A stretch of 35,876 nt of DNA, taken from positions 1-35,876 of the IMG/VR virus record IMGVR_UViG_3300048111_000055; one strand, given 5' to 3'. Below are positions 1-35,876 of this stretch, piece by piece. The notes beneath the pieces are model-generated. The model did not search any database. It was not told where the DNA came from and saw only the letters and a program-made list of their open reading frames with translations. The DNA is from a virus. The number at the start of each line of letters is the position of its first letter. Positions within the stretch are counted from its first letter, which is position 1. Made by a program: the position numbers and the translations under genes.

Positions 1-379
1 ATAACTCTAGAATTAATCTAAAAGTCTCTTCTCGTTCGGGTCTAAGGTAAGTGTCGTGTTCAGTTACGAAAAATGGTTCATCGGTAAGACTACGTTGTCT
101 TATAAGTTCCCAATGAGAACACATACCCGCCCTTTCGGTTGGTGAGTGTGGTTTGTCAAATTTTTTAGTATTACGTTTACTATCATGTGACAATAAATGT
201 TGCCAGTTGTATTTGGATTCGTGTTCTTCGAAGTCTGGGTGGTGGGGCGTGATTGCCTCGAATGGTACAATCTCGATTATATCATTGACAGGTTCAAACG
301 ACTTTTTAGATAACTCGTGATACTCCATAGAGATTGGATTATCGGACATCACGATTTGATAGAACTTTATTTTACTCAT
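1..379 (-). CDS. Partial glycosyltransferase-like protein (GT25-like), C-terminus outside window
   Basis: This reading frame opens with ATG at 379 and runs off the left edge without a stop, giving about 126 residues. The stretch around residues 93-118 (ERAGMCSHWELIRQ, then PFFVTEHDTYL) resembles the region of LPS-type family 25 glycosyltransferases where a conserved Ser-His-x4-Trp segment precedes an acidic E/D-x-D motif used to bind metal and nucleotide sugar. That resemblance is from memory of the family. The gene lies just downstream of a hairpin at 396-415, so it is probably transcribed separately from the genes to its right. Function stays tentative because the C-terminal part is missing; it could be a related GT-A-fold phage protein of unknown role. 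Confidence 0.5.
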   Translation of the reverse strand, partial: MSKIKFYQIVMSDNPISMEYHELSKKSFEPVNDIIEIVPFEAITPHHPDFEEHESKYNWQHLLSHDSKRNTKKFDKPHSPTERAGMCSHWELIRQRSLTDEPFFVTEHDTYLRPEREETFRLILEL

Positions 380-395
380 AGACCATTATATAGTT

Positions 396-415
396 GGGGG
401 GTATTTCTACCCCCC
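396..415 (-). terminator. GC-rich hairpin with GAAA loop, probable terminator
   Basis: A perfect 8-bp stem (six G-C pairs plus TA) closes a four-base loop. Read on the minus strand the loop is GAAA, a stable GNRA tetraloop, which favours action on minus-strand transcripts coming from the 37-aa ORF and Hsp20. The run of T after the stem is weak on the minus strand and somewhat better on the plus strand (GATTTTAT), so it may also act in both directions. Confidence 0.6.
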
Positions 416-424
416 GATTTTATA

Positions 425-538
425 TTATACGAGTGGAGCAAGACACAATGCTGTCACTACAAAACTTGTAATGAAAACCAAAGTCTCTAACACCCAATCA
501 TATGATGACCGTAAAGAACGGTCTCTTAGGGCTTTCAT
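425..538 (-). CDS. 37-aa single-span membrane peptide
   Basis: This small frame starts at ATG 538, preceded by GAGGTTAAGT as ribosome-binding site, and ends in TAA ten bases before the hairpin at 396-415. The first half is basic and polar (MKALRDRSLRSSYDW). The rest is one hydrophobic stretch (about residues 17-37) long enough to cross a membrane. It follows Hsp20 by 16 bases and probably shares its late transcript. I do not recognise a family; the coding call rests on start, Shine-Dalgarno, tight packing and a following terminator. Late expression of a tiny membrane protein would fit a role at the envelope, but that is inference. Confidence 0.5.
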   Translation of the reverse strand: MKALRDRSLRSSYDWVLETLVFITSFVVTALCLAPLV

Positions 539-554
539 ACTTAACCTCGAAAAA

Positions 555-971
555 TTAACTGATAGAAATTTTACGAGGACGCTTCTCTTCTGGTAACACT
601 ACCTTTAAATTAATTACAAGAATACCGTTATTGTAAGAAGCTCCGTCTACTTCGACATATTCACTTAAGCGGAAAGTCCGTCTAAACTTCTTGGTAGAGA
701 TACCCTTATGAAGATATTCACCTTCTTCGGATTGCTTACTCTCACCTCTGACGTTTAACGATCTTTCTTTCTGCTCTATATCCAGATCGGATTCCTCGAA
801 TCCAGCAAGTGCCAGTTCGATCGAGTACTCTGTGTCGGATCTCTTAACAATGTTGTGAGGTGGATAATTATCCTTGGCATGCCTCGCTACAAAGTCAAGT
901 TCATCTAGAAGATGGTCAAATCCTACAAAGGACGCTCGTGGAAATAGTTGTGATGCTTTTAAGTTAGTCAT
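555..971 (-). CDS. hsp20: Small heat-shock protein, Hsp20/alpha-crystallin family
   Basis: This 138-aa ATP-independent chaperone holds unfolding proteins. A typical alpha-crystallin domain occupies about residues 38-138: the segment with ELALAGFEESDLDI, a Gly-x-Leu-like edge strand (NNGILVINL) and a C-terminal R-K-I-S-I-S tail that could serve as the I-x-I oligomerisation motif. The ATG at 971 is chosen over an upstream alternative at 1025 because AGGAG lies 7 bases before it and because the late promoter at 1035-1042 would start transcription at about 1027, leaving the longer start without a leader. Hsp20 is a known common gene of T4-like cyanophages; here a late promoter suggests work during virion assembly. 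Confidence 0.93.
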   Translation of the reverse strand: MTNLKASQLFPRASFVGFDHLLDELDFVARHAKDNYPPHNIVKRSDTEYSIELALAGFEESDLDIEQKERSLNVRGESKQSEEGEYLHKGISTKKFRRTFRLSEYVEVDGASYNNGILVINLKVVLPEEKRPRKISIS

Positions 972-1034
972 ATTTTTTCTCCTTTGAAAAAGCAAGATTA
1001 AAACGGATACCGAACCATTTCGCATATCCGCCGT

Positions 1035-1042
1035 TATTTATA
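1035..1042 (-). promoter_or_regulatory. T4-type late promoter (TATAAATA) for hsp20
   Basis: An exact TATAAATA octamer is read on the minus strand, the element recognised by the gp55-containing polymerase in T4. It lies 64 bases upstream of the chosen Hsp20 start and in the gap after the oxygenase gene. The gp55 gene is in this window (8942-9541). Confidence 0.75.
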
Positions 1043-1085
1043 CATCAACATATCTCTGATAAAGATTATAACTAAATGTAATGAC

Positions 1086-1622
1086 CTAGAAATATATTGA
1101 TGGGTCTGGATCTCCCTCGACTCCAAAACTAAATGTTACCCTACTTATCTGGGGAACAACTTGGTGATAAGTGCCTCTGGGAATCCATACGTAATCTCCT
1201 GGCTTGAAGTCAAAGAACTCGTCATTATTAACACCTTCGACTTTTAGTTTCACCGTAGAGATAACTTGAACCAAGAACACATCCATCTTATCTTTGTGCC
1301 ATGGGTAACTGTCAGAGTTTGTCCCAAAACCACTAAAAGATATATTTGTGATCTTGTTTCCATGTAACGCAAACACATCTTGCATTTCTGCTTCGATCTG
1401 TTTTGCGAACATTGGTGCGGATGGTCTAGCATGAAAATTGTTTAGACCAATCCGAAACTTCCGTGAATTTTTGTCTAGACCTTCTTTGGGGTGAGTATCC
1501 AACATGTACATATACTGATTCCAGTCATATGTCATCTCAATAGGAAGTTTGCCTTGGAAAGGTCTCTTCTCTGCTATGCAATCTTCCTTATCATCGCCCT
1601 GAAATATACCAAAAAATTCCAT
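1086..1622 (-). CDS. JmjC/cupin-like Fe(II)-dependent oxygenase
   Basis: This 178-aa protein has a cupin core. The metal-binding motif is visible as H109-K-D111 (in SYPWHKDKMDVF) with a distal His at 153 in PRGTYHQV, following the typical strand PGDYVWIP. This H-x-D...H pattern is that of 2-oxoglutarate/Fe(II) enzymes with a cupin or JmjC-like fold, which hydroxylate proteins or small molecules; the substrate cannot be told. ATG 1622 shares a base with the RegA stop (TGATG); a GTG one codon earlier is possible. Overlap with regA implies translational coupling in the 44-62-regA operon. It is unrelated in sequence to the two HxN proteins at 12705 and 31966. Confidence 0.7.
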   Translation of the reverse strand: MEFFGIFQGDDKEDCIAEKRPFQGKLPIEMTYDWNQYMYMLDTHPKEGLDKNSRKFRIGLNNFHARPSAPMFAKQIEAEMQDVFALHGNKITNISFSGFGTNSDSYPWHKDKMDVFLVQVISTVKLKVEGVNNDEFFDFKPGDYVWIPRGTYHQVVPQISRVTFSFGVEGDPDPSIYF

Positions 1623-1993
1623 CACTTGTTACCTATATTATATTTGGGACATAGTTCCCAATTATCTTTCTCCTTAAAATTGATAATTTTGATCTGGCGC
1701 ATTGGCGCACAGTCAGATGCAACTTCGGGTGTCTGTATTTCTACCAGTCCCCAATCTGCGAGTAGTGTTGCGATTGTATTTCTTCTTTGAATGTCCGACA
1801 GTTCGAGGTTAGACTTCTTACCGTCCAACATAAACAATTCTTTGAAATGCACAATAAAGTATCTTCCCTGTTTGTGCAAAATGTGACAACTTTGAAATAA
1901 TTTATTTTCCTTGCGAGACGCCACGCCAATTCGAGTAAGAGTTTCTCTTACCTTCAAAAAGTCATCTGGTTCCGACAAGGTGACTTCCAACAT
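1622..1993 (-). CDS. regA: RegA translational repressor
   Basis: This is the homologue of T4 RegA, which binds start regions of early phage mRNAs and shuts off their translation. The 123 residues match the T4 length (122) and pattern: MLEVTLSEPDDFLKVRETLTR at the N-terminus, QSCHILHKQGRYFIVHFKE in the middle, LLADWGLVEI and the terminal PKYNIGN. The frame is open 13 codons further upstream to a GTG at 2032, but the ATG at 1993 is preferred because it lines up with the T4 N-terminus and has GGAG upstream, though with a 10-base spacing. The gene follows 62 as in T4. Confidence 0.95.
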   Translation of the reverse strand: MLEVTLSEPDDFLKVRETLTRIGVASRKENKLFQSCHILHKQGRYFIVHFKELFMLDGKKSNLELSDIQRRNTIATLLADWGLVEIQTPEVASDCAPMRQIKIINFKEKDNWELCPKYNIGNK

Positions 1994-2018
1994 CTTGGAA
2001 ACACTCCATTCGACAATA

Positions 2019-2396
2019 TTATTTTCTTCCACCTTTATTCACCTTATTTTTTATTATGTTAAGTTGATCGGTAGATAAGAGAGGTAGGATTTGAATGGCC
2101 TTTTCATTACTATATCCATAATACTCTTTTATCACGTCAACGTTACTATCAGTTGTGGGTTTGACCCATTTGGAAAACCGTTTCTTTTTCCTAACTATAT
2201 TTAGTAAAAACTGAAATTGTAACTTTTTGTCAAGGTGATGGTATCTGTTCATCTCATTCGCCATATGAACAGTGTCAGTGAAGTAAGATAGACTGCGATT
2301 GACCATGAACGGAACATACTTCTTCTCCATGTCGGGGTCAACCATCACGTCCTTCTTACCGAATGTAATCTCATTTACAAATTGAAATGGACTCAT
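2019..2396 (-). CDS. 62: Sliding clamp loader small subunit gp62
   Basis: This 125-aa protein corresponds to gp62, which with the gp44 ATPase forms the loader that opens and places the gp45 clamp at primer ends. The N-terminus (MSPFQFVNEITFGKKDV) is the pattern seen in marine T4-like phages; T4 gp62 is longer (187 aa), so this is the short form. The ATG at 2396 is chosen because it overlaps the stop of the dCMP deaminase gene in the ATGA arrangement; an earlier in-frame start would sit inside that gene. In T4, 62 directly follows 44, but here three genes lie between them. Confidence 0.85.
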   Translation of the reverse strand: MSPFQFVNEITFGKKDVMVDPDMEKKYVPFMVNRSLSYFTDTVHMANEMNRYHHLDKKLQFQFLLNIVRKKKRFSKWVKPTTDSNVDVIKEYYGYSNEKAIQILPLLSTDQLNIIKNKVNKGGRK

Positions 2397-2824
2397 ATTT
2401 GTTCTATCTCCATGCCACATTTTTCTAAGAACTCTAGTCCATCGGTAGATCTTAGGTGTGGTGTTCTCCAGTATACTTTCTTGATACCAGATTGATATAT
2501 TAGTTTAGCGCACTCCAAACAGGGTGCGGTCGTTGTGTATATGTCAGCATTATAACATGATTCGGAACTTTTTGCAACCTTTGTTATTGCATTCGCCTCT
2601 GCATGTAATACTTCTGGTTTGGTTTCAAGGAACTGAATGTCACCATTAGGCCACTTCAGTTCGTTCTCACAGTTGTTATCCCAACCAGAGGGCATACCAT
2701 TATACCCAATAGAGATGATACGATTATCCTTTACAATAACCGCACCAACTTTTAATCTTCTTGCACTAGAGAGTTTCGCAAATGTTTCTGCGGTCTCCAT
2801 AAATGCATTTTCCCATTTATCCAT
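2393..2824 (-). CDS. cd: dCMP deaminase
   Basis: This zinc enzyme converts dCMP to dUMP, feeding thymidylate synthesis for phage DNA. The 143 aa show both zinc motifs of the family: H74-A-E76, with the catalytic Glu, and P101-C-x2-C105 (PCLECA). The N-terminal segment KVGAVIVKDNRIISIGYNG is typical of deoxycytidylate deaminases. ATG 2824 overlaps the end of the preceding 57-aa ORF. It lies within the clamp loader/regA operon, so nucleotide supply and replication would be co-expressed. Confidence 0.95.
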   Translation of the reverse strand: MDKWENAFMETAETFAKLSSARRLKVGAVIVKDNRIISIGYNGMPSGWDNNCENELKWPNGDIQFLETKPEVLHAEANAITKVAKSSESCYNADIYTTTAPCLECAKLIYQSGIKKVYWRTPHLRSTDGLEFLEKCGMEIEQI

Positions 2825-2990
2825 ACCAGTGCCTTATTACGCCAGCGCAAATGAAAAAACAAGTTATAAAGTTGACCAGAACTACGACCGACCGAATCAT
2901 AGCAATCATATCCGCCTCTCGGTCAGTCGTTCCCTCTTTCTCTCCAAGGGATTTTGCCCATAGTCTCCAAAGACTTTTAAAACGCAACAT
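2817..2990 (-). CDS. Small membrane protein, 57 aa
   Basis: This short frame has a basic N-terminal half (MLRFKSLWRLWAKSLGEKEG), an acidic turn (TDREAD) and a hydrophobic C-terminal span at about residues 33-52, ending in IRHWYG. It overlaps both neighbours: 14 bases with the 91-aa gene before it and 8 bases with the dCMP deaminase after it, as is usual for real genes in this operon. I recall similar short proteins with an LWAKSLGEK motif in T4-like cyanophages near these replication genes, but the function is unknown. The topology suggests a cytoplasmic N-terminus with one C-terminal membrane segment. Confidence 0.7.
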   Translation of the reverse strand: MLRFKSLWRLWAKSLGEKEGTTDREADMIAMIRSVVVLVNFITCFFICAGVIRHWYG

Positions 2991-3252
2991 GCTCGTTTTC
3001 TAATCTCATGGTCAACTGAGTACCTTGTTCGTCCGAATAGGCAAGTTTATCTTGCCAGTTCTCACAGGTATTTAGTTCATGTTTGGTGATCGTATAACAG
3101 TAATGGTTGTCTTGCCACGACTCTTCGATCTCTCCAGCAGTGATCGCCTGTTTCAAGTCATCGAAGACTCCAGCGATATATGCTCTCTCGGTAGTTCTAG
3201 GATAACCAGTGCTACCACCACGTTCTAACATTGTTACTACATGTACTTCCAT
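2977..3252 (-). CDS. Conserved-type hypothetical protein, 91 aa
   Basis: The start ATG at 3252 overlaps the gp44 stop as TAATG, pointing to translational coupling. The protein begins MEVHVVTMLERGGSTGYP and has a middle section (AYIAGVFDDLKQAITAGE) followed by a Trp- and Tyr-rich stretch (SWQDNHYCYTITKHEL). The pattern 'external signal, GVFD, helix, W...YYYI, ELN' is reminiscent of small phage proteins of the DUF7336 type, but I would not assign a function. No signal peptide or membrane segment is visible. Its place between clamp loader subunits suggests a replication-linked accessory role, which is inference. Confidence 0.7.
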   Translation of the reverse strand: MEVHVVTMLERGGSTGYPRTTERAYIAGVFDDLKQAITAGEIEESWQDNHYCYTITKHELNTCENWQDKLAYSDEQGTQLTMRLENEHVAF

Positions 3253-4190
3253 TAAACGTACTCCACGTTTGCCATGCATTCTGTGAGACACGCAACCAGA
3301 TTGAGTTCGTGGTCTGCAACAAATGCATTCTTGTATTGATAATCAGCAAGGATCAAAACAAGTTGCGGTATAGAGTTAGACGCCACCTTACCTTCCATCG
3401 AATCGTAGATACCACGATAGATGGCAGCTGGTTCTAGGTCAATGTGATTGACCACCCATGAACGCATCTTCTTGAAATCCTTACCCTTCAGGTAAGAGTA
3501 CAAATCCTCGTATGCACCAGTACCATTTGATACTAGTACGCTCGCCTCCAGCGAACCACCGATAGAGTGACGTTGTGCCTCGTTGAGGACACGTCTCCAG
3601 TCGGGGGCATATCGCATGATCAGTTCTGCCACGACTTCGTTGGTGTATGCAACACCCTCGTCATCTAGGATCTTGGACAAACGTCCCATGAACTGACCAC
3701 ACAAATCTGCAAGAACTTTCTTAGAGTTGGTGAACTCGTATACACTGCATCGTGAGTGTAGTGGTTCGATAATCTTGTTCTTGAAATTACAGGTAAGAAT
3801 AAACCGACAGTTGTCAGAGAACTCTTCTATGAATCCACGCAAAGCGGGTTGAGTGGATTGCGGATTAAGGTAGTCCGCCTCATCCAGAATTACGACTTTG
3901 TAGCCGCCTGAGAGAGAGATGGATGAGGCGAACTGTTTGATCTTACCACGGAGTGTATCAATGTTACCGTCTTCCGATCCATTGATCACAATGTGGTCTA
4001 AACCTAATTCGTTACATATTGCTTTTGCGACAGTTGTTTTACCAGTACCAGCCGTACCAGTAAACATCATGTTGGGGATCTCCCCATTGTCTACAATCTT
4101 TTGAAATGTTTTCTTTAGTTCTGACGACAGGATAGTGTCAGAGATTTTTTGTGGTCGATACTTCTCGACCCAAAGGAAGTCAGTAGACAT
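3252..4190 (-). CDS. 44: Sliding clamp loader large subunit gp44 (AAA+ ATPase)
   Basis: gp44 is the motor subunit of the T4-type clamp loader. The 312 aa (T4: 319) show Walker A GTAGTGKT at residues 45-52, Walker B VVILDEAD at 99-106 and the SRC box (LHSRCSVYEF) that supplies the arginine finger across subunits. The N-terminal LWVEKYRPQKISD is the usual clamp-loader start. ATG 4190 has GGAG 6 bases upstream. A consensus sigma70-type promoter lies at 4214-4242, giving a leader of about 17 bases. The operon continues through the 91-aa, 57-aa, dCMP deaminase, 62 and regA genes. Confidence 0.97.
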   Translation of the reverse strand: MSTDFLWVEKYRPQKISDTILSSELKKTFQKIVDNGEIPNMMFTGTAGTGKTTVAKAICNELGLDHIVINGSEDGNIDTLRGKIKQFASSISLSGGYKVVILDEADYLNPQSTQPALRGFIEEFSDNCRFILTCNFKNKIIEPLHSRCSVYEFTNSKKVLADLCGQFMGRLSKILDDEGVAYTNEVVAELIMRYAPDWRRVLNEAQRHSIGGSLEASVLVSNGTGAYEDLYSYLKGKDFKKMRSWVVNHIDLEPAAIYRGIYDSMEGKVASNSIPQLVLILADYQYKNAFVADHELNLVACLTECMANVEYV

Positions 4191-4213
4191 TTAGTTCTCC
4201 ATGATAAAATAGT

Positions 4214-4242
4214 ATTATACAGTATTCTGTATAGAAAGTCAA
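4214..4242 (-). promoter_or_regulatory. Sigma70-type promoter upstream of gene 44
   Basis: On the minus strand TTGACT (4237-4242) and TATAAT (4214-4219) are separated by 17 bp. Transcription should start near 4207, just before the Shine-Dalgarno of gene 44. The rest of the gap up to 4290 shows no further gene or clear hairpin. Confidence 0.8.
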
Positions 4243-4290
4243 GGGGTTCTTCGACATTGTCTTTAAGGACTTCCCCCATTGCCCAGCCGA

Positions 4291-4533
4291 TCAAGATTCT
4301 TTTAGAACACTAATGATCTGTGCTTTGTTCATCTTACTGGTGACATTTAACCCTCTTGCCTTAGCCGCATCTAATAGTTGCGGTTTGGTAAGTTTGTTAT
4401 AGTCTACTTTGACACCAGCGTTTTTCTTTTTATCATCTACAGTTTCGGTTGGGAAAAATTTCTCCACAACCATATAGATCATAATAGTGACACCTAAAAG
4501 GAGAGCGACAGTCTCAAGGAAAGTATAGTCCAT
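4291..4533 (-). CDS. Membrane-anchored small protein with SAP/HeH-like C-terminus
   Basis: This 80-aa protein has an N-terminal hydrophobic span (about residues 6-25, LETVALLLGVTIMIYMVVEK), a charged linker (DDKKKNAG) and a C-terminal helix-extended-loop-helix stretch (about 45-80). The pattern LTKPQLLDAAKARGLNV...NKAQIISVL is typical of SAP or Rho-N-like modules that bind nucleic acid. ATG 4533 is chosen because GAGGAG lies 7 bases before it. It sits between the clamp gene 45 and clamp loader gene 44. A DNA- or RNA-binding module held at the inner membrane could tether replication complexes; that is inference from architecture and place. Confidence 0.75.
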   Translation of the reverse strand: MDYTFLETVALLLGVTIMIYMVVEKFFPTETVDDKKKNAGVKVDYNKLTKPQLLDAAKARGLNVTSKMNKAQIISVLKES

Positions 4534-4537
4534 CACT

Positions 4538-4732
4538 TTACTCCTCTACTTCTCCGTCACCTGTTGCAGCTTCAACTAAATTAATCACTTGAACTGCTTG
4601 GTCACGAAGTTGTCCGATGGTGGTGAGTTCTTCACCCTTAAATCCACCACGTTGTACCACTGTATCTATTACCGCAACGGTTGATCGTGCGACACGGTTT
4701 GCTAAATCATTCAATTGTTCTTGATCTGACAT
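4538..4732 (-). CDS. Hypothetical protein, 64 aa, downstream of the clamp gene
   Basis: The start ATG at 4732 follows the gp45 stop by one base, with GGAG inside the last codons of gene 45 serving as ribosome-binding site. The protein is a short, mainly helical, acidic chain (MSDQEQLNDLANRV...GQLRDQAVQVINLVEAA) ending in an acidic tail. No metal, nucleotide or membrane motif is visible. The regular spacing of hydrophobic residues suggests a helical hairpin or coiled coil. I cannot assign a function; co-transcription with 45 and the SAP-like gene is clear from the spacing. Confidence 0.7.
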   Translation of the reverse strand: MSDQEQLNDLANRVARSTVAVIDTVVQRGGFKGEELTTIGQLRDQAVQVINLVEAATGDGEVEE

Positions 4733-4733
4733 T

Positions 4734-5411
4734 TTATGCTCCATAAGTTGATGTTTTTTCGAGTGCAATAAAGTACTCTAGGTTAGATTGTTTTGACTTG
4801 AACTGTGAGATCAGTTTCTTACTGATGTTTACATCGAAGTCTTCGTTAACGACTTTCAGGTTATTTACATTCAGAACAAACGCAAACTCTGCGCCTTCTG
4901 GGTAAGAACCTTCTACGTCAATAGAAAATGCATTAGACGTGGCATCTTTACTATCAACAACAGATAACTGAACAGAGCCACCAGATGGTTTGATCGAGAT
5001 CTCACTGTGTCCTAGTACGGCAGCCGCACGTTTTACTTTTCCTAGTGTGTCAGTATCTAGTACAAAACTAACATCCGCTTCAGGCATGATGATGTCCTTA
5101 TTAGGGGCAGTCAACATATCAGGATCAGAGAAGAAGTACTTGATCTTACTACGACCAGTAGAATCACCGACAGTAACATAATCGTCCGAGAATGTTAGGT
5201 GTGGTTTATCCACAAGAGATAGTACCGACAGAAACTCGTTGAGGTCATAGATACCAAACTGAGATGGCATAGTTTCCTCTAGTGACGTTTGTGACATCAC
5301 ATTACGAGCAACCGAAATGGTCTTGAGTGTATTGCCTTCTTGAAAGACAATGTTGGGGTTGATACTCGCATAATTCTTGAGTACGTTTAATGTTTTATCA
5401 GATAGTTCCAT
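4734..5411 (-). CDS. 45: DNA polymerase sliding clamp gp45
   Basis: gp45 forms a trimeric ring that tethers the polymerase and, in T4, also activates late transcription with gp55 and gp33. The length (225 aa; T4 228) and overall pattern fit: MELSDKTLNVLKNYASINPNI at the N-terminus, a typical internal strand SDDYVTVGDSTGRSKIKYF and a C-terminal half with two-domain repetition (YFIALEKTSTYGA end). It has its own sigma70-type promoter (5447-5476). Gene order 46-45-44 in the direction of transcription is like T4. Confidence 0.95.
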   Translation of the reverse strand: MELSDKTLNVLKNYASINPNIVFQEGNTLKTISVARNVMSQTSLEETMPSQFGIYDLNEFLSVLSLVDKPHLTFSDDYVTVGDSTGRSKIKYFFSDPDMLTAPNKDIIMPEADVSFVLDTDTLGKVKRAAAVLGHSEISIKPSGGSVQLSVVDSKDATSNAFSIDVEGSYPEGAEFAFVLNVNNLKVVNEDFDVNISKKLISQFKSKQSNLEYFIALEKTSTYGA

Positions 5412-5446
5412 AATTATTACCTAGATTGATCGGGTTTATATTGCAT

Positions 5447-5476
5447 ATTATAACACGTTATGGTATGGTTTGTCAA
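5447..5476 (-). promoter_or_regulatory. Sigma70-type promoter upstream of gene 45
   Basis: On the minus strand TTGACA (5471-5476) and TATAAT (5447-5452) are separated by 18 bp. It lies in the 83-base gap between 46 and 45; transcription would begin near 5440, leaving a leader of about 29 bases. Confidence 0.8.
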
Positions 5477-5494
5477 GCATAATATCATAACTTA

Positions 5495-7219
5495 TTAGGC
5501 CGCAGTCTTAACTTTAGAGAAGTTTTTATCTTTGAAGAACTCTAATCGTCTATCAAAGAAATGATCCTCTAGTTCGCCTTTGTGTGAGATTACAAACACA
5601 TGGGTGTCCTCACCCAGACTGTTGATAATCTTCATCAAGTTGTCAACACCCTCATCATCCAGAGACGAGTCAAAAGTCTCGTCCAGAATTAGTAGGTTGG
5701 TGGCAACTGAATTCTTCATCTTCGCAATCTGTCTCCAAGTAAATAGTAGAGACAAGTCAATACGTTGTTTCTCACCTTCCGAGAATGAGTCGTATGTAAA
5801 CGAGTCACGATGACGTGAACGGATAGTCTCTTGGAAAGATTCGTCCAGATCAAAGTGTACGAAGAAATCTAGAGTCTGCAAGTGTTGGTTAGTCAACTGA
5901 TTGATTACAGGAATATACTGTTTGATAATCTTGGTCTTGATACCAGTATCTTTCAGTAGTTCCGCATTCACTTGGTTGTAGGCCATCTGTTCGTTCAGTT
6001 TGAACTTATCCTCGGTCAGAGTCAGTTCAGACTCACGCAGAGTTTCTAACTCACGGTTTGCCTTCTCTAGATCACCAGTCTCTCCTTGCATCTTTGTGAG
6101 GTCAGACTGGATAGATGTAATGTTATTTTGTAAACGAGAAATAGTCTGGTTGTTGTTATTGAGTTCGTTTTGCCAGTTACGTACCGCTTCCATCATCGCT
6201 TCGTATGAGTCAGCAAGAGATAAGAAGTCTTTCTCTTTCTTGTCTGCCTCGACCATCGCATCGTTCAGTTCCTTCGCACGTGATTTAGACTTCTCGATCT
6301 TTTCTTTCTTCAGATCTTCACCGATGTCCTGATCACATGTAGGACAGATATCGTTCTCCTCAAAGAACTTGGACTCTTTTACAACTGCCTTTATCTGTGT
6401 CTTGAATGTCGCCATGTACGAACTGAGTTCACTACGATCCTTCACCAGTTTCGCAATGTCTGCCTCTAACGGAGGTTGTCTCTCCGTGATGTCTCCACTA
6501 AGTTTAGTATTGCGTTCCTGTAACTCAGTGATCTCCGCATTTATTTCAGAGATCTTATCTTCTTTCTCTTTACGGTATGCGGTATTCACGGCATTGAGAT
6601 CACGTAGGTATTTCTTCTGTGCGTTGATCTTTGTTTTTGCCATCTCTAGACTGTGAGTCGCATTGCGTACCTCGTCCTTCAGTACGCCCATCTTCTCTTT
6701 CAGTAGTCCGTTCATCTTAGAGAACACACCAATGTCTAGAAGGTCTTCAATTACATCACGTCTTGCACCAGACGCCAGTTGCATAAACGGTACAAAAGAA
6801 CTTGATCCGAGAACAACAATCTGGTGGAAACTCTTGTGAGTCAACTTCAGAATATTTTTCTCTAGAACCTGTTGATATTCTTTTGCGTGTGAGTTCTGAT
6901 TGATCATATTACCGTTGACCCAGATCTCAAAGATGTTCGGTTTGATACCCCGAATAATCTTGTACGACTGAGAACCAACAGAAAACTCTACCTCAACAAG
7001 TGTGCCTTTGTTGTTGATAGTGTTGACCAACTGCGGTTTAGAAATCTTGCGATGTGGTTTCCCAAATAGACCGAACGACAGGGCATCCAACATCGTTGAT
7101 TTGCCCGCACCGTTGTGTCCCACCACAAGAGTAGTAGATGAATGAACGAAATCAATTTCAGTGAAATTGTTTCCAGTACTTAAAAAGTTCTTGAATCGGA
7201 GTTTTTCAAATTTAATCAT
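5495..7219 (-). CDS. 46: Recombination endonuclease subunit gp46 (Rad50/SbcC-like)
   Basis: gp46 is the ATPase of the gp46-gp47 nuclease that resects DNA ends for recombination-dependent replication. The 574 aa (T4: 560) show Walker A GHNGAGKS at 34-41, two long coiled coils around a zinc-hook motif CPTC, the ABC signature FSEGEKQRIDL and Walker B LLILDETFD near the C-terminus. ATG 7219 matches the family N-terminus, but there is no Shine-Dalgarno and the promoter at 7228-7256 would start transcription within a few bases of it. The partner gp47 lies upstream, separated by three small ORFs, rather than adjacent. Confidence 0.97.
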   Translation of the reverse strand: MIKFEKLRFKNFLSTGNNFTEIDFVHSSTTLVVGHNGAGKSTMLDALSFGLFGKPHRKISKPQLVNTINNKGTLVEVEFSVGSQSYKIIRGIKPNIFEIWVNGNMINQNSHAKEYQQVLEKNILKLTHKSFHQIVVLGSSSFVPFMQLASGARRDVIEDLLDIGVFSKMNGLLKEKMGVLKDEVRNATHSLEMAKTKINAQKKYLRDLNAVNTAYRKEKEDKISEINAEITELQERNTKLSGDITERQPPLEADIAKLVKDRSELSSYMATFKTQIKAVVKESKFFEENDICPTCDQDIGEDLKKEKIEKSKSRAKELNDAMVEADKKEKDFLSLADSYEAMMEAVRNWQNELNNNNQTISRLQNNITSIQSDLTKMQGETGDLEKANRELETLRESELTLTEDKFKLNEQMAYNQVNAELLKDTGIKTKIIKQYIPVINQLTNQHLQTLDFFVHFDLDESFQETIRSRHRDSFTYDSFSEGEKQRIDLSLLFTWRQIAKMKNSVATNLLILDETFDSSLDDEGVDNLMKIINSLGEDTHVFVISHKGELEDHFFDRRLEFFKDKNFSKVKTAA

Positions 7220-7227
7220 AGGTACGT

Positions 7228-7256
7228 ATTATACACTATCCATATCAAAAAGTCAA
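7228..7256 (-). promoter_or_regulatory. Sigma70-type promoter almost abutting gene 46
   Basis: On the minus strand TTGACT (7251-7256), 17 bp, TATAAT (7228-7233). The expected start site is about 7221, two or three bases before the ATG of gene 46, so the mRNA would be nearly leaderless. The -35 element ends just 3 bases past the stop of the 68-aa gene. Confidence 0.78.
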
Positions 7257-7259
7257 GGA

Positions 7260-7466
7260 TTATTCTTCTTCAGCAATCAGTCTTCCGACATTGATGATAA
7301 AGAACGGTATGAGTATTACTGTTCCATAAAATTGACGAGGTTCTGGTTCCTCGGTAAGTGAGTTCATTGTCCAGACCAACTTACTATCAACGAATTCGAT
7401 GTCGAAGCCTATTCCGTTGCGTAAGTCCAGATTCCATATTCTTCCTAACCAAAACTTGGTAAACAT
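7260..7466 (-). CDS. Hypothetical protein, 68 aa
   Basis: ATG 7466 overlaps the stop of the gene before it as TAATG, so the two are translationally coupled. The chain begins MFTKFWLGRIWNLDLRNGIG, contains a strand-rich middle part (GFDIEFVDSKLVWTMNSL) and a hydrophobic segment (FYGTVILIPFFIINVGRLI) near the C-terminus before an acidic end (AEEE). The hydrophobic part could be a membrane segment or the core of a small beta-sheet fold; the mixed pattern does not decide. I do not recognise it. It lies between gp47 and gp46 in a recombination block. Confidence 0.65.
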   Translation of the reverse strand: MFTKFWLGRIWNLDLRNGIGFDIEFVDSKLVWTMNSLTEEPEPRQFYGTVILIPFFIINVGRLIAEEE

Positions 7467-7660
7467 TATTCTTCTTCCTTTTCTTCTGGTGGTTTTTTCA
7501 ACCAGTGATTTATGTATTGCGAGTTAACATCGGCTGCATCATCAACCGCACTTGGTTTATCTTTCTTCCTAAAGATCGCATCGTAATTATCATTATACTT
7601 CTCACGGTCGGTGGGTCTTTGTTTAGAACCTTTACCGCCATGCCAATTACTATTTGACAT
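7466..7660 (-). CDS. Hypothetical hydrophilic protein, 64 aa
   Basis: The ATG at 7660 is chosen over an in-frame start at 7708 because the upstream part lies entirely within the 52-aa gene; GGAGG precedes it by 11 bases. The protein is very polar and rich in Lys, Asp and Asn (MSNSNWHGGKGSKQRP, then EKYNDNYDAIFRKK) with an acidic C-terminal end (PPEEKEEE). I recall similar short 'GGKGSKQRP' proteins in T4-like cyanophages, of unknown function. It looks largely disordered, and might bind nucleic acid through its Gly/Lys-rich start, which is speculation. Confidence 0.65.
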   Translation of the reverse strand: MSNSNWHGGKGSKQRPTDREKYNDNYDAIFRKKDKPSAVDDAADVNSQYINHWLKKPPEEKEEE

Positions 7661-7808
7661 TCTGGAGTTTGCCTCCTTGTTTAGAGATCTCCTCGACCAC
7701 GTCCCCAAACATTCCTTTATTCTGGTGACTCATCGCCTGATAGTTTCTCTTGTCAGACTTTCTGTTAATACCAGCCTTTCGCATTAACTTCGCTTTCTTT
7801 CCGTTCAT
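7650..7808 (-). CDS. Small basic protein, 52 aa
   Basis: This short frame starts at ATG 7808, with AGGAG 6 bases upstream, directly after gp47 (9 bases), and ends 11 bases inside the next gene. The first half is strongly basic (MNGKKAKLMRKAGINRKSDKR). The second half has SHQNKGMFGDVVEEISKQGG. The good ribosome-binding site and overlapping arrangement support it as a real gene. The charge suggests nucleic-acid binding, but there is no recognised domain. Confidence 0.65.
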   Translation of the reverse strand: MNGKKAKLMRKAGINRKSDKRNYQAMSHQNKGMFGDVVEEISKQGGKLQNVK

Positions 7809-7817
7809 CCTATTCTC

Positions 7818-8876
7818 CTAGGCAATTTCTGTGCTTTGCGCTTCTTTCATTAATGAATTGATTTCTTTTTTGATCCGATCCTTGTCCAGATCCGTATGTA
7901 CAGCATCAATGTAATTATACATCAATGTCTCGGTATCTTCTACACTCACCGCATCATCGTTTACCGCATCTCCACTAAACTCTTTGAAGTCTTCTGCAAT
8001 CTTTAGTTCGTGAATCTTCATACTCTGTACACGATCTACAAATCGTTCGAACTTGTATGGGTCGCCTTTGTTCACAACGATCATCTTGACAAAGTGATCT
8101 TCAAGATAACGCAGATCTTCGAACTTGTTCATCTTCTCGTGATCGTAGTAAACCTTCTTGTGGATCGTGACTGGATTGTGAACTGGGGTCAGTTCTCTTG
8201 TTTCAGTATCAAGAACGTGGAAGTATTTCTTGTCGTCACAATCAGACCAGAAGAACTCCATCTGTGAACCGAGATAGTGGATGTTATTCTGTGACGAACG
8301 AGTGTGGAAGTGTCCTGACAGAACCATGTCGAATCTTTCAAAGTGAGACATACTCATGCCACCGTGACACGGAATACCCTTGGACATCTCGAACCCATCC
8401 AACTCTAGGTGTGCGCCAACAATATCTGCCTTACAGTTCGCAAGGAAGTCTAGTGTGTCCTTCTCGTTCTCTGGTGTAATCCAAGGAACCAATGCCATAT
8501 CCATCTTACCATAACGCATGACAGTATTGTCCAGAATTACATTCACCTCATTCATGTAGTGACCTTGTAACTCTTTGAGTGCGTTCAGTTCGTTGGTGTT
8601 CTTGAAGTAGGCATCGTGGTTACCGACAATGATATCCATCGTGATACCATACTCACGCAACTTCTCTAGAAAGATTTTGCGGTTGTGTTTCAGTGCCTTG
8701 AAGTTGATCGTCTTACGGTTATCGTAGTAGTCCCCAAGGTGAATGATCTGTTTGATATCATTCTCTAGAAGGTATGGGAAAAAGACATCTCTATAGAACT
8801 TCTCTTGATAGTCCATAAAGATGTCAGATGAATTACGAATACCACAGTGCGTATCATTTAAGATCGCTAATTTCAT
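7818..8876 (-). CDS. 47: Recombination endonuclease subunit gp47 (Mre11/SbcD-like)
   Basis: gp47 is the metal-dependent nuclease partner of gp46. The 352 aa (T4: 339) show the metallophosphoesterase motifs in order: D8-x-H10 in NDTHCG, G-D in HLGDYYD (47-52), GNHD at 85-88, and GHFH at 188-191, all supplying ligands for two metal ions. It starts at ATG 8876 with AGG-type pairing upstream (AATAGGTATATT) and has its own promoter at 8909-8937. It works with gp46, UvsX, UvsY and UvsW in recombination-driven replication. Confidence 0.97.
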   Translation of the reverse strand: MKLAILNDTHCGIRNSSDIFMDYQEKFYRDVFFPYLLENDIKQIIHLGDYYDNRKTINFKALKHNRKIFLEKLREYGITMDIIVGNHDAYFKNTNELNALKELQGHYMNEVNVILDNTVMRYGKMDMALVPWITPENEKDTLDFLANCKADIVGAHLELDGFEMSKGIPCHGGMSMSHFERFDMVLSGHFHTRSSQNNIHYLGSQMEFFWSDCDDKKYFHVLDTETRELTPVHNPVTIHKKVYYDHEKMNKFEDLRYLEDHFVKMIVVNKGDPYKFERFVDRVQSMKIHELKIAEDFKEFSGDAVNDDAVSVEDTETLMYNYIDAVHTDLDKDRIKKEINSLMKEAQSTEIA

Positions 8877-8904
8877 AATATACCTATTACTATTAAAATA
8901 TAAG

Positions 8905-8936
8905 TGACATTATACCACGTGGGCAGTATAATGTCA
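8905..8936. repeat. Inverted repeat spanning the gene 47 promoter
   Basis: TGACATTATA at 8905-8914 is perfectly repeated in inverted form at 8927-8936, with a further palindrome CCACGTGG at 8915-8922 between the arms. Each arm contains a TATAAT (-10) on one strand and most of a TTGACA (-35) on the other, so the same DNA can be read as a promoter in both directions. Confidence 0.8.
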
Positions 8937-8937
8937 A
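8909..8937 (-). promoter_or_regulatory. Sigma70-type promoter upstream of gene 47
   Basis: On the minus strand TTGACA (8932-8937), 17 bp, TATAAT (8909-8914), giving a start near 8902 and a leader of about 26 bases. The -35 box lies 4 bases after the stop codon of gene 55. Confidence 0.8.
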
Positions 8938-8941
8938 GCAC

Positions 8942-9541
8942 TTATTCAGTAAAGTGTCCAGTCAAATCAGAGTCAACGTTTACTGCCCGTCTCTTACGTT
9001 GTTTCTTCTCTTCCTTGGCATACTGTTTGAACTCTGCATCGGCAGACTTAACAACATCAATACGTTGTCGTAGTATGTCAACAAAGGGTAGAACATTACT
9101 GTAGTCGGTGTTACCGTCATCATGAGTCAGATCAAGGAAGTTCTCGATTCCTGCCTCTGCGATATATTTCATCTTGATATCTTGTTGACGTTTTTCTTTC
9201 TGGATCCTACGTAGGAATGCATACCATGTAATTTGAGTGAAGTATGCGAATGCATTTGGTTTACCTGATCGTGTCGCAGCTTCTAGATTGTAGTTCTCGA
9301 TTGCCTTCAGACAATTCTCGACTGCATCCATCACCATCTCTTCACGATAAGTGTACCTGACAAAGTTTGCCTTGTGTGACAATCCTTCACTAATCTTCAG
9401 AAAACATTCTGCGATGTAGTTAGGTACAACTGGTTTTGGTTTTCCCGCTTCCTTACACATACGTGCATGACTGACATAAGTAACCACCGCCTGTGAGAAG
9501 TCGGCGTTATTTACGTAATGCGGTTTTTCTTTTGGTTTCAT
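8942..9541 (-). CDS. 55: Late-transcription sigma factor gp55
   Basis: gp55 replaces the host sigma factor and directs RNA polymerase to TATAAATA late promoters, together with the gp45 clamp. The 199 aa (T4: 185) show the sigma region-2-like stretch AFAYFTQITWYAFLRRIQKE that recognises the -10 element, preceded by the helical segment VENCLKAIENYNLEAATRSG. Several starts are possible within a dozen bases: GTG 9553, ATG 9550 and ATG 9541. I choose 9541, because AGGAG would be too close to the others, but the spacing (11) is not ideal. Five late promoters in this window are its likely targets. Confidence 0.92.
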   Translation of the reverse strand: MKPKEKPHYVNNADFSQAVVTYVSHARMCKEAGKPKPVVPNYIAECFLKISEGLSHKANFVRYTYREEMVMDAVENCLKAIENYNLEAATRSGKPNAFAYFTQITWYAFLRRIQKEKRQQDIKMKYIAEAGIENFLDLTHDDGNTDYSNVLPFVDILRQRIDVVKSADAEFKQYAKEEKKQRKRRAVNVDSDLTGHFTE

Positions 9542-9568
9542 ATTATACATCACTCCTATTTAATGCAT

Positions 9569-9597
9569 ATTATATCACAATTTGGAATCAGAGTCAA
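9569..9597 (-). promoter_or_regulatory. Sigma70-type promoter upstream of gene 55
   Basis: On the minus strand TTGACT (9592-9597), 17 bp, TATAAT (9569-9574). The -35 box lies inside the last codons of the nucleotidyltransferase gene, where it encodes Leu-Asp. Confidence 0.8.
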
Positions 9598-10009
9598 GTT
9601 CTTTTATACAAACTCTGTTTCTTAAATCACTCGTAGAGAATCGGTGATCTCTTTGATTATAATAGATTTCTATTCCTCTGGAAGAACATATCGCTCTACC
9701 TGTAAACGTACCCGACTTATACTCCGAACCAATGATCCGTACATCTATATGTAACATAGACAAGATATCTTCTAGATCCTGTTCCGTGATATAAGGTATG
9801 ATTTCGTCAACATACTCCACAGCATTCAACTGCGTGTATCGTTCGACTATAGTTTGGATAGGTTTGTTCTTTTCTTTACGATCGAGACTAGGATCTACCT
9901 GTAGACCACATATAAGGTAGTCACATTGATCCTTAGCCTCTCTTAACATTGAGACATGTCCAGCGTGTAATAAATCAAATGCTGAACAGGTAAATCCTAC
10001 TTTTTTCAT
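9575..10009 (-). CDS. Cytidylyltransferase-like nucleotidyltransferase
   Basis: This 144-aa protein has the two signature motifs of the glycerol-3-phosphate cytidylyltransferase/FAD synthetase group: H15-A-G-H18 in FDLLHAGHVSML and RFSTSDLR at 123-130 (an RxSTxxxR-type motif). Enzymes of the group join a nucleotide to a phosphorylated alcohol or sugar. The substrate cannot be seen; in phages such enzymes may serve sugar or lipid activation. The length fits a single catalytic domain. ATG 10009 lacks a good Shine-Dalgarno (only AGTGAAAAAATT), and no minus-strand promoter was found in front of it. The 81-base gap upstream instead holds a consensus promoter pointing the other way. Confidence 0.85.
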   Translation of the reverse strand: MKKVGFTCSAFDLLHAGHVSMLREAKDQCDYLICGLQVDPSLDRKEKNKPIQTIVERYTQLNAVEYVDEIIPYITEQDLEDILSMLHIDVRIIGSEYKSGTFTGRAICSSRGIEIYYNQRDHRFSTSDLRNRVCIKELDSDSKL

Positions 10010-10027
10010 AATTTTTTCACTTTTCGC

Positions 10028-10056
10028 TTGACAAAGTTTGCACCGAACTGTATAAT
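10028..10056 (+). promoter_or_regulatory. Consensus sigma70 promoter on the plus strand, no ORF behind it
   Basis: TTGACA (10028-10033), 17 bp, TATAAT (10051-10056): both hexamers are perfect consensus. Transcription would start near 10063 and run antisense into the minus-strand genes at 10091-10525 and uvsW. The first ATG downstream is followed at once by a stop. A 5-bp hairpin (AGAAG/CTTCT, 10057-10070) overlaps the predicted start site. Confidence 0.65.
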
Positions 10057-10090
10057 AGAAGCACTCTTCTGCCAGTCAGTACATGTAAAT

Positions 10091-10525
10091 TTAGTGGATA
10101 GTTGGGAACGGTAAAACGTTACTCCCATCACTATCTTTCAGACCTGTATTTTCCTTTACATTATCTTCCATCTGTTTCATGATCTTTTCGAGTTGTTCTG
10201 TGGTCTCTTCTTCCATTTCGGCTCTAAGTTTTTCGACCTCGTTGACAGATGCCTGATACTGTCTCAACATGGCAGGCGCTGGATAAGTTATTGCTACAAC
10301 ATGCAAGGTTTTTATCAGACTATAAATTTCTGGGTCATCTTGGTATGTCATGAAGGGACGGAAAGAATGGTATCGAGTTCTGTCGTTCGCAATATCCGTC
10401 TGGAGTCTCAAGGCCCTTTTGACCACAAGATCGTATTCGGTCTCTTCTATAATTTCGGCAAGAACCTCTTCGCCTGTAGATAACTTCAGATGTTTAACTT
10501 CGTACAAGTCGATATCACTTATCAT
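10091..10525 (-). CDS. Hypothetical protein with Sm-like N-terminal pattern, 144 aa
   Basis: The gene overlaps uvsW by 11 bases and starts at ATG 10525 with AAGGGAAAA as ribosome-binding region. The N-terminal half (VKHLKLSTGEEVLAEIIEET, followed by a second strand pair DLVVKRALRLQ) has the shape of a small strongly bent beta-sheet like Sm/Lsm proteins, in which 'TGEEV' turns into a strand and a second strand follows. The C-terminal half is a charged helix (about residues 88-128, EKLRAEMEEETTEQLEKIMK) likely to form a coiled coil. I do not know a function; the Sm-like suggestion is weak. It is the last gene of the late uvsY-uvsW operon. Confidence 0.75.
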   Translation of the reverse strand: MISDIDLYEVKHLKLSTGEEVLAEIIEETEYDLVVKRALRLQTDIANDRTRYHSFRPFMTYQDDPEIYSLIKTLHVVAITYPAPAMLRQYQASVNEVEKLRAEMEEETTEQLEKIMKQMEDNVKENTGLKDSDGSNVLPFPTIH

Positions 10526-12014
10526 CTTTTTTCCCTTTCAAATTTATCGGATAGATTTTATACCTGAATCCTTCTTTGGTATAAATTTTAATTCTTTCCG
10601 CACTATGTTTTAACGTAAAATTTTTGTGTCCTTTAGTATGTAGGTCATCGGCAATGTCGTATAATTTGGTGGTCGCATCGTTATCTGACTTTCTCAATCC
10701 TCGTCCGATCGATTGAAGAACTTTGACCTGAGACTTGGAAGGACTAGCGAAAATGATATTATGCAAGTTCCGAATATTAATACCAGTGCTAAAAGTTCCA
10801 AGACTTGCGACAATGATTGCATTTTTCTGACCCTCTACTATTCCTCTGATTTGTTCACGATCGGTGGCGTCCACCTCACCCGACACATAAAATACTTTAC
10901 GATCATCGTCTGCCATCTCCTTCACTTGATCATAAAGTAACTTACCGTGTTTCTCCACAAACTGGAACAAGACTAACGTGTTCCCTTCCTGAGATGTGGC
11001 GAGATTCGTGACGAACCGCAATCTGTCGGGGTTAGTAACTATGTAGTCAATCTCTTCCTGATAAGATTTGTCTTTCATCATTTCACAGATATCATTATGG
11101 TATCGTAACAACAATACCGAGATATCCAGATCCGCCAGTGTCTTGTCTTCCTGTAACTGTACAGTCGTGGTCACCTGATAGGTTGGGCCGAACAATCCTT
11201 CGAGTACAAGTTTGTTCGTCTCCGTACCGTCAAGTGTACCTGTCGTACCGAATCTATATGAGGCATTGATACACTTGTCCATCATCGTAGACAGAGACTT
11301 CGCCTTAAATAGGTGTACCTCGTCACCGAACACCGAATCAAACTGTGTGAACCATTCCGTACCGAATCGGTAGATCGACTGCCATGTAGAAATGATTACT
11401 CGTTTGTCAGTATTCTTTTCCTTACCTGAGTAGATGCGGTGCGCCTCGTTGGCAACATCCATACCGTAGTCTTCGAAATCTTTGTACATCTGTTCCACTA
11501 GACTTGTTGTCGGAACAATAATCAACACCTTATTCTCTGTACGTTCTAGTACCCACTTCATAAGGTTGTAGATAATAAACGACTTACCAGAACCAGTCGG
11601 TGACAATAATAGACATCGTTTCTTTTCTATACCATGTACAATCGCATCATACTGATATCCCCGAACATCGAATGGCGCACCATAGTCTTTCAGTTCTTTC
11701 ATCAACTGGGGGTGATCGACTTTGTTCGTCATCGCTGGATGACCGTACTCTTCGTGTTCCACTAACTGTAGTGGGTAGAACCTGTCCGCACAGAATTTTT
11801 TCAGATGGTTGTAAAGACCAACAGGTAACGTCTTGGTCACCATGTTGTATAACTTTATTTTACCATCCCACCGTCTCGATTTATACGCAGGCATAAACCG
11901 ATAGCCAGGTACAAAGAACGAGAAGTAGTCTCGTAGTTCCTGACTCTGGTGTGCATTACACTCTACAGATAATAGAGAGTGACTCTGCAATCCTATGCGA
12001 ATCTGATTATCCAT
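10515..12014 (-). CDS. uvsW: UvsW recombination/repair helicase
   Basis: UvsW is a superfamily 2 helicase that removes R-loops and moves branched DNA, shifting the phage from origin-dependent to recombination-dependent replication. The 499 aa (near 500 in T4) show Walker A PTGSGKS at 139-145, a DExH-type Walker B DEVH at 231-234 and motif VI SIGRGLRKSD near the C-terminus. The N-terminal part before residue 110 corresponds to the small DNA-binding domain of UvsW. It overlaps glutaredoxin by 8 bases and the 144-aa gene by 11, so it is part of one operon driven from the late promoter at 13863; uvsW is a late gene in T4 as well. Confidence 0.96.
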   Translation of the reverse strand: MDNQIRIGLQSHSLLSVECNAHQSQELRDYFSFFVPGYRFMPAYKSRRWDGKIKLYNMVTKTLPVGLYNHLKKFCADRFYPLQLVEHEEYGHPAMTNKVDHPQLMKELKDYGAPFDVRGYQYDAIVHGIEKKRCLLLSPTGSGKSFIIYNLMKWVLERTENKVLIIVPTTSLVEQMYKDFEDYGMDVANEAHRIYSGKEKNTDKRVIISTWQSIYRFGTEWFTQFDSVFGDEVHLFKAKSLSTMMDKCINASYRFGTTGTLDGTETNKLVLEGLFGPTYQVTTTVQLQEDKTLADLDISVLLLRYHNDICEMMKDKSYQEEIDYIVTNPDRLRFVTNLATSQEGNTLVLFQFVEKHGKLLYDQVKEMADDDRKVFYVSGEVDATDREQIRGIVEGQKNAIIVASLGTFSTGINIRNLHNIIFASPSKSQVKVLQSIGRGLRKSDNDATTKLYDIADDLHTKGHKNFTLKHSAERIKIYTKEGFRYKIYPINLKGKKDDK

Positions 12015-12252
12015 TCAGTAACTTATTCAGTTCTGTGTAACCACCAACGTAACACCAAGTCTCTCCTTCTACAACGAAGATCTGTGGTACGGTGCGAAAT
12101 TCTTTACCAGCAATATCCTGTAGTCTATCCTGTTCTTCGGGTGCGACTTCGGTCAGACAACGATACTCGTAGTCCAATTCTTTTCTTTCTAGTACTGCTT
12201 TCGCCTGTGTACAATACCCACAGACAGGTGTTCCTATTACAACATATTTCAT
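12007..12252 (-). CDS. nrdC: Glutaredoxin
   Basis: This 81-aa thiol-disulfide carrier has the active site C11-G-Y-C14 near the N-terminus, the cis-Pro motif TVPQIFV, and a glycine pair followed by a polar helix (GGYTELNKLL) for glutathione binding. In T4, NrdC passes electrons to ribonucleotide reductase. ATG 12252 overlaps the uvsY stop (TAATG) with GAGG 10 bases upstream, indicating coupled translation. The location between UvsY and UvsW is not explained by the redox role. Confidence 0.92.
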   Translation of the reverse strand: MKYVVIGTPVCGYCTQAKAVLERKELDYEYRCLTEVAPEEQDRLQDIAGKEFRTVPQIFVVEGETWCYVGGYTELNKLLNG

Positions 12253-12701
12253 TATGATCCTGCCTCAAATTGTTTCCATCTGATCATATTACCGATCGTC
12301 TGGTGTCTCCAGTTAAGGTTATTTACTATTTCATTAAGTGTCTCAATTACGGTCTTTAGGTACGCAATCTTTTCTTCACTACGTTGAATCTCTGGGTCAG
12401 AGTCGTAGTAATGATCCATTTCGCCTTTGAGGATTTTTAGACCCCCGAATGGATCTGGTTCCCACCCTTTAGATTTAAGGGCGTTCTCATCCATCTTGCC
12501 ATTGTAGTACAACCATTTGTCTTTCAACAAAATCTTCTGTACGTGTTCTGCACGTTTGAGTGACAACTTGGCTGTGGATATGTACTGCAAATATTTTGCA
12601 TGTAACATCGGTGTGTTACGAGACGTTTCGTCTAGTTGATGTGTTGGGATTTGACAGTCTGTCTTCCACTCACTCAGTATCATTTCTAAATCTAGTTTCA
12701 T
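12252..12701 (-). CDS. uvsY: UvsY recombination mediator
   Basis: UvsY loads the UvsX recombinase on single-stranded DNA coated with gp32. The 149 aa (T4: 137) match the T4 pattern, with the basic segment AKLSLKRAEHVQKILLKDKW for DNA contact and the C-terminal helix NNLNWRHQTIGNMIRWKQFE, which in T4 makes the hexamer. ATG 12701 has GAGG 9 bases upstream. It is co-transcribed with uvsW and the oxygenase-like gene before it. Confidence 0.95.
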   Translation of the reverse strand: MKLDLEMILSEWKTDCQIPTHQLDETSRNTPMLHAKYLQYISTAKLSLKRAEHVQKILLKDKWLYYNGKMDENALKSKGWEPDPFGGLKILKGEMDHYYDSDPEIQRSEEKIAYLKTVIETLNEIVNNLNWRHQTIGNMIRWKQFEAGS

Positions 12702-12704
12702 AAT

Positions 12705-13346
12705 TTAATCCTCACATTGTATATAGTCAATCATATCTTCCCAATATTCTTTAGCGTCATTAGGCACGACATATGCCATTGTCATTCTCCAACAATCTGT
12801 GTATGCACTATGGTAACATAAATCACCGTCACCATAATTACCGAAGTATCCTGCTTTCGCACTCCATCCCTTTTTATCGGGCATAGTGACTATCTCGTCA
12901 TTCTCTTTATCGTACCACTTGAACCAACCATCACCAGTTTCACTCCACGTAAATAGGATATTATATGTCGTAGAGTTGGCGTTATTATGCCAATCAATAA
13001 AACCTTTGGGTGGGTATAACTGAGTTAATGCGGATTTTTTGAACCCGACCTCTAGTCGCATATCCTGATCAACATCGTCATAATCTTTTTTGTACTGAGT
13101 GTCAGTACCACGATAGTGATCTGGTTTTATTGGATATGAGAAGGCGGCTCTAGGTGAACCATTATGATCCTGACCCATCTCCAAAACTTTTCTTAGGTAT
13201 TCTTCTGATACGTACTCTTCCCCACGCCCAAGTAGATCAGACAGAGGTCTATTAGTTTTGGTTATGTCATACTTTTCACGGTAGAGATAACGAAATCTTT
13301 CTAATATATCAAGAACCCTTGGATTCTTCAGTTCAACAAATTGCAT
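12705..13346 (-). CDS. 2OG-Fe(II) oxygenase-like protein with HxN motif (copy 1)
   Basis: This 213-aa protein has the layout of a 2-oxoglutarate/Fe(II) dioxygenase: a proximal motif H120-N-N122 in FIDWHNNAN, a strand pair NILFTWSETGDGWFKWYD, then GWSAKAGYFGNYG and a distal H179 followed eight residues later by R187, the spacing expected for the iron ligand and the 2OG-binding Arg. The usual Asp/Glu of H-x-D/E is Asn. It is clearly homologous to the gene at 31966-32694, which has the same motifs. The start at 13346 has no good Shine-Dalgarno, so translation may depend on the gene upstream (1-base gap). The substrate is unknown; such proteins occur in marine T4-like phages. Confidence 0.72.
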   Translation of the reverse strand: MQFVELKNPRVLDILERFRYLYREKYDITKTNRPLSDLLGRGEEYVSEEYLRKVLEMGQDHNGSPRAAFSYPIKPDHYRGTDTQYKKDYDDVDQDMRLEVGFKKSALTQLYPPKGFIDWHNNANSTTYNILFTWSETGDGWFKWYDKENDEIVTMPDKKGWSAKAGYFGNYGDGDLCYHSAYTDCWRMTMAYVVPNDAKEYWEDMIDYIQCED

Positions 13347-13347
13347 A

Positions 13348-13839
13348 TTAATTTAGTATAAAGTCAGAGAATCTAAATTCCACGTTAAAGGTTAAGTATT
13401 GTACAGTCGTTGTGTTGGCGGTCAGAGCAATTGAACCAATGTTAGTCGGTATGCAATCCTTATATCTGATCTGTACGTTAGAGTTATTATGACTAGACAG
13501 GATACTGACAGTAATGTCTTGGTGTGTATCGAAACTATTATCTGTCCGTGATGTGCCGTTGAGATTAATCGTTGACTCCAACCAACCCTGCATTTCTTTG
13601 TACGACTTCATATCTTCGTCTAGTATAATATCTAGCGATAAACTACCGTAGGTAATCTTGTCACCCGCTAAAGGTAGGGACGTGATTCTTGGTGTACCCA
13701 GTTCTAATGGAGAAACTGAACTGCCAGGATGTGTTACGCCCTGTGCGAAATACTCAAGGTTCGGGTAGTTTTGCCTACTAATTATAACACGAAACCCTGT
13801 GGGTTGCAAGTAGTTTTTGTTGTCGGTTAATGTTGCCAT
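13348..13839 (-). CDS. Tail-tube-like virion protein (gp19/gp54-like)
   Basis: This 163-aa protein has the layout of the contractile-phage tail tube family: N-terminal YLQPTGFRVIISRQ, a beta-rich middle (SLPLAGDKITYGSLSLDIIL) and a short helical segment before the last strands (MQGWLESTINL), with the final strand TFNVEFRFSDF. It is distinct from the true tube protein gp19 at 21665. Proteins like this form the first ring at the baseplate (T4 gp48/gp54). It follows a late promoter (13863-13870) by 24 bases, with AGGAG before ATG 13839. It heads an operon whose other members work in recombination, an odd mixture. Which baseplate protein it is remains open. Confidence 0.65.
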   Translation of the reverse strand: MATLTDNKNYLQPTGFRVIISRQNYPNLEYFAQGVTHPGSSVSPLELGTPRITSLPLAGDKITYGSLSLDIILDEDMKSYKEMQGWLESTINLNGTSRTDNSFDTHQDITVSILSSHNNSNVQIRYKDCIPTNIGSIALTANTTTVQYLTFNVEFRFSDFILN

Positions 13840-13862
13840 ATAATAGTTCTCCTGTATCCTTC

Positions 13863-13870
13863 TATTTATA
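13863..13870 (-). promoter_or_regulatory. T4-type late promoter for the tail-tube-like/uvsY/uvsW operon
   Basis: An exact TATAAATA on the minus strand 24 bases upstream of ATG 13839. Its divergent neighbour is the plus-strand sigma70 promoter at 13897-13925, so this 110-base gap is a two-way control region joining a late and an early-type promoter. Confidence 0.8.
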
Positions 13871-13896
13871 CTCGTTATAAACCCTAAAATTAGGGG

Positions 13897-13925
13897 TTGA
13901 CAAACTTTGCTACATACTGTATAAT
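13897..13925 (+). promoter_or_regulatory. Consensus sigma70 promoter for the DUF4338/ParB-like island
   Basis: TTGACA (13897-13902), 17 bp, TATAAT (13920-13925), a perfect consensus on the plus strand. The start site near 13932 leaves about 19 bases of leader with GAGGAAAG before ATG 13951. Confidence 0.85.
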
Positions 13926-13950
13926 GTGTAACAGATGATGAGGAAAGTAA

Positions 13951-15081
13951 ATGATTTTAGAACATAAAGATGCGTTATACGCAGCCAATGCTTTTGATGA
14001 GTTCTTCGGGAACATCGAACGTATTGATGAATACATGAGACAGGTCAAGATGGAACGTATGGAATCCTTTCCGTACTCTCTGCCTGGCATGGGGCCAGAA
14101 GAAGATCTGTTCAGCAACTTCGATATCCATCCGTCAGAGATGGAGTTTGTAATACAAGAATCGCCCGCAAATCAATTCATGTCCTATATGGAAATTGTTA
14201 CGTCCGCACCTGTGGAGGCATCGATCCCAGGCAAGGGATTGAAGTGGGTGATCAAAGAAAAGAACACTAACAAAGTTATCGGTATGATTCGTTTCGGGTC
14301 TCCTACTATTAATAGTAAACCACGGAACGAATGGTTAGGACGACCACTAGACAGTATGAATCCAGAGGTTATGAAAAGGTTCAACGACTCCGCAATCATG
14401 GGGTTCAACATTGTACCTACTCAACCGTTTGGATACAACTATCTTGGTGGTAAGTTACTGGCCGCAATATGTTGTTCCCACTACACACGTGAAGCATTGA
14501 ACAAGAAGTATGATAGTAACTTCTGTATGTTCGAGACCACTTCGTTATACGGATCAACTAAGTCTGCTTCGCAATACGATGGTATGAAACCATTCTTGCG
14601 ATTCAACGGTTTGACAGACTCAAACTTCTTACCACTTATCAATGACGACACTTACCGCAGACTAAGTGCATGGTTCATTGAGAAAAACGGTGGTGAACCC
14701 TTGGTTCCTGTTGACGCCTCATCTCGTAAACTAAAAACACAAACCAAGATGGCATCTATCATCAAAGCCTCTCTCAAAGTTCATGATGAAGTTGCCTACA
14801 AGAAGTTCTGTCAAACCTACTCTAATGCAAAGGATCTGACCGAACAGAAACGTTCGTTCGTGTCCACATATGGTTACGAGAATGTACCCCAGTACTTGAA
14901 CCTAGAAACAGATACATTGATCAAGAAAGAGAACTTTGACAGATTCTCTCTTGAGGGTGTTACCGCATGGTGGCGTAAGAATGCCGTCAAACGTTATGAC
15001 AAACTCAAGAGTGAAGGTCGTCTGAGACGTACCGTGGAGACTTGGAACGTCAATGCAGACGATATCGATATTATAAGATAA
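13951..15081 (+). CDS. DUF4338/DruA-like protein
   Basis: This 376-aa protein is transcribed opposite to all structural and replication genes. Residues about 75-215 look like the DUF4338 family, which includes DruA of the Druantia defence system: a strand pair (KWVIKEKNTNKVIGMIRFG), the segment NIVPTQPFGYNYLGGKLLA at 153-171, then FETTSLYGSTKSASQYDGM at 194-212 with the family-like 'Glu-Thr-(x)n-Tyr' pattern. The C-terminal third is basic and helical (SEGRLRRTVETWN) and could bind DNA. DUF4338 proteins are of unsettled biochemical role; their place in bacterial defence is known, but here the gene is in a phage. The family call is by pattern only. Promoter and Shine-Dalgarno are strong. Confidence 0.6.
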   Translation: MILEHKDALYAANAFDEFFGNIERIDEYMRQVKMERMESFPYSLPGMGPEEDLFSNFDIHPSEMEFVIQESPANQFMSYMEIVTSAPVEASIPGKGLKWVIKEKNTNKVIGMIRFGSPTINSKPRNEWLGRPLDSMNPEVMKRFNDSAIMGFNIVPTQPFGYNYLGGKLLAAICCSHYTREALNKKYDSNFCMFETTSLYGSTKSASQYDGMKPFLRFNGLTDSNFLPLINDDTYRRLSAWFIEKNGGEPLVPVDASSRKLKTQTKMASIIKASLKVHDEVAYKKFCQTYSNAKDLTEQKRSFVSTYGYENVPQYLNLETDTLIKKENFDRFSLEGVTAWWRKNAVKRYDKLKSEGRLRRTVETWNVNADDIDIIR

Positions 15082-15149
15082 GATTCTTATATATAATAGT
15101 AAGGCATTCATACCGAATGTCAAAAATAAAATAATCTAAGGAGATTATA

Positions 15150-16142
15150 ATGATTACTAGTAACACTAAATTTAGTGGCGTTTCTGGCGCACTATCAAAT
15201 CTTAAAGGTGAACGTGTATCCATTCAGGAAGTCATCGACACCGTCCTACAAATCACCAACATGAAATCAAAGACATTGGCTGACATGAAGACCAATGCAT
15301 CTTACAATCCATCTGAAGTTGGTGTAGTTCCTTTAAATTCTCTTTATGTTGATATGACCTATCAACGTATCATTCGTCTTCAGAAGTTGATCAACAAACT
15401 TCGAAAGTTGGGCGGGTTTGACATGTACTCTGCTGGCGTTGTTGATATTGCGATACGACCTAGTGGTGACAGTTATGTATGGGACGGTCTAAGACGTTGC
15501 ATCATGGCTGGACTATGTGGATTGACTCACGTGAAGTCATCTCAGTTCGTACATCCAATGAACGCCTCCAATGAAGATTGTCAAAAACAAGAGGCAAGAT
15601 ATTTCAAGTCTCGTAATGCAGACCAAGAAAGTATGAAGGCAGAAGAAATATTTAAATCAGAAGTTGTTTATGGTGACCCGAAAGCACTAGAACTTTTGAG
15701 ACTAATTAAAAACTGTAGACTCGACATCGAAGGATTAAATCCAGGCGGCCGAATTTTCGGTGGGTTTGTCGAGGTACGTGACAATTACTTCAAGAAAGAT
15801 AAAATAGAAGACGAGTATTTTATTGAAGCGTCAAGTATTATTCAAAACATTTATCCTAAAGAAGTTATCTCTGGTTACTTGTTGACTGGTCTTGCGTATC
15901 TTTTAACTAAGAACGAAGATTCAGATATATCTTACTCAGCCGAAGAACTGGTAGAAGCTTTACGTAATTACGCATCAGTCAATCAGAAACAAACAGATCT
16001 GATCCGTGGTAGACTGGCAGGAAACGCAAGAGGTAGTATCGCTTACCTAATCGCAAGACGTGTACTAAGAGATAACAACGGACTTATCAATTCTATTGGA
16101 TTAGATGAAGAATCTATGAATTTAGTTGACGAAGCGGCTTGA
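15150..16142 (+). CDS. ParB/Srx-fold-like protein, 330 aa
   Basis: The gene follows the DUF4338-like gene by 68 bases, with AAGGAG 6 bases before ATG 15150. Residues about 58-125 follow the ParB N-terminal (ParB/Srx nuclease) pattern: VVPLNSLYVDMTYQR, a short helix, GGFDMYSAGVVDI, and W-D112-G-L-R-R116, which corresponds to the family's D-G-x-x-R loop, followed by a hydrophobic helix. The C-terminal two thirds (helical, about 150-320) are not recognised. ParB-fold proteins bind or cut nucleic acid or hydrolyse nucleotides; this one lacks an obvious helix-turn-helix centromere-binding domain. Together with the preceding gene it makes a two-gene cassette. The -35 of the following tRNA promoter overlaps its stop. 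Confidence 0.65.
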   Translation: MITSNTKFSGVSGALSNLKGERVSIQEVIDTVLQITNMKSKTLADMKTNASYNPSEVGVVPLNSLYVDMTYQRIIRLQKLINKLRKLGGFDMYSAGVVDIAIRPSGDSYVWDGLRRCIMAGLCGLTHVKSSQFVHPMNASNEDCQKQEARYFKSRNADQESMKAEEIFKSEVVYGDPKALELLRLIKNCRLDIEGLNPGGRIFGGFVEVRDNYFKKDKIEDEYFIEASSIIQNIYPKEVISGYLLTGLAYLLTKNEDSDISYSAEELVEALRNYASVNQKQTDLIRGRLAGNARGSIAYLIARRVLRDNNGLINSIGLDEESMNLVDEAA

Positions 16143-16168
16143 CATTGACCTAAGAGTTGTGGTATAAT
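16139..16168 (+). promoter_or_regulatory. Sigma70 promoter for the tRNA gene
   Basis: TTGACA (16139-16144), 18 bp, TATAAT (16163-16168) on the plus strand. The start site near 16175 is 7 bases before the tRNA 5' end. The -35 box overlaps the stop codon of the ParB-like gene. Confidence 0.8.
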
Positions 16169-16181
16169 ATACCCATATTAT

Positions 16182-16253
16182 GCGGAATTAGTATAATGAT
16201 TACATTAGGTGTCCAACCTAAAGATGGAGGTTCAAGTCCTCTGTTCCGCTCCA
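16182..16253 (+). tRNA. tRNA-Gly(UCC), encoded CCA, atypical position 33
   Basis: A complete cloverleaf: a 7-bp acceptor stem GCGGAAT/GTTCCGC, discriminator T followed by encoded CCA, a short D-stem GTA/TAC, an anticodon stem TTAGG/CCTAA with 7-base loop TGTCCAA, a 4-base variable loop, and T-arm GGAGG-TTCAAGT-CCTCT. The loop places TCC at 34-36 (Gly, codons GGA and possibly GGG). G1-C72, C2-G71 and U73 agree with glycine identity and with the T4 tRNA-Gly. Position 33 is G instead of the almost universal U, and the D-loop has GA where GG is expected at 18-19. It has its own promoter and terminator. Confidence 0.85.
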
Positions 16254-16264
16254 ATCTATCTCTT

Positions 16265-16286
16265 ACCCCTCTTCGGAGGGGTTTTT
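16265..16286 (+). terminator. Rho-independent terminator (TTCG loop) after the tRNA
   Basis: A 7-bp stem ACCCCTC/GAGGGGT closes a TTCG loop and is followed by TTTTTATT on the plus strand. It ends the plus-strand island before it can run into the capsid gene. Confidence 0.9.
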
Positions 16287-16295
16287 ATTGCCCAT

Positions 16296-16320
16296 AAAAA
16301 AAGGGAGTCCGAAGACTCCC
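16296..16320 (-). terminator. Rho-independent terminator (TTCG loop) after gene 23
   Basis: On the minus strand a 7-bp stem GGGAGTC/GACTCCC with TTCG loop is followed by seven T. It lies 44 bases after the stop of the major capsid gene, and nine bases from the plus-strand terminator, so the two transcription units meet in a tail-to-tail arrangement. Confidence 0.92.
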
Positions 16321-16363
16321 TCTAAAATGCGGTGAGTTAACCTCACTCTTATTTTTATACTTC

Positions 16364-17698
16364 TTATGTGAGGATGTTGTCCACACGGAAGATACGGTAG
16401 TACTGGTTAGACTTAGCAGCTGCAAGTCCGTCAGCAGGTGAAGCACCAACAAATGGGTTAGAAGCCATGCCGTAGCGAGTCTTGAAACCGATTTTTGGTT
16501 GGAAAGTGTCTTCACTAACTGCTTTAACCATTTGTAAAGGTACATATGGGCAGTAGAATAGACCACTGTCATAAGTGTTAGTACCTTTATAACCTACAGT
16601 AACGTAGTTTGCAGTTGCATATGGATCGATGTATACTTTGATACGACCGTTCAATAGACCAGCAAAAGTGTTACCAGTATCATCTACTTGTAGGTTGTTG
16701 CTGATAGCAGGACTGTAGTCTAAAGAACCAGAAGCAGCTAGAGCAGTTGCAACGTCTGAAGAACAGATTACAACGTTACCTTTACCACGGCGAGTTTCTT
16801 TAGCGATAGTGTTACATTCACGATCGATTTGTACAGTTAGACCTTTGAACTTCTCAGCAGACCAACGACCATCAGCATCAGTTGATAGATCGAAGATACC
16901 GTGTTTAGCTACGTTATCTTGTAATGCACCAGTTTTTGCCTGAGTGTTGATAGTACGGATAACTTCACGGTTGATTTCTGCAAGGATCTCAGTTGACAAG
17001 ATGTTCGCCAACTCAGTCTCAGCGTCTAGACCGTGGATTGCTTTAAGGTCTTGAGCAAGTTCAAGCGAGTATTCCGCTTTCAATGCACGTGACTTAGCAG
17101 TTACAGTTGCTTTCTCGATTGAGAAACCCATTTCGTTGAATGAAGATGATGGATCAACACCTGAAGAACCTAGTCCTTCTGCGTGTGCAGTTTCCATACC
17201 ACCAGCAACGCTAACGTCACGGTTAGTATCAGCAGAGTCGCCTGGGCCGCCTACAACACCGTCAAAACCAGATACACCTTTAGAACCTACTGAACCAGCA
17301 GAGTCACCAGAGAATACTGCATTTGGTTCTGCGATAGCTAGTGCTTCAGTACCAGACTGAGAAGTGTAACGTGATTTCATTGCGAAGATAAGACCAGTTG
17401 GGCCATTCATCGGTTGAACACCACACACATCATATGCGATTAGGTTAGGCATTGCACGGCGTACTAGAGAGATCAATACTGGATCCCAGTTCGCTACTGC
17501 GCTACCTGTTGCGTTAGTTGGAGCAGCTTCTGTCATGAAACCGTGTTCTGCACTACGTTGTTCCGCAAGTGCTTTCTCTTGGTTTTCTAGAACAGCAGCA
17601 GTTACCGCCATACGATGACGGTCTTGGATTTCACCAGCAGAACTTTCGTTCAGTACTGGAGACCATTTTTCGATTAATTGGTCGTAAGATTGTTGCAT
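16364..17698 (-). CDS. 23: Major capsid protein gp23
   Basis: gp23 builds the hexamers of the prohead (HK97 fold). The 444 aa are shorter than T4 (521), typical of marine relatives that lack much of the T4 insertion domain. The core is clear: SLVRRAMPNLIAYDVCGVQP, KAEYSLELAQDLKAIHGLDAE and the C-terminal YKGTNTYDSGLFYCPYVPL and FKTRYGMASNPF. The acidic N-terminal 57 residues end in F-M-T-E/A, the likely cleavage site of the gp21 protease, whose T4 consensus is (L/I)-x-E. ATG 17698 has AAGGAA 9 bases upstream. It ends the cluster 20-67-68-21-22-23. Confidence 0.98.
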   Translation of the reverse strand: MQQSYDQLIEKWSPVLNESSAGEIQDRHRMAVTAAVLENQEKALAEQRSAEHGFMTEAAPTNATGSAVANWDPVLISLVRRAMPNLIAYDVCGVQPMNGPTGLIFAMKSRYTSQSGTEALAIAEPNAVFSGDSAGSVGSKGVSGFDGVVGGPGDSADTNRDVSVAGGMETAHAEGLGSSGVDPSSSFNEMGFSIEKATVTAKSRALKAEYSLELAQDLKAIHGLDAETELANILSTEILAEINREVIRTINTQAKTGALQDNVAKHGIFDLSTDADGRWSAEKFKGLTVQIDRECNTIAKETRRGKGNVVICSSDVATALAASGSLDYSPAISNNLQVDDTGNTFAGLLNGRIKVYIDPYATANYVTVGYKGTNTYDSGLFYCPYVPLQMVKAVSEDTFQPKIGFKTRYGMASNPFVGASPADGLAAAKSNQYYRIFRVDNILT

Positions 17699-17710
17699 AA
17701 TAGTAATTCC

Positions 17711-18751
17711 TTACTTAATAGTTTTCTTGATTGCGTTAACATACTGTTCCATCGCACTAGAAACTTCAACCGTTTGGTCTACGTCTTCAGCAACAACTTC
17801 AACTTCTTCGTTAGCGCTTGGTTCTTTTGAGAAGTGAGATTCGATTACAATACCAACTTTTTTGGCGAAGGTTTCTTCGTCATCAAAATCAATACTTTCT
17901 ACAAGTCCTTTTAACTTCTCTACTTGTGTTTCAGCAAGACCACGAGCAGATTCAGCGATGATTGCTTCACGCTTCAGTACTTCGAGTTCTTCACTTAATT
18001 TAATTGCATCACCAACCTGACTGTTCAATTTCTCTTCCAGTTCAGATACTTGTTCTGCTAATTCGTCAACTAGGTCAACTTTGGATTCAGGAACATCGAT
18101 ATAAGACTCTGTAAACAGATCCTTCATTTTGTCCATGAAAGTTTCTGCGATTTCAGTACGTAGACCGTTCTGTACCGCTACTTTGTTTTCTTCCATCCAA
18201 GATTCAACTACGTAGTTTAAGTAAGAATCTACTTTCTCAACAAGATCAGTCTTGATAGACGATACTTCTTCAGATAGTTCTTCTTTGTACTGTGACTCTA
18301 AACGATCTACTTCTTCAGATAGTTTAGATTTAACAGCGGCTTCAAAAATTACAGCAGTTTTTTCTTTGAACTCTTCAGAAAGAGTTGCTTCAGATTCTAC
18401 CAACTTATCCAACTCGGAAGTTGTGTCGATAGTTTCTGCAACAGTCTCTCCAGCTACTTCTAGGTCTTCACCCATCAACTTGCCGTATGATGCTTGTAGG
18501 TCTACTTTCTTCATAGAATTAAGTTTACCATACATTGCACTAATCATACCAGCTTTAGTCTTAGGTACAGGTGCCTGTTTAGTAGCGTCAGCAGCCTTAT
18601 CCACAGATGCGATAGACTCTGGTTCCGTTACAGGAGCAGCGTCTGCCTTACCTTTGGCAGTAGGTGCTTGTGCTTCTTCGAGAGTTTCCTCCACGATTTC
18701 GTTATCAATTTCATCGTGAAGTTCTACTTCGACTTTAGTTTCATCAGTCAT
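17711..18751 (-). CDS. 22: Prohead core scaffold protein gp22
   Basis: gp22 is the main internal scaffold on which the T4-type prohead assembles and which gp21 later degrades. The 346 aa are highly acidic and helical, with long coiled-coil stretches (about residues 115-290, rich in Glu/Val/Leu heptads such as ELAEQVSELEEKLNSQVGD) and a low-complexity N-terminal region (EETLEEAQAPTAKGK). T4 gp22 is 269 aa, so this is a longer version with an extended N-terminus. It sits between 21 and 23 as in T4, with AAGGAG before ATG 18751. Confidence 0.9.
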   Translation of the reverse strand: MTDETKVEVELHDEIDNEIVEETLEEAQAPTAKGKADAAPVTEPESIASVDKAADATKQAPVPKTKAGMISAMYGKLNSMKKVDLQASYGKLMGEDLEVAGETVAETIDTTSELDKLVESEATLSEEFKEKTAVIFEAAVKSKLSEEVDRLESQYKEELSEEVSSIKTDLVEKVDSYLNYVVESWMEENKVAVQNGLRTEIAETFMDKMKDLFTESYIDVPESKVDLVDELAEQVSELEEKLNSQVGDAIKLSEELEVLKREAIIAESARGLAETQVEKLKGLVESIDFDDEETFAKKVGIVIESHFSKEPSANEEVEVVAEDVDQTVEVSSAMEQYVNAIKKTIK

Positions 18752-18761
18752 TAGAGACTCC

Positions 18762-19421
18762 TTACATACTAGATTTGATTAACGAGAGGAAATTCTTAAA
18801 CTCCCGAATCTGCACTTCTGGACGAAATGCTTTCGGAGCGGTTTTAATTTCAGTCTCAATATCTTCAATTATTTGGGGTTCCAAAATGCCGTTATTCCAA
18901 ACCCAATCTACACCTTCCATGATTCCATTGACAAAAGCGTCAGGTGCTGAGGGGTCTTGCACGATATCTACCGTGTTAAGAATAAAGTCGTCTTTGACGT
19001 ACATTGCGCCATTTTTTTGTTCCAAACTTCCCATTCCACGAGTTGACACTCCTAGTTGTACACCACCATCAAGGAGACCTTTAACAATCTTACCCATTGG
19101 AGTATCCAATATTTGTGCCTTTCCGACCACATCATTTCCCTCAAACTTGAGGTCTGTGATGAGATGCGAAACTTTGTCTAAGTTAACAGTAGGCCCTTCA
19201 GGATGATTCAATTCACCCACGGCACGTTTCTTGCTAACTTGTTCTGTAACGTACTTATTTACCGCAGATTCCATAATTGGTTTCGGGTAGATACGTCCGT
19301 TTCTATTCTTTGATTCTGTTTGAATGAAGATTCCTTCAATGACGTAGTTCTTCTCGCCATTCTCTTTCTTCTCTACAATGCACTGTAGATTATCTTCTTT
19401 GAATTCACTAATTAACTTCAT
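18762..19421 (-). CDS. 21: Prohead core protease gp21
   Basis: gp21 is a serine protease of the herpesvirus-assemblin-like fold that matures the prohead. The 219 aa (T4: 212) show the catalytic His at 73 (GELNHPEG) and the nucleophile Ser at 126 (GVSTRGMG), in the same order as T4 H85/S140. The segment NGRIYPKPIMESAV is conserved. ATG 19421 overlaps the stop of the gene before it (ATGA), so translation is coupled. Confidence 0.96.
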   Translation of the reverse strand: MKLISEFKEDNLQCIVEKKENGEKNYVIEGIFIQTESKNRNGRIYPKPIMESAVNKYVTEQVSKKRAVGELNHPEGPTVNLDKVSHLITDLKFEGNDVVGKAQILDTPMGKIVKGLLDGGVQLGVSTRGMGSLEQKNGAMYVKDDFILNTVDIVQDPSAPDAFVNGIMEGVDWVWNNGILEPQIIEDIETEIKTAPKAFRPEVQIREFKNFLSLIKSSM

Positions 19422-19648
19422 TTGAGTTTACCACCTAGTGATTTTAATGTAGTTTTCAATGTCTTCATTGCTAACGCCTGAGTTTTGAAAACGTCTAATT
19501 TGTCACCATCAATATACACACAGAAACCTTTTGGTTCCTTTACGATGGCGACTGGTACTTTAACAGATCCAGTTGACTTTGCCGAATACACGACATCACC
19601 CTTATACTTGGGTTTTGCTTTCTCTCGAATCTGTTTAAATGTTTTCAC
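19418..19648 (-). CDS. 68: Prohead core protein gp68-like, 76 aa
   Basis: The position between 67 and 21 matches T4 gene 68, a minor core protein that helps set head length. The protein is small and basic (TFKQIREKAKPKYKGD at the start, a Lys-rich end LKTTLKSLGGKLK) and about half the length of T4 gp68 (141 aa). Sequence similarity cannot be claimed by eye; the call is from synteny and charge. The start is GTG 19648 (K-T-F follows), preceded by AAGGAAA and by the late promoter at 19676-19683. Confidence 0.65.
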   Translation of the reverse strand: MKTFKQIREKAKPKYKGDVVYSAKSTGSVKVPVAIVKEPKGFCVYIDGDKLDVFKTQALAMKTLKTTLKSLGGKLK

Positions 19649-19675
19649 TATAAGTTTTTTCCTTATTCGTACTTT

Positions 19676-19683
19676 TATTTATA
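19676..19683 (-). promoter_or_regulatory. T4-type late promoter for the 68-21-22-23 cluster
   Basis: An exact TATAAATA on the minus strand, 28 bases upstream of the GTG start of gene 68 and after the stop of gene 67. It gives high-level transcription of the protease, scaffold and capsid genes up to the terminator at 16296. Confidence 0.8.
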
Positions 19684-19712
19684 CAAAAAAAGTTTTTTAG
19701 ATGAAATTATTA

Positions 19713-20069
19713 TTAAGAAAATTCTTCTTCAGATTCTACTTCAACTTCAGGTTCTTCTTCGACCTCTTCTACCTCGATATCCTCTTCAGATTCAACCTCA
19801 GTTTCTTCTTCATCTTCAAAGTCAACCTCAAGTTCGAAATCTTCAACATCGATGTCTTCACCGTTGTTGTTGAAGATATTTGCGGCTACATTTACCTTCT
19901 CTGCTTCCAACGCATCTTGCATCTTACTACCCAACATGTCATTGAATAGGTCGCCTGCTTTGTTGTAGTTGGTCGCTTGAATTGCATCCACGAAGTTATC
20001 GAGGTTTAACTCCATCTGTGTCTTTTCAACTTCAGGTACTTCTACTTCAGCTGTTTCTGTTTCACTCAT
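19713..20069 (-). CDS. 67: Prohead core protein gp67
   Basis: gp67 (PIP precursor) is an acidic internal head protein. The 118 aa show the same helical pattern as T4 gp67 near the start: FVDAIQATNYNKAGDLFNDM, then SKMQDALEAEKVNVAANIF, followed by a long acidic tail rich in Glu and Asp (about residues 75-118). T4 gp67 is 80 aa. ATG 20069 is chosen because GGAG lies 6 bases before it; a TTG at 20081 is in frame but would sit within the portal gene's stop region. Confidence 0.88.
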   Translation of the reverse strand: MSETETAEVEVPEVEKTQMELNLDNFVDAIQATNYNKAGDLFNDMLGSKMQDALEAEKVNVAANIFNNNGEDIDVEDFELEVDFEDEEETEVESEEDIEVEEVEEEPEVEVESEEEFS

Positions 20070-20081
20070 GATTTTCTCCAA

Positions 20082-21590
20082 TTAAAATTCTTCGTCTTCA
20101 TTACCTGTTTCTGCATTGGCTTCGGTTGCGATTTGTTTCAGGATATTCTCAACCTCATCCTCTTGCATTTGTAATACATTTTTCCAAACCCATTCTTTAG
20201 AAAAGTACTCACCAACATATTGAGATACTTGATCCATAGTCTGTAGACGTTCACGTAGAACCTCTGCTTCTTTGAGTTCAGAGAAGTGGTTGTCACGGAT
20301 AAAGTCAACCGTGACATCATTCTTCCACTCTTCCCAATCCTGTTCAGTGATAATACCTTTGAGGATTAGTTGTTTCTTTAGAATATGTAGGAACAGATTA
20401 GAGAAACGTTTTCTCAGTCTGTCAATAAACTTCTGGAACTTAACTTCGTCTCGGTTGATCTCTGTTGCACGACCCAAAGAGAACTGTGCCTCTTGTTCTA
20501 GACGTGAAAGAGGTACGTTCAACGCACGATACAATCTCTTCTGGAAGTAGATGATATCATCAATCTGTCCAAGGTTCTCACCGCCAGGCAGTGTAGAGAT
20601 CTCTGTACCACGACCACCTTCTTTACGTGGTAACCAGAAGTCTTCCAACATAGACATATGTTTACGGTCATCTTTCAATTGACCTGTGTTCGCATCGTAG
20701 ACCAACTTGTTACGATAACGAGACATGATGTCTTTCATGTGTTTCTCTGCCTTCTGTGTAGGCAAGTTACCGACATCTATGTAAAAGATTCTACGTTCAG
20801 GCGCACGTGCGAGACGGTAGATTACCAACGAATCTTCCATCATACGCAATTGGTTAATTGGTTTGATTGCCTTGTGTAGGAAAGATACTACACGTTTTCT
20901 AGAAGGATCTAATAGACCAGATGTAACATAGGATACTGAATCTGGACTTAGTCTAACACCAGACTGCGCTCCTGCTTTCTCTTGATAGATATAGAACTCA
21001 TCTGTTCTATCTACAATTTTTGCGCCTGTCTTAGGATCTTTCTTATACTTAACTTCTCGAACCTTACGCATTTTAGCTGCATCAATGGGACGAATCTCTT
21101 GGATACCCATCTTTGCGTTTGACTCGTTCACGACCAAGTGATGGTACAAACGACCATCTACATACCATGAACGGAAAATATCGTGACCTAATTCGTTGAA
21201 GTTCAACATACCACATATGGCATCAAACTCTTCAACCATTAGTTTTTTGATTTTGTCTGATGTCTTAACGTTATCGAGATCGAGTTCTACAGGTGCTTCC
21301 ATTTCGGAACCAGACACCGACTCGTTTACAATATCTTCGATAGCTGCATCGACTTCAGGATGTTGTGCAACACCCCTATACTTTTGAATCTGTTGGGTAT
21401 TATCCTTCGCATCCGCACCATCCATATCGATGTACGAACCAAAGTGTGACCCTGAGGCTGTGACGTATCCAGCACCATCGGGATCTGCCGTTGGTACAAT
21501 AGACTGAAGTTTTTCCTTTTCTTTCGGTTGGTTTGTTGTTCTTTTGATCTCAAATCCAAAGAGTTTTAAACCGTTATTCTCGTCCGCCAT
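20082..21590 (-). CDS. 20: Portal vertex protein gp20
   Basis: gp20 forms the dodecameric portal through which DNA is packed. The 502 aa (T4: 524) show conserved core segments such as RYRNKLVYDANTGQLKDDRK, FWLPRKEGGRGTEISTLPGG and LEQEAQFSLGRATEINRDE, which are the most conserved parts of T4-like portals. ATG 21590 has GAGG 9 bases upstream. It follows a hairpin terminator (21621-21643) that ends the 18-19 unit, but no exact late promoter was found in front of it. Confidence 0.97.
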   Translation of the reverse strand: MADENNGLKLFGFEIKRTTNQPKEKEKLQSIVPTADPDGAGYVTASGSHFGSYIDMDGADAKDNTQQIQKYRGVAQHPEVDAAIEDIVNESVSGSEMEAPVELDLDNVKTSDKIKKLMVEEFDAICGMLNFNELGHDIFRSWYVDGRLYHHLVVNESNAKMGIQEIRPIDAAKMRKVREVKYKKDPKTGAKIVDRTDEFYIYQEKAGAQSGVRLSPDSVSYVTSGLLDPSRKRVVSFLHKAIKPINQLRMMEDSLVIYRLARAPERRIFYIDVGNLPTQKAEKHMKDIMSRYRNKLVYDANTGQLKDDRKHMSMLEDFWLPRKEGGRGTEISTLPGGENLGQIDDIIYFQKRLYRALNVPLSRLEQEAQFSLGRATEINRDEVKFQKFIDRLRKRFSNLFLHILKKQLILKGIITEQDWEEWKNDVTVDFIRDNHFSELKEAEVLRERLQTMDQVSQYVGEYFSKEWVWKNVLQMQEDEVENILKQIATEANAETGNEDEEF

Positions 21591-21620
21591 TTAAATTCCT
21601 CAAAACCTTAATAGTAAAAT

Positions 21621-21643
21621 GAAAGGGGGAAAATCCCCCCTTC
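21621..21643 (-). terminator. Hairpin terminator after tail-tube gene 19
   Basis: On the minus strand a stem of about 9 bp (GAAGGGGGG pairing with CCCCCTTTC, including one G-T pair) closes a small A/T loop and is followed by a T-rich stretch (ATTTTACTATT). It lies 22 bases after the stop of gene 19. Confidence 0.8.
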
Positions 21644-21664
21644 CATTCATTACTTATACTAGAA

Positions 21665-22192
21665 TTAACTAGTAGTATTTGACTCCCAGTATTGGATAGC
21701 AAATTCTACAGTAAATTCTTCGATTGCATCATTAGTCTCGTAAGACAATGCAATCTCCCCTACGTTAACAGGGAAACAACCACGGAAGTTGTATGTTTTC
21801 AATACATCTCCATTGCGGTCAAGTTGATCAACGGATAGATCCGCTTCGTAATCTACAGGGTTAGACAAACCAGTATTCGCAGCGTGTGCGTTGATACCGT
21901 TCATCCAACGTTCCATAGCATCACGAACACTGAAATCAGTATCGTTGATGATTGTTACAGTCCAGTTCTGGAAGGTACGATCGCCAGCAATCTTCAATTG
22001 GCGTCCACGGAACGGTACGTTTACCAATGCCATTTCTGACACAGGTAACTGCGCTGTCTTACACAAGAATGATGATAGTTCTACATCACCACCAGCATAA
22101 GCAGGGAAGTTCAATGTTGCCTTGAAGAGATTGGGGCGTGCGCCTCCACCACGGAGTTTTGACTTAAAGTCATCTACACCTAATACAGCCAT
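21665..22192 (-). CDS. 19: Tail tube protein gp19
   Basis: gp19 hexamers stack into the inner tube of the contractile tail. The 175 aa (T4: 163) show the family pattern: DDFKSKLRGGGARPNLFKAT at the N-terminus, FLCKTAQLPVSEMALVNVPF, RTFQNWTVTIINDTDF and the terminal strands YNFRGCFPVNVGEIALSYE. ATG 22192 has AGGAG 7 bases upstream. It is co-transcribed with 18, 13 bases away, and a terminator follows. Order 18-19 is as in T4. Confidence 0.97.
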   Translation of the reverse strand: MAVLGVDDFKSKLRGGGARPNLFKATLNFPAYAGGDVELSSFLCKTAQLPVSEMALVNVPFRGRQLKIAGDRTFQNWTVTIINDTDFSVRDAMERWMNGINAHAANTGLSNPVDYEADLSVDQLDRNGDVLKTYNFRGCFPVNVGEIALSYETNDAIEEFTVEFAIQYWESNTTS

Positions 22193-22205
22193 TTTCTATC
22201 TCCTC

Positions 22206-24023
22206 TTATACCGTGCCAACTACTTCTTCAAACTCAACACCAGTTCTAACTGCAACGAAGTTCAACGTTACGAAGTTAATAGAACGAGCGGGTTTGATGA
22301 AGATTGAAGCGATAAATTCATTTCTATCAATGACTGCTGGTGTGTTATTTGTTTCGTCACAAACGACACGGAAGTCAGTGATACCTCTTCGACCCTGTAC
22401 TTCACGAAGTAAAGGTTCTACGATGTTTGTAAATTCAGCACGAGTAAACTCATCATTGAACTCAAACATTACGTTCTTAGCAGCTAAGGCGATTTGTCTT
22501 TCTAGTACAAGGAACAATCTACGAACGTTGATTCGGTCGAATGCACTTGGACGACTTTCGAAAGTTTTATCACCAAATAGGATAACACCACTGCCTGGAA
22601 TATTGGCGATTGGGTTAATGCCTGCTTTATACAGAGTATCTCTCTCTGATTTGTTAGGGTTAGATAAAATGTCTGTTACACCCAAGTAGTTACCTCGTCT
22701 CTGACCAGCAGGAGAGAACCAAGGTGCAGCTACTGCATCAGTACCAGCGAATAGACCAGCAGTTGATGAGTTAGCAGGGATGTTAACATACACATCGTTG
22801 TACTTGTCATATACCTTCAAGAAGTTATTATCAACAACTAGGTATGATGATCGGGTACAACCACTCGCAAACGAAGTAGTGCCAGTTACAGGAGTTGATC
22901 CTGTGATAGCAGCTCTATCGGGGGAAGTAGTTACAACACAATCTTGACGACCTTTAGCGATAGAAACAAGATCATTTACAACGGTGTTACCGTCAGTCTT
23001 GTTAGGATGCAAAGGTGCGATTAACATATCGACTTGTACAGTTTCAGTATCTTCGAACAGATCAAAACCAGTAGCGTATTCAGAAGTGCCGATAGCACCA
23101 CCGTCTGTACCACCACCTAGTTTAACCTTAGACTTAGCGTCACTCCAATCAGTACCACCTTGTGACGGTATGAAAGCGTGAGAGTAGTCTTCAGCTGAAT
23201 CAACAGTAGGTTCTGCGCCAAACTTTGCTGCGAAGTTATTGTGAGTTGATCCAAACGCAGAGTCATCCCCAAAGTATGGGTTATAGACATAGTTAGACTG
23301 ATTGTTGATTACGTCACTGATGTAGTTCGGTGCGCCGTCTGTAGACTTAGCGCCTTTCAACATAGATACATGTGGGAAAGTTTCAAGAACTGTACCAACA
23401 GTACCAGAGATAGCACCAGTACGGTCAACTACCGCAACGTGTATCTCATCGTTAGCACCACTAGAGTTTAGGTTTGACAGGTGAGGTGAAGTGCCTGGAG
23501 CCTGATCAAACTGACCAGCATAAGACCATGCATCAAAGAAGTCAGCACTAGTGTCTGAATCTGTACCAGCAGGACAGAATGATACTTCAATAGCATCACC
23601 TAAAGCACCAGCGTATCTAGATACAAATGATCCAGTTTTGTTGGTGTTAGCGGTTCCTAATGTCAGTGTGTCGAAATGTGATTTATTCTTAATTAATACT
23701 TGTTCACCATCAGACTCTTGATAAGATTCTAATATGTAAGAAGACGAGGAATTAACTGCGCCGTCGCCCACTTCACGAACAACGTAGAGTGAACTTGAGT
23801 ATCGTAAGAAAGAAGCTGCGGACAAAAAGTCCACATTATTTGATGTGTCGGGTGAGCCAAAGACACTAACTAGACCAGTTTCATCTGCTACTAGTGTGCG
23901 TTCTTGTACAGGCCCCCAACGAAAATTCCCTACAAAGGCGCCAGTTGATGACGTAACACTGGGTACTACACCAGTGAGATCAATCTCTTTGACTACAATT
24001 GCGGGAGAAGCTGATGTTGCCAT
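22206..24023 (-). CDS. 18: Tail sheath protein gp18
   Basis: gp18 makes the contractile sheath around the tube. The 605 aa (T4: 659) open with the N-terminal arm SPAIVVKEIDLTGVVPSV and end with the well-conserved C-terminal domain: RRLFLVLERQIALAAKNVMFEF, EPLLREVQGRRGITDF and IKPARSINFVTLNFVAVRTG. The middle domains are variable, rich in Ser, Thr and Gly. ATG 24023 has AAAGGAAAA upstream and a late promoter lies at 24091-24098. Confidence 0.97.
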   Translation of the reverse strand: MATSASPAIVVKEIDLTGVVPSVTSSTGAFVGNFRWGPVQERTLVADETGLVSVFGSPDTSNNVDFLSAASFLRYSSSLYVVREVGDGAVNSSSSYILESYQESDGEQVLIKNKSHFDTLTLGTANTNKTGSFVSRYAGALGDAIEVSFCPAGTDSDTSADFFDAWSYAGQFDQAPGTSPHLSNLNSSGANDEIHVAVVDRTGAISGTVGTVLETFPHVSMLKGAKSTDGAPNYISDVINNQSNYVYNPYFGDDSAFGSTHNNFAAKFGAEPTVDSAEDYSHAFIPSQGGTDWSDAKSKVKLGGGTDGGAIGTSEYATGFDLFEDTETVQVDMLIAPLHPNKTDGNTVVNDLVSIAKGRQDCVVTTSPDRAAITGSTPVTGTTSFASGCTRSSYLVVDNNFLKVYDKYNDVYVNIPANSSTAGLFAGTDAVAAPWFSPAGQRRGNYLGVTDILSNPNKSERDTLYKAGINPIANIPGSGVILFGDKTFESRPSAFDRINVRRLFLVLERQIALAAKNVMFEFNDEFTRAEFTNIVEPLLREVQGRRGITDFRVVCDETNNTPAVIDRNEFIASIFIKPARSINFVTLNFVAVRTGVEFEEVVGTV

Positions 24024-24090
24024 AACTTTTTCCTTTTTATCGGTTGCGAATTATAAGTGTACATTATACGGATTTTTTCTTCAATACCTT

Positions 24091-24098
24091 TATTTATA
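24091..24098 (-). promoter_or_regulatory. T4-type late promoter for genes 18 and 19
   Basis: An exact TATAAATA on the minus strand in the gap between 17 (ending at 24111) and 18, 68 bases before ATG 24023. It lets sheath and tube be made in larger amounts than the terminase genes upstream. Confidence 0.78.
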
Positions 24099-24110
24099 CT
24101 TTAAAGATTT

Positions 24111-25748
24111 TCAGTCCCATTCGTGTACACCTACCTCACCTTGTAAACGTTCTAACCACTCTGTCATATCTTCGTCTGGTCGCATCTGTTGTTCTTCCAT
24201 TTCGATGTGTTCTGATCCATCATCAATGAATCCAGCTGGAGGCACATCATTCTCGATTGCCAACATCTTCTCTTCAAACATCATCTGTTTGAGGTTGATA
24301 TCTGTCATGTCAGCAAAGAACTGAGTTGATACAAAGTATCCGAACATAACTAGATTCATCATCAAGTCATCATGGTTACCGTCAGATGCCTCGTAGGATT
24401 GACCCTTACCTACGAATGTACTGATTTCCATGATTGTGTTCTCGTCCATTATCTCTAGTTTGCCTTCCTCAAGTATATCCTTGATGGCGGTACAACCAAG
24501 ACGTTTACTCTTGCGAGTCATCTCGATACCGATAGAGTTTGCTTTTACTGCGGATGATACGAATACATTCTCATATTCTAGATCATAATACAGACCGTTA
24601 CAAACAACCGTACCTTGGTCATTCGACTCAATTACCACATATGCTTCGTTGTAGAGAGTGGAATACTTATATATAATATTAGGAAAAAGCACAGGCGATA
24701 TAGAATTATTGCGATAGACGGCAACCTGTTTAAATGGTTTCGTGCTAATGTCGATTACGTTAAACGTAGAATAGTCCTGTCCTCTTCCCTTCGATACATC
24801 GACACAGACAAGGTATTCATGTCCTTTTTGTGGTTTATCGTAAACTAGGAAGTCCCCACCATTGAGGTATTCGATAGGTGGTTTTGCACGTAGGGATAAT
24901 AATGTTTCTGCGTTGATTAATGTATCACCTGTTCCAAAGAAGGTGTTACCAAATTCTTGATCGAACTGTAGTTGTGACGTGTTCGCAACTGTTTGACGCT
25001 TCCACTCCTCATCTCGGCCTGGCACATCATGCCAGTTTACCTCAAAGGGTTTGAACTCGTTTACTCCTTGCTTTGCTCCAGTCCAGATTTTCTCGAATGG
25101 ATTCCCAATGCCGTTCGCAGTGGAGGTAATAATGACTTTAGTTTCTCGACCAGCCGACACGACAGGATATGTGGAAGTGTAGAATTCATTTGCTCTTTCC
25201 ACAAAAGCGAACTCATCAAGAAACAGGAGGTTGACAGACATACCACGAATAGAACTGCCTGAGGTGGCAGCCGCAATAATTCTAGAGTTATTACTAAACT
25301 CAATACTACCTTTATTGAGTGCTTTACAACCTGGCTGTAAAAAGAACGGTAAGTTTTCCAATGCGAGCGTAACACGACCTAACATCTCCCTTGCAGTTGC
25401 GCCCTTATTGGCGAGAACTGCGATTGTTTTTTCGGGATGGAATATCGCATACCATAGAATATACACTACAGACGAAATACTCTTCCCAGATTGACGGCAG
25501 GCAAGTACTACGCAGAAGCGGTTATCGTTGAAATGATTGAACATCTTCTCTTGATATGGATACAAGTTAAAGTTAACCAGTCCGTCATCAAGTGAGATAA
25601 TCTTTACGTAGGTTCTTGCAAAATACGCTGGGTCATTCATACACTTAGCGTATTCTTTTACCGACTCCTCAGTCCATTCCTCCGCAACACCATCCTTCTT
25701 TACGTTGGGATTGCCGAGGTAACTATTCTTTTCCGCTGGGTTCAACAT
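24111..25748 (-). CDS. 17: Terminase large subunit gp17 (ATPase/nuclease)
   Basis: gp17 packs DNA into the prohead and cuts it at headful length. The 545 aa (T4: 610) show Walker A-like ACRQSGKS near residue 85, Walker B LLFLDEFAF with the catalytic Glu, coupling motif STANG, and the C-terminal nuclease residues (VCVDVSKGRGQDYS and SDGNHDDLMM). ATG 25748 is chosen; a TTG lies directly in front of it. The start overlaps gene 16 by 26 bases. Confidence 0.98.
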   Translation of the reverse strand: MLNPAEKNSYLGNPNVKKDGVAEEWTEESVKEYAKCMNDPAYFARTYVKIISLDDGLVNFNLYPYQEKMFNHFNDNRFCVVLACRQSGKSISSVVYILWYAIFHPEKTIAVLANKGATAREMLGRVTLALENLPFFLQPGCKALNKGSIEFSNNSRIIAAATSGSSIRGMSVNLLFLDEFAFVERANEFYTSTYPVVSAGRETKVIITSTANGIGNPFEKIWTGAKQGVNEFKPFEVNWHDVPGRDEEWKRQTVANTSQLQFDQEFGNTFFGTGDTLINAETLLSLRAKPPIEYLNGGDFLVYDKPQKGHEYLVCVDVSKGRGQDYSTFNVIDISTKPFKQVAVYRNNSISPVLFPNIIYKYSTLYNEAYVVIESNDQGTVVCNGLYYDLEYENVFVSSAVKANSIGIEMTRKSKRLGCTAIKDILEEGKLEIMDENTIMEISTFVGKGQSYEASDGNHDDLMMNLVMFGYFVSTQFFADMTDINLKQMMFEEKMLAIENDVPPAGFIDDGSEHIEMEEQQMRPDEDMTEWLERLQGEVGVHEWD

Positions 25749-26079
25749 CAATCACTTTTTCCTCATCACGTAGTATTCGCTGAAGGTCAGCAGTAGAACC
25801 TATAAACACATTGTTGTTGGTGGTGCCACCATCTTGACCAATCTGTTTGGGTTCTTGTTTAATGTCCTTGTTCTTCTTATTCAAGTCCATCAACTTATCG
25901 TTCACGTCCGAGATGTTTTTGATCATCCCAGATAATACTTCGAATGCACGAGGGTGTTCCGACTCTCGTGCCACTTCGATCATGAGTTCCAACGACTCCC
26001 TACCCTTCTCGATTAACTCGTAGTAGGTGTCTCTTGAATATTCATAATCGGTATTAACATTTTTGTTGTCATCTGTCAT
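25723..26079 (-). CDS. 16: Terminase small subunit gp16
   Basis: gp16 recognises DNA and regulates gp17 for packaging. The 118 aa (T4: 164) have the central helical segment (ESLELMIEVARESEHPRAFEV) typical of T4-like small terminases, where two antiparallel helices form the oligomer core, and a C-terminal part that ends inside gene 17. ATG 26079 overlaps the gp15 stop (ATGA). It lies directly in front of 17, as in T4. Confidence 0.92.
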   Translation of the reverse strand: MTDDNKNVNTDYEYSRDTYYELIEKGRESLELMIEVARESEHPRAFEVLSGMIKNISDVNDKLMDLNKKNKDIKQEPKQIGQDGGTTNNNVFIGSTADLQRILRDEEKVIDVEPSGKE

Positions 26080-26858
26080 TCTGCTTCACTGTCAAGGCTT
26101 GTTACATTAAATCCAAAGTCATCATCTGGACTTACATTAGATGGTGTAGGTGTTATATTTATCCCACTTGCAAATAGGTCACTATCTTGTGGGCCTTCAT
26201 TCATTAGGAAGAAGTTTGTATTCACTTCTCTAATGATAGGCGCATCTTTGTCTGGGCCATAGAAAGACACTTTCATCTCGAAGTCTAGTGTATAGAGAAT
26301 GGTACGTCTTTGACCTACCGATCCTTCGAAGTCGTCCGAGAATGTAACACCGTTCAATATGATGGGGGTGTCTTCTGTAATCTCTGAGTAATCAGCAAAC
26401 GGTTTAACCGATACTGTGTACTGGGGATTGAAATATGGTATGACCTGTTCCACGATCTGTAGTGCATCGTCTTGTGACTTGGCATATACGTTCAACTGGA
26501 AACCAATTGTATATGGAACAGATGTATAAAATCTTTTCTTTTTGGTATTGTCTGTGGCAGACCGTGTAAACTTATTTACCTTGGGTAACTGTCTCTCTGG
26601 ATCGTATGCAATGTTTGTAATCTCGAAAGACATACGTGGGAGTTTCATTGCAACTCTACGTTCCGCTTCCTCTCCCTTTGCCATCTCTGCGAGACGATCA
26701 ATAAATGATCTACGTGGAGCATACGACAACGGAACCTTGACCTGAGATATTGTTGCGCCCGAAGAGTTCTGTCTCAACACGTGTATGTTATTGAACATAG
26801 AACCGAATACCGATACGGCAGTTCTTACTCTCTTGTTATAAAACCAAGTACCAAACAT
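26076..26858 (-). CDS. 15: Tail sheath stabiliser / completion protein gp15
   Basis: gp15 caps the tail and joins it to the neck. The 260 aa (T4: 272) open with the characteristic MFGTWFYNKRVRTAVSVFG and continue with SMFNNIHVLRQNSSG and VKVPLSYAPRRSFIDRL, which is the same order of features as in T4. ATG 26858 overlaps the gp14 stop as TAATG. The C-terminal tail (residues 230-260) is acidic and variable. Confidence 0.95.
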   Translation of the reverse strand: MFGTWFYNKRVRTAVSVFGSMFNNIHVLRQNSSGATISQVKVPLSYAPRRSFIDRLAEMAKGEEAERRVAMKLPRMSFEITNIAYDPERQLPKVNKFTRSATDNTKKKRFYTSVPYTIGFQLNVYAKSQDDALQIVEQVIPYFNPQYTVSVKPFADYSEITEDTPIILNGVTFSDDFEGSVGQRRTILYTLDFEMKVSFYGPDKDAPIIREVNTNFFLMNEGPQDSDLFASGINITPTPSNVSPDDDFGFNVTSLDSEAE

Positions 26859-28945
26859 TAGAACATATCTCCGAATGGGTTAGACTCTGAGAAGTCTAAG
26901 AAGTCTGCCTCAAAATCATCAAATACTTTATTCTGTGCAGTAGGTTGTATTTCCTGTAGATCTTCTACAAGTTTAGGAACCCACTGAGCGTTAGATGATG
27001 CACCGACTACAGATCTCGATGTTGAGAATGTTTTGAATGTACCATCAGTACTACCAACATGAGCGAGTTGAAGTATGCGGTCACTATCTGACCAACGAGT
27101 AACTTCACCTTTAATCGTATAACTTGCGTTGGTTTGGGTAACAGTCTCTCCGATCAAGAAGTCAGATGAATCTAAGTTTTCGGCTGTAGTAACTGTAGGC
27201 AGATCAGAATAAAATGAACCAGAGTCAACTATATTTACAGATGTGACAACACCATCTGTTATGTTGGTCGTCAACACCGCAGTAGACCCTTCAAAATGTT
27301 CTAGTAGGGCAGTATTAGAGTTACTATCAAATGCGGAAACCACTTCAGTGAATGACGTTACTGGAGCAGGTTGCGATGAAACAATAATGTTTCCGACCAT
27401 GTTCTCATGACCACCTACAGTACATTGATAGGTGTAAGTTCCTGTCGCAGAAGGTGTGAATGTTGTCGTTCCACCTGTCTCTGTCACCAGAACATTGTTC
27501 CCATCATCTTTTATCTCAACAGGGTGACCACCAGAATTGTTCTGTAGGACTAATGTATCTCCATTGATGATATTGATATCGGGATCAGTAAGATCTGTGA
27601 TTTCACCGTTTCGGTCAGACTGACTCGCATCAAAGGTATAATCACTACCATCACCACTAGCAATAGTTAGAGTATACGATTGTGTAGTGTGAGTTGTCGT
27701 AGATGTTCTTCCGTCAAATATGTCAGCTTTACTTCCAGCTAACGCACGGAACTCATCGATTTTGCCTAAAAAACCAGAATAAGAAACTCCACCGACTGTA
27801 CGTGGCGATTCCGAACCTAATGAAACCGTGTTGGAAGTAATTAATGATAGGTTTCTAGTCGTGTCACTATCTAAAATTTGTGTGCCGTCTAAGAAAGCGT
27901 ATATGCGACTATTTGTACCAGAACCATTACTATCAAAACCAATAACTAAGTGATGCCAAGTATCATTCGTAAGACTAGCATTAGTTAAAATATTTGCATC
28001 TGGTTCACCAGATAAAGGTTCCCTGAAAGAATATGATATCCTACTTTGATCATCTATACCCCAAGTCATTATATTAGGATCGATGGAGTTAGTACCAGCA
28101 ACAGTCATGAACGACTGATATTGACCATTTGTGGGAACCGAAAGTTGACGTAAAAAAAGTTCGACCGTACCGTTATCACTAGCAAATAAGAAATTCTGGG
28201 TAAAACCTCTATCTAGATTTGACGATAAGGAGTTTTGTCCAAACTTAGCAGTAGTCTGAGGCGCAGTGAGTGTTACTGTTGGTGCCGTTACATAACCCTT
28301 ACCACCTTTGACAATATCAACCTGACGTACACCACCAGTAACAGGATTAAGGTTTTGAATATTCATCTCTAGAGTGTTTTCTGAAGACGGTTCCATTGTG
28401 ACTTTATACTGGTAAGCACCTTCATACTCAATTTGATCAATAGATGCAATGTTAGTATCAAAGTCTTCGTCACTATATTCAAACAACTCACACTGCATTC
28501 GGAATACAGGTAGTTGACTCAGTTGATAGAACGGAGTCTCGGTCTCTACCTTCATTACCTCAAACATAGAGTTTGACATCGGTAGGTAAATCACATCACC
28601 TTCACGTGGACGGAAACCAACCTCTGCTAGGTTGTCGCCAATTAGTTTCTTCCAACGTCTACGTGCAAATACGAATGTTGCCTGATCACGCAATTCGATA
28701 CCAAATTTAGTGAACAGGTCACCCTCTCCATCGAACCCTTCGGTATTCTCGATGTAAGTCTCGATCTTGTACGCATCAGTAAATCGTGAAGGAACATCAT
28801 CAGCAAAGATTTTATCCTTGTTGACAATTTCACGTGGGATGTAGTATACGTCCTCACCATAGAACTTCAGAGACTCGATTACGAGATCTTCGTAAAGACT
28901 TTGTTCGGATCGTACCTTTTTGCTGATATACGGATTTGTTGCCAT
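26858..28945 (-). CDS. 14: Neck protein gp14 with LamG-like and cupredoxin-like insertions
   Basis: The first about 200 residues (PYISKKVRSEQSLYEDLVIES, RRRWKKLIGDNLAEVGFRPREGD) and the last about 50 (KVFDDFEADFLDFSESNPFGD) are those of the T4-type head-completion protein gp14, which is only 256 aa in T4. Between them are about 440 extra residues: a concanavalin/LamG-like beta-sandwich (about 228-411, with DTWHHLVIGFD and KIDEFRAL) and a cupredoxin-like domain (about 422-524) with all four type-1 copper ligands in order, H474, C508, H513 and M516. Short flanking motifs IVKGGKGYVTAPTV (211-224) and IVDSGSFYSDLPTV (572-585) are repeats of each other. The frame is continuous and shows no sign of frameshift. 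Confidence 0.93.
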   Translation of the reverse strand: MATNPYISKKVRSEQSLYEDLVIESLKFYGEDVYYIPREIVNKDKIFADDVPSRFTDAYKIETYIENTEGFDGEGDLFTKFGIELRDQATFVFARRRWKKLIGDNLAEVGFRPREGDVIYLPMSNSMFEVMKVETETPFYQLSQLPVFRMQCELFEYSDEDFDTNIASIDQIEYEGAYQYKVTMEPSSENTLEMNIQNLNPVTGGVRQVDIVKGGKGYVTAPTVTLTAPQTTAKFGQNSLSSNLDRGFTQNFLFASDNGTVELFLRQLSVPTNGQYQSFMTVAGTNSIDPNIMTWGIDDQSRISYSFREPLSGEPDANILTNASLTNDTWHHLVIGFDSNGSGTNSRIYAFLDGTQILDSDTTRNLSLITSNTVSLGSESPRTVGGVSYSGFLGKIDEFRALAGSKADIFDGRTSTTTHTTQSYTLTIASGDGSDYTFDASQSDRNGEITDLTDPDINIINGDTLVLQNNSGGHPVEIKDDGNNVLVTETGGTTTFTPSATGTYTYQCTVGGHENMVGNIIVSSQPAPVTSFTEVVSAFDSNSNTALLEHFEGSTAVLTTNITDGVVTSVNIVDSGSFYSDLPTVTTAENLDSSDFLIGETVTQTNASYTIKGEVTRWSDSDRILQLAHVGSTDGTFKTFSTSRSVVGASSNAQWVPKLVEDLQEIQPTAQNKVFDDFEADFLDFSESNPFGDMF

Positions 28946-28946
28946 A

Positions 28947-29714
28947 TTACCCTGCGAAGAAGATAGGGCCTACATCTTCCTCTTCCCTAAACCTAGTACG
29001 AATCTGTTCAAGTTCATTGTTAGCGTCCTCAAATATAGAACGACCACTGATCTGAACACCCCCAGGCAAGGTCATGCCATCAAACTTTAATAGGTTGGTT
29101 CCCCATTGCCTTTTGATAATTGCGGTTAGATACTCTTTAAGAAACTTGTGATTGAACAGAGAATTGTAATCACCACCAGCAGATTCTTCAGATGGAGTTC
29201 TGATACCATAGACTTCGATAACAATGTGATCGCCTACAGTGAGTTTCTCGGAACTCAAGTAGTAGTATAAACGATTACCTTGTCGGTCAAATGTAGTTTC
29301 GGGCGTACCGCTTAGTTTCATATCAAGTAATGATAGATGTTGTTGCATTTGTTCGTAGTATGCAATGTCACCAGCATAGTTGTTCAAATCGGTGACATCG
29401 TTCAACATCATCTGATACTTGATATCAAAGAAATTTGTTGTTTGTGAAACAGTGTTGATCGGGAACATACGAACAACAGTGGAGATGGATGCATCTCCGA
29501 GATCGATATATCCGTTGTTAACAATGTCTTGAGTGACGGCAAACGACATGTAGTGTCTACGTGAACCATCTGGATGATTCTCACGGAACCACTGAAGTGC
29601 CTCGTCTACACGATCTTCTAGTTGTTCGTCATCGACATTTATTTCAAGAACAGGCGCACCCAAACTACGTAAGCAATAATCTATTAGTTCTTGTCTAGTG
29701 TTAGGACTTGCCAT
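28947..29714 (-). CDS. 13: Neck protein gp13
   Basis: gp13 joins the portal to the tail together with gp14. The 255 aa (T4: 309) show the expected order of features: N-terminal TRQELIDYCLRSLGAP, QLEDRVDEALQWFRENHPDG, the beta part NNGYIDLGDASISTVVRMFP and the C-terminal AIIKRQWGTNLLKFDGMTLPG. The stop is one base from the start of 14. Upstream lies the fibre-like gene, with a gap of 19 bases. Confidence 0.95.
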   Translation of the reverse strand: MASPNTRQELIDYCLRSLGAPVLEINVDDEQLEDRVDEALQWFRENHPDGSRRHYMSFAVTQDIVNNGYIDLGDASISTVVRMFPINTVSQTTNFFDIKYQMMLNDVTDLNNYAGDIAYYEQMQQHLSLLDMKLSGTPETTFDRQGNRLYYYLSSEKLTVGDHIVIEVYGIRTPSEESAGGDYNSLFNHKFLKEYLTAIIKRQWGTNLLKFDGMTLPGGVQISGRSIFEDANNELEQIRTRFREEEDVGPIFFAG

Positions 29715-29733
29715 ATCTCTTCTCTTAAATTAA

Positions 29734-31293
29734 TTAGTATGTTCCACCGTCAATAGCAGTAAGTCTAACTCCGCCAGAGGTAACAGTAAACTGATTAGTT
29801 GATCCACCATCCGATTCAGCAATACCGTCAAACTTAGCAACACCTACCACACTTGTAGTCGCAATATCAACATTAACCGTAAGTGTGTTTGCAGCGTCAT
29901 CGTAAACAGAACCAATACTTTGACCATCTGTAAATAAAGTATTAACACGATCATCAATTGTTTCGGATAGATCATGAATCGTTGCTTCAACGGTTTTGTT
30001 GAATACCCATCTGTCGTTCGATCCATCATATGTAAGAGATGGTGGACTACTGAATGAAGATGAACCAATAATGATACCAGCACCATTAGCTGCTGTTCCA
30101 TCATCTGCACTGTCAGCGAGGGTAAGAACAAGATCATTAATTGTTACTTCAGTACTATTTATTGTTGTTGTAGTACCTTGAACAGTTAAATCACCTAGGA
30201 TAACAACTTCACCCGAATCACCAACAGGGCCTGGATTCAAGAAAAGAGTTGATTCACCAGCGTCAGTTGTACTGATTGTGTTACCATCGATTCGAATATT
30301 GTCAACATCAACTTGAGTAAGTCCTGCCAGTGTGGTAGAGGTCGCACCAAGATCGATTTCGGTAGTACCGATTGTTAGACTGTCGTTCGCAAGTTTAACG
30401 TTGGTAACACCGCCGTCTTTAATACGGAGTACATCTGAGTTTGTCTCAATAGTAGCATCATCTACACCTACAGCGAGAGATACAGAAGCACCAAGAGCTA
30501 CACTGCCACCGCCACTCAGACCATCGCCCGCAGTAACGGTTACTGCACTATTTGCGAGTTTGCCGTTTGCGATAGAACCAGCAAGTTGATCATTGGTGAT
30601 CGTACCACTCAGAGATGAAGTTGGGTAACTAGTCGCATTTGTTAAGTCAAATGCTGGTTGAGCAACGGAGTCACCCAATGAAACACTTACACCGCCATAC
30701 TTAACTGCTGTATTAGTCAAGTTATAAGTTACTGTATCATTAGTGACAGCAGATGTTAGTCCAGTACCGCCAGCGAAGGTTAGATTAGTACCAGTAGTAT
30801 ATTTGTCAGAGTCGGCTGCATCATCCACCAGTGTGATGACCATAGACAGTGCGCCTGTCTGAGCGTCAACATATTCTTTGGTGGTTAATGAGTTAGTACC
30901 AAACCCAGTTCGGTCTTTGTATCCTACTGGAACGGTTACTGTTGCTGTACCGTTTGGTGAAAGAGCTAATCCTACATTAGTATCGGTCACACTGATAGTG
31001 TTACCGTTAAATCTTAGACTATCAACATTCCACGAGTCAACTTTAGAATTAGCATCTAGAACAACTGCTTTTCCGTTTGCTATTTGACCAGCAGTTGCAC
31101 TCAATAAGTCAGTGTAATACTTACCACCGATGGCACTTATATTTGCAGCTTCACCGTTACCATTTTCAGATCCCCAACCGATAAATAATTTACCGCCAGT
31201 GGTTCCTTCCCAAGAATATGCCAGTTCACCAGCGCCAAGAGTGGATGGGGATACCGCAACTCCTGATCGTTTAATTTTAATCTCAGTTGCCAC
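29734..31293 (-). CDS. Fibre-like virion protein with Mtd-like N-terminus (copy 1)
   Basis: This 519-aa beta-rich protein contains almost no Cys or Trp after the start and many Gly, Thr, Ser, Asn and Val. The N-terminus (TEIKIKRSGVAVSPSTLGAGELAYSWEG...GKLFIGWG) follows the fold of the major-tropism-determinant N-terminal module ('I-K-R-x...L-G-E-L/I-A...K-L-x-I-G') used for attachment of fibres to the virion. The middle has repeated strand-turn units (SIANGKLANSAVTVTAGDGLSGG; GNTISVTDTN and GNTISTTDAG are near-repeats). It starts at GTG 31293, which overlaps the stop of the gene before it, with GGAGG 9 bases upstream. It could be a head or tail fibre; its place next to neck genes 13-14 suggests neck whiskers or head fibres. 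Confidence 0.72.
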   Translation of the reverse strand: MATEIKIKRSGVAVSPSTLGAGELAYSWEGTTGGKLFIGWGSENGNGEAANISAIGGKYYTDLLSATAGQIANGKAVVLDANSKVDSWNVDSLRFNGNTISVTDTNVGLALSPNGTATVTVPVGYKDRTGFGTNSLTTKEYVDAQTGALSMVITLVDDAADSDKYTTGTNLTFAGGTGLTSAVTNDTVTYNLTNTAVKYGGVSVSLGDSVAQPAFDLTNATSYPTSSLSGTITNDQLAGSIANGKLANSAVTVTAGDGLSGGGSVALGASVSLAVGVDDATIETNSDVLRIKDGGVTNVKLANDSLTIGTTEIDLGATSTTLAGLTQVDVDNIRIDGNTISTTDAGESTLFLNPGPVGDSGEVVILGDLTVQGTTTTINSTEVTINDLVLTLADSADDGTAANGAGIIIGSSSFSSPPSLTYDGSNDRWVFNKTVEATIHDLSETIDDRVNTLFTDGQSIGSVYDDAANTLTVNVDIATTSVVGVAKFDGIAESDGGSTNQFTVTSGGVRLTAIDGGTY

Positions 31294-31550
31294 TAAAAGT
31301 TTCCTCCGTTAATGAACTGTTTTTCTAATGTTTTCGTTGCTTCGAAATTCTCTGAAGATGCATTGTAAACCAATACACTTCCGTCTTGTTTTGTGGTAGT
31401 GTCAACCCCTATTATATTGTTGATGTCGCCCGAAGATGTCCGAACATTGCTCACAGGTCTCCCGACTTTAAATGAGAATACTTTGGTTCCACCGCCAACC
31501 TTTACTTCGGTTACGGTATTCCCTCTACCTGTTCTTACATCTAGTGCCAC
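31293..31550 (-). CDS. Small virion-associated-type protein, 85 aa
   Basis: The gene is short with a GTG start at 31550 (MALDVRTGRGN...) and is coupled to the fibre-like gene by the TAGTG overlap. The sequence has a Gly/Val-rich beta pattern (TVTEVKVGGGTKVFSFKVGRP), then TTTKQDGSVLVYNASSENFE, similar to the strand-turn repeat units of phage fibre and attachment proteins. I do not recognise a function. Conserved packing between two structural genes suggests an adaptor or chaperone for the fibre, by inference. Confidence 0.65.
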   Translation of the reverse strand: MALDVRTGRGNTVTEVKVGGGTKVFSFKVGRPVSNVRTSSGDINNIIGVDTTTKQDGSVLVYNASSENFEATKTLEKQFINGGNF

Positions 31551-31555
31551 TTTAT

Positions 31556-31912
31556 TTACCTAGTTACAGATGGGTTTACTTTTATTTTACCTTCTAGAAT
31601 ACGTTCTATAATCGTAACGCCATTTTCATCATTAAACGACAACTCAACATCATACACATATCTTCCCGAAGTATTCAATGCATCAGTCTGAATATTAGTT
31701 AAAGCGAGAATAACTATACCATTACTTTTAGGATCTTGAATAGTACAAGTAAATTCTACAGTATCATCTGCACCTGAGTTATAATTCCTCTTCATCTTAG
31801 AAGCGACTGTGTAACCAGTGAGGTCTTTTACGGAACCATCAGCTTCCTTTAGATGCATTTCAATTGCAACATCAGCGCCTTGATCGATTGAAAAGTCTTC
31901 GTAATTTGCCAT
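31556..31912 (-). CDS. Beta-sandwich virion-type protein, 118 aa
   Basis: The sequence shows alternating strands of an immunoglobulin-like or BppU-like beta-sandwich: FSIDQGADVAIEMHLKEADG at the start, the motif 'DLTGYTVASKMKR' and a final strand pair YVYDVELSFNDENGVTI, EGKIKV. The combination of strand, 'D-L-T-G', and Y-x-Y-D-V-E is known from upper baseplate and fibre-base proteins of tailed phages. It follows a late promoter by 33 bases, with TAGG before ATG 31912. It heads the unit that continues into the 85-aa gene, the fibre and 13-17. Confidence 0.65.
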   Translation of the reverse strand: MANYEDFSIDQGADVAIEMHLKEADGSVKDLTGYTVASKMKRNYNSGADDTVEFTCTIQDPKSNGIVILALTNIQTDALNTSGRYVYDVELSFNDENGVTIIERILEGKIKVNPSVTR

Positions 31913-31944
31913 AAACCTATTCTAAAAAGTAGTTTTCTTTGTTT

Positions 31945-31952
31945 TATTTATA
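31945..31952 (-). promoter_or_regulatory. T4-type late promoter at the head of the neck/terminase cluster
   Basis: An exact TATAAATA on the minus strand, 33 bases upstream of ATG 31912. The genes from here to 17 (31912 to 24111) have gaps of at most 19 bases, so this promoter may drive a polycistronic unit of about 8 kb. Confidence 0.8.
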
Positions 31953-31965
31953 AGAATTGCAACCT

Positions 31966-32694
31966 TTATTTAGAACTAATTTCGGTTAATAAGTCTTCTC
32001 GGAAATCCTTACTTACCTCCCTACGATCATAGATGTAAGAAATTGTGTGTCGCCAACACTTAGTTTTAGCTGCATGGTACATTAATTTTTCTGGTTCTCC
32101 GTAATGACCAAAGTATCCTGCTTTGAGTGACCATCCTGGCTTATCTTGCATATACACAACCTCTTTCTTTTCAATGTCCCAGTATTTGAAATATCCCTCT
32201 CCAGTTTCACTCCACGTAAAGATAAGATTCCAAGCAGCTGCATTAGCGTTATTATGCCATGCGATATAACCCCCAGGCGGATAAACCGCATGTAGTGCAT
32301 TATTCCTACAACCTAGGATATCCATTATACCAAGGTTAGTGCTGGATATATTTTTATACGCAAATTCTCTATATTTTATTTTTTCTGATGTCAATTTATA
32401 AGATGGGGAACGGTTTTTATCCAGAAAAATCGGTTTTTCTTTTTGATTAAATCTCAATTCATAACCATGTATAGTTTCAGGAAAACCATCATGTTTACGT
32501 CCCATAGAGATAATATCATGTAAATATTCATCACTAACAAATTTATCGTCTGGATCTGCGTTTCCTGTAAGCATTGCGTTTTCTTTGAAACTATGAATAT
32601 CTGAAGTGCGTGTAAGCAACGATTGATTTAAAACTTCTAAAAGTTCTTCGTTTTCTACAGGTATAACTCGCATTCTATCATTATTTTCAATCAT
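31966..32694 (-). CDS. 2OG-Fe(II) oxygenase-like protein with HxN motif (copy 2)
   Basis: This 242-aa protein is a paralogue of the gene at 12705-13346. It has the same segments: YPPGGYIAWHNNAN (H147, N149), NLIFTWSETGEGYFKYWD, GWSLKAGYFGHYG and distal H207 plus R215 in YHAAKTKCWRHT. The N-terminal 100 residues differ between the copies. As in the first copy the expected Asp of the H-x-D motif is Asn. Whether it is an active oxygenase is not clear. ATG 32694 overlaps the stop of the glycosyltransferase gene (TAATG), so the two are translated together and may act on the same substrate, for example a virion surface sugar. Confidence 0.72.
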   Translation of the reverse strand: MIENNDRMRVIPVENEELLEVLNQSLLTRTSDIHSFKENAMLTGNADPDDKFVSDEYLHDIISMGRKHDGFPETIHGYELRFNQKEKPIFLDKNRSPSYKLTSEKIKYREFAYKNISSTNLGIMDILGCRNNALHAVYPPGGYIAWHNNANAAAWNLIFTWSETGEGYFKYWDIEKKEVVYMQDKPGWSLKAGYFGHYGEPEKLMYHAAKTKCWRHTISYIYDRREVSKDFREDLLTEISSK

Positions 32695-33464
32695 TATTTT
32701 TTCTTGCCTTTATCATCATTTGAATTAAAAAAATGAAAATCTTTTTTAATACCACAAGAATAATGTCTTAACACTACTGGATTCTCTGGACGTGTTATTT
32801 CCCAGTTCCAAGCGTTGTAGTAGTTCCAACGCATGTCATCATCAAATATACCGACTTTTAAATCTTTATATTTGGATTCTTTCTTTGTCAACCACCAGAG
32901 AGAGAACTGATCCCAAGCTTGAAGGGATTTTGCATATCCTTCTGGCCACCATTCTTTATCCATTTGTTTTTTGGTAAGTTCCCACCATTCATTTATAAAT
33001 TCACGAACAATGGGTTTAGTCATATCGTAAAGACAAACACCCCCACAGAGATCAAAATGAGTTCTTCCCTCATCGGGTGTATCAAAGTCATATTCAGCGT
33101 AAATATAATCTCTTTCTGGTGTGAGCGCAGAAAAAACGACATCGTGGTCTTTCATTTCATCCCAGATTGTAATAATGTCTTCATGTTCACATTGCATATC
33201 TGCATCAATATACATTGTGATGTCGTAAGGAGATTGAGCCATGCCCCATAGTTTGGCACGGTAGTGATCATCACAAATTATAATATTGTCAGCTAATTCT
33301 CTACCGTAATCATCGATCATCCACTCTTCACACACCAATGTAACATTGGCGTCCTCGTAGTAGTCTCTAATAGAATCTATTAGGTTGGTAGCGTAGATGT
33401 AAAAAGATCTCTTGCGAGAAGCAACAACTAAAAAACCTTTACTTTTTTGTTTCTTCTTCGGCAC
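32694..33464 (-). CDS. Glycosyltransferase, GT-A fold with DxD motif
   Basis: This 256-aa protein has the layout of GT8-like nucleotide-sugar transferases: N-terminal strand FLVVASRKRSFYIYATNLIDS, the metal/nucleotide-sugar motif D87-A-D89 in MYIDADMQCE, the acceptor-side segment FDLCGGVCLYDM and the acidic pair in AWDQFSLWWL. The start is taken as GTG 33464 because GAGGAG lies 7 bases before it; ATG 33479 and TTG 33485 are in frame but lie within the gene before. It may glycosylate virion, cell-surface or DNA targets; the target is not visible. No membrane segment. Confidence 0.8.
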   Translation of the reverse strand: MPKKKQKSKGFLVVASRKRSFYIYATNLIDSIRDYYEDANVTLVCEEWMIDDYGRELADNIIICDDHYRAKLWGMAQSPYDITMYIDADMQCEHEDIITIWDEMKDHDVVFSALTPERDYIYAEYDFDTPDEGRTHFDLCGGVCLYDMTKPIVREFINEWWELTKKQMDKEWWPEGYAKSLQAWDQFSLWWLTKKESKYKDLKVGIFDDDMRWNYYNAWNWEITRPENPVVLRHYSCGIKKDFHFFNSNDDKGKKK

Positions 33465-33921
33465 TCTCTTTCTCCTCATTAGCAATGTATTCTTGAAGAA
33501 TCATCATTGCATATAGATCAACTTCAACTTTGCTTTTAGCACGTCTAAGTTTTGCCTTGAGTTTTCTATTTTTACATTTTTTTATTTCTTCAACTTCAAA
33601 GGCTTCCATTTTATACCCAAAAAGTTTCTCTAACGCACGTGCCTTTTCGTGTTCAATGTCACGAATTTTTTTCTCTTCTTTTTCGGCTTTCTTTCTTGTT
33701 AGACGTTCTTCGGTGTTTTTGGTGATAAGGTCTTCGCCTAGAACTTCAATAAGTTCTTCAAAATCCGAATTTAAATTCCCCGACTTGGTGAATTTTTTAA
33801 GTCGCATTACCTGTTCGACTTTTTTATCTTCATCGTCAATGATTTGCAAAATGCAAGTCACGTCATCTTTGGTATCTGGTGCTTCCCAAAAAGCATTATC
33901 TAACCATTTTCTACTACTCAT
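33439..33921 (-). CDS. Charged coiled-coil protein, 160 aa
   Basis: The protein begins with SRKWLDNAFWEAPDTKDDV and becomes strongly charged after residue 45, with Lys/Glu-rich helices (TRKKAEKEEKKIRDIEHEKA, about residues 75-105) and a basic patch (KKCKNRKLKAKLRRAKSK). The last third has an Ile/Leu-rich helix and acidic tail (ANEEKESAEEETKK). ATG 33921 has AGGAG 6 bases upstream. I recall proteins of this type in marine T4-like genomes without assigned role; a scaffold or assembly chaperone would fit the neighbours, but that is inference. Confidence 0.7.
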   Translation of the reverse strand: MSSRKWLDNAFWEAPDTKDDVTCILQIIDDEDKKVEQVMRLKKFTKSGNLNSDFEELIEVLGEDLITKNTEERLTRKKAEKEEKKIRDIEHEKARALEKLFGYKMEAFEVEEIKKCKNRKLKAKLRRAKSKVEVDLYAMMILQEYIANEEKESAEEETKK

Positions 33922-33971
33922 CTCAATCTCCTAATTGTTTAATGATGATATTATATGTATGTAGTCTTTAA

Positions 33972-34187
33972 CTAAAGAGGGTCTCCATGAGTGTCTCTGA
34001 TCCACTCATTGTCCGTACTCAGATGTTGTACGAAAAAATGGACAATTGTAGAATCTCCTCTTTTACTTTCTCTTAAAGTTTCAAATTCAACCATAGCGTC
34101 TGACCAACCTGTTTCTATTCTTAGATGTATGGTATCTTCTTGTTCCGAAGTTTCTAAATTTAATGAAGTGTATCCTATTTCTATCAT
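33972..34187 (-). CDS. Hypothetical protein, 71 aa
   Basis: ATG 34187 overlaps the stop of the fibre-like gene (ATGA). The chain is acidic and strand-rich (MIEIGYTSLNLETSEQEDTIH, RIETGWSDAMVEFETLRESK, VHFFVQHLSTDNEW), suggestive of a small alpha/beta or beta fold. I do not recognise the family. Direct coupling to a fibre gene makes a fibre chaperone or cap a possible role, but nothing in the sequence proves it. Confidence 0.6.
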   Translation of the reverse strand: MIEIGYTSLNLETSEQEDTIHLRIETGWSDAMVEFETLRESKRGDSTIVHFFVQHLSTDNEWIRDTHGDPL

Positions 34188-35743
34188 GATGGGTCTTTAC
34201 ATCCTATTAACATTATTGTGCCGTCAAGAGCTGTTATTTTGTCGGTGCCTGATAAACTAGTTGGTTGGGTTGTATAGTATTTAAATTGAATCCTTACTTC
34301 ACGATTTAAACTTGTCTTAGGGAACACTACCTTATGCCTTATTTGATCCATAAAATGAGATAAAGGTTGTATCGTGTGTTTTCTTACATAAGCAAAATTA
34401 AGCGCCCTCATTTCTGTATGCCAGAGACCAGAACCTATAAATCCTGTAACATTGTAATAACAATCAAAACTTGTAGTTTGTCCAGCAGAAAGATTGGTGG
34501 CACCACCAAAATTATTATAATGAAACATACTGGATACTCTTATATAAGTTTTATCTTCTGATGCTACATAATAAATATTCGAAGAGTAGAAAGGGTATGA
34601 AGCTCCACTAGCGCTATTCCCAAACTTACCTAAACCAACCATTAATACATCTCGCAGATCTCCGCTGAATCTCCACAAGCCGGTGAACTGTGCTGGAGAA
34701 CTTACAAATGTCCCTGGCCCTATATTAACAGACTCAGTAGATGTCCCTTTTGATTTTAGTTGTATACCCACATTATAATCAGTAATCAGTCTGCTCGAAC
34801 TAGAAGTACTTTGGACAATATAGTTCATATTAAAATCTAATATTGCTCTTTTTGGCCCAGCTGCTGGTTGAGGTATATAAAGCTCATGAATAATGTTTGT
34901 TCCACTGGTGCTAGCAATATTGAAGTTATCGCTGGAGGCACCTTTACCATTAACTTGAAAATTGTAAACCTCTGTAGCTCCATCTCCATCTGTGGGTTGA
35001 TCTAACGTTACTGCATTTTTAAGTGTTATTTTGTGTGGGATGCCACTACCATTAATGCCTGAACCTATATTAATATTTTGAGTTGATGTAGCATTTATGT
35101 TTGTAGTACCGATATTAATATTACTAGTACCACCAGTAGCTATATTGCCCCCAATATCGATTGTTTTGGTTTGCGACCCAGAAGTAGTACCAGAACCTAA
35201 AGAAACTGAATAAGTTGAAACACCTCTGCCGATATTTATGTCACCTGAACTTGTTGTTGATCCTAAATTGATATCTCCAAAAAAGTTATCAACTGTAAGA
35301 CCACCTGTAATATCAGTAGTACCATAGGTGGTTCCAATATTTATTAAAGTATTAGTAGTTGCAGGGCCGCCTTCTCTCCCAATATTAATTGTTTGAACCG
35401 CATTTCCTGCTAATGTGCCGCCAGCAATGTTAATTGTATTTGAATCCTGACTTTTACCAACAGTGATAGTACCTGTTGTATTAGTAGAACCTAGAGAGAT
35501 AGTATCTGATGCGGTAGACGGAGATACTTCTAGTTTTCCGTTTATCTGAGCGGAATCGTTGACGAGCAAAGCGTCAACATCTGCGTTGGTCAGATTTGAT
35601 CCGACTTCGAATATATCATTACCACCACGAGAGTAAAGAACTCCATCTGCGGTGTTGAGGGCTAGTTCGCCTTCTACGATATTGTTGGTGTCAGGAGCAT
35701 TACCAGACGTATTGCTCCGTTTGATTTTAATGGTGGATGACAT
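34184..35743 (-). CDS. Fibre-like virion protein with beta-helix repeats (copy 2)
   Basis: This 519-aa protein has an Mtd-like N-terminus (STIKIKRSNTSGNAPDTNNI, then EGELALNTADGVLYSRGG) that matches the start of the fibre at 29734-31293. Residues about 80-225 are short beta-helical repeats with the signature I-N-I-G/S-L-G: TISLGSTNTTGTITVG, QTINIGREGG, TLINIGTTYG, DINLGSTT, NINIGTTN, QNINIGSGI. The C-terminal 250 residues are a different, globular, Tyr/Phe-rich part (YSSNIYYVASEDKTYIRVSS) likely to carry the receptor-binding tip. The protein has the same length as its relative, although only the attachment module is alike. ATG 35743 has AGAGG upstream. Confidence 0.75.
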   Translation of the reverse strand: MSSTIKIKRSNTSGNAPDTNNIVEGELALNTADGVLYSRGGNDIFEVGSNLTNADVDALLVNDSAQINGKLEVSPSTASDTISLGSTNTTGTITVGKSQDSNTINIAGGTLAGNAVQTINIGREGGPATTNTLINIGTTYGTTDITGGLTVDNFFGDINLGSTTSSGDINIGRGVSTYSVSLGSGTTSGSQTKTIDIGGNIATGGTSNINIGTTNINATSTQNINIGSGINGSGIPHKITLKNAVTLDQPTDGDGATEVYNFQVNGKGASSDNFNIASTSGTNIIHELYIPQPAAGPKRAILDFNMNYIVQSTSSSSRLITDYNVGIQLKSKGTSTESVNIGPGTFVSSPAQFTGLWRFSGDLRDVLMVGLGKFGNSASGASYPFYSSNIYYVASEDKTYIRVSSMFHYNNFGGATNLSAGQTTSFDCYYNVTGFIGSGLWHTEMRALNFAYVRKHTIQPLSHFMDQIRHKVVFPKTSLNREVRIQFKYYTTQPTSLSGTDKITALDGTIMLIGCKDPS

Positions 35744-35767
35744 ATGTACCTCTGTTTGTTCAATCTC

Positions 35768-35775
35768 TATTTAGA
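35768..35775 (-). promoter_or_regulatory. Possible late promoter with one mismatch, upstream of the second fibre gene
   Basis: On the minus strand TCTAAATA (one base different from TATAAATA) lies 25 bases before ATG 35743, the usual distance in this window (24-33). The remaining sequence to the right edge (35776-35876) shows no gene, hairpin or other promoter that I can support. Confidence 0.4.
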
Positions 35776-35876
35776 GTTTATTTAAATCTTATCTTCCCTG
35801 TATATACAAGGTTTGCGATAGATAAAATCTTACTTATGTTGTTCTTACATATAATGTATACGTTTGTATATTTTCG

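Follow-up and report, generated by a model that had tools for sequence, protein, structure and literature searches.

What enlarges a phage neck protein to nearly three times its usual length, and what might the added residues do on the particle? The question is raised by the gp14 of a T4-like phage, uncultured and probably of marine origin, which is encoded in the 35,876-nucleotide stretch of an IMG/VR record (IMGVR_UViG_3300048111_000055, positions 1 to 35,876) that we call the window. A minus-strand open reading frame at 26858-28945, free of stops throughout, encodes a 695-aa gp14 neck (head closure Hc2) protein, based on matches to phrog_460 (E 3.1e-98) and the Pfam family T4_neck-protein (PF11649; residues 4-174, E 1.6e-36). 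In the PDB, T4-type gp14 has a chain length of 256 aa and matches residues 3-165 of the window protein; PDB neck chains (E 3e-29) and alignment together place a T4-homologous core at residues 1-184 (28394-28945, minus strand). The gene lies between those for gp13, the head-tail adaptor Ad2 (28947-29714, minus strand; phrog_211, E 4.3e-35), and gp15, a 260-aa tail sheath stabilizer that lacks a cupredoxin domain (26076-26858, minus strand; PF16724, E 2.5e-64). This gp13-gp14-gp15 order is that of Phage C48C1, and it occurs together with the PF11649 core, the two features by which we recognize a T4 gp14 neck protein. Core residues 1-174 and gene order are thus alike in T4 and the window, whereas the window protein has about 400 extra residues in its C-terminal region, comprising a LamG domain and a cupredoxin domain. 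An earlier note on this DNA had described gp14 as enlarged by an insert, from about 256 aa in T4 to 695 aa here, and the reading frame, Pfam, and PDB comparisons all bear this out.

Genes for the large terminase, tail sheath, portal, and major capsid protein lie farther along the window. Adjoining the major capsid gene is a plus-strand island within the minus-strand region (13951-16253), containing two ORFs (phrog_19197 and a phrog_2558-like protein) and a tRNA-Gly(tcc). An identical gp14 (100%) is encoded on a 144-kb IMG/VR contig (L001), which may not be an independent sample. A search with the domain profile found a single cupredoxin domain on that contig, the one in gp14, and none on a 151-kb contig with a compact gp14.

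The inserted residues include two domains flanked by two short beta units. The LamG, or concanavalin-like, domain is of a sugar-binding type; it occupies residues about 236-404 (27734-28240, minus strand) and was matched at residues 251-401 by Laminin_G_3 (PF13385; E 2.7e-9), passing the cut-off of 27.6 bits with a score of 37.8. The corresponding part of a whole-gp14 model aligned with LG domains at a VIA Z of up to 13.9 and an rmsd of 2.6 over 159 residues; the model had a mean pLDDT of 62.3 and a poor N-terminal core, and we used it for the inserted domains alone. The cupredoxin domain follows at residues 422-522 (27380-27682, minus strand). By eye, a "GxGYxxAPT" unit stands on either side of this pair: "GxGYxxAPTVTL" ahead of the insert, at residues about 192-227 (28265-28372, minus strand; model strands E193-199, E206-213, and E224-226), and "GSFYSDLPTVTT" past it, at residues about 557-588 (27182-27277, minus strand; model strands E557-563, E566-574, and E585-587). 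Similar units, repeated, are visible in the gp14 of cultured cyanophages. The protein ends in a segment conserved by alignment (residues 595-695; 26861-27163, minus strand), which directly follows the core in compact gp14. The range singled out earlier, 27374-28264, corresponds to residues 228-524, and the LamG-like domain suspected there is recovered by both profile and fold.

The second domain suspected in that range was plastocyanin-like, with structure prediction suggested as the check. An AlphaFold2 model of the 101-aa domain, built with a 41-row alignment, returned a fold of the plastocyanin/auracyanin type with high confidence (mean pLDDT 96.9, pTM 0.88). Foldseek matched it to 41 PDB entries with E values up to 0.001, the top one being rusticyanin (4.0e-5), and all 50 of the 50 matches listed were copper cupredoxins or multicopper enzymes, including plastocyanins (3cvb and 3cvd are so named), pseudoazurins, amicyanins, auracyanins, and nitrite reductases. 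VIA-align superposed the model on the N-terminal cupredoxin of the nitrite reductase 2dv6 (Z 11.7, rmsd 2.1, 91 residues) and on auracyanin A (Z 9.2). A profile of eight copies also matched copper proteins among PDB sequences (E 1.9e-5). The Pfam family Copper-bind (PF00127) matched residues 456-522 with an E value of 0.013 and 16.4 bits for the whole protein, below the cut-off of 21.2, which is a curator's threshold and not a defining feature of type-1 cupredoxins; a further gp14 score was 17.7 bits and that of the domain alone 20.8, all below the same cut-off, and one relative (L060) cleared it with 22.1. Based on the model and its matches, residues 422-522 of gp14 are predicted to have a Greek-key cupredoxin fold. 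An immunoglobulin-like domain is not favored, given that all 50 PDB matches listed are copper cupredoxins or multicopper enzymes, and a CuA cupredoxin, which has two Cys ligands, is rejected by the single Cys of the domain.

The residues that would form a metal site are His474 (codon at 27524-27526), Cys508 (27422-27424; the sole Cys in the domain), His513 (27407-27409), and Met516 (27398-27400), all on the minus strand and with the numbering and spacing reported earlier. In an alignment of 41 domains, both histidines and the cysteine were invariant (41/41 each) and the methionine was kept in 40/41, with Asp in L080. Only five columns never varied, namely, Tyr506, Ile520, His513, His474, and Cys508, although 35 of the 40 other rows were just 30-43% identical to the window copy. 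All four candidate ligands fell within the 8 best-conserved of the 101 columns; for four positions chosen beforehand, the chance of this is 1.7e-5 if relatedness is ignored. The alignment was made by removing domains more than 93% alike and stretches shorter than 88 aa, which left 44 rows, and then omitting L095 and L008 (both split by inserts, L008 with the quartet) and L092 (complete, with the quartet); the window copy stands in for the identical L001. In alignments with the eight-copy profile, the four positions align with residues of rusticyanin that we take to be its copper ligands.

The quartet also recurs beyond this alignment, in agreement with the earlier suggestion that homologues would reveal whether it is conserved. 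Of the two outcomes that the earlier note had named as refuting its reading, a fold of another kind or homologues devoid of the four residues, neither was observed. All four residues were kept at 15/15 examined loci with a long, cupredoxin-bearing gp14 (14 contigs, 9 distinct proteins) and in 56 of the 64 distinct stretches that the first profile recovered. Most of the domains came from an IMG/VR scan seeded with ligand-free motifs, which found 64 loci; the motifs of some other scans did contain His, Cys, or Met. A profile with the ligand columns masked still recovered the quartet in 64 of 74 distinct stretches. We therefore reject the view that conservation is a search artifact, because the seed motifs were ligand free and masking altered little. 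Fold and conservation together likewise reject a chance motif.

The ten stretches without a quartet in the masked search were of several kinds. Three are N-terminal halves (L007, L009, and L095) whose Cys-His-Met half comes after an insert, and one is a C-terminal half alone (L061). Copies in L061, L062, and L087 stop short of the Cys-His-Met end, L080 has lost the Met and also gave one spurious match, and L117 (phage S-CAM1) has a C-x2-H-x2-M motif upstream of its His half. On this comparison, real ligand losses exist but are few. The truncated copies in L061 (about 923-1008 aa) and L062 (about 964-1051 aa) each adjoin a complete one. In L117 (835-3090), the two cupredoxin-like halves are reversed, with C-x2-H-x2-M at about residue 203 and the His half at about 271. 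This order does not bear out a split by an insert as the cause of its missing quartet, and the domain is perhaps a permuted copy, judging from the order of its motifs. In L095 (1252-4239), a segment with GHSQGG, alpha/beta hydrolase-like by eye, lies between the two cupredoxin halves.

The loop carrying the last three ligands varies in length. Among the 56 distinct quartets, C-x2-H-x2-M occurs in 46, C-x4-H-x2-M in 5, and C-x2-H-x3-M in 5. The C-x4-H-x2-M loop is confined to gp14 copies of the 678/695-aa form, and to our knowledge it fits no classical type-1 Cys-His-Met spacing. The C-x2-H-x3-M loop belongs to four gp15 copies and L060. C-x2-H-x2-M, presumably the amicyanin spacing, is the loop of 828- to 872-aa gp14 forms.

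Comparison of gp14 sequences across relatives indicates that the protein is a modular insertion site, occurring as compact, 374-aa, 565- to 593-aa, 678/695-aa, and 828- to 872-aa forms. Compact gp14 is about 290 aa in these relatives, the core continuing straight into the C-terminal segment. Among the best 80 of 554 gp14 loci, with lengths measured from stop to stop, 48 were compact, 4 had the 374-aa form with repeat-like beta units only, 22 had the 565- to 593-aa form (LamG by Pfam in 3 of 4 tested), 4 carried a cupredoxin, and 2 were cut; the gp14 cupredoxin was thus absent in 76 of these 80, two of the 76 being cut. In L007 to L010, the cupredoxin is itself split just ahead of its first His by a beta-rich segment that adds 140-180 aa, and the quartet is kept. 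This nested segment, "FGGSFGGA...EDWxGF...EYQSYPDxxPS" (L007, 3001-5484; L008, 3001-5616; L009 and L010, 3001-5547), gave no Pfam match when the piece from L007 was searched. We also tabulated 40 loci, mixing gp14-derived with cupredoxin-derived loci and overlapping the set of 80, so that its fractions are not frequencies: the cupredoxin was on gp14 in 14, on gp15 in 4, and on both in 0, and 22 had none on either protein, four of these having an incomplete gp15 or no gp15 at all. With so many relatives lacking it, the module is dispensable, which fits an accessory role as far as these comparisons go.

Where the cupredoxin is on gp15 (L044 and L057 to L059), gp14 has its compact form and the C terminus of gp15 bears a closely related domain, which begins at about residue 264 in L044. 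In a phylogenetic tree, three gp14 and three gp15 copies formed one group with support of 98/96; the tree sampled 13 of 29 genome-scan loci and none of the 828- to 872-aa gp14 forms. By extrapolation past the alignment, the gp14 insert starts near the equivalent of T4 residue 203. T4 gp14 is a hexamer, and its residues 178-256 touch residues 203-245 of gp15 in the mature particle, according to a preprint (PMC12270204). Because the C-terminal region of T4 gp14 contacts gp15, the gp14- and gp15-borne cupredoxins probably arrive at the same neck-tail junction.

Other gp15 proteins are enlarged in other ways. Three are 680-705 aa long (L029, 3855-5894; L033, 2855-4894; L222, 4312-6426), and those of L029 and L222 have DUF285 arrays in place of the cupredoxin. 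DUF285 arrays occur together with a cupredoxin in a bacterial lipoprotein-like protein (L146). In L010, gp15 (329 aa, counted from the stop ahead of it) finishes with a long tail rich in Ser, Gly, and Asp; L009 has the same gp14 as L010, and its gp15 reads as two ORFs.

Related domains are found well beyond the neck. With one relative as the query, tblastn matched 165 of 50,697 phage records, 161 of them cyanophage-named; the gp9 domain of phage P-RSM4 matched 347 of the same 50,697 (340 cyanophage-named), a set that overlaps the 165. The marine cyanophage gp9, a baseplate wedge-tail fiber connector, carries the related cupredoxin near its C terminus with the same quartet, intact in four of four isolates (P-RSM4, P-TIM68, S-RIM8, and S-H34; L110, L111, L113, and L114) and in 66/66 distinct IMG/VR copies (L231 to L310, the best 80 of 541 loci), which are at least 66% identical to one another. 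It differs from window gp14 in its baseplate carrier, its C-x2-H-x2-M loop, and its separate branch in the tree. Further carriers are fibers and S8-peptidase-like proteins; cyanophage proteins of the latter kind (L046, L065, L075, L087, and others) have the cupredoxin at the end, with several copies in L087. One relative bears the name "Immunoglobulin domain-containing." The proteins of L044 and L060 matched phrog_515, which gave no match to window gp14 at E values up to 0.01.

The 29 genome-scan loci were, by title, 25 from Bacteroidota, 2 from Euryarchaeota, 1 from Gammaproteobacteria, and 1 from Prochlorococcus; the last is probably a phage, as it matches the L062 contig. Bacteroidota proteins (L120 to L146) bear the same type of cupredoxin, and four (L126, L127, L133, and L146) have lipoprotein-like leaders by eye.

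The window phage need not infect a cyanobacterium. By capsid protein, its nearest isolates are Phage C48C1 (69%), Methylophilales phage Melnitz (62%), Stenotrophomonas phage DLP6 and Pelagibacter phage HTVC008M (62%), and S-CAM9 (60%). In the 144-kb contig that shares this gp14, completeness not given, a search for PF00124 reaction-centre genes found none.

We favor, with moderate confidence, the reading that LamG and the cupredoxin sit on an outward-facing neck module with a copper-binding, type-1-like site, used in attachment or particle stability; this rests on sequence comparison and structural models. The two domains would form an accessory module attached to the neck ring where gp14 meets gp15, probably in six copies per neck, given the hexameric T4 gp14. 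The virion of S-SM1 has been reported to contain a gp14 homologue (PMC3037559).

The cupredoxin would keep a mononuclear type-1-like metal site formed by the His474-Cys508-His513-Met516 quartet, and the retention of these ligands across carriers argues for a working site. The exchange between the two neck proteins, gp14 and gp15, speaks for selection on the neck location, and the company of LamG, fibers, gp9, and lipoprotein-like proteins speaks for a binding domain displayed on the outside. The domain would most likely serve as an auxiliary binder of cell envelopes or particles, the metal either shaping a displayed loop or contributing to the binding itself; electron transfer appears less likely than such a use. 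We know of no receptor-binding site on the neck. Free copper is scarce in the cytoplasm, the site of virion assembly, and this counts against copper; the metal would most likely be bound once the virion has left that reducing compartment. The Pfam score below the cut-off, the C-x4-H-x2-M loop, the few ligand losses, and the dispensability of the module also weigh against our reading.

Several other explanations share parts of this evidence. Copper, or zinc, could do no more than staple a passive stalk or shield, with no part in recognition or redox chemistry. That the quartet is kept while most other columns vary would suit such a staple, as would the spacer-like recurrence of the domain across many carriers and the occupation of the same gp14 site by LamG, repeat units, or other beta inserts. 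However, many beta-sandwich inserts are generally metal free, and strict retention of the Met (40/41) seems beyond the need of a staple, so we consider this account possible but doubtful. Plastocyanin-like electron transfer with the host envelope or photosynthetic partners is improbable, despite the blue-copper fold and ligands and the separate petE gene that cyanophages carry, according to two papers (PMC3037559 and PMC2984593). The gp14 domain is embedded in a neck protein, whereas phage PetE is a free-standing carrier; the free plastocyanin of S-WAM1 (E 0.035) ranks far below the structural proteins; PF00124 was not found in the 144-kb contig, completeness not given; and the host is perhaps not a cyanobacterium.

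The fold might also serve simply as an immunoglobulin-like adhesion domain that retains its ligands by descent alone. Promiscuous beta-sandwich domains are familiar on phage structural proteins, one relative is named for an immunoglobulin domain, and ligands have been lost in L080, L061, L062, and one L087 remnant. Yet the ligand columns belong to the few that never vary, despite the 30-43% identity of most rows to the window copy, and they survive profile masking, which makes a mere relic very unlikely. Mis-assembly or a chance motif has practically no chance of being right: the frame is open, the gene recurs identically on the 144-kb contig, the long proteins number 9 distinct, and there is no evidence in its favor.

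The putative type-1-like site on the neck resembles known systems in part. Its likeness to rusticyanin, auracyanin, amicyanin, and plastocyanin lies in the predicted fold and the His...Cys..His..Met order; it departs from type-1 cupredoxins in sitting in a virion protein, in its C-x4-H-x2-M loop, and in a Pfam score below the cut-off, and its copper is predicted. Like phage Ig-like accessory domains, the module is a beta-sandwich gained and lost on conserved virion proteins; unlike them, it keeps a set of metal ligands. An iron link has been proposed for the tail fiber of phage R22Y by prediction from HxH motifs, in one report (PMC11705849); the idea is similar in placing a trace metal on a virion protein, and both motif and metal differ. 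In open-license PMC literature on copper or cupredoxins and phages, no title that we found deals with cupredoxins of phage particles. The earlier note had called a copper-type domain displayed on the phage neck unusual. An exceptional status of such a domain on phage particles in general is not supported, the gp9 and fibers of many marine cyanophages having the same type with the same quartet; the unusual features are the neck location on gp14 or gp15 and the C-x4-H-x2-M loop.

That a closely related domain sits on gp14 in some phages and on gp15 in others suggests selection for its location on the particle and not for the carrier gene. We can also imagine, as a speculative and unlikely extension, that marine T4-like phages commonly have working blue-copper centers on neck, gp9, and fibers, that the neck site is a copper- or redox-responsive attachment switch or docking module, and that the particles make up a measurable ocean pool of protein-bound copper. 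The gp9 version is present in cultured cyanophages, which opens the copper idea to direct laboratory testing. Should the sites prove to be loaded, copper would be a component of the particles of a large group of ocean phages, with consequences for how these phages attach, how long their particles last, and the chemistry of copper in the sea.
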